The notes under the pieces were generated by a model. It did not search any database. It was not told the origin of the DNA and saw nothing but the letters and a program-made list of their open reading frames with translations. The translations under genes were made by a program, and so were the position numbers. Shown here piece by piece: positions 1 through 64,000 of a DNA stretch of 64,000 nt. The stretch's first letter is position 1. Each line of letters opens with the position of its first letter. The stretch is from Agrocybe praecox (Eukaryota; Basidiomycota; Agaricomycetes; Agaricales; Agrocybaceae): contig OZ024840.1 of assembly GCA_964017145.1 (NCBI GenBank), forward strand, positions 620,001-684,000, in the 5' to 3' direction.

Positions 1-404
1 GATTTATATCCTAGAAAGTGCAATTTGCGCAGCGGGCGTCCATTGTTGTTGGTGATATTTCCCATAATCTCCAAGAATGACGGATTATCCCAGATCCAAG
101 CATGTTGACCATCCGCACATTCCAGTCTAATTTCTTGAACAAAACGGGCAATATTGGGGTTGGCTGCCATCATGTCCTTGATTCTTGGGAACATTAGGGA
201 ACGCTTCTCAGCTGTGTATCCAAGACATATGGCCCCGAAAATGTGAAATTGTGCTCGATGGCGGAAGGACCGACTGACCAACGCGCATTTGAGAATGTCT
301 CTTCCGATAAATCCATGTTTGGATGTGTTTCTAGATGAATCCCAAGCAATGTAGTCAATGATTGAGTCGATTATATCTTGAGAAAGCTCAGGAATCGTAG
401 ACAT
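1..404 (-). CDS. F-box-like protein, 3' end beyond the window
   Basis: An ATG at 402-404 opens an uninterrupted frame of about 134 codons that runs off the left edge. The start MSTIPELSQDIIDSIID, followed about 25 residues later by a CALVSRSF segment, has the spacing of the short F-box-like leaders common in Agaricomycete proteins (L-P-x-E/D-hydrophobic helix, then C-x-L-V-S-R). The rest is mixed hydrophobic and charged with no catalytic motif. In the family the leader is thought to bind Skp1 while a variable C-terminal part, missing here, recognises a target. The F-box assignment is inferred from pattern; the open frame is directly seen. Such genes are numerous and fast-evolving, so no specific role can be given. 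Confidence 0.6.
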   Translation of the reverse strand, partial: MSTIPELSQDIIDSIIDYIAWDSSRNTSKHGFIGRDILKCALVSRSFRHRAQFHIFGAICLGYTAEKRSLMFPRIKDMMAANPNIARFVQEIRLECADGQHAWIWDNPSFLEIMGNITNNNGRPLRKLHFLGYK

Positions 405-795
405 AGACAGGACCTCTATGTTTGGTAGAATTCAAAGTGATGACACCGTGACCGGGGTCCGGTTGGAGTCGGACCAGTGTGATTACACATGTTTGGTCAT
501 TTGCATTCCTTTAAGCTCCGACGGCCATCAAGTGGAACTCAATCGGACTTAGCGCAATTTACGAGTCTAAAAACCTGTGTCAAATTAGCAATGGTTTAAC
601 AGAACCCTCCATGTAGACTTGATGGAATTGATCATGGTCAGCCAACCCTTTTGCTCCGAATCATACTTGTTGATAATTTCAAAAAACAAATTTTTTATTA
701 CATCCAATCACAGTGAATAAACAACTAATCTCCTAATCCAACCTTCTCTTCCAGACCCCCAAAGAAGTCGTCACTAAGGCAAAAAAGCTAGGTCG
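405..795. other. Intergenic, no gene seen
   Basis: Holds the 5' flank of the minus-strand F-box-like gene and the region where the missing front half of the E2 copy would lie. I could not find a lipoyl domain here in any frame. Confidence 0.5.
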
Positions 796-1920
796 TTGGA
801 ATGGAAAAAGTGTACGCTGCGCCAGAATGGCGTCAATCTCACCCTTTTGGTTCTCGGGAGCGGTGGAGACGGTCGGATCGAGAAACGGGACGTCGAAACT
901 GCGATATCCGGTGCCAGCCACGTACCAGAGCAGACTAAACTCACATCGCATACTCAACAGAATGAAGATGTTGTCGTAGAACTGGGACGGACACGGTACG
1001 GCATGTGGAAGGCTATGGTCAAGGTTCGCCATAGCTCCTTGGACATTCTCCCCTCAACTTGACTTGTGGTCCTCTAATAGAGCTTGGAAATACCTCACTT
1101 TGGGTACGACGCGTTTATATTGTTCTTTATCACGTTTATATTCTGACTACAATCATCCTGTAGTTACTCAATAACCCTCGATATTACAGCTCTGCACGAC
1201 ATTTTACCGGTTTGAATGCGCATATACCCACACACTACCTACTTGCGTCATCAAGGCCACTCTCCGCAATCTATCAATCCATCTTCTATATACCCTGCAC
1301 CAACAGCTGGCCCATACCCAGACTCACATCTATATACCAAGCTAACGTATCTCCCAATCCTCGTCAAGACGCTCTCAAAGGCCATGGTTGAATGGCCAAT
1401 TTTCCGAAGCTTAATCACTCCTGCTTCAAGCACTCATGATTCATCCAAGCCAACTTTAACAGTCCGTCCCAATGCCGATATCAATATTGCGCTTTCTACC
1501 CCTACAGGGCTTTATACTCCAACATTACAAAGCGCGAATGCCCAATCAATCTATTCCCTAGCGGCCCAACTCAAGCATTTGTCGCATCTAGGTCGTCAAG
1601 TACCATGCGCGTTAACACCAAAAGAAATGCCCAAACGCGGAGGAACACTCACTATTTCCAGTGTCGGTGCCATAGGTGCTGGTAATTTTGCTTCTCCTGT
1701 GTTGGTCCCAGGCGGCGGTGTTGCGATCGTCGCTATTGGACGCGCGAAATGGGTATGGGATGTCGATCGCGGTGACGGCAAGGGTGAACGGCGCTTGAAA
1801 CTTGGTGTGAGCTGGAGTGGAGACCACAGTGTTGTCGAAGGTGCGGAGTTGGCCGCATTTGTCGAGTGCTGGAGAGGATACGTTGGGAACCCGCAGCGCC
1901 TCATCGGTGAAGGCATCTAA
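796..1920 (+). pseudogene. Branched-chain 2-oxoacid dehydrogenase E2 (acyltransferase), 5'-truncated and broken copy
   Basis: The remnant keeps the E3-binding domain (GSGGDGRIEKRDVE) and most of the catalytic domain, ending in SGDHSVVEG. Introns are still recognisable at 1024-1080 and 1104-1163; splicing them gives the family motif LEIPHFGY. Three defects are visible. The N-terminal lipoyl domain is absent. An in-frame TGA lies at 1213-1215, and just after it the expected linker (LNAHIPTHYL) reads in another frame before the original frame returns, implying compensating small indels. The catalytic DHRxxDG signature reads DHSxxEG. From 1216 the frame is open to the TAA at 1918-1920, so a shorter protein could still be made, but without a lipoyl arm it could not act as a normal E2. 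Probably a decayed duplicate of a mitochondrial E2 located elsewhere. Confidence 0.7.
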
Positions 1921-2194
1921 ATGATGGATTAGTGGGAAATAACCACTCCTAATTGTATCATACTTACCTTTGTATCATTATCCATGGACTTTCGTAAGAA
2001 TCTTGATATCGCGAACGCGTCTTGCAAAAACCTATCGAAAGAACCATCAGCCCGGTAATCTATCTGCCTAAACTATCTAAGGATGGCATATCACTCGGAA
2101 CTATCTACGAAAATCACTCATCACTCGGAATCATCTTGAGGAAACTTGAATGTCACACAGCTGCTTAGATACTCTCAGGTTTTGACTCAGGTTG

Positions 2195-2429
2195 TATCTC
2201 ATGGAGCATCAGCTCCGATGATGATAATCTGGTCAACCGCGAATTTTGAGTCCAATCGCTGCGATAATAAATGAAATACTCAGCTTCAATCGTGCCAATG
2301 ACAAAAACAACATGAAGTGCGAACGGCTATCTATGAACATCAAGCAAGAACAATTGTCTCAATATGCTTATTATCTCATGGAGCATCAGCTCCGATGATG
2401 ATAAACTAGAAACCCGCGAGTTTGAGTCC
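2195..2429. repeat. Pair of direct repeats, about 58 bp each
   Basis: The segments at 2195-2253 and 2372-2429 share a start of about 30 identical bases beginning tatctcatggagcatcagct, and both end in ttgagtcc after a more diverged middle. They lie about 177 bp apart, start to start. A shorter tandem motif (tcactcggaa) occurs just upstream near 2093-2130. Origin unknown. Confidence 0.75.
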
Positions 2430-4016
2430 GGAAAATGAGAAAGAAACGTGGGGAACATAGCTTGCGATGCGATAGTCGATCGAGACGTTGACAGTAGACG
2501 ACTGGGCTTGTCGACCACCCATTAATGGACTGGGTACGATCGTATGTCCCAATGGCTATGATCGACGTCATGCAGATGAGGACCTGTGAATCTTTCTCGC
2601 TATTTCGTATTCCCATTAGACGACTGGGCGCGTCGGCTGGCTATAGGCGGTCCCAAGGCAGGGGCGTATTACACCAAGGGCGGCAGCTCAACACGACGTC
2701 TCAATGGCTGTGGATGAATGGCGAGAGCAGCGGATAATAAACAGCATTCCCATTGCCTTCCCAAAGCGCTGCGCGCAACGTGGGGACTGCGGACTGTGTA
2801 AGCCATATCAGAACGACGTCCACTCCAGGAAGTGTCATGAGGACTTACCGCCTTCCTCATTGTCCAAGTCGGCCAGCCCACTGTTGAAAGCAGGTTCTTT
2901 GCAAGCGAGTCCACGGTCTCCGAAGATAATGTGTAAACGATATGCAGGCACGTCGACGACACGCCCCTGTCAATCGACCTTTTGAACCGCCGATGTTGAA
3001 ATCGATACAGCCCAAGAGAACCTCGCACCGAAATATCCTAGAAGCGATATCAGTCAACCATGCTTCACGAGGTAAGGGAGGAGCCGGAAGAGCTTACATG
3101 GTGGTAGTTGAGGAGAAAAAAGGGACGAGGCGAGGAAAGGTTTATATACCCGACGACGCGACTTGGGGTACGTGACCTTGGTGATCGTTCACGATAACAA
3201 ATGACCTGGTTTATTTGTTTTTTCTGCCTCGTGTCTTGTATCCCTTTGGGGTACTTGGGTCCAGGAATAGGGTACGCTATAAAAAAAGACAGGAAATATG
3301 TTTCGCATCAGCTTCTTTTTTGTCTTTTTCCTTTTTTGCGTGGTCTGGTCAGGGAAAAGAAGTCACAGGCATAACCGACCAACCGCCGACGATTATCATC
3401 ACTGTGGGCAAAGATAGAGATTACTTTGCCCCAATGAAAAACTTCAAGGTTTGGGCATGGCTCAAACGTTCATCGGATGTAGTTCATGAAGTCCTTTTAA
3501 AGTCAACTTCAGGGTCAATTCAAGGTCCGACTACTAACCTTGACATGTCGGAGTCAATTGGCATAGTCATGAAAACAACAGAGTCGGGAATTTCCAGGAT
3601 TCCGAAGATACTGAAGTGCTTTCTGGTACACATCGATCCTCTGTAAACTGGGCGACGTTGTCATTGCATGGTTTTCAGCTGCTTTGTAACGCCACACTTG
3701 TGACGTTATTTTGCTAACAATGACACACGTGATGACGCTACCAGAGCGACGGCGCGTCAGGCGCGTACATAATTCAAAATAAAATAAAATGTAAAGGTCC
3801 GCCGCGCTTACATACTTCCTAGCTGGAGCGCATTGTACATTTGATAGGGTCATAATAGCTTACAGAGAATTCATCAGCAGAACTGTGCATCTATGTGGAT
3901 TCTCTCATTGCTGAAGAAACTGCACTGGGGACTTATAGCAGGGGCAAGCCCGGGGGTTGCCAGAAGTCGGCACCAAGTAGGACCAGCTGCCGTATAGTTT
4001 GAAGATTGGGAAAAGC

Positions 4017-4064
4017 ACAACAACAACAAAAAAAAAAAACAAAAAAAAACAAAAACAGAAAAAC
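4017..4064. repeat. A-rich low-complexity tract
   Basis: Runs of A interrupted by single C residues, beginning with a few CAA units. It could be an old poly(A)-like tail or a simple-sequence tract; no retroelement coding sequence is seen next to it. Confidence 0.7.
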
Positions 4065-4382
4065 TACATATATAATGTGTATAGTATCTCAGTACTTCAC
4101 AAAATTCCCAATTATGTGCCGATGGGACATGAAATGGTCAAGTTGCTACTCTCAGAAAGCGATAGGGCGGCCTCGCAATAAGAATTACGCCGTTATAGCT
4201 GTTGAAGGTGTCGCAAACGTTGGATAATTGAAGAAAAAATAACTAATATACAACATAATCGTAAATGTAGCAAGATCGAGCCTAATGCATCGATCGCTGC
4301 AGTACAAATTCATAATACTAATACAAGCTCTTTACCAAGTAAGAGGTCTAGAGGAGCAATACGTCAGTGAGCATTTATTTTA

Positions 4383-7300
4383 TCAAGACAGTAATACTGA
4401 CCCGAACTTCTCTCCCGGCGCGAGAGTGCGCACAGGTACCCCGTTGAAATCATCTCCGACGAATGGAACAGTATTTCTAAAGAAAGAAGAGTAAGTCTCG
4501 CGCAACTCGGGGAGAGAATAATGAGCATAACTTACCCCCACCAGCTGAGGATGGTGCTTTCGCCGATCTGTGGTATCTCGTTTGAATCTATGTTCTAATG
4601 TAGACAGGGGCCAACACGCACCGCTCCGTTCTTGGGGAATTGGAGGCAGAAGAAAATCACAAGGATCGAGACAGCAACACCGGAGTCAAGGGCAGCGGAC
4701 AAGACATCTGACAAGATTAGGATTAGCAAATAAGTTTCTAGTCCGAGAAAGAAATCTGCCGTACAGTTGTACTTGGTCCACCATGAGAAATGACGCCTAA
4801 GACAAATTTCTGAATTAGCCCGATCTTTCCGCGAAAGAGTCACCAACATACCTTCGGATAAGAAATTGGAAGATGAATCCAACACCACTGAAAATTCGCG
4901 TTATTTTTGCTCGCATACAGGTGATAGGAAAATGACTTACGCCCAAGGAACATAGTTGATGGCAGTGGCGGGTGGAATGAGTCCAGTACCGTTGAAGATG
5001 ACGGGCCTATTGTAACATATCAGATTTGAGAGCTTATACAAAACCTTAAAAGGGCGTACATGCTGCAGCAAATGATCAGAATGTGTGGCGATAATGAATC
5101 CAAAAATGGGACTCACTTGATATATTTAAAGACGCTGTTGGGATATCTCTTGCTCAGGAGCCAAGGAATAACGGGAGAAACCGCGCCAATAAGGAAGAAG
5201 AAGACGAGTGGGCTGTCGTATTGGTAATAAACATCGAGCCCAATTGCGATAACATCTAAAACGACGACATACTAGTATGTTTGTCCCTTCGAGAATTGGA
5301 GACCAGGCCCAATGACACCCCACTGCATGAGAGGCTAAGTAGATATTTCACGGACACAATCGCAGTAAATACTCACAATGATACTAGCAGTGCCAAATAC
5401 TTCGGTACTTGGGCAAATGAATCTGTGACCGATTAGCATCCAATAAACGTATCAGTGAAAACTAGTAGCACATACCCGTCCTTCTGGTCAGTGGTGCACA
5501 TCCCCCTATGATCAAAATCAGATATTGTACTTCAAGGTACATCGCGCTGGAAGGAACTAACTGAATGTTGGTGAACATCCATGCTTGCACTCCGAGTTGA
5601 ACGGTTCCTGCGATGATGGTTGCAATGACCTAAGACTTCTGTGTCAGCCTCAATAGTCGCCTGCGTAAATAAAGGACCTGGTACCTGTCCCCAGAACATG
5701 GGCTTAGGTGGGATCTTCATGTAGTGACCAAGTTTGAAGTCAGATGTGAAGGTCAAAGCCTGAGCCATAGTCTGAAGGGCGAAAATGTTAATGACGGAAG
5801 GTATGACATTGCGTATCGCGTTTCTTACAATGTATCCCCACGTCTTGAACATCATCATAGCGATCGGTCGTCCGGGAAGAGCGTACCCAATGATCAGCTC
5901 AGTAATAACACTGTTAAAAGTAACGACATTGGCTGGCAGAAGGCGGACAGGCATTGGGAAAAACCCACTTGAGACCAACTTGCTGGTTGGTGATGGCTTG
6001 GATCATCCCGATGGGGATAACGTACGTGAATGCTATGGATGATACACACGTTTAGTAAGCATGTCTTGACAACTACAGCTCATTGAGTAGTGTACCTATG
6101 CAGAGGGCCAAGATGAAGGACCAGACGGGCATTTCTCTGGAATTTTTTTTTTTAGTCAATAAACAAACAACAAGACAGTGCAGATAGACGTACGTCGGCC
6201 ACACTTCGATACTAATAATACCGATGGCGAACATGCTGAGGAAGATGATCATGTACCACCATTCAGGGACTAGATAGATAGATAATTTGTGTTATAAAAG
6301 TGTAACCCAGCGTGAAGCGTGAAGCCACACCTTGAGGATATCTTGACATCAATCTGGCATGAACATCGGGTTGTTCGTGCAAAGAGCGACGGGCCTGTGT
6401 CCAAATTTGCTTTCGGAAATATAGGAACGCGTGCATCAAGGTTGCTATACGTCCATAGCCATAAGAATCTATTTGAAGAGTTAAACACTGGGAAATGAAC
6501 GGACCAGTGATCGAAGCAAAGGACAATCTGTGTTTAAGGCGTCATATCAGTACACCGGCCCTATTCCTACATGAACAAAACGCTTACCCGTAAGAAATTG
6601 CGAAGGTCGTGCTAAAGAAAGATGATCAGATAACCGGAGTCCAATAAAATCAAGGACACGCATACGAGAGGTAGAGGGGGCTGTATTGGTGATACGCTTC
6701 CACGTCGAACGTTGAGTCAGGCTTGAGAATGCGGGAGACATTATAAGTCTTGAAAGTGTTGTCGTAAGATGTACGTGAGGAGATTCTGTATAAACCAGTT
6801 ATAATTTAGATTTTTATACACAGAGTGTCACTTACGGCATGAATTCGCCAAACCAGGTGTTCGTGTACTAATCAATGGGGTGTGAGTCGAGGAGCCAACA
6901 ATGGACACAATTGTTACGTACGTGAAGTACAGGTGTCAAGAACCCTATGATTTTACATGAGTTCTGTATGGTTGAAATTTTTGGGGAAAAAAGTAACATA
7001 CAGAAGAAGAAAACGAATCCCGCAAAGATATTCGCTTCAGCCCACCAAGGTGTTGCAAGAGGAGATCCGATATAGCTATTCGATTGCCTGATAAGGACAC
7101 TTTCTGATCCGGATTAAAAATAACCGAAACATACGCGATTTGGCTCCAGTCGAAAGTGAAGACAGACATTCCCATTCCGTGGACGTAGCTACACATTGTG
7201 AGCATTAGAAATCTGGCATGCCTTGAGAATGAAATTAACGGTACCCGAAAAGCCCTGCGATCTCTACTCGGGGCGTGAGATAATTGCTACAATGAAGGTG

Positions 7301-8578
7301 GCGGAACACTTACTGGGGTCGTTTGGCCGAATCCAGGTCACCCAAGAGAAGTACGATAGAGCTTGGACTAGAGTAAAAATTAATTTTGATTGTCGAATGA
7401 GTAGAGAAGTGAAGATATTCCACTAACAGAGATATCCTGGGAAGAAATCTATAAATTGCTGGTCAGTCTGTTACTCGTTCGGCTAAAATCAGTTCTCGAA
7501 GCTTACACCACACGAAAGAAGCAATGAATGCATATGTAAAAAAACGCTCTCGGCTCATTCCTCCTCGGTTACCGATACCCGCATATTGCTGAGAATGCAA
7601 GGTATTGAACAGGGCACAATTGACCAAGTTAGCCGGCCAAATCATGGAGGGCGGGGCTACTAGGAACCGGCGTGCAATTCCACCTATCGAGAAGCCGATG
7701 AGCTGAGTGGACATGACGACAAACCATTGATCTATTTAAATAGTGTCAGAAGCATACACAATAGCAAAATGATAGATAACCTACAGCTGAAGTTATATCT
7801 TTGGTTGTAATAAACTCTTTGAACAGCGATAATGTCAGTTGCATAGGCAGACCCAGCGCCGACTGTAGCCTATGCCACAAAAATTAATGCTGACGACCTT
7901 TTGGCGATTAGGGAAAGGAAAACAAACCATGATCTAAATAAAAATCATGTTAGTGAAGCCCAGTGACACGTAGAGTGGTACTTACGGTGATAAGCACATG
8001 CTCCTTCACCGTGAAAGGCCCGGGATTGATAGAGATACCAAAGATTTTCCAGTTTGGAAGCCAAGCAGCAGCGGCACGACCGACAGGGAAGGAGAGGAGT
8101 TGGGCGACGAGATTACCGATGGTAACGGATGGGAAGCGGAAGAAAAAGAATTGATTGAGACCCGGAATTAGAATAGCCCAAGCAATTCCAATGATCCAGG
8201 ACCTCAATGTGGAGACCGGCATTTCTGGGTCGTCGGTATTGGCCACCGCAGACCTGACCTCCGGGTAGGGACTCTCATCGTCGAAGGCAATAATGTTTTC
8301 CTTGTCCAGATTGGGGTCGTCGAACTGAGCACCAGTGAGCTCCTATATGTCGATCATATTCAGTGACTTTGTCCTGTGGTAAGGCTGTCGCAGACGTACC
8401 GCAATATGTTCACCTGGGGGAAATGAAGTGTTAGCAAATGGTTCTAAATTGCATGTCGCCGACACGTACCATCTAGGACCTTCTCGGAACCAGGGTCGCC
8501 ATTCTTCTCGATGTCTGAAGACGCTCGACTTGACGTTCTGTGCGCATGAGTGGTGTACTGCGGGGCCTGCTCAGTCAT
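4383..8578 (-). CDS. OPT-family oligopeptide transporter
   Basis: Proton-coupled plasma-membrane importer of small peptides, by family. The start [17 protein letters not shown] leads to an acidic cytosolic N-terminus, then [13 protein letters not shown] and the OPT hallmark [11 protein letters not shown]. Further OPT blocks include [60 protein letters not shown] and [16 protein letters not shown]. The reading is split by many short introns, and the frame can be followed through each junction I checked, including a 22-nt exon near 7231-7252. The C-terminus ([14 protein letters not shown]) ends at a TGA at 4383-4385. Many hydrophobic segments fit the expected multi-pass topology. Exact exon edges were not all resolved, and the transported substrate cannot be told from sequence. 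Confidence 0.9.
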
Positions 8579-10436
8579 TGCAGAGTCCTGGGAGTGTCAA
8601 TCCACAGGAGATTCTGAATCGAGAGTTGGGGCTTATAACCACAGTATGAATAGACTCATGAGTAGTTACCATATGCAGATTGAAGATAAGACGTTTCCGC
8701 TGCACATGCTCCACGGTGTCTTGGGTAGTTTAAAATTAAGAGGTGTACGGAAATTCCCAGTGGTGCCTGCTGGAAATGGCTGGGAGCAGGTTTTCAGAAT
8801 CTGGCTTGTCAAAGAATCACCGACGACATGAGCATCGGTCGGAAGTCGTGTAGAAAAGTTTCCCCACTCACTTCAGTTTACGCATGATCAGATATAACAC
8901 GTCGTTATATTTAGGACCCATTCTTCACGCGACGCTTCAAGCAGAGATTCGCTATGGGTCGTGCATTGTTTTGCCAAAACCTTCCCAAGTGATGTGGGTT
9001 CGGGCAAAATGATCTGAGCAGAGAAGAGTACCCTTGAGCAAAGACATAACCCCTGGACAATGCATGAACACTGTTTCAACCATGTACACAATCGGCATTG
9101 GTCCAAGTAGAGTATGTATTATAAGAAGTGCCCATGAGTTGTGTGTGATAATACACCCCGAAATAAGCATCCCACTTGGGAGTTTGAGTCTAGGAGTAAC
9201 CGGTGAATATCCCGTTCTTCGAGTTCATTAGGAACATGAGACGGACGCTCCGTTTCAGTTCTTGATATACGATTCGTGGTGATAACTTTTGGTGTTCACT
9301 AATTGGTCTTGTCAGTATCTGGAGACTACATTGGTTTATTATCTCTTGCCTTGATACCACACCACAACCCGATATTTCCAGTTACATTACATTAATCAGA
9401 TACTGCGCAGCAAGTCGAAATCGTCATGTGGACAGAAGGCCGGCAGGGCGCATGTGTTATTTCTTCTTGTATTTTAGGACTGGCATTAACGAAGAAACAA
9501 GATGAATCCTATTATTGGACGATTCCGTATCCCGACCAGAAAGCATTCAATGGTTTGACATCGCAATGGAACCCTGCTTTCGTTAATTGACCGTGAAAAG
9601 TTTGGTTACAGCCAAAGTGTATGTTCTTTTGATCTTCTGAACCCTAAGGTGTCTTCACTTGTATGAGTCGCTTCATAAGTAAGACTTTGCTGGTATCACG
9701 GACTCCTGCAATGACCGTAGTATCAGGAGAATATGCCACATCATGTTCACAGATAGCCATACCGTGGGTATATATGTACTCCTATGCATATTTCTCAGGT
9801 TCCCTATCTCCCTATGCTTGTAGCACGGCTTGCAATTGGTACTACGAACGGGACTCCAGGTTGACTCCAGGGGTATCTTGGGGGTACTTATCTTGAACAC
9901 AACCTAAATTTAACGAGAGGAAATCAGCCAGTTTATAAGAAATTTAAGTTCAACCACTCTGTAGCTTTGACAAGACATCGAGATACCAACACTCAGCGCT
10001 TCACAACTTGAGCGATGAATCAACTTGTTCCTCATTGAGACTTCCCCCTTGAACAAGTCCTAAGTTGGGTTCACAAACAAAAGAGATGCTTCATCTTGGT
10101 TTCCATAGTTAGACAGTACTGTCATTAACTGCCTTGAAGACTTGAAGGACGTTACCTGGAAATCTTTGCAGGTTGACTTGAGGTTGACTGTGAATTACTT
10201 ATCTTGAAGCGCCAGATTTGGTCCGACCTTAGTTGGGCGCGCAGCTTAGCGCACTATCGTTGATGTCACATGTGACGTGTGACCCTCCGGGTTTTCATTG
10301 GCAGGTTTTCTCAAGGTGATCCTTGGGTGATCCTTTTTCTTTCTTAAATTTCTCATGATTTTCTCCAGGCTTTCCCAGCAATCTCCTCGTGGAACTTTGT
10401 TGCTCCCTACAGAAAGATAATCTTTCTTAAGTAGAT
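8579..10436. other. Intergenic, 1.9 kb, no gene seen
   Basis: Lies between divergent genes (OPT on minus, GT25 on plus) and must hold both promoters. Related phrases around gttgact and acttatcttgaa recur near 9.86-9.9 kb and 10.17-10.21 kb, hinting at an old local duplication. Open frames are short and unrecognisable. Confidence 0.5.
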
Positions 10437-11608
10437 ATGATGCTCTATCAAGAAGCCACAAGTTCCTTGTTCTTACGTTGTTCTCCTCGAAACTTAAACA
10501 CGGTGACATTGCTACTGGCAGGCAGTATATTATTGACCGTATTCTTGCTCTGTTTTGAAATATCAGCATTGAATCTCCCCAAGGCCGCCACACTGGCATA
10601 TAAATCTTCGAAAGATACAATGAAGCATATGGACTCAATCCATGTCATTTCGCTTGCTACACGTCATTCACGCCGCGATGACATGGAAAAGTTACGGCTT
10701 ACGCTGGGCTTAGATTGGGAATACATCGACGCCCTACCGGCGAATGACACTCTTGTCGGTCGCATATTAAACTCGGTCCATAGCCTTCGGTCCAGGAATC
10801 CGTATTCTCCAGCGCAGCATCCCAGCCCTTTTATCTGGCCTGATAACATTGACGACCTGGCGATATCGACACAAAAGATCGACCTCTGGAACATTGATTA
10901 CCAGGAACTATTATCCCAGGAACTGCTACCGTCACCTTATCTTCCACTTACATGCGCGAGAAACGATTATGATATTGCCGAATACTCCTCCCTTTTACGG
11001 GAGCATCTCATCCTCACACCTCCCAGAATTGCTTGTTGGCACTCACACTTGACTGCTATCCATAAGATTGCCAACAATGTATCCGATACGCCCGGTGCTG
11101 CCTTAATCCTTGAGGACGATGTCGACATGGAGGTAGATATCTTATCCCAGATATCGGCTCTTTGGCCTACACTGCCCGACGACTGGGATATCGTATTTTT
11201 GGGTGTGTATTGCTGCCATACGAGAATACACGTATTGACATACTTATAGGGCACTGTTGGTCAGACGAGAGCCTCGGACGACCACTAATTCCAGGTCAAG
11301 GGCCTTTTTCGGGTTCTCGGCTATTTTATTCCACCAAACCTAAATGCACCCACGCTTATGCCCTCTCAAAGATGGGTGCACGCAGGCTCCTTCTTTATCT
11401 TCGGTACTCTCTTTTTGCGTATTCGCGCGCTATAGATCAGGCATATGCATGGCTAATACAAAGCGGGAGACTCAAGAGCTTCTCTGTCGTTCCCAGCTTG
11501 GTCATTCAGAGAAAGGTCACACCAAGCGATGTATTAGTTGGCAGCTTAGGTAGCAAGTGGAAAGATACTCTCAGGAAAGGTGTTTTCAATGATCAACCCT
11601 TGGAGTAA
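10437..11608 (+). CDS. Glycosyltransferase family 25 (LPS-biosynthesis-like), type II membrane protein
   Basis: Two exons, 10437-11202 and 11250-11608, joined by a 47-nt intron, give 374 residues in a continuous frame. A hydrophobic stretch at about residues 22-45 would anchor the protein in a Golgi or ER membrane, with the catalytic part in the lumen. Then come HVISLATRHSRRDDME, the GT25 sugar-nucleotide entry motif; the acidic, metal-binding LILEDDVDME at about residue 225; and, across the splice, WDIVFLGHC followed by CTHAYALSKMGARRLL. These are the standard GT25 landmarks. Fungal members are poorly characterised; donor and acceptor are unknown. A second ATG directly follows the first, so the start is uncertain by one codon. 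Confidence 0.85.
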
Positions 11609-11866
11609 TTACATTATAACGTTGTAAATGCAATCGTGATTCTTTTCGACGTAAATGGAGTTGACATGTTGGCATGTAGATCTCTGGGAACACTCCACGA
11701 ATGGACAGCGCAGTGCTTCAAAAATAGTCGTCCAATTACAACCTAAAAACAGCAATGAATGTGGCGTAACGCTGCTATCCACAGCAATGAATTGATATGT
11801 TCTGTGTGATCCTTCGTCGTCGTAAATTAGAAAGGAGACGCCGTTTCTGAATCTGTAATAGAATGG
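11609..11866. other. Convergent intergenic spacer
   Basis: Between the stop of the plus-strand GT25 gene and the stop of the minus-strand carboxypeptidase copy. It probably holds both 3' ends; no further feature seen. Confidence 0.5.
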
Positions 11867-13827
11867 CTAGAGGTCCTCCCCTTGCAGCCATCTATTAACC
11901 ATTTCTAGAGCAATCTTCGGTTTGTCGTATGGAACCTGCGAACACGAAAAAAAAGAATCAAATAGAGTACCCTAGCCAAGATGAAACAAGAAAAACATAC
12001 CATGTGTCCTGCGCCATCAACAGTAACAAAGGTTAATCCTTTCGCACTTCTCACTACGCCCACCTTTTCCCCTTTGACATACCACTCTCGCAGAGGTTTT
12101 TGTGAGAAAATATCATGCCCAGACCATTCAAGGTCCCGGGTCCATTTTTCATTTTCGAGGTGATTACAGAGCGCGTCATAAGTTCCAACGTATACGAGAA
12201 CCTTGACACCACGCTCCAGGAGAGCGGCGACATAATGCTGAGCAGGGTGGAATATATCCATAGTCCTGGAGAATGCAAGATTAACGTCCATGGAGACCAA
12301 GCTATAATTGCCAAACGATGGATCTATGCCAAAGGCTGACCGTACGTCAGGCCGATTGAGGTAAGCTGTTATATGTCTGGCCAATGAAAGTTAGTAGTAA
12401 AATAATGGCAATGTATGCGAAGCAATATGTACCTTGAAGTGGGATAGCAAAGCACATCCTCAATTTCTCCGCTGCAGTCACGGCTGATATCGTATGGGTT
12501 GATGCCTTACACTCCAGATAAGTCAGCTAACCAAGGAATAAACTACCGGCGCTTACCCGAATATAAGATAGGATTGAGCAGCTCTGTGTCACAGAACTGT
12601 TGAGCCGCTTGGCAGTTTATTGTGTCGAATTGGTCGATGCAACCCTCTTTCAACCGATTTTGACACCGAGGGATCTAGTTTCATCAGTGGAAAGGATGAG
12701 TATCTGCGACAAAGAAAGGCATACGATTTGCTTCATACGGGCACATGTCCTGGGAAGCTCAAGTTCAGCTCAAGTCTAGTTATTTAGGGATGAACTCACC
12801 CAATGCTGAGGATAGGGGATAAAGATGCAGGTGTACATGCTATATCATAGTAAGCGGTAAACCAAGGATAAACATCTGTAACCCCATTTCCTACAATACA
12901 GTTAACAAAGAAACGGTCTGACCTCGTATACTCGTATACTGACCGATCATGATGGACTTGAGATTGATAGGAGCCATCCCCGCTTCTACCAGTCTTTTAT
13001 TCTGGTCATAGATCTCTGCAGCAAAGATGGGTATATAGTGGCCCTGCTCAAATTATCAGAACCAAAAATAATCAGAGTCTAACAAAGGAAGCGCATACAT
13101 ACACCGTATGACTCTCCCGCCATGTGGAACGACAGACCCCTGTATTGATTGAAATGCTCAAAGAATATTGCTACAAATGCTGCGATATCTTCAGCTGCTG
13201 CTTTAGTTGTGTCCTGTATAGTCACAAGAGTGAATAATGGGAACCCACCGTAAGAATAACGACTTACCACAGTCTCTTCGTAGTCAGCATACGAGAAGCC
13301 AACGCCAATGGGCTGGTCGACCAAAAAGATGCTCGCATTGGAGTTCCATGACTCTGGATGAAACTTTGGGCCGTTACCATCTGATATCCTGCATGATGAA
13401 TACCTCCGTTTGTCCAAAAAATCACGTCGTCATTGCTCGGGTCGTTCCTACTCTCGAAGAAGTAGAAAAAATAATGTCAAGCTTCAATGTCAATATAGCC
13501 CGTATATGCTCTTACAACTTCAATAAGCAAAGCCTTTGTTCACCCATTCGAAAGGTACGCATTTACTTTACTGTTTTGTCGCAAAATAAGGTTTTCTTGA
13601 CTCGAACACTGTACTTGGGGAAAGCGTGGTGCTCCAAAGTCGTAAATTTTGAAGCAGATAGAGTCTACGGCTCTTGCACCAGTCCTAAAGGACCCACTAA
13701 TAATGCTTCCATGAAAATGAGGGTTTAGTCCGATTTATGAGAGCCACGTACGTTCTGTGTTCAACTTGGCGATTGCCCAGGATGCTGACACCAGGGAAAT
13801 AAATGCAGCAAGAGTTGACCAATGCAT
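11867..13827 (-). pseudogene. Serine carboxypeptidase (S10) decayed copy
   Basis: Reads as an intron-rich S10 peptidase related to the two intact copies at 40.3 and 43.3 kb. It keeps a signal peptide (MHWSTLAAFISLVSASWA), the nucleophile motif GESYG, the Asp region VYVGTYDALCNH, the His region DGAGHM, and a TAG at 11867-11869. Two lesions are visible. A TGA at 13477-13479 replaces the Arg codon in the block that reads DIQARH in the paralog (here DIEA-stop-H). At about 13388-13408 the frame jumps from TNGG directly to the CRxxD region, deleting the [15 protein letters not shown] segment that forms the oxyanion hole, with its flanking introns. An active enzyme is therefore impossible. CGA to TGA is the simplest single change for the nonsense codon. 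The gene diverges from WDR59 with only 190 bp between starts. Confidence 0.85.
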
Positions 13828-14017
13828 TTTCGTTGTCACGGTCTTCTAGTATGAAAGCGCAGTCGCAGTCATCTCTCGGCTACCGAGGCAGTTACAACTC
13901 TGTCCTTGATGGTTTTCTTCAGAAATGAATCGAGATAAGATAAGATAATGATGCGCAAGGTCATGAGTTGATGGTTTGTTGCGCTAAACGTGGGGATCAC
14001 TGTTGCTGGTGTCGGCC
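13828..14017. promoter_or_regulatory. Divergent promoter region
   Basis: The 190 bp between the ATGs of the minus-strand carboxypeptidase copy and plus-strand WDR59. No clear TATA box is seen; the region must carry the WDR59 promoter. Confidence 0.4.
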
Positions 14018-17000
14018 ATGTCGAGGTTACGCTCGACCTCTCCTTTTCATCCTCCAGCAGAGAGCTCATTAGCCGCACGAAGACCATCGTGGACACCATC
14101 TATCCCAGAAGGCAGTGTCGCCCATGATGACGTTCGTATCCCGACCAGACATCGCTCAAAGCAAATTGAAGACCATTCGTTGCCCGCGCCCAATCCATTA
14201 AAGCGCAGAAGACCTTCATTTCCTCTATCCATGCCAGAACCATACCAACGCGCCAGGAAGCCTCGTATAGAGCCCACAGAAAGCCCAGAAGTCGTGGTTG
14301 ATCCAGCCGTTGTAGGGTCCCCACAGGAGGGCAAGACGCTTCATTCAAGTTGGGAAATCAACGTGAAGGGACTGGTAGGAGATGCTGTTGGCAATGTAAG
14401 TTGTCTGAATTTATGTATTGTACGCGTTTCACAATGTAACTGTAGATGAGTATTAGTCCGACATCCAGAGACATTGTTCTCGCTGCGTGAGGGCATCAAT
14501 ATTATTATTCCCCGCATTCTGTTGACTTGCTGCTTCTATAGACGTCGTGGTCTCTTTATCATTGACCTTGATCATCCGCTTCGAATACCGAGATTTCTTC
14601 CGCAAGGTGGCACATGGGACGTTGCCGACGTACAATGGAATCCACATCCATGTAATGCGCAATATATCGTTTCGACGTCCAGCGAGAAGCTGTAAGTACC
14701 CTTTCTTCTCAGAAACATTTAATTAATCGCTATTCACAGGTTAATATGGAATCTCCGGCTTGGTGGTAAAACATCCATTGAACATATACTGAAGTCCCAC
14801 TACCGAGCCATAACAGACATCAACTGGCATACGTCAGAATCTGATATAGTGGTCAGCACGGGAATTGACTCTTGGATATGGGCATGGGATATCCGTGAAC
14901 CAAAGAAGCCAATTTTTGGGCTTTCTGCATTTAAGGGTGAGCTTTGAACTGTTATTGCCCTGAACGTGTTCCCTGCTTAATTGGTGGTAGCTGGTGGCAC
15001 ACAGGTAAAATGGAATCACCAAGATGCAAATATTCTTGCATCTTCTCATGCAAATGAAGTTCTCATTTGGGACCGACGCGTGAGTTTAGGGATATGGATG
15101 CTCGTGCCAAAAATTGACGCATATATACAGAAAGGCTCACTTCCTGTTACTAAAATCCGCGCCCACCAGTCCAAAATATATGGTATTGACTGGTCTCGCA
15201 CATCTAGAAACGAACTTGTGACTTGCTCTTTGGATCATTCCATCAAAAAATGGGATATGAACGACCACACCGACGAGCAAGGTGTATGCGAGCCGAAATC
15301 TACGATTCTGACAACATACCCTGTTTGGCGTGCAAGGAATTTGCCGTTTGGTGATGGCGTCCTCAGCTTACCTCAAAGAGGCGAGACAGCACTGGAGCTG
15401 TACGCCAACGTGGAAAGTGCTCCACAGGAGCCTTGTTTAGTGGAAACATTTGAAGGTCACTCGGATGTTGTAAAGGAATTCGTGTGGAGGCGAGGTGCAG
15501 GAGGTATGTTGTTAAAATTAAGACTTTTGAGACACGATAGATCAATGAAGCATTTTTGTAAGACGATTTCCAACTTATAACTTGGTCAAAAGATCGGACC
15601 CTCAGATTTTGGCCTATCGACGAAGATGTGAAGCAGGTACGCTGATACTGTGGATGCATAGAACTTTAATTTACCATAAACTCAGAAAGTAGGGCATATC
15701 CCAGAAATTGTCCGTGGAAGGTCGAAGTACACGCGAAATGACATGGATAATGGATTATTATACGATACTTTCAGCAATCTACCGGAAATGGAAAGCTCGG
15801 AACAAGTCACAAATACCATATCTGTACCCCTTGGGAAACGCGAAATTCTGGGCGAAGTGCTCGCAAAGCATGCGAACTTGCACGCAAAGAAAAGCAAGCG
15901 TCAAATCGACCAAAATGCTTCTGGCAATGCTCTTGCAGAAGGGGAAAACTCTACTCCGACCCTAACGCGACGTTCAATTACATTTGTACCCGGGCGCTCA
16001 GTTGGTGGCACGATGAGCAAGGGGGGTATGGGCACGCGCAATGCGACGAAGGTCGGGATGGATCATCTTGCATGGCTTGCGAGTGTAAAAGTTGGTGGCA
16101 AAAGGGGCAGTAGTTCAGGCGGTGGTAGCCGCGGTGAAGAAGGCAGAGATAGTGCTGCACCATCAAGAATGCATTCTGGGTCACGGACACGGAACGATAG
16201 TAACCCGAATACAAGCAGCTCTGGCTCTGCGATCGATAGAAGTTTAAGTGGAACAGGAGTTGGGAGTAGCCAGCGAAGCGGAAGTTTAAGCAGGAGCACT
16301 GGGGACGAGAGGAAGGAAAAGGACCCTGAAAATCAGTCTCTACAGGATGAGTGCGTTTGCTCTTATTTGTGCCAGTTGATTCGGCGTTTAAAATTTTGCT
16401 GGTTATACAGAATTACTACCGTTCTAACGAAGCTTTCGGCTACTAAAATCAAGCTTGAAAAGCATGATCTGACCACAAAGCGAACATGTACCCTAGGATT
16501 ACATGGCCCCTGGGGCGAGACTTCGTCCGTCTTTATGCGCGTCACATTTACATTTCCTCGTGAATATCCACATTCAAACTATCCTTACGGCACACCTATC
16601 GTTGATCTTGAACGTAATCCTCTTATTTCGATGCACGACCGGGCTTATATCCTCAAACACCTTCGTCGCATTCGAGAACGAAAACGCCCCTGTCTTGAAG
16701 CATGCCTTCGTTTTTTAATGTTTGCTGACGAAGGCAACAATGATCGTGATTTCCACGACTCAGAGTCATCCTCCGACGAAGAAAACGGCACAAAAAAAGA
16801 TAAGGAAGGAACAATGTCGATGTTGAGGAATTCGAAGAATTTAGCAGAACCCAGGTCGTCACAGGGGGTCTTTGGGACAAATGGTTCGTTGATCTTGTTC
16901 AAAATATAGCTTCAGAATGAAAGGCTAATTCAACATGCGTCTTCCTCCCACAGGTGAACTAATTTGTTTCTTTCGAGCACCACATCGAGTAGTGCAGAAT

Positions 17001-19067
17001 GTACTCCGTACTGTGACGGGAACGGCGACCGGATCTATGAAAACCGCAGTCCTTACAGAAGTTCCAGAGTCTCCTTCTGAGAAAACGCAACCTGAGCGAG
17101 CTGAACCTGAAGAGAAACCTGAACAATCGTCTGGTCCAGCTGCTGAACAAGCAGACACCTTCCGATCACCCGCTCTCGTTTCTGATGCTGTTCGTCGACT
17201 AGGTCTGGCTGCCGTGGATCGTACTGTCCCAGCAATAGACCCTAAACGGCCTGAAGTCGCATCGAACATCCTGCGTGCCATGACAAATCTGCTGACCGGT
17301 CCTCAACAACAGTTCCAGCATAGTCATCAATATAAAATGCGACATGGATCTCATTCATATCCTGGCGGAAGACAGCAAGCAGAAGATGGAAGGAATCATG
17401 ACATGTCCACCACAGCAATGAGGAGAAGCATGATTTTCATCACAAGCACGAGAAACTTCACCGGCCCTGACCGGAAGGTCGCAGCCGATTACATCTTCTC
17501 GATCGATCCAGAAGACGGCGGTCTTGCGGAAGTCTGCGAGCGGAATGCGGAAACCGCTAGATATCATGGGCGATATGACCATGAACGAATATTTAGAACA
17601 CTCAAAACATTATTCCATAGCAGCGATACACTTGATGTAGAACACGATAACACCACAAGCATACCGAGATTCATTTCCAACTCACTGGCCGCCAAAATTA
17701 TAAGACAACTGTATATCATGTTTATTTTATTTCATTTGCGCATATATCTAATTCTTAATCCAGATATGGTGCTTTTGCTGTCGACAAAGACGTACAGATG
17801 CTGGGAATGATTTCTATAGTTGTTTTGCAAACAGAACATGGCATTATTAAACCAACCCTCAACAAGAAGGAACCGACACCGGTATTGCCGCATATGCGGG
17901 TCACTAGTATGGATTATTTCAGTTTGACAAAAGCGCCTAATTCTGCTAGCCCATTGTCTCCTGCTTGGCCGCGCCTTCCGTCGTCCCCTGTTGCACCTCA
18001 ACTTGCCCCTTCTGTATCCTCCTCTAACTCTTCTCGTGGATCTTGGTCTAGTTTGTTCAATACAGGCAGTATGCGTCAATTCATGAATGGCGTCCAAGAC
18101 ACCTTTAAAGATGGCTTAATCACCCCAAATGAGGTTATGACCCCTTCGTTGGATATTCAACATGCTTTGACTTTACCCAAAGTAGCAGAAAGACCTACTC
18201 GAAACAGCGGGCAGGATTCGCCCGGATCAGGTACAGGAACGAAAAGGCACCGCACCAGAAAAGATTCGTCAATGAACTCTCCTGCCACACCTACCTCACG
18301 TTCGTGGAACGATAATGTGTCTTATCCATCTAAACAAGTTTCTGTATCATTCTCCTCCACTGGCCACAAAGCGTCGCTTCGTTTTACGGACACTAATTCC
18401 ATTATACATGAGAAAAGAGTGGTGACTTTCCAACCGCCAACTGAGAATCCGTGAGTAATGTTGCTTCTTTTTTCCAGCGTACACCCTGACTAGTATGTTT
18501 TAGTCAACAACCGTTATTCACCGAGAAAGAAATTGAACTCTTCAGACTAAACGTTTATGCATATGGAGAATTGCTCTATCGGTGGCAACTCTTCCATAAA
18601 CGACTAGAATTACTGAAGATCGTTGATTGGAAGGATGTCGCCTCAACTAGCAAAATCAAGGTGGACCTGCCTGCCACGGGGCTTCACCGTGTATGCACGA
18701 AGCCTAGCTGCAAGATGCTTCTTCCCGACAAGGGACTTATGTGCCAATATTGCGGAACTCCATCTACAAAACCATTATGCACCATTTGCAGGCTCCCTGT
18801 CAAAGGTACGTGTTGGGTTTTCCTTCAATCTACCGCCATCTGGATTGTGAATATAATCATTGAAATAATGCTCTAGGTCTTTCACGCACATGCCTAAGCT
18901 GCTCGCATGTAACCCATATCTCATGCCTCAAGTCATTGGAAGTCACTGTTCCTATATGTCCTTCCGGTTGTGGATGCTTCTGTACTGGGTTTGATGCACT
19001 GTTGACACGGCCTTCTACGAGGCTTGGGCTAACACCTCCACCAGTCGCTGCGCTTTTGCTAGTATAA
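14018..19067 (+). CDS. WDR59: WDR59 / Mtc5-like subunit of the SEA (GATOR2-type) complex
   Basis: Large multi-exon protein, roughly 1,400 residues. A low-complexity N-terminus from MSRLRSTSPFHPPAES is followed by WD40 repeats with classic phrases (WDVADVQWNPHP, STSSEKLLIWNL, ITDINWH, LASSHANEVLIWDRR, KIYGIDWSRTSRNELVTCS, LITWSKDRTLRFW). After a Ser/Gly-rich linker comes an RWD domain (RVTFTFPREYPHSNYPYGTP), then GELICFFRAPHRVVQNV, typical of WDR59. The C-terminus is a cysteine-rich RING/zinc-ribbon (CTKPSCKMLLP...CQYCG...CTICRLP...CLSCSHVTHISC). This domain order defines WDR59 rather than WDR24 or MIOS. The complex regulates TORC1 at the vacuole in response to amino acids. Splice junctions I traced keep frame. 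The nearby in-frame TTG at 14003 was rejected in favour of the ATG at 14018. Confidence 0.92.
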
Positions 19068-20541
19068 GTCGAAGCGTGTTCCCATTCATAATTTGGCCAC
19101 CTTTCTAGACCCGTCTCAAGAATCTCACGGACACCCAATCATCACTTTTTCACATACATCACTCTGCTGCTTTATCTAAAGTACCCCAATGGCCATTCTC
19201 ATTCGCATCTCTTACTTATTCGGGACACGTACCTGTATATCAATTGTACTCCAGTAACTTCACCGGATTGCCCAGCTGCTTCGGGTTGATTTTCTTTGCC
19301 TTCAAATGTCGCCATCCTAACTACCGGTTCACTTAAATGGCCAGAACCGTTCTATCGGATGCGCGCCTAAAGGCCCAATGCCTTGGATCATACACTTTGG
19401 CAGAGTCAATGGCTCAGATTGCCGTAAATCGAACAGGCTATGGGAGGCTGTGGTCTTGAGAGTACCTGAGAGGATTCAACAGGTAGTTTAATAGCTGGCC
19501 AAGCTCCGCGCCCTTCTTCGCCCTCCCGTGAAACTCCTAATAGACCTCCGGCGACAATATGTATTGGAAAGTTCGAAATCTACGTCATCGTAGTAATTTT
19601 GACAGAATTTTTCCTCATTTAAATTGTCTTGTGACGGACCTGTAGCCTCTCTCAAACTTCAACCACTGTTTACGACCTAGCCTGACGATCAGGCAAACAC
19701 TTCCAGGCCCCTTTTGCAACCTTGGGGTCAATATCGAGTCGTGGAACCAGATTCATCTTGCGATTTGGATTTCCTCTGTCTCAGTATTGGCTACTATTAC
19801 TGGCGGGTTTATTTATTTATTTTAAAAAATGCCTTTACATACATTATCCAATCGGTCATTTTGTCAGGAATTCCAAGACACATCCCAATCTAACGGTAAC
19901 GTTCCCAAGTTGCTTGGCTCAGAACTTGGGTAAAGTCCGGCGCATTTGTAAAGACGTTTGCGATGGCCACACAAGGCAATTTTCTCTGTCAACTCAGCAT
20001 GCTTTTGATAGAGATATCGTCGTAGGACCCCATTCCGAGCCCTCCAAGCTTGACGATTGTGCAGCTCTCTCACCTCTGACTCGGCGCTTACGGTTTCCCC
20101 GCTAAATTATATGCAAATGTTCTGCTTACCTTTGGCTTGCGGGGCGTGAAATTTGCTCCACTTTTGCAGGCTTGGTCTCATCACACAAACGATCCAGTAA
20201 CCAAAGAATGGGTCTTCTGATTATTAGTGGCCTGGAAACCTACATATATCGTAAGGCTCTGTTGTGATGGTCGCATACGAAGACCTTCGTCGTAGGATGA
20301 CTGACCCAACCCAATGAAATTCCATGAAACGTGGTACGGTATATAAAGTGACACACGACCAAAATTTCGGTAGCGCCCTTTCAGCCACTTTCCTCTTTCT
20401 TTCGGGACTTTCCCGTCTCACTTTTCTGTCCCTCTTCTACGCGTAGCGGCTAGTCCGTTACTGCACCTCATTCTTTAAACTTTGTTTTGCGCTACAGGTC
20501 GCCTTTCCTTTTGCCTTTCAACTCTCGTTATCACTTCCAAG
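19068..20541. other. Intergenic, 1.5 kb, upstream of the secreted-protein gene
   Basis: Contains the 3' flank of WDR59 and the promoter of the gene at 20542. Pyrimidine-rich DNA lies just before that start. Other open frames are short and unrecognised. Confidence 0.5.
20340..20348 (+). promoter_or_regulatory. TATA box of the secreted two-repeat protein gene
   Basis: TATATAAAG lies 194 bp before the ATG at 20542, with a CCAAT sequence about 30 bp further upstream (cccaacccaatg). This arrangement suggests strong or regulated expression. Confidence 0.55.
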
Positions 20542-21895
20542 ATGTTTTCACTCCCAGTTCTTCTCGCTGTGCAATTCTGTGGCATATTTGCCGACCCACT
20601 GGAAGCCAGGAATGACAGGTATGGCTTTGCTAAAGGCAGTTCAACCGTATTATCTGCCGCTGCCACTACTCCGGCAGCAGAGGGCGACGAACTGAATCTT
20701 ACCGGCGCTTTCGGTGCTGCTGCTGCGCTTGGAAGTTGGAGGCGGTAACGTCAAGACAGACGTCCTTTTCACCAAGGGCTCTGTTGGATCTCTCGAGGTT
20801 GAGTTCCAGGACACCAAAGTCAATTCTCTCACTGTTACTGAGAACAAGACTCCTGGAAAGGCTCCCACTGGTTTTTCCCTCCTTGATCCTTCGACCTACA
20901 AGATCGCACTCAAAGACAGCGCTGCAAGTCTTACCCTGCAAAAGGTTGACTTCATTTTCGACGCATTGAGTGGGTTCCTACTTTTCTTCCCTTAAGTATC
21001 ACACAATTCAACTTACCTGGGATATAGGCGCTGCCTTGCAGAACGTCGATATTTCCAAAGCCAAAATCAGAAAGCTTTGCACTGATACCAACACCTTTGT
21101 TATTGATGACGCACTCGGTGAACAGGAGTTCGAGGATGACGAAAATGAGGCTACTTTGACGGTCAAGGTATTTTGTTTTGAGTTTACCAACTCTGTCGTG
21201 CTTTACTGATTCACTGCAACAGAATATAAACGGAGAATGGGGTATCTTTATTCCTACCACTGCTGCCACTGGAGACAAGGCTACGGAAGGGATGAGTAAG
21301 TTTTTTTAGTCGACGTCAATGGTCATCCTATTGACCGGTTTCTCTCAGACGAGACAGACGTTGCAGGTGCTTTCGACAAAGCTATTGCCACCTCAGGAGG
21401 TAGCTCGAAGACCGACATTCTCCTCCCAGTCAGTGTAAGATATAATGCTATCATTTATAGGTATCATTACTGGTGTACATACTTGCATAGGCTGCTGGAT
21501 CTCTTGAAGTCGAAGTCAACTCAACTGCCACAAATGCCGTAACCGTTGAGAGAAATGCATCGCCCGTCGCTCCTCCTACCGGTTTCCTTTTCGTCGACCC
21601 TTCCACTATCATCGGCACCGAAAAGGCCACCAACACCACTACTGACCAAGTCAAATTCGACTACATCTTCACCCCCGCTGTCCTCGCTGCGGTCGACCCT
21701 TCAAAGGGTGTGATTGGAAAGCTCGACAAAGCTACCAATCAGTTTATCACTGACGTCAAGGCACTGAATGCCGAGTTCGAGTTCGAAATAGATGAAAACG
21801 AGTGGACGCTCACCGTGCCCAACCTCAATGGAGAATGGGCTATCCTTATTCCTCAGTCTGCGGTCTTGAAGCAAGTCACCACTTTGCAGCTATAA
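20542..21895 (+). CDS. Secreted two-repeat protein of unknown family, with a probable one-base frameshift
   Basis: A signal peptide (MFSLPVLLAVQFCGIFA) is followed by two related halves. Half 1 runs through GAFGAAAALG, SVGSLEVEF, PTGFSLLDPST and NGEWGIFIP. Half 2 repeats the order as GAFDKAIATSGG, AAGSLEVEV, PTGFLFVDPST and NGEWAILIP. Introns at 20970-21027 and further downstream splice cleanly. Near 20736-20737 the frame breaks: GGAAGT is followed by an extra T before GGAGGC. Removing that T restores ALGSGGGNVKTDV, matching half 2; without this the protein stops at 20748. No intron of sensible size repairs it. It is either a real frameshift making a pseudogene or a sequence error. I do not recognise the family; the content suggests an extracellular or wall protein. 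Confidence 0.6.
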
Positions 21896-22736
21896 GCGTC
21901 AGACGTCTTGCCCTAGTCGCTAGCGGTGGGCTTTGGGTTGACTCCAGGAGAAGGAGTTGTCCCATTGTGTTCATCTTCATTTCTGTAGAATCAGTGTAAC
22001 GAGTAGCGTCGCAATCAGAGGCCTTTCTTCTTTTCTTATAATATGCCGCCTATCAGATTTTGCCCCTATGTATCTGGATATTTCATTGTTGTGTGTAAAC
22101 GTGACCGAACATGCTTATCACGGGATCTGATCCTTGGATACATAACGCGAAATCCATGATCGCGGATCGAATCGCGACGCACATGTTATTGTTCAACTTG
22201 TGTTCAACGACCACTTGCCTTGCCATTGAAATTCCTCTGAAGATTGTTATTGGGAAATTAAAATGAATCAAAACTTTTGCTTATTGCGTTACGGATCATC
22301 TAGACGATTTAATGGTGAATAAAATCGAGGCAACGTAGTGAAACTAACTTTTCTTTAGAGTAGAGTAGTTATCGCATCTATTGATTGTGTTAATACATTG
22401 TAAGTTAGCTAAGTAAGTGATAATTTGCTCCTAGAATCATAAATGAAAATATTATACACGGATAATCCAATATGTAGTCAGACAGCTACTTATGCAGAAC
22501 ATTGGGGTTTCAACTTATATAGTAAGTTTAAGAAAGAGGAAGTCATGGACAGGGAGAATTTAATAATTTTTATGATCGCTTCGATTTTCTTATTTTCGGA
22601 GACGAAGTCAGCCTGTGGGAGGGGGCGTGGCGTTAGGTTGAGAATATCAGATATTGATTTGATTCCAAGAACTCACTTTAGCTTAACTACAAATGTCCTG
22701 TAGGGGTTACGTACAGCCGATGATTAGTGTTAATTT
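21896..22736. other. Intergenic, 0.84 kb
   Basis: AT-rich stretches and short frames only; 3' flanks of two convergent genes. Nothing recognisable. Confidence 0.5.
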
Positions 22737-23400
22737 TCACCAGCGTACGATGCTATAAACTCGGACGTACTTGAGGAGGTGAATATCAACCCTGAAATAT
22801 TTCCATCCAGCTTTATCCGACTTGACATGTCGGTTATTGATTATCGGTTGTCCGGCGTATTCTGACTCGCGCGGATGATTAACGGATGGGACTTCATTTG
22901 ATAGGATTTCGAGGGAGGCCGAACGTTTGTGGTCGGGTGGTTGTTCTAATTAATGATATAAAACAACGAGATGAGAAATCGTTCGATTACATGCTCGATA
23001 GTAGCATAATGACGAACGCACCTAGATAGATCGAATGTTCATCCCATGAGATGACCGTCGCCCCTCGTAGCGGTGAAGATCTTTTCTCCTCATTTCCATA
23101 CCAGTATGGTTTTGGTGCCCGCCTGAGGCTCTGGCTGCGTCTCCTCTTCCGCTCGTCGAATACATGAGGCGCAATCCCGCTAATCACTTGCCGCGGTGTT
23201 GGCTTGAAGTTGGCGATGGCTTCTGTAGTTGTGGTGTATACTTTGTTTACTTTTTTGTCTGCGTGTGATGAGATATCGTTGTCCTTCCCGCTGTTCATGC
23301 CGCTGTTGCTCGTGCTCGCCTCCGAATGCGATTTGGGCTCCTCAGTACTAGATGGGAACGGCAACAATGTCGCCTGCACAGAGTCAAGTACTTCAGACAT
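22737..23400 (-). CDS. Hypothetical protein, two exons
   Basis: Exon 1 (23400-23022) starts MSEVLDSVQATLLPFPSS and is Ser/Thr- and charge-rich, with a basic patch (RKRRRSQSLRR). A 76-nt GT-AG intron (23021-22946) joins it in phase to a second open stretch (22945-22737) of about 69 codons ending KYVRVYSIVRW and TGA. The sum is 588 nt, giving 195 residues. Without the intron, exon 1 ends about 14 codons later. Support is the precise splice plus the long second open stretch; there is no match to a known family. It is hydrophilic, without signal peptide or membrane segment, and likely partly disordered. Its 3' end faces the secreted-protein gene. Moderate confidence that it is a gene, none about function. 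Confidence 0.45.
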
Positions 23401-24288
23401 ACCAGCTGGACAGGTGAAAAGGATGGTTGCGATGGGAGTTAGAGAAAAAGAATGACGGTATTTGTTGGGACGGATTTTATCGGTCTACAAGTGCAAGGGG
23501 TACAAAGGGAGTCTCAGCGGCGTAAACAACGTGTCGTTATTAGATGCTATCAGGCACCAATTATCGCTTTCATGAGATATGGCGTCTAGAAACCTTCGAA
23601 GCACAGCACAGCACTTTGCCGCCCTGTTACAGCATGGCGTATATAAGATGTAAATCACGGCCATACGGCACTTCTATGTGCTATTTAAGGCAAATTTGAG
23701 TTTAAAAGAGAGAAAGGAGCAAAAAAGAAGAACATACACAATTGTGTCATTAGCTACGCCATCTTTTGTCAAAAATGCCATGAGCAACACTCGTATACAG
23801 CCCTTATTTAAAAGATATGAATGTCGTCTTGTTATATACTTATCGTCGTCACTACGTTTGAATGATTGAACTGATAGCCGAATGAACTTTGTTCTAGCTT
23901 CATGAGGTGCTTTTAGTATCGGATAATAGATTGCGGATAGACTGGTTAGTAAATGGAATTTACTACCTGAGATAGTAGGTAGTGCACTAGATTTCATTTT
24001 TGGTCCAGCTAGGTCTACGTAGGACACTCTTGCAGAACGTTCCTGCCACCAGTGTCGTTGACCCTATCAGAACGGTCAGTCAGTAAATTTGTTGAACAGC
24101 TTCCAAGTCGTACACCGAGTGACAGTGTAAGTGATGAAAAGCCAACGACAACAAAATGCAACCACCATCAAAAATCCGTCCCAGACGCAAACGCACAGAA
24201 AGATGTTTAGTATATAGGATCGAGACTTCAGAAATGTTGTACAGTTTGTGATGGTCAAAATAACAAAAAGACAGGAAAAGACGAGAAA
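23401..24288. other. Intergenic, 0.9 kb
   Basis: 5' flank of the hypothetical gene and 3' flank of CSN7. Two open frames here (one per strand) are low in complexity and unrecognisable. Confidence 0.5.
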
Positions 24289-25403
24289 CTAGAACTTATT
24301 CCGCTTCCTGCCCAATTTTGGTGCCATCTCCTGTGAAGCTCTGGAAATAAACATCAAGTAAGATAACGTACGTATAAATGGAATTAAAATGGAATACTGA
24401 CTTCCTATTCTTGCCTTTGGAGTCTGATTCATCCACATCCATGTTCATATTCTCTCGATCGCCGACTACGAAAGGTGCACGCCTTCCGACCATGCCACCA
24501 CCGAGGTTTTTGTCCTTCTGCTTATCTTGAACGTCTTTCAGGTTCACCTGTAGAATTCGTTCATGTTCCTGTTGGTTGAATTTAGCAGCAGCAGCATCGG
24601 CTGTTATAGAGTTGATTTTATTATCGAGGGTCGCCAGCACAGCCGATGTCGTGGATGCCCTGAGATGGCAAAATGCAAAATTAGAAAGTAGGAACATCCG
24701 AAATAACGTAAAGATGCACCAGTCCTGCAGAGCAGCCAAAACCTGTTCCAACTTCCCAGGTTCAAGGTCTCTTCCCGTCGTGTACGATACTTCTAGCTGC
24801 TCTTCTTTCTGATCAAGCTTTCCTTGAAGTAGGTCGAGGTAGATAGCATCGATAATCAAGTCCTCCAACTCTCGTACATTTGAGATGTCAAGTGCTTGCA
24901 AAAGATCAGCGTATGGGAGAATCTAACGTATTACATGAGCCAACCATATGAAATCACTACAATAACACTTACGCGTCGATCCGCTGCCAGAGACACGATT
25001 GTCAAGTGCTTAAGCTTGATGATTTGAGCATTATTCAATGGCGGGAGACTATCCTTGCTCGCTGTTTCTGTGAGAAAGGTACAATCAGAGTTGACGAACG
25101 TTGAGAAGACATACAAAGGTAATCCTGGTATGTCTTGTATGCGAAAAGCTGGAGCAATGAGAAGAATTTCTGATGCTGTTCGCTTTTCCCCAGCTAGAGC
25201 GCTAAAGTCTCAGATTACTACCGGTCAATTTTAACGTATGAGTGCACCTCCTGAATGTTAGGCAGCTCCAGCAGCTCCGAGAACACAAATACTCCTGGTG
25301 CAGACGTCGCATCTTGTATAAGTTTCGCAGCGGCAGCTCCTTTCAGTGATTTGGCCATCAGCAAGAACGGCTCGAGCTTTGCGGAAAAGTGAGCGAGATC
25401 CAT
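24289..25403 (-). CDS. CSN7: COP9 signalosome subunit 7 (PCI-domain protein)
   Basis: Subunit of the COP9 signalosome, which removes NEDD8 from cullins. Exon 1 starts [18 protein letters not shown]; later exons give [60 protein letters not shown] and [19 protein letters not shown], the core of the PCI winged-helix domain in CSN7. A coiled, charged C-terminus follows. The splice into the third coding exon must use the later AG (before CGAGCAAGG); the earlier one would create a stop at the junction. The last exon can be read in two frames depending on the acceptor. I prefer the one ending in a basic tail (GRKRNKF, TAG at 24289-24291) over one ending at 24296. A substrate class of the complex, cullin-4, is encoded 20 kb away. 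Confidence 0.88.
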
Positions 25404-25900
25404 TGTTGTTTAATTTGATACAGAAGTTATGCCAGGGAATGCCTTGACGTCTCAGAGGCAATAGAGTCTATAGTTGATAAGATAGAACAATGATACAAAG
25501 TAAATACCAAGTACGCGAACAACTACCATAACAAGAACAAACAAATTTAGCAATGACAGTAGGGTAACCCGTCACGCGTCACGCACTACAAGGAACGGCG
25601 TCAACGCCCACAGCATTTACAATGTACAGCATCAATCCGATTCACCGAAGCTCTTCTCAATTACCATTCCTTGTACCGTGTATTCCACCCTCTCACAAAT
25701 GTCAGATGTACATTGTGTTAACGGTACCTTGACAATCGGACTTTTGAAGAACAAAAGGCAAACAAAAGGCATTTTCCAATTAACTTGTTAAGGAAACTGA
25801 CTCGAAGTCCCGTGTTCAATTTAAAGCGCGTTTCGCGGACGCTGTAGCTCCTTTCTTTCTCTCAGGAGAGGAGCGGTGAACAAATCTTCGCGACGCGAAG
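25404..25900. promoter_or_regulatory. Divergent promoter between CSN7 and the first SNF2 gene
   Basis: About 500 bp. Near the right end a pyrimidine-rich stretch (ctcctttctttctctc) precedes the SNF2 ATG, as is common before fungal starts. No firm TATA box seen. Confidence 0.4.
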
Positions 25901-28900
25901 ATGCCAGGCTCTTCACGACGAAAATCTAGCTTTAATTTTCAAGTAAGTGGAAATTTTGAATCTCTGCCACTTTGCCATTCTAATATCTGTACTTTCCAGA
26001 CTGACGCGTCGTACTTGCCCTCAACGCCTCAAAAGCAAAAGGGAGCACCTGCCGCTGCATATTTGACGCCATCTCCGACACCCGCTCGTTCTTCAAGAGT
26101 TTCTTACACGGCTCGAACATCTACGGACTCTCCTGTCACCCCAGTAAAGTCTCGAGGACAAGTTGACCCCGTCAGGCGAAATGATCTTCTGAGAGGATTT
26201 CAAGGACCGCCTATCACAAACAACGAAGAATGTCGACCTAACCCATTCACACCGAGTACAAGCACCTCTAAGGGCAGTACTCAACAACTAGCTACTCCCC
26301 CGGATTCGATTACGCGCCATCATAAACCTACTATCAAAGCCGAATACGAAGAAGAAACATCAAATCTCTATGACGATGAAATTTCGGTCAGTATTAAGTC
26401 TGAACATCGATCCATGCTTTCGACGCCCCCTGTCACACCCTTGAAGCTCAAAGCCAAATACAAAGAAGAAACATTAACCCTTCATGACGACGACATCTCA
26501 GTCAGTATCAAGTCTGAACATCAATCTATGCTTTCCACCCCCCCTGTCACATCCTTGAAGCTCCGCTCGTCGTCGGTGAAGCCCAAGGGTTCAACCCGTG
26601 TCCCCATATCTAACATCATGAAAGAAGAAAAGCCCAAGTTTCTTCAACAATCGCAATTTGACAATGTCACCAATACAGGTGGATTTATGATGTTACCTGC
26701 TCACTTTCTCAATTATCTGGATGAAAAGATCAGGCCTTATGTCCAAATGCCAAATTTTCTATCAGCTACGAGCGCAATTAGTTCCAGCCCAATTCCATCG
26801 GAATTTGGGTCGGAATCGCTTAGTAGTACCGTGTTCGATGATCATGAAAACAAACCTTCACCGCGTATAAAAGAGGAGGAGAGCGTTAAGGACGAGAAGA
26901 GCGTTTCAAGTTCTGTACAAACTAAGGCAACAAACAAAACCCCCATATCAACTTACTTGACGCTCAATGGAAAATTCAAGAGTGGAGAGCAGCTGTCACC
27001 TTACCAGCTGAACGACGTATTCCGCCTCGTGGATAGGGAACTGGGTGAAACAGTCTGTCGCACTGATTCCTGGAATAATATTGGTTATATATTAGCCTAC
27101 GAGATGGGGTAAGTCTACCTACTTTCGGTGCGCCATGCTTGTATTGAAATCACGATAGCCTGGGGAAAACGGTCGTTTCTATAGCCCTCAGCATCCTCAA
27201 CCCACCAGAAGACGAATTCGTAGGAGCAAGAGCGACTCTGTAGGCTTTCAAGACTTCCCTATGTTTATTTGCTTATTCAACTATATTCGAACAGCGTTAT
27301 TGTACCCAACCAGACCATGATGAACCAATGGAGGTCCGAGATCCAGAAATTCGCGCCGCATCTTGGTGTCTGTTACTACAACTCGATCCGTGCTGAACTT
27401 CGTAAGCGTCTCCTTTGTTTTCGTCTTTATAAAGACATTCATTCAATTCCTTTTAGGACCTAATGCGGACATTGTGGTAAGCCAAGCATAATGTCGTCTG
27501 GTCGAGTGATGTTTGAGTAATGTGCTAAAACATGTTTAGCTGCTAACGCATGCACAACTTCGGAATCAACATCGCGCCAAATTGGCGAATCCGAAATCCC
27601 TTTTCAATTGTCCTCTTTATCAGTATTTCTGGTATCGTATAATATTGGGTGCCTGTCTCTTTCGTTTGCCATTTTCGAGCGCTAACATCTGACTAGACGA
27701 GGCGCACTGCGCTCGGAATCCAGCAACAAAAATAGCTGAAGCCATATGGGATATAAATAAACAGCACGGACTTTGTTTGACTGGTACTCCTGTCCAGGTG
27801 CGTCAGGAAAAGAAATTTATCTTTACGTCTCTGAATATCTCTTTTTAGAATTCTATCATTGATTTTTACTCTCTTTTCCGATTCCTTGGAGTCGAATACG
27901 AGGACATACATGATCTCAGTCATTTTGAAAGGAAGGTCTATGCAAAGCGTCAGAAAGGAAGAATATCCGACCCAAGAGCACAGGAAATTCTCGATGTACG
28001 TACCACCACCAACCCCTTATCATCTTCTCACGAGATGTCTATAGACCGTCAAGGAATCCTTCTGCATTTTCCGATCCAAAGTTGACAGTAAAACAGGGGA
28101 AGTATTGGTTGACCTACCTCCCCGCAAGGACATGGTTATCGAGCTGTCCCTCACAAAGGGGGAGAGGTTGATATATTTATTCGTCGAGAGACATAAACTT
28201 CAGATCTTGGCCAAACTAACTCGGTTGCGTCAAGGTGCGTCGATTTTTGACACTTTGGCTCGCCGCTATGTTAACCTATTGTCCTGTATTTAGCTTGCGA
28301 ACATCCCCTTCTCGTTGCACAGGGTCTCAAAGATGATCTCGTATATGCTGAAGAGGGAGAAGATTACGATTTCATGGCTGCTTCTCTGAGGTGTGTCTAC
28401 ATTTATGGGAACGAGGATCGAGACAATAACTTATTGACAAAAACTTAGTCCTGGCACTGTCAATAAATTGCCAAAAAGTGTTAAAATGATCTTCGAACGG
28501 GGTGATCGATACCAGTCGTCAAAGCTACGGGAAATGTTAAGGATTTTGAAGAAACATGAGGGGCAGAAGACCATCGTTTTCGTCAGTCCTGGCTGTCTTC
28601 AAGTGTCGACGGGACGGACCTTACTAATTCTTATTATAATTGTAGACTCATTTCACGAGTATGATCAAACCCATTGGCAACGCCCTTGACCGAGCAGGGG
28701 TTGTTTGGACGGAATGTAAGTACACCTATTCATTTTTGTACAAAAATGAAATTAATCGATAGGCATAGACACAGGAGGGATGACTCCCAAACAACAGCAA
28801 GAGACTTTGAAGGAATTGGCAGAAGATGATAAATACGCTGTCATTATCATTTCCATCACAGCCGGGAGTACAGGTATATCTCAGTCCTGCGATAACTTGA

Positions 28901-29258
28901 ACTTGCCCATATAAATTCGTTTGGAAAAAGGTCTTAACATAACGTGTTGCAATAATGTTATTCTCCTAGAGCCATGGTGGAACCCGTTCGCTGAGGTATG
29001 CCGATCGTCTCTTTCCTCTTATTGCAGACACCTTTACTTATTTTAATGTCAGGAACAAGCTATTTCTCGTGTCCACCGAATCGGCCAAACGTTGCCTGTC
29101 ACTGTCTATCGTCTTATTACTAAGGACAGTCTTGAAGAGTCGATCGTAGCGGTATGCCCTTTGATTTGTTTATCAGTGGTATCATATTGATCAACCTTTT
29201 TCGTTCCTAGACTCAGGATTCGAAATACGAAATGGCAGAGAATATCTACGGCTTTTGA
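25901..29258 (+). CDS. SNF2-family DNA-dependent ATPase (Rad5/Rad16-like), active-looking copy
   Basis: Multi-exon protein, roughly 900-950 residues, likely nuclear. The first 300 residues are disordered and contain a tandem duplication of about 39 residues (units ending SMLSTPPVT) and several SUMO-type sites. The ATPase core follows: motif I ILAYEMGLGKT (the usual D before EMG is Y); motif II WYRIILDEAHC, made across an intron, codons 27697-27707; then [11 protein letters not shown] and ACEHPLLV. The helicase C-terminal half has [34 protein letters not shown] and the arginine-finger motif [12 protein letters not shown]. The protein ends ENIYGF-TGA. No RING finger or HIRAN domain is seen, so it is not a canonical Rad5. 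It is followed head-to-tail by a diverged paralog, so the pair arose by tandem duplication. Confidence 0.87.
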
Positions 29259-29779
29259 GTGGATTCAGCGACCCAGCAGGCATGGTTAGCAGGTCCTTAA
29301 AAAGTACAAGTGGATGTAAATACAATTAGTTAGGTCAATGTACATGATACCAACAAATAAACAACTAGTTTGGACTCCATATGGACTCAAGAAGGCCCCC
29401 GGCCACCTGTCTTGAAGCTTCGACGACCCTGCTTGACTTTGTCCATAAAATTCGTTCTTTCCATTGTCTTTCCCCCATAAACCTTGTGCAATGCCCAAGA
29501 AAGGCTCGTCGGACCATGCTTCGATCTATCATGTTTGTCTTAGGACTAGTCCCAGATGTTGCATTGACGCCAACCCTTGACTTGGGTCCTACTTGGGTTT
29601 TTCTAGAACAAAGGCTTTTGCTTTTGCAATTAACTTGAAAAGGGAAAGAGGAAGATTCACTATAAAATCAGGATCTGCAATCCAAAGTCTTTTACGAGAC
29701 GAAAATCGCGTTCAATTCTTCGCATGAACTCCCCGAGGTGATCTGGTACTTTCACAGACACTCCAGGGTCGACAACAAT
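29259..29779. other. Spacer between the two SNF2 genes
   Basis: About 520 bp holding the 3' end of the first gene and the promoter of the second. Short frames only. Confidence 0.5.
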
Positions 29780-32700
29780 ATGCCAGACTCGCAACCACAA
29801 GATAAAGAGTCAGACATTATCATGGGCGAAAGCAGCGATGGAGAGGACGCATCATCCTGTTACGCCACTCCTGCCACTACCTCCGTCGAATCTCTAGTTA
29901 GTGGATGTTTCGTTAAGTCAATAACTTATCCTCATTAATCTCATAGGTCAAAGATGTATCTTACTCAAGCTCTGGTCACTCAACGCCCCAAAGATTAAGA
30001 AACCCACCTGCCTCAGTTTATCTGACACCGTCTCCTACTCCCGAGCGTACTTCAAGAACATCAGCACCTTATTTGGCAACGACAGACCGTGTTCCTCCTG
30101 CGACATCGTTACAAAGAGGATTTGGAAGAAACTATGTCTATGCAGCCGATAATTCAGGCCAAATAGTAACCCCCCAAGATCCAGATCCACGCCGCCGACA
30201 ACCCTCTCAGAGAACATCAGGAGACCAGCCTTTGGGTGATGGTACCGACTCAGGATATCATTCAATTTCCTCGTCGCCTCGTACCTCTCATGTGAGAACT
30301 AGAACGTCGATAGCGAATGTTCCTCCTTCAAGTTCCTTGGGTCGAAATTCTTGGCTTGGTCACCAATCACAAATCGATGCTGCTGGAAGTCCGTCTCGTT
30401 CTTATATAATGATACCTGCTTCTTTCTATGCCATGCTCGACAATCGGATTAAGCCCCATGTGCAAGCAGTGACAACAACACTAGTTTCGGTAGTGAAGCA
30501 TTTAAATTCCAATACGATCTCTTCTTTTTTCGGATCGGCGTCAGGAGATACTAGTGTTGCTGCAGACCACGACTCCGACTGTGACGACACCTTGTTTCCG
30601 AGTCAAGGAACGAACCAAAGTCTTCCGAGTCCGGAAAGACCGTCGGGAAGGCGCACCAAACGGCAGGACACCATACCCCCTCCTTTTTCCAGCCATAAAA
30701 AGAAAAAGGATAAAGAAACATCGATTTGTTTGTCACTTGATGGCACATTTGACACAGGACAGCAGTTGAAACCCTACCAGCTGACCGACGCTATCCGTCT
30801 TGTGAATAGAGAGCTCGGCGAAACGGTCTGTCGGACTAACATCTCCAATAATATTGGGTACATCTTGGCCTACCCTATGGGGTGAGCAAGCCTGTTTTAT
30901 TTCAGTCACGACACCTTCATATTTTAATGATAGCCTGGGTAAAACTGCTGTCGCGATCGCTTTGACTGTTTTAAATCCCCCAGAAGATGACTTTGAAGGC
31001 GCAAAAACCACGCTGTAAGAACCTGAAGTTAATCAATTGTCATATATTTTTCACCAAACTTGTATAGAATTGTCGTGCATAACCAAGGCATGGTCAGCCA
31101 ATGGAGTTCAGAATTCCAGAAATTCGCGCCCAATCTTGCTGTATATTCTTTCCTCAAAGACAAGGCTGATCAATTTCGTAAGCCGTTCCAAGTTCAGTCG
31201 TTGCGGCGGGCCTAATTCAACTCTTTATCAAATAATAGCCCATGATGCAGACGTGGTGGTAAGCCGCATCCGAAGTCAGAGGATTACTCGTCGTTTCAAT
31301 AAATAATCTCATCCTAGCTTTTAACATACGACCAACTTAGGCGCCAACACCTCAAAACAATTGACAATCCACATTCTGTCGACTCTAACCCTTTCTATAA
31401 ATACAAATGGTACCGGATAATTTGTGGTGGGTGTCACTCTTTGGAACACTGCATGTGCAAAACCATGCTTCAATAATTTCCCTGATCAGACAAACCGGAT
31501 TGTTTCAAAAATCCGAAAACAAAACTCGCCCAGGCGATGTGGGATGTGAAGAAGCGCCATGGCCTCTGTTTGACCGATACCCTTGTTCAGGTCTGCTATG
31601 TAACTGAATTAGTATTGTCGTGATATTGAGCCTTTCTCTCAGGGCTCCCCAGTTGATTATTATTCTTTTTTCCGGTTCCTTGGGGTTGAACACGAAGGCA
31701 TAGACGATTTCATAACCTTTCAAAAGAAAATTTGCCCGAGACGCCAGAAGGGAAGCTTATGTGACCCATCAACAATAGAAATGCTTCAAGTAAGTTGCAT
31801 TAAGGGCTCAAATAGATGATTTTGCTAATTATGCCTAGACGGTTAAAGAGTCCTTTTGCATAGTCCGCTCCAACTTTGATTTTACTATCGGCGAAGTACT
31901 CAGCGATCTACCTTCTCGCGATTTCACTTTGGTCAAGACCCCATTGAACTCTATTGACAGAGAAATCTACCAATTTGTGGATAGGTGTCGATCGCCGCCC
32001 TTTCCCAAGTTAATACGATTACGCCAAGGTATGGAGCATTGCTGGAATATTTTCGTTTTTGTGGTAAAATAGTGATGAGATCTTATACAAAGCTTGTGTT
32101 CACCCTGCTCTTCTTGCTCGCGGTCTCAAAGACAATCTGGTTTATACTGGGGGAGGAGAAGAATCCGAGTCGATGGCCGATTTGCCGAAGTATGTCACGT
32201 ATGTTCTTACCTTTGAAATCTAAAGTCTAACGATTTTCTAATATTTCTTACTGTTGCATTCGCTATACGGCAATACAGTCACAATGGGGTCAACAAACTG
32301 TCCCCAAGAGCCATGAAGACTTTTGAACGCAGAGATCAATATCAATCGTCCAAGTTGCAAGCTATGATAAAGACATTACAGGAGCGCACGAAAGCAAAAA
32401 CCATCGTTTTCGTAAGTCAGGAATCAACTATCGGATCCAACCAAAAAATCTTCGGTGACTTACTATATCCACAGACTCATTTCCCATGTATAATCAACTC
32501 GATTGGGAACGCGCTTACTTGCGCTAACATTTTTTGGATTGAACGTAAGACCGTGACATACTGCATAATCTAGACGTAGTATGTATATCGAATCACTAAT
32601 ATCGCCCTTAGACACGGGAGAATTGACCGCGAAAAGGCACCAAGAAGTAATGAACGAATTACCAGAAGACGATGAATGCTCTGTCATTATCGTTTCCATT

Positions 32701-33137
32701 ATGGCAGGCAGTACAGGCATGTTTGAACGTCCTTTTCAGCTCCGGAGCAGCCCCACTGACGGAGTTTGTTTACAAAGAGCTTCAAAAATTCCGATGCAAT
32801 AACATAATCTTCCTAGAGCCATGTTGGAACGCGTTTATTGAAGTACGTTTTGAGCCCTTCTCTCGTTGCATTGATTCACGACGAAGTTCAATACTTATTT
32901 ATTTTGAACTCCCACCAGGAGCAAGCCATTTGTTGGGTTAGCCAGTCTCTGACCATCGATGTTTACCGCCTTGTCACCAAGGACAGTATTGAGGAGTCAA
33001 TTTTCGAGGTACTTACGCGTACATACGTTCTTCAAAGGTCCGCTCGACTTACTTTTGTCTATGTTTAGCCCCAACTTAGGAAACGCGAAATGGCGAGAGG
33101 AGGATATTCCATCAAATACGAGGAGCAACCTCAGTAG
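29780..33137 (+). CDS. SNF2-family paralog with lost catalytic motifs (probable dead ATPase)
   Basis: Tandem paralog of the preceding gene with the same exon order and a frame that stays open through every junction I traced, to the TAG at 33135-33137. The N-terminus (MPDSQPQDKESDIIMGESS) is Ser-rich, with a Lys-rich KKKKDKE patch. Motif I is kept (ILAYPMGLGKT). Motif II has changed: where the sister reads IILDEAHC this reads IICDKPDC (codons 31490-31500), losing the Walker B Glu and His. Motif VI reads EQAICWVSQSLTIDV where the sister reads [18 protein letters not shown], so the arginine finger is gone. LTGTPVQ has become LTDTLVQ. One intron, after AGST, uses a GC donor (32716-32717) where the sister has GT. 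ATP hydrolysis is not expected. It is either a young pseudogene that has avoided stops or a non-catalytic protein. Confidence 0.75.
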
Positions 33138-33337
33138 GCATGGCTAGCGGGATCTTGAAGAAACTCTCCGACCAAAAACATGACCTTAGGATATGTGTGG
33201 AACCGATAAATCAAGACCCTCTCAACCCTCATAAATGTAATAAAGAATGACAAAAAGGTGTACGATATGTATATAGATTGCGAGTGATAGTAGTTTTGGT
33301 GTGGACTAAAAATACAATGTTCGATAAAACCTGGTTA

Positions 33338-36038
33338 TTAGAAATATCCTGTCCGACTGGAAGGCGTAAAGATAGGTAGCGGATGTGCCTATAAGAGTTT
33401 AGTTGATTACTTCGCGATATTTTTTAAATATATAAGATACATACCTCGGTGTTGAACACATATTCTGAAGAAGGCGAGCGATGTTAATTATATGCGTCAA
33501 GAAAAGTACATCAAACATGGATACTTACGATCCAGGGGCAATACGCTTGCGTCCGAGAAGAGCAAGTAGAGATATTTTAGCGTCTCGCTCTATAATGTCA
33601 ACGTAATGAGCTAGGCGCGATGGAGATTTACAGGGAAAGAAAAGAAGGACAGACCATGAAGAAAGTCTCCATTTTGTCAATCTTGACAGTGGAAACACTG
33701 TCGACGTTGAGAATGGAAGCATAGCCGCCTTCTTCAATCCGGCAGTACTTCTGGATTGCTTCGAATATTTTCCAGCCATATGCACGGTATTTGGGGTCGC
33801 CCGTCAGTCGATAAGCAATAAAAAGGGATTCCACAGTCTCCGGTCTGCCAATAGGAGTCAACGTAAGATACGAAAAAAAAAACAATGAGGGACAACAAAG
33901 GGAACAAAACAATACCTTAAAATGTAGCGAGCGTCATAGGAAGGTTGGCTTGGGAAGCTACAAGAAACCTTTGTCATTCACTTCTGTCTGGAAAAGAATT
34001 GAATAAGGAGCTTACGAGTTACCCTTGATATACCAATCTCTTTCCTCGTTCTTGTCCATTTCGTTGTCATCTGGTGCGTAGAAATAAGCAATCTCTGGCG
34101 AGAGTCCGCTATTTTGACAAGAATCGAGTAACGTCAACACTGAATGCAGGCTTGAGAGAAATTTATGGAAACGAACGTTGCTGTGTTGTAAGTATCCATG
34201 CACGTCTCGATGAGTTCATAGCCAAGCTGCCAGTCTTTTTGTCCGGTAGTTGTAAGTTCACTAGCACGAGGAGGAACAGATACATCAGAACCAATGGCCT
34301 CTGTAGTGGTCGCTCCTAACATCAAGGAACCACCTAAGAAGCAGACAAGATGATCTTGCTTGGGAGACAACCTCCAAGATCTATGAAAAAAATTTAATAA
34401 GTGGGATGATGACATTCCGCTAGATGACATACACTTGTCCGTCCCGTGTGCGTTCAGGAATAAGTTCCCTTGTGTAGGTCATGTTCTTATGCATGCCCTT
34501 CCCCACTAGAGTACCGTGGATGGCATCCATTGTTTTCTGGTACATCTGCAAGGAAACATTCAGTTCAAACATCGTTGGTTCCTAGTGAAGAGCGAGCTCA
34601 CGCACTTCTAGATATGCAGGTTCTTGTTTACCCTGTAACAAAAATACGAGTCAGTTGAAGGTCTTCAAATTTAACGTACATCCTAACCGTCTGTAGGTAT
34701 TGCTTCCTAGATGAGACGTTAACTTTGAACTCGAAGAGAGTAATTATTGACACATACAAGAGGTATTCGTAGAACGAGTCTCCTCTCGATCCTAGACGAA
34801 TCTCAGAGAAGAGAAATTGGCCGGTGTTGGCACTAATGAATAATATAAGATGTAAGAAGAGTGATTATATATAGATCGCAAAAATATACCTTAGATATAT
34901 GGGCGCCAATCCTGAAGGCAACCCGGTGGATTTTATCAATTTCATAACCTGGTTCACCAACGTTAAACCTTCACGCCGATAAAATCTAGAACAGATTTAC
35001 CTGTTCGGCTTTGTCCCAGTAGGTATCGTCATCCGTTAGGTAGCTCAGGTACTTTAATTCGAGTTGGATAGTAGTAGCTTCTGCAGTACTGACGAGACCA
35101 GCGACGTAAGGGTCGTCAACTGGTTCACGTTTCTGAAGATTCACCATTGAGGACGGTAAGCCTGATGGAGTGTCAAAAACCGGAAGCATGCGATCTGCCA
35201 GCTCTTTGGCCTTCTCAAGGAATACAGGGTCTTCGTTTGAGAGGTGGTAAGCAGATAGCAAGCCTCCCAGAACGCGAATCGTAGTCTGGAAGGTCATATG
35301 AAAAGGTTCTGACAATTCTTCGGTGAGTAAGTGAACGTACCTCAAATGTATTGAAATTTCCATCCCTCTCGAAGGTCAGATTATTCGCCACCCAATCTCT
35401 CGCTGTCTTGTATTCGTCTTCCAAGTCCATAATTTGCATGGTGTCAATCGAATCAATAACAGAGTAACCAATGCCTCCAGCTGCCACCAAGTTGGAGCTT
35501 GTCTTGGACAAAGGGTGGTATTCATCCTGACCCATAGCATCTCGTTCTAGTGTTCATATACAGTGGTCAATAAAGCCAGGAATTTGCAGAGAATACGAAG
35601 GATGCGAACCATAAGCCGACCAAGCGTGCTGTATAACATATTAGCGGGGTGGGTATGCGCAATTGTAGGTCAACGCACCTTGAAAGCCTTTACAATCTCA
35701 TCTTTCTTCTCAAAATCCGCAGACATGTCTAGTATTTGACCACTTCCATTGCTAAATCCATACCGTCCGTCCAACTCTGTACTCCCACTCGCCGGTTGTT
35801 TAGTGAATAGAAAAGACAATAAGTTGGTCTGCCGAAAAGAATTATATCAGTCCTCTATGATATGTATATTTATAACTACCTGGTATGCATAAACTGCGAG
35901 GGCTGCTAAAAGTGTCAAGATGGCAAACCTTCCAAAAGTCGGAGGGGGCGGAGAGTCTGCGGTGGGCGCGCTCGTTGGTTGCTTTTTGGAGGAACTATTC
36001 TGACTTTTGTCAGACGCAGCCGATTTCGCGTCTGTCAT
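33338..36038 (-). CDS. MNS1: ER mannosyl-oligosaccharide alpha-1,2-mannosidase, GH47
   Basis: Trims alpha-1,2-linked mannose from N-glycans in the ER or early Golgi. The N-terminus MTDAKSAASDKSQNSSSKKQ is a short cytosolic tail, followed by one membrane anchor (FAILTLLAALAVYAY), a type II topology. The GH47 catalytic domain follows: HAWSAY, MGQDEYHPLSKTSSN, GIGYSVIDSIDTMQIM, FETTIRVLGGLLSAYHL, GLAPIYLS, SRGDSFYEYLL, HLVCFLGGSLMLGA, SGLSPEIAYF, RPETVESLFIAYRLTGD, and the end FNTEAHPLPIF. The calcium-binding T of FNTEAHP and acidic residues of the RGDS/YEY, SPE and RPE motifs are visible. About a dozen short introns. It ends at the TAA at 33338-33340. The 200 bp between it and the SNF2 paralog is a convergent 3' spacer. 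Confidence 0.92.
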
Positions 36039-36718
36039 TGCTACTAGACCCTAGTTGCAGTCCAGTATGAAAGACACGTCGTTCCAGGGACTATTTATTT
36101 TGTTTCTCAAAATAACTCGAGATAGTAAAGCCGACTTTTAACCCCAAGGTGCCATGGTCACGCGGAAGCCCCTGAGACGTGGAACATGATTTTTTGACAG
36201 CATTTTCTCGGTACATTTGAGGATTGGGGATTGGAAATTTTTTGGTCATAATAGTAAGGAAGAGAAACATCTCGGGTTAAAAACTGATGTCAGAAACATG
36301 AGCTCGACACGGCCAACGATGGTCAATATTCCAAGCATGATCAAGCACGACTCTGCTCGTGACCAGCCGTTTGCCTCGTCAAACTCCGCTAGAGCTGAGC
36401 CGAAGGCGGCTTCAAATATTTCTGACTATTTTTACAGTCCGCTTGATCTCCGACTAATGTTTCAAAATTTAAATCACCGTGACGCATTAATAGAGTGAGA
36501 AAGCTCTAAAGAACAAGAAATTCTTATTCGTATAATTCAGGAGTTGTAATCCGCTGGGAGAGACTGAGGAATGATAAGACTCTGAGACTCAAAATTTCCC
36601 GAAGGCGTTAGACTCAAGCAGATAAATTGCGGCACCTTCGGAATGCACATATGCATATGGTTTTCTCTAACATGCCGCCCTGCCGAATCTTTGCGCAGGC
36701 GCCATCGACTATATATGC
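36039..36718. other. Intergenic upstream of the mannosidase
   Basis: Contains the mannosidase promoter. A 93-codon open frame on the plus strand (36217-36498) has no recognisable domain and is not called. Confidence 0.45.
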
Positions 36719-36904
36719 GTCTCTCTCGTGGTGAGAACAGACCGCTATTGTACAACTCATAGTTTCCTATGATCAAGTGGGCGTTTAAACAGATTGCAAG
36801 TTTAGCTCCGTACCTGGCACACTCACAAATGTCTGTTGTTTCGCAGTTGATAAAGCGGTAAAAGCTAATATTCCAAGAAAAACAGTATTAGACTGCGAGA
36901 ATAT
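36719..36904 (-). pseudogene. 5' fragment of a serine carboxypeptidase gene, start codon lost
   Basis: Near-identical on the minus strand to the first exon, first intron and beginning of exon 2 of the carboxypeptidase at 40282. The signal-peptide exon reads [15 protein letters not shown] in place of [15 protein letters not shown], because the ATG has become ATA at 36902-36904. The first intron and the [13 protein letters not shown] stretch after it are still recognisable. Similarity stops abruptly at 36719, within exon 2. It is the left arm of the inverted repeat around the PSD gene and cannot encode an enzyme. Confidence 0.88.
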
Positions 36905-36979
36905 CACTGTTTCCAGGAGAGATGGGTTACATACCTCAGGCCTCAGGCCTCAGGTAAATTTATGAACTTGGTGTAAAGT

Positions 36980-37325
36980 TCAGAGAGTCTCATTGTTTGG
37001 GAGTAATGATCGCCGAACCTTGAACCGCGAACCTCGAACCTCGAACCGAACCGCAAACCCCGATTGTCTGGTCATTTTGTTGGGCGAGCTGCGAACCACC
37101 GGTGAAAGTGACACATGGTTTGGTTTGTTGCAGGTCCCCCAACGGCGACGCTCGCCTCAACACTGACAAGTCATAGCCAGTGGATTATCAATTGCCGTAT
37201 GAAAATTTAATTCAGAAATTTTGTTCCCAATTAACGACAAGCTACCATCCTGGTTGTCGGAGCCTGCTCTTGAGTGGCTTGAAGCACCTACGGTCACTAC
37301 TACAGCAGTTCACGGTTCGCGGCTC
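36980..37325. mobile_element. 346-bp non-autonomous insertion with 7-bp target duplication
   Basis: GTAAAGT occurs on both sides (36973-36979 and 37326-37332). The right arm of the inverted repeat has the uninterrupted empty site (one copy, near 40211-40217). The element has no open frame of note. Its left part carries tandem units of the form CGAACCT/CGAACCG, and its right end the inverted form (ggttcgcggctc). No clear terminal inverted repeat, poly(A) or LTR ends are seen, so its class is unknown. Confidence 0.72.
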
Positions 37326-37403
37326 GTAAAGTCAAAGTAACCTTGAAGCAACACATGGTGGCTAAAAAGAAAGCCGTGCCGATAAGATAAGATTGGCAAG
37401 ATC

Positions 37404-37896
37404 TCCTTTAGTCGAACTGTCCAAGCAGCTCTTTCACATGCTTTCGGCTTTCAGTGCTGCACGACTGCACAGTCACATCGTTCATTTGACTGCTCAAGTC
37501 TGTGGAGACTGTAATGTCGCGCTGTATGAACGATTCTTGGTAGAATACGGGGGTGTGGAGTATTTGTCTGCTGGGGAGTTGAATTTGGAAGTATATGATG
37601 ATTCCATTCCGCGTCGGGTAGAATTCTCATGATCACTAGGGCACATAATTATTCCTAGAGTAAAAAAAGTTGAGCGCTCCTCTTCCAAAAGCTCTCGAGA
37701 GACTCGTTCTTGACTTGCTTGACAAGAGGAAGAAAGGCGGCATTATACAGGCCGCCATGTTTCGTGTTTGCGTGATGCGACGCCCAGATAATATCATAAT
37801 ATTGATGAACTCAGGGACGGCCTCGTGCGTCTATCTTCCTTTATTTCCCCCATCCCCTTCGTTTCTTGTCCCAGGTTTTATGATTCACGACTTCTA
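37404..37896. other. Upstream region of PSD
   Basis: Probably promoter and leader of the PSD gene. An open frame of 79 codons (37393-37632) begins inside the inverted repeat and has no recognisable domain. A pyrimidine-rich stretch runs over 37832-37870. An upstream first exon from an ATG near 37758 cannot be excluded. Confidence 0.4.
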
Positions 37897-39701
37897 ATGC
37901 TTTTCTCTAGAAAGACAATCTTGACCAAGGGCAAGAAACCCCTCTACGCTGCCTCAAGAGTCATCAATGCATCGTGTGGCTCTGCCTCGTCAGTCTTTGC
38001 CAGGTGTTGGGTCCACAGCACGAACAAGACCTCCGCTTTGTTCAAGACAGTGAAGAATCAGGGATTCAAGAGGGTTTACTCGACTAAAAGTGGCACTGAA
38101 AATAATGCTGGCGGGATAAGCGGGTCTGGTCTACCTCTATACCGTAAGTTGTTGGCACACACATTCGTCCATTTCTTTCGTTGTTCTCAATGTCATTGCA
38201 GGCAAAATCGTCAGCGCTTGGACAGAGACTCCCACAAAATGGTATCCACTACCCTTGGCTGTCGGCGCCTTGCTGCTGGTAGCTATTCAGTACAGGAAGA
38301 AGGCTAAGCGTGCGCAGCAGGAAGTCGAGCTGAACGAAGACGGCCTCGAAGTCATCAAGCTAAAAGGTCCCTGGCATGTACACGTTATTGGTGCTCTACC
38401 ACTTCGCAATATGTCTCGTTTATGGGGGTATGTCAACTCGCTCGAGCTTCCTGTCTGGCTCCGCCCCTATGGTCTACGGGTTTACGCATATGCTTTCGGC
38501 TGCAACTTGGATGAGGTCGAACACTCAGACCTTCGCGAATACCCGAGCTTGGGAGCCTTCTTCTACCGCAAACTGAAGGATGGTGCTCGGCCGGTTGACG
38601 ATGCTATCCTGGTCAGTCCTGCGGACGGTCGAATGCTGCATTTCGGGACGGTGACAGACGCGAGAGTGGAACAAGTCAAGGGCATAACATATTCGCTGGA
38701 TGCACTGCTAGGCATCGAACGTCCTGGATCACCTTCCTCTATATTACCACACAACCGCGACATGTCAGTGGTAGATGACCACGAATTCGCTATTGTCAAC
38801 GGAATCGAATACAGCCTCGAGCAACTCATTGGAGCATCGACGCCTTCTTCACCCGGTACACAGACCCCAAGCGAAGGCTCTTCATCATCTTCAACACTAG
38901 TCAGCACACCCGGTTCCTCCTCTTCTGCAGTGCAAACACAAAGTTCTGAAAGTATCCCAACAAAATTCGGCGACCAGACTGATGCTTCCGTCGGCACAGA
39001 CCAGAATGCCGAGGAGAAACTCGTGCACGACGCTTCAGTGGCTTTACAAATGGGTGTCAAATCGCAAATCGAGCGCAGACGCAGTGTGACGTCCGGAAAA
39101 CACGTCCGGCCTGGCAACTCTCTCTTCTTTTCTGTCATCTACCTTGCTCCTGGAGATTACCATCGGTTCCACAGTCCTACTGCTTGGGTTGTTGAGAAGA
39201 GAAGGCATTTCGTCGGTATGTCAAAGAAAGCCTTTACCATATCTCTTCTTCCTTCTGATCAAAGCTTCATTAGGTGACTTATTCTCTGTCTCTCCTTGGA
39301 TGGCCAAGCGACTGGAAAACCTTTTTGTGTTAAACGAACGCGTCGCTCTCCTTGGTAGATGGAAACACGGTTTCTTCGGAATGGTACCTGTTGGCGCCAC
39401 TAACGTCGGCAGTATCAAAGTCAACTTTGACCAAGAACTAAGAACGAACATCCGTGGCCGCCGACCTCCCCCCGGCACATACAGCGAAGCTGTATATTCG
39501 GCTGCCTCACCTATTCTTCGCGGTCAGCCTCTGACACCTGCGGAAGAAATGGGTGGCTTCTGCTTGGGTAGTACCATCGTGCTTGTGTTTGAGGCACCCA
39601 GCGACTTTGAGTTCACAGTGCACCCCGGACAGAAGGTCAAAGTCGGACAAAGGTTGGGAGATGTCGCAAGTGCATTAACGACGCAGACGAATGCGGATTA
39701 A
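37897..39701 (+). CDS. PSD1: Phosphatidylserine decarboxylase proenzyme, mitochondrial type
   Basis: Makes phosphatidylethanolamine from phosphatidylserine at the inner mitochondrial membrane. Exons 37897-38143, 38202-39215 and 39274-39701 total 1,689 nt, 562 residues. A basic, Ser-rich presequence ([20 protein letters not shown]) is followed by a membrane segment ([14 protein letters not shown]). The catalytic domain shows [11 protein letters not shown] (Asp), HRFHSP (His), [19 protein letters not shown] and LGST near the C-terminus. Self-cleavage at the Gly-Ser of LGST would give the beta chain and the pyruvoyl-bearing alpha chain. A Ser/Thr-rich insert of roughly 90 residues sits between SLEQLIG and the [10 protein letters not shown] region. 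The ATG at 37897 gives a good targeting peptide but an upstream exon is possible. Confidence 0.92.
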
Positions 39702-40118
39702 CGATACCCTGAATGAACGCTGGAATTCCGGGATGATAATAGAGCTCGAGAGAACAGGACTTTTGGTTGGTTTTCCTACATTTACTCTATTATATGTTCT
39801 GCTCTAGCTGTTACTGTGGTTTACTTTATAATAGCTCGTACATCAATTGGCTCTGTCTTTCTTTTTACGCATACTTACTTTACATGTAACCACAATCGTT
39901 TGGTCAATGCATGCACAGCTCAACCTGTGAAGGACCTATGCTGTCCTTTAGACTTTTTGAAATTGAGCTTCAAATATCAGAGAATTCTTGACGTTTGCCT
40001 TTGGGGCTTGAGATATGTATATGAATAAGAATCTCTTGTGCTCTAGAGCCCTATTAGTGCGTTACGATGAGTAATGGACAATGACAAATCACCACCTAAC
40101 GTACTGGTCGCGAGTCTA
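39702..40118. other. Intergenic 3' of PSD
   Basis: AT-rich 3' flank of PSD up to the start of the right arm of the inverted repeat. Nothing recognisable. Confidence 0.5.
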
Positions 40119-40467
40119 GATCAAGTTGACAATCTTATCTTATCAGCACGGCATTCTCTTTAACCACCATGTGTGAACCTGGATGATTACCCATACATTC
40201 CAATTTCCCATTGACTTTACACCAAGTTCATAAATTTACCTGAGGCCTGAGGTATGTAATCCATCTCTCCTGGAAACAGTGATGTTCTCGCAGTCTAATC
40301 CTGTTTTTCTTGGAATATTAGCTTTTACTGTTTTATCAACTGCGAACCAACAGACATTCGCGAGTGTGCCAGGTATGGGGCTAAACTTGCAATCTGTTTA
40401 AACGCTCACTTGATCATAGGAAACTATGAGTCGTACAATAGCGGTCTGTTCTCACCACGAGAGAGAC
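40119..40467. repeat. Right arm of inverted repeat around the PSD gene
   Basis: Includes the promoter side, exon 1, intron 1 and the beginning of exon 2 of the carboxypeptidase at 40282. It matches the left arm (36719-37403) in inverted orientation and lacks the 346-bp insertion present there, so it preserves the empty target site. Confidence 0.85.
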
Positions 40468-42436
40468 TGTCTACACTGTCGGAAACGGCTTTCGCACATC
40501 TTGGTCATCCAGCCTTTCCAGACTATAACGTTCGAATTAAAAGGTCAAAGTTTTGCGACGAGACAGTGAAGTAAGCTGCTGGTTTGTCACTCGGACCCGC
40601 TTACACTCAACAAAAACTAGCGCATATACAGGTTACATCGATATCCAAGCCAGGCATCTCTTCTTCTACTTTTTTGAGAGCAGGAATGACCCTGACAAGG
40701 ATGACGTTGTTTTCTGGACGAACGGAGGTACTGATACTCCTTTTGTATCATCCTGGATACTAATTGCTAACTGCATATATCAGGTCCTGGGTGTTCCTCG
40801 TCGACGGGACTATTCATGGAACATGGTAAGTTATTTCTTTCAAATATAATAACCAAATTAAACATATTCTTGCTCAGGTCCTTGCAAAGTTACAGACAGC
40901 AACAACACAAAGGTCCACCCAGAATCGTGGAACTCAAACGCCAATGTGTTTTATATCGATCAACCCATTGGGACTGGATTTTCATACGCTGACTACGGCG
41001 AAAGTGTTGTGAGTTCTCTGAGCTCTATGCTGTTACGTTTTGGCTTACATTGAACACCTCAAACTTACAAAGAGTACGACTGAAGAAGCCGCCAAAGACA
41101 TTGCATCTTTCATGGCGATATTTTTTGAGCACTTCGTCAGCTTCAAAGGAAGAGCATTACACATGGCAGGAGAATCTTATGCTGTATGTGGATCAACATA
41201 AATTATGTGTTTCATTAAACCAAACAATATCTCTTGAAAGGGTCGCATGCTTCCATTGTTTGCAGCGGAAATATTCGACCAGAACAAAAGGCTCATCGAG
41301 GCAGGAGGAACCCCTATAAACTTGAAGTCCATAATGATTGGTACGCCCACTTATTCTTGTCGTTAGTTGATTTTATCCTTACCTTGTGCAGGGAACGGAC
41401 TCACGAATGCCTATACGATGACTGAGTCATATTGGGATATGGTTTGTACGTCTGCCTCTATCGAGCCGATACTGGACATCGGGTATGTTCACCGCTATTA
41501 GGGATGTGATGTCAAGTACTTACAAAATGTCTTTAGAACTTGCGTGGCTATGAAACAAAAGGTGAGCTCAGGTTTTCACGGTGTCAACCTACCAATCATT
41601 ATGTGACGTATATGTACATATAGATTCCTAGGTGTAAAAAATGGCTGAAAGAGAATTGCTTAAACCAATTTGACCGTATAAATTGTGGAGCTTCTATCTC
41701 CTTCTGTAACGATGCCTTGCTCACTCCCTTTATGTCTGCAAGTAAGTATCGTCTCATAACTCTGTTTATTTCAAGTGATTCGAACATATAACAGAGAGAA
41801 ACCCATATGACATCAGTCGTAATTGCACTATCGAAGAATACAATGATTCGATATGCTATCCTATTTCCAAGTGCGTGGGCTCGCCTCCTTTATTTCGCGT
41901 TCATGCTAATGTTCCTTACTTTCTATAGGGACATTAAAGCATATCTTGACCAGCCTCACATCCGTTCACTACTCGGAGTCGATTCGTCGCTTACTTCCAA
42001 CTTTACTTCTTGTGCATATAACATAGTTTATGCATTTCAAGAAAATTTGGACGAATACCGCCCGACGTACCACTATGTCTCTGCTCTTCTAGAACGAGGG
42101 ATAAGAGTCTTAGTCTACGTTGGGACGTACGACTGGATCTGCAATCACGTCGGGAATCAAAGGTGGACCGAAGAGCTTGAGTGGTCTGGGCACGACGAAT
42201 TCTCGAACATGCCGCTGAGAGAATGGATTGTGGATGGGAAAAGAGCCGGAGTAACGAGGAGTGCGAAAGGGCTGACGTACCTTACGATTGATGGAGGAGG
42301 ACATATGGTGCGAAGTTGTTTTGGGCTGGAGCGTTTGTTGGTTTATCGGGCTAATTTTTCAATGCAGGCTCCTTATGATAAACCACGGGAAGCGCTCGAT
42401 ATGGTTAATAGGTGGCTTGCAGGGCAGGATTTCTAG
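40282..42436 (+). CDS. Serine carboxypeptidase, S10 family (copy A)
   Basis: Releases C-terminal residues from peptides; family members are vacuolar or secreted. The signal peptide [19 protein letters not shown] is followed by [20 protein letters not shown], the oxyanion block [15 protein letters not shown] built from two exons, [14 protein letters not shown], nucleophile motif GESYAG (across an intron), [12 protein letters not shown] with the catalytic Asp, and IDGGGHM with the catalytic His. The protein ends NRWLAGQDF. About a dozen short introns, all readable without frame breaks. Paired Cys residues such as TCVAMKQ and CKKWLKENC fit disulfides of the family. It is tandem to copy B and more distantly related to the decayed copy at 11.9 kb. 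Its own 5' end is duplicated in inverted orientation upstream of PSD, so its promoter lies within a repeat. Confidence 0.9.
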
Positions 42437-42686
42437 GTTTGCGTATGTGATCTTTTATGGTGGGATCCTTCCTTTTGAGGTGTAAAACACCTGACAGAAA
42501 ATAGCAGTGAGATTGTGTGCTGTATCTTCCTCGGTCATCCTTTCATGATCATTTTGGGTGAAGTGAACCTTATTGTACATGTTGGTGCATGTATCCCATA
42601 TCTCCTAACTTATCGTATTCCTCTACCATTTTGAGAGCATTTTTACGGGTGACATGGACCATATAAGTATGGGGTGGTGAGTTATA
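42437..42686. other. 3' flank of carboxypeptidase copy A
   Basis: No gene. It runs to the left flanking repeat (ggtgagttata, 42676-42686) of the MITE-like element. Confidence 0.5.
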
Positions 42687-42962
42687 GCCATCAGAAGTTT
42701 AACAATTTACTTTTTTGTGGTTGTACAACCAAAAAAAGCGGCTAAAAGCGTCAAAGTAACAGGCTAAGAAACTTAGGTGCCTGAAATCAAAAAGTTGATT
42801 CCTTGGTGAAACAGTAGGAAATGAATTGCACGGATTTAGGGCCAAAATGATGATAAAATAGCGTAACTTTTCACCTTTTTTAGCTAATGGCTTTTTTGAA
42901 ATCGAGAAATAAGCTAAAAGCGGCCAAAAGCGGACAAGTAAATTGTAAGGTTACTGATGACT
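42687..42962. mobile_element. MITE-like element, 276 bp
   Basis: Subterminal inverted repeats of about 24 bp: CATCAG...CAATTTACTT at 42689-42712, and its reverse complement at 42936-42959, with a few mismatches in the middle. The element is bounded by identical 11-bp direct repeats GGTGAGTTATA at 42676-42686 and 42963-42973, which could be target duplications. Internal repeats of GCTAAAAGCG and a near-palindrome around gtggttgtacaacc lie inside. No coding capacity. Confidence 0.7.
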
Positions 42963-43267
42963 GGTGAGTTATAACGGTGCATATATGCTCTATGTTATTG
43001 CATTCTTTTATCATTCAACAACCGTGCTATGGGCGACATGAATCATATCATGAATCATGATTATTTTCACTGTCACTATAGTAAAATAGAAAGTCATTCA
43101 AATTTATTATAGTACATTCAACACCAGGACTCGAAGCGATAGGGTGTGATCAATTATGACAGGAATCGGCCCGTGTGACCGCTGCGAACACCATAGACTC
43201 TGTCGCCTCAGGCCTGTCCCCATGATTCTCTCGTAAACTCATACTCGCTACTAGAACCATCTTCGCC

Positions 43268-45514
43268 ATGAAGTGGCTCAAGTCTATTTCCCTCGGGCTG
43301 TTGTCCGTGGTCGGCTTATCTATCGCGTCTCAGAGACTTCTGTCGGATGCTCTAGGTAATCCTAAAGTGTTGTGGTCTACGATGCGACTAAATTTCCGTT
43401 GAATTAGCAGGAGGCTATCAGGCTTACGACGAAGGCTTATTTACACCATTGGAGGATTTATCTGCACTATCTGATAGCGCGTTTACCACCCTTTCCCATC
43501 CAGCCTTCCCGAATTATAGCGTTCGAGTGAAGAGATCAAGGTTTTGCGATGGGACAGTGAAGTCAGTCCGTTATCGCGTCGGGTGAAAGACCCATATAAA
43601 GTCTGATAACGTTTGACCAATGGTCTCATAGAGCATACACCGGCTATATCGATATTCAAGCAAGGCATTTGTTCTTCTATTTCTTTGAGAGCAGGAACGA
43701 TCCAGACACGGACGATGTTATTTTCTGGACGAATGGCGGTACTGCATGATTTTCTTTCTGTATGCGCAGCACATCACAGGTCTCATTTCGTACATTGGTA
43801 GGCCCGGGATGCTCCTCTTCACTGGGTTTGTTCATGGAACATGGTAAGTTCACGGATCGAATGATAATGAAACAGCATTGATCACGTTTATTATAGGTCC
43901 TTGCAGAGTTGTAGACTCGAACACCACCGCATTTCATCCTGACTCCTGGAATTCCAACGCCAATATGTTCTTTATCGATCAACCTATTGGTGTTGGGTTC
44001 TCCTACGCCGACTACGGTGAAACTGTCGTAAGCTCCAAGTTGGCGTGATTGCGATTATATGGACTACGTGTTGATTTTTATCTTTTCGATCGGGTACTAG
44101 AGCAACACTGAACAAGCTGCCAAAGACATTGCATCTTTCGTTGGGATATTTTTTGAACATTTCAGCAAGTTCAAAGGAAGGGGATTCCACATGGCTGGAG
44201 AATCCTATGGTGTGAGTTGTATCAGTATTAATCATCAACTGTGTATGGGACAACGAACTGATGACTAGCATCCTCAAAGGGCCGTTATATTCCAGTATTC
44301 GCGGCGGAAATCTACGACCAGAACAAAAGATTAGAAGAGGCAGGTGTTACTCCCATAAACCTTCAGTCTATCATGATTGGTATGTGTTCGCTTTCCCCTC
44401 CTCGCTAGTCTTTCAGCTTATCAGTTAAACAGGCAACGGAATTACCGACTTCTATGCCATGCTCGACTCGTACTGGGAAATGGTCTGCACTCCTGCCTCT
44501 CTCGCTCCGGTAATAGACATTGGGTATACTTATATCTCCGTTCTACAAAGACCTAGCTGATCATATATTATCTCCAGAACTTGCGTAGCCATGAAACAAG
44601 CTGTACGTGCCTCACCTCACACAGAATCATGATTCAGAAATAATAAATTCTCAAACCTAAAATTTAGCTCCCCAGATGCAAGAAATGGATGAAAGAGAGT
44701 TGCGTTGACCAATTCGACGCCATAAGCTGCGGTGCTTCTGCTGATTTCTGCCAAAATGCTATATCAAATGCCGTTTTTAATTCTAGTAAGTCCTGACTGG
44801 TGATATAGAGAGTTTTCATCAAGCTCAAGAAGGGCGCTGATTATGATGAACAGACAAGAACCCATACGACCTTAGCCAGGATTGCAGCCCTGAGGAATTG
44901 AACGATTCTCTCTGTTACCCGATAACAAAGTGCGTATCCTGCTGCTTAACAGCCATTCTGGCTCTTTCTTTTTGAGAGACTTGAATACCTCTTTCTTTTA
45001 GGAACATCTCAGCCTTCCTCGACCGCCCTCACATCCGCGACCTAATCGGTGTCGATCCCTCTATAACCACAAACTTTAGCTCCTGCTCAAACGCCGTAGG
45101 CTCAGCATTCGCCCAACAGCAAGACGAATACCGTCCAACACAGTACTACGTCGCTGCTCTCCTCGAGCGCGGCGTGCGGGCGCTGATCTACGTGGGGACG
45201 TACGACTGGATTTGCAACCATGTCGGAAACCAGAAGTGGACAGAAGAGCTCGAGTGGTCTGGGCATGAGGCATTTGCGAGCGAGCCGCTGAGAGAGTGGA
45301 CCGTCGATGGGAAGAGAGCTGGTCTGACGAGAAGTGCGAAAGGATTGACGTATCTTACAGTTGAAGGTGCCGGTCATATGGTTCGTTTCTTCGGTTTTTC
45401 TCTTTTGAGTGCATGTTGAAGTTTCACTCAAATTTTGATTTGCAGGTACCTTATGACAAGCCCAAGGAGGCGTTGGAAATGGTCAATACATGGCTGAAGG
45501 CAGAAGATTTTTAG
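43268..45514 (+). CDS. Serine carboxypeptidase, S10 family (copy B)
   Basis: Same architecture as copy A, 0.8 kb downstream. Signal peptide [40 protein letters not shown]; a [11 protein letters not shown] block; [22 protein letters not shown] followed after an intron by [34 protein letters not shown]; and the end NTWLKAEDF at the TAG 45512-45514. All catalytic and oxyanion elements are present and the introns splice in frame. It matches the decayed 11.9-kb copy in some details (GESYG, not GESYA), suggesting that copy derives from a B-like gene. The gene converges with cullin-4, with about 160 bp between stops. Probably secreted or vacuolar peptide recycling. Confidence 0.92.
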
Positions 45515-45677
45515 TCCTAGTCAAGTATTCTGTTAATAGTACCAGGTTAATTGCTAGCATGATGCTTAAAATGAAAATGACATTGTTTAATACACTCAAG
45601 GATTTTGCAAGGAAAGATACAGATAATCTGGGTTTGGACAATTCCTCTGCCATATAAAAGTAGATACGCGGAACAAG

Positions 45678-48600
45678 TTACGCGACATACAAATACTTGG
45701 TTCTTTCAGTCGCGCTCCTCTCCAAATATTCCTGCTCCACCAAATAATCTATCCTCTGCTTGATAATTTCAACCTGAGGCGAGAAATGACTCTTGACCGC
45801 TTCGATGGTTGCAGTCTTCAGCTGCTCGTACGTCATTTCTTTGCGAGCCTTCATAATACGAACGATAGCAGCGTCCAAGGTGTACTTCCTGTCCTCCTCG
45901 ATAGAAGCGTTCGTCTTCTTCGATTCTTCAGGCTAGTAGGTGAAGAAAATGTGAGATGATGCGCTCCTTGATAGTCGAAGGAGACAGCGATACGTACAGA
46001 AACCTTAGCTTGTATAGAATTGATGTGCACGACTCGGTGCGGGTCCGTGAAGTCGGGATTGTACTTGAATTTATCAATATCCTCGACCTCTTTTCCAACA
46101 GGAATCTTCTTCAAAACCTTCTTCTTGCCGCACGCAAGACTTTGCAGTGTTCTCTTCAAATCGCCTTCCTCTAAAAGTCCACATAACATATATAATTAGT
46201 TTCTCATGCAGTTTGGCGCCGCCTCACAACTTCAAGGCTTACCCATATTTGTCTGCTCTTTTACATCAGCATAAGAAATCTCCGTGTTTTCATTGAAAAG
46301 GAGTAAAACGAGAGCTTGATACAAGCTGACTGTCAGCTCCTTATCTCCTGCATTGAACCTCGCTTTAAGGGTGACCGTTCCCAGTGAATGGTCCCAATTA
46401 AGCACACGGCCCGAATGTTTCGACTTGTAGTAATCAGTGTACTTGGTGAGTTCCATTTGCATCTGCAAGCAAGCAATAATTTGAGCTTTTCGATTCTTAA
46501 GAAAGAAGAGGGACCTTTGACGTACAGCAGGCGGCAGGTCAACAGTATGTTCCTGAGCAGTGAAAGGCCATGCACTACGCTGCAGTACCATCGCAGTAAG
46601 CTTGTGGCCTTGACTATCCTCTGGTAGTCTTTTGTGATACTCTCGCATGGACTCTCTAGAAAGAGCCAGGTCCTTAAACATGTCTTCACCCATTCCGAAT
46701 TCAGGATCATATTCTTGATACAACGATCTCATTAGAAAACAGTTTGATTAGATAACATACAAAGAATACGCACTTTCTTTGAGTTTCTTGAGCATAGCTT
46801 TCTCGAAATCATCCGATGCACTTTTTTCCAGGAGAAGTCTCTTGGCCAGACTACGATGATAGAATGTCCTAAAGACGTCCTTGTCGTCCGTAAATCTGTA
46901 CAAAGATAAAGCACGATCCAAGAGATCCTGGAACTCAGCGTCGGTCGATTTCCCTTGACCCTTGCGCATGGCCTTATCAAGGTATTTCGCAATCATTTCC
47001 GCAGGCTTCGAGCGACGGGCTTTAAAGCCTATTGTGAATGAATCCGTAAGAGCATACAAGAACTGCTGATCTGGCTGCTTCTCCGGAAGCTGGCTAGCTG
47101 AAGCAACAGGCCCTGGGGTAGTGTGATTTGCAGACATTGTCGTATTTACTTCAGCGTTTTCGGCGAGGAAAGACGTGGATATCGCGTTGTCCGCAATGCT
47201 CTTAAAATCGAGCAACCTTTGAACCATTTCATCGTCTTTATCCACGTCTTTAACAATAGCTGCAACAGTGGTCTAAAAACTGAGATGAGAATGGAAAATG
47301 TTTGAAATTGAATGATGAAGTGACATATGAACGCACCCGGATATAAGCACTGAATGCTTTGCAAAGTACTTGCGTCCCGTCAACTCTAGAAAACAATATA
47401 TACATCGAGGACAGATTGGCCAAGTTTTTCTCTCTCATATACTCAGATAAAGCTGAGATGAGAGAACGCGATTTTAGTACAAATAATCTGTTTGCATAAA
47501 TGACTTACTGGAATCCGCGATCCACTCCAATCTTCCTTTCCACAGAGATCTCTCAGTGGCTTCTCTTACTAGATTCCAGCTTGGAGGGGACAAAACTGCC
47601 TTTGATCGTTCGATTTCTTCATTGATTCGGGTACTTGCATTCTCAAAGAATCGTTTGGGATCGTCCTCGAGTTCAGCGACCTTTGTAGCCGACTCTTCGG
47701 TATAGAATTCGCGAGTCGTTGAGAGATAGAACTCTTCAAACGAGGAATACTGATGGTGTCGCAGCAGATGTCGCACAAGCTCAGAAAGAACACTGCGATC
47801 GCGGTGGGTACGCCTGTTCGTTCTCTCCATGTCTAACCAGCCCTTCACGGACTGGCGAAGTTTGTCAACGAGCTGTGCGCTGTCGAAGACCTGTTTGGTA
47901 ACAATTGAGTACGCTAGGTCACTATGAAAGCTTAGCATCGTCCTTCTAAAGCAAATAAAAGGGACTTACTGGATCTTCAGTTTGTCTTTATTCTGCACAA
48001 CATAAACTTGATCCAAATAAGTGAGGAGAGATATTAGAAGACTCTATCATATAAAGCAATGCGCATTAGGCACCACAAATCACCAGGTATCCAAAGAAAA
48101 GCGCACGATTTGGGTTTCAAACCATTGGAATGTGGCATTGAATGACGCTATCCATTGAGTTTCTTTGTCTGTTGACTTTATGAGATTCTGCTCCATGTTT
48201 CCAATGGCACAGACAAGTTCATATGCAATAATTTCATAAAGACGTTCCCCTTGACCGAGGACGGAAATGAAGGTGCGGCAGGCGGTATAAATGCCCTCAT
48301 ACGTTGCAGGAATCGTGTCGTGTGGTCCTGGCTCACGGGTAAGGAGAGTCTTGATGGATCGCCTTAGCAAGGCCAACAGTCCATCTTTAGAAGGCTCCTT
48401 GCTCTCTGTGTGGATTTCAACGATGGAAAGTATCTTCCCAATAGCTGAAGGACGCACTGTGCTCTCCAATCACTTGGATCTGGACAGGGCCTCCTGCCGC
48501 GGTCTTGACGATCTTTGATCTAGAGGTCGAAGTAACATCAGACTCGCCTGTCAGCCGGGCAACTTTTCGAGGAGGAGAACCCGACCCATCATCTCCTGTG

Positions 48601-48683
48601 GAGGTCACCAATAAAGTTGGTTTAATGGCAGTCAATCCATTTGAAGTCTTGGGTAAAGAAAGCAACTGAAACAGGCTGGTCAT
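45678..48683 (-). CDS. CUL4: Cullin-4 scaffold of CRL4 ubiquitin ligases
   Basis: Scaffold binding DDB1-type adaptors at the N-terminus and the RING protein at the C-terminus, by family. The start MTSLFQLLSLPKTSNG leads to a basic segment (SPPRKVARL). Cullin repeats follow (YEGIYTACR, GERLYEIIAYELV, FYTEESATKVAELED). The cullin homology domain has KDDEMVQRLLDFK, KPAEMIAKYLDKAMRKGQG, YHRSLAKRLLLEKSAS, KHSGRVLNWDHSLGTVTLKA and DLKRTLQSLACGKKKVLKK. The end has the neddylation motif DAAIVRIMKARK, the winged helix and YLYVA. LLDFK and RRTLQSLACGK favour CUL4 over CUL1 or CUL3. Frames shift between about 48420 and 48470: either a 40-nt phase-0 intron (after VQIQ) or a small indel. Its NEDD8 would be removed by the COP9 complex containing CSN7. 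Confidence 0.88.
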
Positions 48684-51600
48684 CCTTTGTGGATCCCCAA
48701 GTCTGAAGACTAATCTTTGAACGATATATTGAAGACCTCAGTGAGAGCTGATCCAAGTTCTGTGAGGTTCTAGCTTTCAATAACGATGATGATAGTGGTG
48801 GGAAGAACCAAGTCGCTGTTGATTACCCAACTTTGGCCAGTCGCGTCGTTTCAGGCGCGTCCGAGATTTCCTGCGACATTACTCTTCCACAATCATCTAC
48901 TATCGATTTCCTACCACTACTGGGAGCGATATAGCATGGAAAGGCGCTCCCTTGTCTGCAGAACTGGTGACCACTGGTGATCGTGGAACTTACAAAAAGC
49001 ATCCTCAAGTGAAATTGGACGAATGAAACGGTGCATATTAACGGTGCAAGGATTTTCTCCCAATCATGGCACGAAACATCTGCAGTCCTGCGTACACAGA
49101 AATTTGCTCATAAATCGCAAGTCCATTCTATTCAGATCATTCTAGCCTGGTGGTTCCACCACCCGTATGTACAGCGCCTCCATCTGCTTCTTCCTCAACG
49201 GGTGCCGGTGCTTACAGAAGCCCTCGAAAATCGCACATTCCAACCGGCTAAATCGTCTCTAGAGTCTATAGTCCATCCAGAACTCCAGGTATCACTTGCC
49301 AAATTCCCGCCGCCTGAATACGTATACATACGGACAGACGGGCGTTGGGTGATCACCTCCCCAGCCGACGGCGATTGATATCGCTTGCACGCGTGCCTGC
49401 TTCGCTGCTGCAAGCGAAACCGTTGACCACAATTGGCAACAACTGGCATGAGGCCGCAAGTAGTTCCGCACTGGTATGTATACATACAGACGAACTGAAA
49501 TCCGATTTGAAAGGGTTTTGGAAGTTTACGTGCATATGTCCGTACTAGGTTCTCCAGCATTCTCCTTGGGTTCTCCTCCCGACAACCTCCAGTAAGCAAG
49601 CATTGGCATCTTTGATCGACTCGAAATCCGAGTCCGAGTCCGATTCAGAAGATGATGTGTATGTACTTACCCGATGTTAATGTTCGTCCACTTAATGTGT
49701 CTTACATTGTTAGATACCCTTGCTTCGAAGTTTCCCTTGCGATCGTCCGATCTCCATTTAATCCACCTCGGCGACAACATAAGGAAATCATAAAGAAGAG
49801 ATCCCCGGACCCCGGTGAAATCCAAGTGGCAGAAACAGAGAACCCGAAAGCCCGAGCGATCTGTCACACTCGAATGTCCGGCATGTTAGGCACTTGAGCT
49901 TGAAAGGGGTTGATATATTTCGTCTGTATACGTGAGTTACAACTTACTTGAACGGTTGAGATTACACATGCCCATATGTTTGCAAATCCACAAGCGCCAC
50001 AGGTAATGTTCTGTATGTGGCCCTAAACATAGGGCCTTATCATCTAAAGACTAAACTCTAAGAGCATTCATGCCACTGTTGGGTCAAGTTTGCAATTAGT
50101 CATCCGAGATAAAGTAAATCTCGTTGAACGCTTGGCGCGTACATAGGCGAGATAAATGCAATCTATACCTCTAGTGCCACAGGCTGTTGGGCCATAGAAG
50201 ATTAATTGGCGAGGGTTCGTCACCATATGAGATGCAATCCTTCTACATATTCCAATTAATATATGTAAATGACAGATCCAAAAAAAATCCTATCTCAGTA
50301 GTACATACAGACTCAGTAGCGATAAACAGCCACCAACTTCGCTCATCTGACCCAGGACCGAGTGCTAAACATACCGAGGCAGGTAAGACGGACCTATAAA
50401 CAAACATATACCCTAAGCATAGTACTTGGAATGAGATGAAACGACAGATGGCGGGGGATAAGAGTAAGCTTTTGGAAGGATTCTGATTTGGCCCTAAATA
50501 CATAATGCATGAGAGACGGAGAGAAATAGAAGAGGACGAAGGAGGAACAACAACAACAGAGAACCGTGCTACTATGGATAGATCATAGATAGTATGGGTA
50601 TGAGAGTGAGTTAATAAGGGGAATTGATCAGTGTGTTTAGGTATCGAATGACGGGCATGTGGGATGTCGATGAGCAATGGAAAGCGGGTACAAGTACACG
50701 GTCAACATATGACATGAGGACAACAGGAGCAAGAAAAAATGACGACGGGAAAGATAGAGCAAATAAAACGAAAAAAAAGATATAAAAAAATAGGAAAGGT
50801 AGGAACGAAAAAATGGAGAATGGAATGTAAGACCGGTACATGAATATGAGAAGATCCAAAGTATAGGCATATAAGTAACGAAAAAGGGTAAAATAAATGG
50901 AAACTGCCCAGCGCTGACGCGGAACGTCAATCTCAAGTACAGTTCTGCGAGGTACATAACGTACGCTGTCCACGGCGAAAGGACGAAATAATGATCCAAG
51001 AAAAGATATAAGGTTCTCGAAAGGCTCGGTGGCTTGACAGGGCCTTCAAGCATATTCTTGGACCTATCTATCCGCACTAGGAGGGCGGGAGATGTCAATC
51101 CTGAAGTAATGTCCTGGTGTCGGGAGAAAGAGACACAGAGAGAAACATAAACCACTGGGAGATAGAGATCCGAGCGAATGCTCCTCCATACATAGTGTTA
51201 AGGGTATATGCAGGGTGTGTGATGATGATGATGATGATGATGATGATAATGCGTCGCGCCGAGTACGGGTCTCGTCGGTAGTGAATCGTTACCGTCATCA
51301 AGAAGGATAAGGTAAACGTGCATGATGATGGTCTGTGATGGGTCCAAGTCTGCGTGGTAGGTTGGTAGATAAGTGATTTTTGATGTATAAAGATGGGTGA
51401 AAAAAAGAGTGTGGCATCAAGCGCGTAGCAATGTAATTAACTCGGGTTATGAGATCGTATGGAAGGGATACGGGGGGATAGGAAAGGGAAAGGATAAAGT
51501 TTTCGTTTCGGGCAAAGGTCGCGGCCGAATTCGGTATTATGTTGCACTGCTAAGAAAAGAGAAGCCCTATCTGGATGGTGAACACGACTTTATTTTCACT

Positions 51601-52157
51601 GGAAAAGGAAAGTCTTTAGATTGACGCTCTGCATTTGCAAAAAAAGAGAAAAGGTTCCGCCACTATGAACTTACCAGAAAGAACAGCCCAGATAACACGG
51701 AGTTATGGTTTGATGGAAACCATTATAACATTATGGTCCGGATCTATAGGGAATAAGAAGATAGGTTTTAGCGCAAATGATGGAACAGGGCAGGCAGGCA
51801 TAGACCCCATCGGAAAGGCCCTCGTTAAGCCGGAAAGAATAGACTCACATTCTTGCTCACAATTGCGCTGTTTGAGTGCACGTTTTCGGTGGACATTCAT
51901 TTCCGGACGTTTTTGGTGACAATGTTCCAAATTGACGTAATGGCGAGATCATGTTGTTTTGAGACACCAAATTGGTTTTGTTTTGTGCAAAGGCAGTAGA
52001 AGCAATGTAAAGGAGATAGAGACGATGAGTTTCGGTTCGCAACATCAAAAAGAGGAGAAATAAAAAGGAGTAAATGTACAAAAATGCGGTAATGTAGAAT
52101 AGGAAAGATATAATGCAAAAGCAAATAACAAATAAATAAAGAAAAAAGAAGGGGAAG
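48684..52157. other. 3.5 kb gene-poor region
   Basis: No confident gene. From about 49031 a plus-strand frame of 115 codons, and further on a Ser/Asp/Glu-rich stretch (DSKSESESDSEDD, near 49620-49655) followed by a clean GT-AG intron of about 60 nt, hint at a decayed or unrecognised gene, but no consistent model could be built. Two related short phrases around gtatacatac lie near 49322 and 49474. From about 50.4 kb rightward the plus strand is strongly purine-rich. Confidence 0.4.
51221..51247. repeat. GAT trinucleotide microsatellite
   Basis: Nine tandem GAT units, not in any called gene. Likely polymorphic. Confidence 0.9.
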
Positions 52158-53990
52158 TCATATCAAAGCTGCCGTGGCAAGACTATCTCGGAGGATCATG
52201 CTAAAAGTCACAACGGTGATAAGCTCGCAAATCGACACATGGGGCGGAGATAGCACCATAAAAACAAAAAGATAGAATGCAAAAGATGAAAGAATACCAG
52301 AGAAATAACATTAAGAAAGTAAAAACTCACTCTGAAAAAGAAGAATAGTTAGAAATGTCAATGTTTTCGCCAGATTCTGGAAGCTCGTACCTTCAACTGC
52401 GGCCATTACCACGCGAAGCATTGCCGTATCTGTTGCAGTAGTCACACTGGTGAGAGCAAAAATTAAGGTGGCGAGAGAGTTCGAGGAATTTTAAGTAACG
52501 CGTGAAGGGCCATCAGAACGAGAAAATAGACGTTGGGACCAAAAACGACTTACTGAATGTATATTTCTCGCTCCTTCGACCTGCCGGCCTTCTGAGCTAA
52601 TCGACCAAAGCGCTTCCTGAAATACTCGCGTCCGCTTTTAGCATCACCTGGTTCGCCGTCGAAATCCTGAACATGTGATATGTCAACTGAGATGGACTAG
52701 ATGACTCGTGTCGGAGGTTAGAACACTCACTGGGAAAAAGTTCTTGATATGTGAGGTGGCAATCTTCTTCTCAAAGAGATCGTTTTTGTTAAGGAACAAA
52801 ATCTAGGAGCGGAGTTAGTACCGGGCCAAGTAATTACTACCACGGGCAGGACTTACTATCGAGGTCTTTTTAAACCATTGCGAATGGCATATTGAATCCC
52901 AAATTGTCATAGCATCTTGCATTTGGTTCTGAAGGAGTTAATACAGTCAGGGTAGAAGTGATAAAGAGGTTGGCAATATAAACTTACCGCGTCTCGATCT
53001 TCTACCAAGCACTGGTCGTATCCGCTCAAGCTCACCAAGAAGAGAATACTTGTGACGTCCTGGAAGCAATGAATCCATTTCCTTCTCTCACTCTTCTGCC
53101 CACCAACGTCCACCATTAACATTTCATGTTCGCGCAGTTGGAACGTCGTCTCCGTAATACCAATAGTCCGCGCACGACACCGAATAATATCTTGTTCTGT
53201 CGGTTGATAGGCCGGTTCGAATAATCGGTCCAAGTCAGAGAAATAATATTGTAAACTATGGCCATTTAGTCAACATTGAATAGGAGAAATGAAATACGAT
53301 CAGATGCGTACTTTTCTGGTAAAGCCGCCTCGTTCCCCCTTTCCCAAGCCTTCTGTACATTAGGATCCTCCCATAATAACTTGAGGGGCTGAAGATACTC
53401 TTGAGGGAATGGTTCACCATCTCGAATATCTCTTGCCGAATCGACCAATTCCACGTTGGGATTATTCTGCTCTTCTACCTGCAGTTCCATTTCCTCCATA
53501 GCGTCCAAGACATACCTAAGACCACGAGTTAAGTTGTCGAATATTAACTGTCGATAGTGTTCGATTTCGGATGGGGAAAATGGGACTTTGTGGATAAGTC
53601 GCATTTGCTGAGAAAAGACAGGGGTTCACATGTGTCAGTCGACCCTGGGTGATGGTAAAAAAATGTGGGGCGACGATAACGTACCTTGAGGATAGTCGAC
53701 TTTCCCGAATCTCCTGACCCAAGAAGAAGAACCTGAGCATGAAGTTGAATGGCCTCGCAAGGTTTAAATCAAGGCCTCAGTCGAACGAACCTTCACTTGC
53801 GCCGCCATCTTCGCTTTTGCCTACATAAAATGTGCAATTAGTGTATGGATACGAAGGCAGATTACATGGGCCGAGGCGAAAGAGGTATTACGATACGCAC
53901 TTCTTTGAGCTGTTTCTCGACTTCCCGGTTCATCAGCTTGTCCTGCTCGCTGACTTCGATCGCCTCTGGAGCAGACATGCAAGCACCCAT
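52158..53990 (-). CDS. Heterotrimeric G-protein alpha subunit, divergent class
   Basis: Membrane-bound GTPase signalling from seven-helix receptors. The start [19 protein letters not shown] has the Gly2 myristoylation and nearby Cys acylation signals. P-loop [12 protein letters not shown] (usually GAGESGKS); helical domain; switch [10 protein letters not shown]; switch [29 protein letters not shown]; and [17 protein letters not shown] with the TAT guanine-binding motif. After MAAVE the exon ends in phase 1 at 52391. The next acceptor is followed by a single A (52331) and at once by a strong gtgagt donor. Joining G+A+C across it gives Asp and then [17 protein letters not shown] (52200-52158), the expected receptor-contact tail. 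Without the one-base exon the tail cannot be read: either direct joining or retention gives an immediate stop. The rest of the gene shows no lesion. Confidence 0.9.
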
Positions 53991-55899
53991 GGTGATTAGA
54001 AAAGTAAAGGGCCAAGTGCTACAATGGCTTGCGGTGCACTATAATTCGTTGATATCGACGACAAGCAAGGTTATGGTGGTGGCCCAAGGAGCGATATCCA
54101 CGGTTCACTGGGCCCAGGTGCTGTCTTTTGCTTCTTGATGTGTGTACAATATTAGCCCGTGATGATGATCCCAATCACAAATTACGATGGAACAGAAATA
54201 AGTAAAAGGAGACCAGGAGAGATGCGCCAGAGAAAGAAGAAAAAAAGGAGAAAAAGGAGAGAAAAAAAGGATAACCAATAATGTGGTTGATGATCAAGCT
54301 GTAACCAAATGATAGCGAGCTGAGCCGTAATCGAGTCCATCTCTTTCGTTTACTACTTCCTCCTCCAAAATACCATTCCTGAGAACACACGTCACATTCT
54401 TACGCGGCGGTCTAACGGATTGTGTCTCCAACGGCGTCAACATGTGTGAATAACACCCTCCTAATGGAAAATCGCCAGCCGCAAGAAACAACCTTCAAGC
54501 TTCAGTGTTGGCCCATCTCGCTTTCCTATCTGATGAATTATTTTAATTGATAACAGGAATTGATTCATTGAATTCAATGCCAGTCGTTTCTTTTTATTAT
54601 CACAGATAACAAAGGTCTTTTCCAGCGTATTCGAGCTACAATTTCTCCGTTCACTCATCGGCCCCGCGTGTCAATTCTTCACTGATGCGCTGGCTTTTTT
54701 TGACGGGCTAAACGTCAAAGCCTCACATTTGTCCGCCAAGCTCATGGGAATCTGTTCTAGATATAGTTCAAAGCGGTGAGTTCGTTTCCATGTCAATAAT
54801 ACTGCTCAGCGTTTCTTTCACATCCTTTCACCACCTTTATGTATCCTGCGGAGTTTTTCACTCAACGATTATGTACCAATTGCTGTGGGGTGAGGCGAAA
54901 TGGCCTTCGGGCTTTCCAATCCTTTGCCGAATTCTCAGTAATCATTTCGCGCTCGGTTCCTCGGGAGACTATGTGTATATCTCCAGAGTATCTCCATGAA
55001 GACACACACAACTCGGCTAAACACCTGCCAAAGTAACGTGGCCCCTTTTATCTTCTCAGATACTATGTCATCGACCTTGACAAGTCCTAGTCAGGGTCCA
55101 CGCAACTTGAGGCTTTCTATCACACTAACAACATATAGTCCGGCATTTCGCTAGACTCCTTTTGCACAACCCAAGAAAAAATAATATCCGTGTCAATGCT
55201 TCCCAGTCTTGCCGCCTCTATGAGCAAAACCTACCAAAACAGCCAAAGTGTCAAGGAAAAGAAAACCCATTCAACACACTTCAAACAGCTATGGATGTCT
55301 GCACTACATATATATTTGATCATCATGCGGTGAGTGGAGTCAATTAAACATCCCATGGGCGCGAGCCTTGTGCAATGCAGGTTATATTTATGCTGCCCGT
55401 CGATCCGGGATATATATTCCTTTGATTCTGATAGGAAACAGAATTATCACTCGCAACGCAGGGTGAAACATGATACGTCCAAGCAGGTTATCATCCTCGT
55501 CTGATATCACCCCAGTATAAGAATCTTAGAAAGCATGAGCCATTAGATGTATCACGCCAATAGTGTCCACTGTCGACGAGCGCTGGAGATCCGCCGCCAG
55601 AATGTAGGATCAAATTAAATCATCCACGAGGGAGTCTAAGCCAGTCCAAGTTACAAGTAAGTATAAAGATTTTAAATTATATATTACATTACATACCTAC
55701 AAATACGGCACACATAGGTATAATGCAAATAGGTGTAAACGTGGGTAACGTGGCGGCACTAGCGCTGAAATTTAGCGCTCACGCTTGACCCATCCATACA
55801 TTGATTGCATTCCATCTCATTCCATTCAATCCGCCACTCGGGAATAGTATATACAATGTCTATACAAACATACGTCAAATTCTCTGGCTTAATTGAAAT
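53991..55899. other. 1.9 kb upstream of the G-alpha gene
   Basis: 5' flank of the G-alpha gene. Its first 350 bp are pyrimidine-rich on the gene's strand (for example around 54190-54280), as expected of a long leader. The rest holds short unrecognised frames. Confidence 0.45.
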
Positions 55900-56450
55900 T
55901 TATACGTCAATATCCCGATACGTCCTCAGCTGGTCCCGAAGCCTGACTATCTGGCCTTTCGTGAACGTCGTCAGGAAAATGCCGTCCGAATAATCCATGA
56001 AGTAATCTGGGGAAGTAAAGTATCACCAAACCATCTGCGGTATGGGAATGTGCTCTGCTTGCTACTCACGAATAGGATCCTGCCCTGGCTGGTCAGGACA
56101 CGTATCTGACTTGACTCTATGACACCCGCTGGTGTGCGCAAACCGTGCTGTAATATCGAGGTCTTCGTCTCCGCCTGATTCTGGGTCATAACCGCCCTAC
56201 ATGGTTCACAAACGACTCGTGAGTTGTGTGTTGACAAGAATGAAACTAAAATTGAGGCCGAAATAAGTAAATAAAAACGGAACGTACTTCAAATATATAA
56301 TGGCCTGACTCATGAGTGAGCGTTCGCTCGCCCCAGGTTGTATGACTCGAGATACCCGTCTGGGAGGGTGCCGAATTGGATAACGATCTCGTCCTTCTTA
56401 CGTTCTTCCTGATAGTCGGAAGGGAAGGTCGAGAATTCGAGGAGACTATC
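55900..56450 (-). pseudogene. M43 (pappalysin/MEP1-type) metalloprotease remnant
   Basis: The C-terminal half of a secreted zinc protease is recognisable. In order: SLLEFSTFPSDYQEERKKDE, then VIQFGTLPDGYLESYNLGR, then TLTHESGH with the zinc-binding HExxH (56300-56314). After introns come GGDEDLDITARFAHTSGCH, CPDQPGQDPIH, the Met-turn region FMDYSDG, and the end GQIVRLRDQLRTYRDIDV with TAA at 55900-55902. Between YNLGR and TLTHE the frame shifts because GCGA is present twice in tandem (56324-56331); one copy fewer would restore the frame. The propeptide and N-terminal catalytic part expected upstream were not found, although a minus-strand frame near 57.35-57.55 kb has a faintly similar LELTNTT stretch. 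No active protease is expected. Confidence 0.78.
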
Positions 56451-57741
56451 TGAGTAGTAGTAGTTGAAGCTAGTTCACACTTCCACACACACAGGCCTAA
56501 AGTAACGCATAGTAAATACCCCTCTTCGAGCGTCCTATTCGCTGCAACAACATGAAAGTGGAGACCGACGACCGCAGGTCCACCAATTGTCTTCTGGGCC
56601 GTAGAAACGACTCAGTTCGCGGAGAAATGCTTCTTTGCTAAAGCCTTCTTTTCAGCGCTGATCACCGTCTACCGCAAATACGTTTGACCCGAGACCTATA
56701 TGTCAAAATAAAACATGAACCTAAGAACTAACAAGAGATTACTTCATCCGAGCTTACTTCTCCGAGAAATCCACAAGAGAACGAGGACCGCAAACATAGT
56801 CAAGATGATACACCACCAAAACTGATATCACCCCCAAGGATAGCACAAAGAACGAAACACCAAGAATCTCCATTTTCACCGCTTCGTCAGATTAAAGGTT
56901 TGAGACAAAAAAGTAAGTCTCTGAAGATTTTGTATTCCCATTATAAGCTTTCCGAGAGTACCTTCAACATGAATATACCGCGTTGTTCAAAGTTCTCGCT
57001 AAGAACTGCCCGATGCTAGTAAACCATCGTCAGAACCACTAAAACTCCAATTCTTGTACGCATGTAGAACGCAAGCGGGTCAAGAGTTCCATTTAACCCG
57101 GTAAAAAGAAGCAGAAGCCCAAGTCCGACGGCCCACCACCACGCATGAATGTGTGATCATATCGAAATATGCTTCAAAAAGGATCGCTCCTAATGCTCTA
57201 TAGGAACAATGTCAGAAGAAAATAAAATCATCTGGATGCATACATAAGGTATTGAACACGCTAAAACGCACGTCCGACCGAGTTTTGATTTATAAGACAA
57301 GCACATAAATACAACCGGGAGGAAACTGGAAGAGCATCCAGTGTGCGCTAAATGTTCAACTGAAATTCCTCACACGGGCTAACTCCTATCGAATCCCTAT
57401 GCATTTCGACTTGTAAGAGCGGATTTCTGGAGGAGACGTAGTGTCGCGTGAGTACAGTAGTATTAGTCAACTCCAGGTCGAGTTCTTCCAGGCTGACGCG
57501 TCGACGCGTTTTTGTCACATGACGAGTTATTGTTACAGCGTAGCTGCTAGCAGTAGTCGGAAGGGAGAGAATGGTCTTGCGCATGGAACGACTTGATAGC
57601 AGGGCGGGTGCTGACTTGAGAGTCCAGCTGAATAACAATGAGGTGGAGTAATACAGCCAATAATATATTGTACACATACGCTACATTTACAGCCCGCTGA
57701 AAAATACATTGAAGCACATCACATCTCCCAGCACCTATGAT
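56451..57741. other. 1.3 kb without a called gene
   Basis: Would be the place for the missing front part of the metalloprotease; only weak hints near 57.35-57.55 kb. No other gene seen. Confidence 0.4.
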
Positions 57742-58855
57742 TTAGGCATACTAAAGAACGATTTGAGTAACTGATGAAAGAGTAATAAAAACCTGGAACT
57801 TACTCTCGTGAAGGTGCCCATCGTCATAAACGTCTCCTTCCTCTGTTTACCGTCACCGTACAAACTTTTCACAGCAGCGCTCATATTGGCCTTTCGTTTT
57901 TCTTCCTCCTTCTCCAACTCTTTAACCACAGCTCGACTTGCACCGGCAATAGCGGGATTCAGACTGGGGCTCGGCAAATTCGCAGCCTGCTTTTTGTTCG
58001 GTGGTTCAGCCTCATCAGGAGAAGAGTCATTTTTGCGCTTCTTTGACTTCTTGGCAGGTTCCAGCTGTCGCTTCCTATCCAACGCAAATCGCATCTTCAA
58101 TTGCTCCTCCGGAGAGGGATTGAGTGGAATGATATCGTCCCTTGAGTATTTCTTAGCGCACTGAGGACAAAGGTTGAATGATTCTGTGGGTTTGTCTTCT
58201 TCGGCCTCAACAGGTGATGCCCTCTCCTTTTCCTTAGGTGACTCTGAAGCAGAGACTGTCTTGAGTCCAGCTTGAGAGAAAACACAGCCGCATGTAGATA
58301 TGTAAACGAAGGGTTGAACGCCGTTCATCTCTTTCATTGTCAAGGGGCAGATAAATTGGGCACGGTCTAATGAATCTGGCGATGCGTCTGCCGTCAATGG
58401 TGCAGGGTTGGGAGTTAAGGTCAAAGTCTTGACATCCTATATTTATGAAATGAGCAAATGACATCCACAAATCAGTATAAAACGCACCTTTAATCCTCTT
58501 ATATGCCCACATATTCGTTCTCCATCTCCGTATGCAGTTTTATCCAGTAGATACTCGATGATTGCATCCTTGTTATACAGTTTTCCTAACGCACATGAGA
58601 CGACTGGGTCCTGCAGTTTTTTCTGACAAAAAAAGTTAGCAATGTAATCAAGCGGAAAATAATCCCAGGAATCTAACCTTTGAAAGGGCACAGAACAACC
58701 ATAGAGCTTTCGTCTGGTTTGCCTTGTCAGCTTGTTCCGCCTGAAGAACGTCATGAGTTACAACAATAAGCCAAAGAAATCGGAGGTGCGCGCACTTTAG
58801 GTTTGTTTCTGACCAGGTCTCTACGGTCTGGGATACTTCCACCATCATTACCCAT
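57742..58855 (-). CDS. RTF2: Replication termination factor 2 (Rtf2) family
   Basis: Family members act at stalled replication forks; the domain is a C2HC2-type RING variant. The start MGNDGGSIPDRRDLVRNKPK is the family signature, followed by KLQDPVVSCALGKLYNKDAI and FICPLTMKEMNGVQPFVYIS, CGCVFSQAGLK, and the second zinc-binding part CPQCAKKYSRDDIIPLNP. A long basic tail with a nuclear-type signal (KKSKKRKND) follows. The last exon is only 9 nt (57750-57742): splicing from MGTFTR to the nearest acceptor gives TFTRYA-stop, the typical family end. Reading through the intron, or using a later acceptor, gives unrelated tails. Divergent from MED21. Nuclear, by inference. Confidence 0.92.
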
Positions 58856-59133
58856 GATAAACGACGAAAAGCAAAGAAGTGATTACCGGTGGCGGTGGTG
58901 GTCACTGGTAGACCAGTAGGGTAGCAAGGAGCTATTAGTCAGGCACCTATATTAGAAACCGGGCAACATTTGAACTCCGTGCATGCCGAATATTCAAATT
59001 CAGCTGTGCCGGTTGAACCGGCACACGGCGTCTTCAGGAACCCTATGATTCATGAATGTGCTTTTATTGTTAAATAGTCTTTTTCGCCAAGATCTCATGT
59101 TCTTCTGAGCGCTTTCGTTCTGCCGCAGCGCAA
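58856..59133. promoter_or_regulatory. Divergent promoter between RTF2 and MED21
   Basis: 278 bp serving two nuclear housekeeping genes. A short inverted repeat around gccggttgaaccggc (near 59008-59022) is the only notable motif. Confidence 0.45.
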
Positions 59134-59775
59134 TGCTGCAGGAATTATCGCATATGGACAGGATAACCCAACTTCAAGATGAGATACAGCAGGTGAGGTG
59201 GAACGTAAGACTTGACAGAATGTTTACCGTATTTTGCAGATCCTCATGATCATGTCGAACAGTATCGCGTATCTCACCTCGCGTTCCAATTTCGTGCAAG
59301 TTAGTCCGGAAATACCTATAACGAAGCAGAGAAATCCGGAAAAATATGACGCGCCAGAGGTCTTCGAAGGTATGTTCTGTCAGACAACGAACAGCACACT
59401 TGAATAGATTGTTTGCTAGCGAACCAGAAAGAACTGGTTAATGACCTTATTGTGAAAGCAAAACAAATTGAATACCTCATCAACTCACTGCCTGAACCGG
59501 AACCGGAGGAAGAACAAGTGAGTGAGTTGGATGCAAGTCGTTCTCAAAAGCTTATTTTCCATTAGGCGAGGCGCTTGCAAGAGCTCGAAAATGAGATGAC
59601 TCAGGCCAACCTGGAGTATATCCGCGCTGTTAATCGTGCCAGTAAGCCTTTGCGGAGCGTTAATAAATCTGGGGTTAACCTATTTTCAGAGGATCTACAT
59701 GCCCAGATTTCTGAAGTTCTACGCATGATGCTAGAGGATACAGATACTGAAGTGTTAGAGGCGCCAACGTCATAA
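59134..59775 (+). CDS. MED21: Mediator middle-module subunit 21 (Srb7)
   Basis: Small coiled-coil subunit of Mediator, which pairs with MED7. Four exons give about 150 residues. The start MLQELSHMDRITQLQDEIQQ continues as ILMIMSNSIAYLTSRSNFVQ, the MED21 N-terminal helix signature; then LVNDLIVKAKQIEYLINSLP, and a long acidic coiled coil with LQELENEMTQANLEYIRAV. It ends at the TAA at 59773-59775. Length and order match the family. It converges with the UBR1-type gene, with about 80 bp between stops. Nuclear. Confidence 0.92.
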
Positions 59776-59856
59776 GGTTCCAAAATTACATTATTCATTG
59801 TGCTTGTGATGGTACTACAAATGCAAATATGTCTACAAAGCTTTTATTACACCAGT

Positions 59857-62800
59857 TTATAGAGTCTCCCAGCCTCCGGAATCCATGCTGCTTTCTAATT
59901 TTCTTGCAACCATGCTAGGAATACCATGCGAAAGCCACGTCTTGCGAACCACTTCCCATCTTGCGTGATGCAAAAACTGTCTTCGTCCTCGTCTACTACT
60001 GAGGGTTTCAGTAAATGAATCTTTAAAGATCAGATGAAGAAACATTACCTCATTGACAGATCAACTTCCCCATGAGCATCCAGATATGGCGATGGCGTGA
60101 ATGTACCACTCAGATTATTCAGATACAACACGGAACATCTCTTAACGCAATAATATATTCCTATGGTGCCGCCACATCTATCGAAGATGTTAGAAGGTTA
60201 TAGGATATCAGCTAGAGTTTTACTTACTCTCTTGTGTGCATGTTGCACTCTCCTCGCTTGTTGTTCTCTTCGTCAATACAACAACTGCTCTGCAAGCACA
60301 CTGTGGAGCCGCAAATTAAGCAAATCGCCGCGTCAACGGGGAAAGTTTGACAATGGGTGCACATTAACGCTTTGTCTTGTCGATTAAACAGGCTATCGAG
60401 AACCAACGGAAGTCTGGCGAGTCGATACACGACAGGGTAATCCAAAAGGACGCCACAATTGAGTTGTGATGCCGTATGAGAGTGTCCGTAATGCGCACAC
60501 CAGCCTGAAAGAGCATTTTGCAGAGTATCTTGTCGAGGAAGATCGGAAAGGGGCGGTATCCCTAGCATGGTCAATAAGCGTCTGTATTCACAAACGTCGT
60601 CGCTGGCAAAAGTAGGTGTAGGAAAAGCAAGCGGAAGAATGGCCCGACAAAGGATGGCAGCTTTGCGAAGGAACGGAAGCGTAAAGGCATACAGTAGTTT
60701 TTCTATCCTGCTTTCTCCGAAAGTATCGAAGGCGATTGTTGCTGTATGCTCAAAGACAGGAGAATGACGAACTACAGACATGAAAAACATACGGACGTCT
60801 CCAAAAATGTCTGTGTGTGCCCTTTGCCCAATGGGCGAGGCATTGAAGCTTCGAGATTTGTTTAGAATGTAAACAAGCCCAATAACTGTGCGTGCCAGAC
60901 AGGCATAGTAAGTCAACACCAGGACATGCCTGATCATATCAGGCGCAACCGCCGCAGTTTCAACCAGAATGGTGAATGGGTCTCGCAGAAGCAAAGGATA
61001 CGAAAAAGATGTCAACGATGATCGGCTCCATTCGGGCAACAGTCGCTTGATAATGGCTTGTCGCACAGCATCACGTCCTTCATCTGGTCTGTTCTTGAAC
61101 TGCAATGCCGCCAACTTTGTTAAGCAAAGTAACAAGGCTCTGATCATCATAGTTTGGGACTCAGAAAGGGTGTCTACCATCATGGTCCCTCTTGTGGCAC
61201 CAGAGGTAGACGTGTCCGCCCCGACACCTCTCTGCGCAATTTCCATTGAAGCAATGGTATATCCAACCAACTCTTCTGGGAGATAGATGCCTGCCCCGCG
61301 TTCCGATGGTTCTGGCTCCATTCTGTCTCTTAAATGCCTACTCTGCTGTGATACAGACTTGGATATAACCATCACAGTATCGAGCATCTTTGCTCCATCG
61401 AGGGCATCTTGCTTATCCTTTTCGGCGTTCCTCCGGACAGCAATCGAGTAGCCGGAGTCTTGTGCACTCCAAAACACAAATTCGCCGGTGCCGTTACGGA
61501 ATTGCAAAGAGTCTAATTGAGGATCAGGTTTACTCTTCAGTATGTGAATTCCAGCCGCTCTGATCCAGTCAGGGAAAGGAACAGAGTTGAGTTCCGATCG
61601 TTTGTCCTGTTGTGTGACAGGTAAAATGACATTGCCCAAGCTTTTGCAAAGGGGACAGATAAATTCTTTCCGCGGGATACATTCAGGATGATTTCGTGTA
61701 GCTTGGGAGCGGTGACGTTGCCTGACAGAGACACTATAGACCTGGAAACAATCAAGATGCATGAGATGACTGCAAATTGACCCGTGTAGCCCAAATCGCG
61801 TATAACTCGCAGGAAATCCTTCGAAATTATGAGATGTCGAACGAGCATCAAGTTGGTCCGCATTCACTGGAGGAAAAGAAGGTGTTGATCCAGAACCGCT
61901 GACTGGCCCAAAGGCAGTCGAGACTGTCGTCCTGTCCATTGTAATAGGACCCTGTAGGACCTCGTTCAGGTACGAATTTTGCATGTCTGGGTGCCTTCGG
62001 ATAATCCTGCTTGGTTGTACGAGGCCAAGGGCACCAAACGGTTTACCAGCAGCAGCGCTGGCACTGGTGAGATCCTCTTGACAGACAATGCAAGTCCCGA
62101 ACGAGATCGCCTCTTTTTCCTCGTCAGACCCATGTACGTCAACCATGCTTGTGTCACTATCGTCGAGCTCGCTATCCTCTTCTGAGCCAGATTCACTTTG
62201 GCCAACCATGCTTGCGAAGCTAGCTTGCTGGGCTTTCATTTGCAGCATGATGGCTTCTTGCCGTTTCTTTGCTGCCCTCTTCCTGGCCTCATCTTTATCC
62301 ATTCCAGGTGTCCTTGTTCCACTGCCACCTTCCTTGTCTCCAAGTCTAGCTGCATGGCCTCGTATCTTCCTTAGTTCATCCGGAATTTGGGCCTCCATCC
62401 TCTCGAAGATCCACTCAACTCTGGCTTTGTACAATTTAGCATATTTCTCATGCTGCCCAAGCGTCCAAAGCACTTCGACGACCGACTTTCCTTCAAATCG
62501 TTTTGATGCGGCAAGATCACAGAACCCGCGAGGTCGTTCAACAACACCTAACATGACCATGTGCAGAGCTTGGTCCAGAATGGCTTCGGCTGATGGTGGC
62601 GAGGAACCAGGTCCTCCAGATGCGGAGCCAGTGTCGGTCACTACCAGGACATTCCAGATAGCGTAGAATAGAATCTGCACTATAATTTCACGTTCCCAAA
62701 CATCACTGACGCCTTTATATGGGCCTTCAGTGACTCCAAAGGGCTTGGGAGTTAAGACAACTTCCCACTCTTTTTTGCCGGTGCGCTTCTCCATCCTTTT

Positions 62801-64000
62801 TCTCAAAACATTTTCTACCTCCTCCCTGCGATTCCTAGTGTAGTGGTAGAAGAAAGGATTGACTTCGTCATAAGCTTCATCCTTGAGCTCGTAAAGACCT
62901 GTCTCCGTGGGTCCTTCAGGAGGTCGGAAATTGGCGACTTCGCGCAACATTCCTTCAAATGATGAATCATCCACAAGTCGTTCTGCGACACGCTTGACCA
63001 GGTCCGAAAAGCTGCACGGTCCCATAGCAAGTGCATGTACAATTTCTCGTCTTATCGCTAGATGCATTGGCATCTTACTGGCATTGGCGTTCTCGCTCAA
63101 GATGGTAATAAACACGTAGAATATTTCTTCGACCATGCTTCCTAATTGTGCACCTTCGTACTGTGAGTGCAGGTACGACCCGGAGAAATAGCCTAGAAGG
63201 GCAAAGCGGTCGAGAATAGAAACAATGACCAAGTCAGGGGGGATAATAACCAGGGCGGTTTGAAGGATAAATAAATCTTGATCGTAACACAATTCCCGGA
63301 GCATATAATCTCTGTAATGCAAAAGTTGCCCTCGAATAGCGAATCCATTGCGTACCCAAAGGGTTGTTCGGATTTGAGCAATCATAGTAAGGACTGAAGT
63401 AGATTGATATCAGTGTACAGACCTGGAACTATAACAGGAAAATTTTACCTCTCAAAGGAAAATCAATGATTGTGAGGATGGCTTGCTCGCTAGCTCCACG
63501 TCCAAACACTTCTCTCAAGCCTCTCGTAATCCCAACGCTTCTCAAGTTTGCTTCCTCAAGGAGGTCGACATGCTTCAACAGCTCGGCCAAAAGCCAGTGA
63601 AGGGAGTGGTGGAAGCTGACCCATCCTTCTGAGACGTCGAAATTGAGTGTATTGTATTGGACTCCGCCAAATTCTACTAGATGGAAATTAGGCGCCGAGA
63701 ATTTAGTACGATCCAGGCGGTCCTCCGCCAGGGTAACCACCATAAGGATATGATGGACAACCGTGCCGATCGCCGAAATAAGCTCTGCAGTAGTAGCCCT
63801 GCTGAATGCCTCTCCAAACACTTTGATAACCCGGCTTAGGCTGAGGGTAACGTTGAAAACACTGATCCAAGCATCTGTTTCATACTCGACGTGTGTTTCT
63901 ACCGCTCTTTTGTTAGGATTTAAACACATGAAGAGTTTGCACGTAGAAGCAAAGGCAGATAGATATGCAGGGGTATGCGCAATGAGATCCTGAACCTGGG
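59857..64000 (-). CDS. UBR1: UBR1-type N-recognin E3 ubiquitin ligase, N-terminus beyond the window
   Basis: E3 ligase of the N-end-rule pathway, by family. About 1,300 residues of the C-terminal part are present; the UBR box and N-domain would lie to the right. Most of it is one long exon (60224 to about 63385). Visible blocks: FHHSLHWLLAELLKHVD and the helical region with IRREIVHALAMGPCSFSDLV (winged helix); a coiled, basic stretch (EARKRAAKKRQEAIMLQMKA); and a RING-H2-like zinc domain from CIVCQEDL through HLMHLDCF to FICPLCKSLGN with a long insert. The C-terminal UBR Zn module has CTHCQTFP, CLICGSTVCLQSSCC, GECNMHTRECGGTIGIYYC, and then ARKLESSMDSGGWETL with TAA at 59857-59859. The order matches UBR1/2 rather than UBR4 or UBR5. 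No lesions in the part seen. Confidence 0.92.

Follow-up and report, generated by a model that had tools for sequence, protein, structure and literature searches.

A conserved single-nucleotide exon as a probable shared relay to two alternative receptor-binding ends of a mushroom G-alpha protein

Can the C-terminal tail of a G-alpha gene be read without an exon of a single base, and if it cannot, what would such an exon be for? Single-nucleotide exons have, to our knowledge, been reported for very few genes. The question is raised by a gene on the minus strand of the window, by which we mean the whole 64,000-nucleotide stretch of Agrocybe praecox DNA that was analysed. The spliced gene model has nine coding exons of the ordinary kind, then an exon of one base and a terminal one. 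Exon 1 (53901–53990) carries the start codon and MGACMS and is followed by exon 2 (53791–53820), exon 3 (53685–53732, with the P-loop GSGDSGKST), exon 4 (53312–53607), exon 5 (52988–53255, with DVGGQ), exon 6 (52857–52928), exon 7 (52731–52802, with NKND), exon 8 (52554–52666) and exon 9 (52391–52446). Spliced to the first of two tails (T1), these exons give an intact protein of 362 residues in which the P-loop, DVGGQ and NKxD motifs, the GTP-binding motifs of G-alpha, are all present. The PF00503 profile is matched from position 4 to 333 of 333, with an E-value of 1.3e-121 for the T1 form and 3.6e-121 for the form with the second tail (T2). The predicted protein is clearly similar to solved G-alpha structures, and its alignment to G-alpha-11 reaches through VED...SL, the homologous G-alpha-11 segment being AAVKDTILQLNL. 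Judged by its predicted product, the gene is that of a heterotrimeric G-protein alpha subunit, whose relatives go under the names GPA2-like or 'subunit 4'.

Exon 9 closes with MAAVE at the donor gtacga, in phase 1 (GTT GAA G). The next intron (52332–52390) has a CTAAC branch-like site and the acceptor ttctttttcag and, at 59 nt, is of normal size for this gene, in which introns 1–8 are 54–107 nt long. Directly behind the acceptor stands a single A at 52331, followed by the donor gtgagt of a 130-nt intron (52201–52330), so that a single base separates a usable AG acceptor from a usable GT donor (cag-A-gtgagt). The T1 terminal exon (52158–52200) then supplies C, 13 residues and a stop, and the A becomes the middle base of an Asp codon, G-A-C. 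The coordinates, phase, acceptor and donor given in the original prediction are all correct. The two dead ends that it foresaw are there as well: exon 9 spliced to the T1 exon without the A reads VEA-stop, and the middle acceptor used with the second donor ignored gives, by reading of the sequence, VEE-stop.

The further claim that no join other than G + A + C stays in frame was too strong. We enumerated splice paths between 52446 and 52158, covering joins to T1 only, and ten keep T1 in frame, four with a single intron (GT- or GC-AG) and six with two (GT-AG); one of them, for example, reads through the 59-nt intron and splices at 52327. What survives of the claim is the Asp: VED directly before T1 is obtained by one path of the ten, the one with the one-base exon, and along the other nine the sequence ahead of the tail has altered, missing or extra residues. 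Moreover, the stretch 52390–51868 holds a single AG-N-GT site, which is 52331, and its base is the A that gives Asp.

At the level of the genome, the motif CTAAY-N(2-25)-Y6NCAG-A-GTRAGT has one site in 59,170,728 bases, which is 52331, and its reversed control has none in the same 59,170,728-base genome, by a search that may skip very common words. The looser Y6NCAG-N-GTRAGT, which dispenses with the branch site, has 14 genome sites versus 18 for its reversed control. Since the looser motif is at background genome-wide, one-base exons could not be recognised by it alone; as far as the sequence can tell, what does mark one is that here the motif falls where the frame breaks at a conserved codon. 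Other Y6NCAGNGTRAGT strings among the 14 lie, for instance, at C1:1692856 and C9:2849560.

The conservation of this codon can be followed in related proteins. Three protein searches gave 164 distinct homologues, taken from the best 120 of 1522, 206 and 207 matches. Because the queries included the tail and only the best rows were used, tailed proteins were favoured, yet 23 tail-less genome models ending VEE-stop were among them. From the tables we assigned the homologues to 70 short-contig proteins (jgi, lgn, ena), 93 NCBI genome models and one found in nr only (P0035), and we corrected tail classes by hand for P0158 and P0153 (non-Asp T1), P0159 (T1) and P0025 and P0075 (T2). VED plus a tail ends all 70 of the listed short-contig proteins (longest contigs 1.1–3.2 kb) and none of the 93 listed NCBI genome models; annotations thus miss the predicted end. 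In the search ranked by full length, VED was found in 53 of 53 listed jgi, lgn and ena proteins, with tail-less genome models ranked alongside. Contig beyond the coding sequence amounts to less than 459 nt in 28 of the 70 and to less than 300 nt in 10; less than 459 nt is too little for nine introns of at least 51 nt, so those 28 would be cDNA-like if their intron number is similar. The 70 split into 42 with T1 and 28 with T2. The commonest letters of T1 are IVLRSNLEVAALI, with 13 residues after the Asp in all 42 listed short-contig T1 proteins, and those of T2 are AIISKNIREIML, with 12 residues after the Asp in 27 of the 28 listed (P0025 has 11). T1 of the window agrees with the best other listed T1 tail at 10 of 13 residues.

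The 93 listed NCBI models end quite differently: 23 in VEE-stop (as does the nr-only P0035), 18 in a non-Asp T1, 11 in a non-Asp T2 and 37 in read-through or other ends, P0150 included, while three have no VE site (P0003, P0054, P0098) and one, the Serpula lacrymans model P0067, has the only VED of the 93, followed by the unrelated end PPYYVMSASGFN. VEE-stop is the product expected when the acceptor is used and an A/GTGA or A/GTAA donor is ignored, and can thus be taken as a footprint of the same arrangement; read in this way, the VEE-stop genome models look like gene-model errors. Many of them come from what we take to be Agaricales, and they also include Grifola (Polyporales), Bondarzewia (Russulales) and Punctularia (Corticiales). 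From the protein ends alone we infer that relatives carry CAG-A-GTRAGT, and with a footprint in these orders the arrangement seems old and common to many mushroom relatives. Viral contigs scanned for DNA of relatives gave one pattern match, and none was confirmed. A separate feature of the NCBI models is VEG followed by T1 or T2, with no change in length relative to VED plus tail, in 14 of the 93 listed (P0006, P0010, P0117 and P0139, for example). Possibly an extra A in the reads was aligned as a mismatch to the G of gt or ag, in which case these ends would be a trace that the one-base exon left in the annotation. The Lactarius tabidus model P0150 joins almost directly to IRDIML, which fits a separate second T2 exon in that species.

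These ends bear directly on the original prediction's reading of the locus as a switch between tailed and tail-less G-alpha. Skipping of the A, or retention of the last intron, would indeed yield VEA-stop or VEE-stop, and the 23 VEE-stop models could be cited as its products, but any gene model that ignores the second donor A/GTRA yields the same VEE-stop, and none of the 70 listed short-contig relatives is tail-less, whether by VEA or by VEE. That the one-base exon is real and serves mainly to turn the tail on and off is therefore very unlikely in our judgement. The interpretation is thus borne out in part: gene anatomy and relatives lend strong support, as far as sequences can give it, to the one-nucleotide exon as such; the choice between tail and no tail is not supported. 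A switch that exchanges one tail for another is likelier, and the other tail (51867–51723) was absent from the original prediction.

As the VED relatives carry either of two tails, we searched the window for T2, and it is present downstream of T1. Its first exon (51849–51867) is preceded by ACAG, reads C-GCA-ATT-GTG-AGC-AAG-AAT (C + AIVSKN) and is followed by the donor gtgagt; a 105-nt intron (51744–51848, gtgagt...ccctatag) separates it from the second exon (51723–51743), ATC-CGG-ACC-ATA-ATG-TTA-TAA, which gives IRTIML and a stop. Together the two exons encode AIVSKNIRTIML, for a spliced end of VED-AIVSKNIRTIML. T2 would be reached by an alternative 463-nt intron (51868–52330) that skips T1 and shares its gtgagt donor, so that two complete alternative 3' coding ends, 52200–52158 and 51867–51849 plus 51743–51723, lie behind one donor. 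The T2 acceptor, ACTCAAACAG, is without a good pyrimidine tract. Read behind G + A, T2 gives VEDAIVSKNIRTIML, identical to the end of P0005, a relative with a transcript-like sequence, at 15 of 15 residues; for the part after VED the identity is 12 of 12, and the best of 600 dinucleotide shuffles of the region reached 5 of 12. Without the A at 52331, T2 reads VEAQL-stop. The same base is thus needed by both tails, for VED before T1 and for an open T2, as the middle base of the same Asp codon. A T2-like string at 51926, NIVTKNVRK-stop, has no AG directly before it and was rejected in favour of the exons at 51867–51723.

The second tail also bears on whether the frame break is real. Had one base been lost in assembly before the last exon, or were the gene a pseudogene, the true intron would be a plain phase-1 intron, and an A lost just before 52200 would likewise restore the Asp. 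We give this explanation almost no weight: T2 is an independent exon that begins without the same base, so two matching errors would be needed, the VEE-stop footprint recurs in 23 of the 93 listed genome models of relatives, and the remainder of the gene is intact.

A further question is whether T1 and T2 are alternative ends of one gene or mark two paralogous G-alpha genes. Two species have genome models that would fit paralogs. The Armillaria solidipes models P0107 (T2) and P0153 (T1) are identical at 319 of 347 residues and may be true paralogs, and the Mycena olivaceomarginata models P0132 and P0162 lie on different contigs with one tail each; the latter are sisters in a tree of the protein bodies and, as annotated, have an aligned identity of 300/355 with 52 gap positions. 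In the window, however, one donor precedes both tails, and tail type follows the body tree no better than chance. This tree, built by a quick method, comprised 97 bodies, that of the window and those of 96 tailed relatives longer than 300 aa; P0134, P0140 and P0145 were too short to enter it. The tail label changes 29 times on it, against a mean of 30.5 when shuffled, with 155 of 500 shuffles as low, and a minimum of 15 changes follows from the starred branches by themselves. Tail type is thus scattered over one gene tree, which argues that T1 and T2 do not mark two old paralogs. Closely similar bodies carry different tails: P0081, which is a genome model from Suillus ending in T1, and P0094, a short-contig protein ending in T2, are identical at 345 of 348 residues. 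The short-contig bodies P0127 and P0152, which have one tail each and group with Mycena, match at 376 of 390 without gaps and, with these 14 differences, are the closest such pair among the listed short-contig proteins.

The other G-alpha genes of this genome point the same way. At about 17 further G-alpha-like places a crude scan, in which the tails were readable in five, showed no similar tail arrangement. The full tails read at L010, L011, L012, L014 and L016 all have 13 residues; L011 has Glu at the place of the Asp and no intron at the equivalent place. Two of these loci, L016 (C12:1383594) and L014 (C12:1404114), have almost the same tail (VHDVIFKKMLEEKNLI and VHDVILKKMLEETNII) and are separated by about 20 kb, probably as a local duplication. 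The single donor, the tree and the crude scan together make two paralogous genes a highly improbable source of the two tails.

From the sequence, then, we consider it very probable that two alternative terminal exons, which exchange the receptor-binding end of the G-alpha protein, are both reached through the conserved single-nucleotide exon as their common relay. Two splice machineries would hardly fit on one base, so the 59-nt intron would presumably be removed first. The junction of exon 9 and the A would then read AAGA/gugagu, a fresh 5' splice site, which could be spliced to the T1 acceptor 130 nt away or, with T1 skipped, to the T2 acceptor at 463 nt. One gene would thereby give two forms of G-alpha, alike except for the last 12–13 residues; both tails would be used in this species, and the choice between them may be regulated. 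In G-alpha proteins it is the tail, as the last part of the alpha-5 helix, that inserts into the receptor. By homology both tails would form this last part, so the choice between them should alter receptor coupling; T2, with 12 residues after the Asp to the 13 of T1, may also sit differently in the receptor. The wider proposal is that the exon, kept across Agaricomycetes, must be passed through in a regulated choice that directs one G-alpha to different receptor sets, and that standard annotation has concealed this in all 93 listed genome models; in our view it has about an even chance of being right. As to origin, the 59-nt intron could at a later time have inserted itself one base upstream of an older phase-2 intron (...GA/gtgagt) that had two alternative last exons. 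In both tails the first base is the third of the Asp codon, and such a history would explain this anatomy.

If removal is sequential, as it probably is in practice, the locus resembles the fungal stwintrons, in which two introns are removed in turn at one position, and a nested intron of this kind would leave an identical mature RNA. In the donor-type stwintron, as the available portions of that literature describe it, the internal intron splits the external donor. Here, in contrast, no splice element is interrupted: gtgagt is intact and contiguous at 52330–52325, and one exonic base is kept between the introns. A stwintron-like structure in place of an exon between two introns therefore seems to us barely credible, and we retain the one-base exon as the relay.

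If confirmed, the arrangement would mean that a mushroom G-alpha has its receptor repertoire set by splicing. It would also give a manageable system, located in a core signalling gene, for testing how the spliceosome deals with a one-base exon. Broad searches of the open-licence literature returned, among titles and abstract beginnings at the top of the list, no report of alternative G-alpha tails in mushrooms, and likewise not the combination of a one-base exon with alternative G-alpha ends across Agaricomycetes. The G-protein terms looked for are absent from the main text of two papers on alternative splicing in mushrooms (PMC10532568, PMC5034255).

The components of the arrangement do have counterparts. 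In the available extracts, single-nucleotide exons are described for plant APC11 (PMC4674806, PMC8831610) and VPS55 (PMC8831610), for mitochondrial cases (PMC5436844, PMC12308204) and for CYP621A of Fusarium, where there is read support (PMC12940212), and a regulated microexon is described in Trichoderma (PMC11121469). Like the present exon, those of APC11 and VPS55 are one base long, required for the frame, conserved over a large clade and absent from reference annotations (PMC4674806, PMC8831610), and VPS55 also shares the conserved donor GTRAGT and gives different proteins with or without the base (PMC8831610). In contrast to both, the gene here is a fungal signalling gene, and the base lies close to the stop and is common to two 3' ends rather than included or skipped. 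The CYP621A exon is likewise a fungal one-base exon (AG-G-GT) that restores a conserved motif and was found by a frame conflict; however it belongs to another phylum and another gene, its base is G and not A, and the extracts on it describe no alternative terminal exons (PMC12940212). The recursive splicing exons resemble our proposal in that joining to the preceding exon makes a new 5' splice site, whereas here the base is retained in the mRNA and needed for the frame (PMC6224609). A parallel in function is vertebrate GNAO1, as far as the source excerpts describe it, in which one G-alpha gene has mutually exclusive sets of terminal exons with different receptor-coupling ends (PMC5896119). There, exons 7–8 are swapped; in the mushroom gene the exchange would affect 12–13 residues only, and it would be relayed through an exon of one base.
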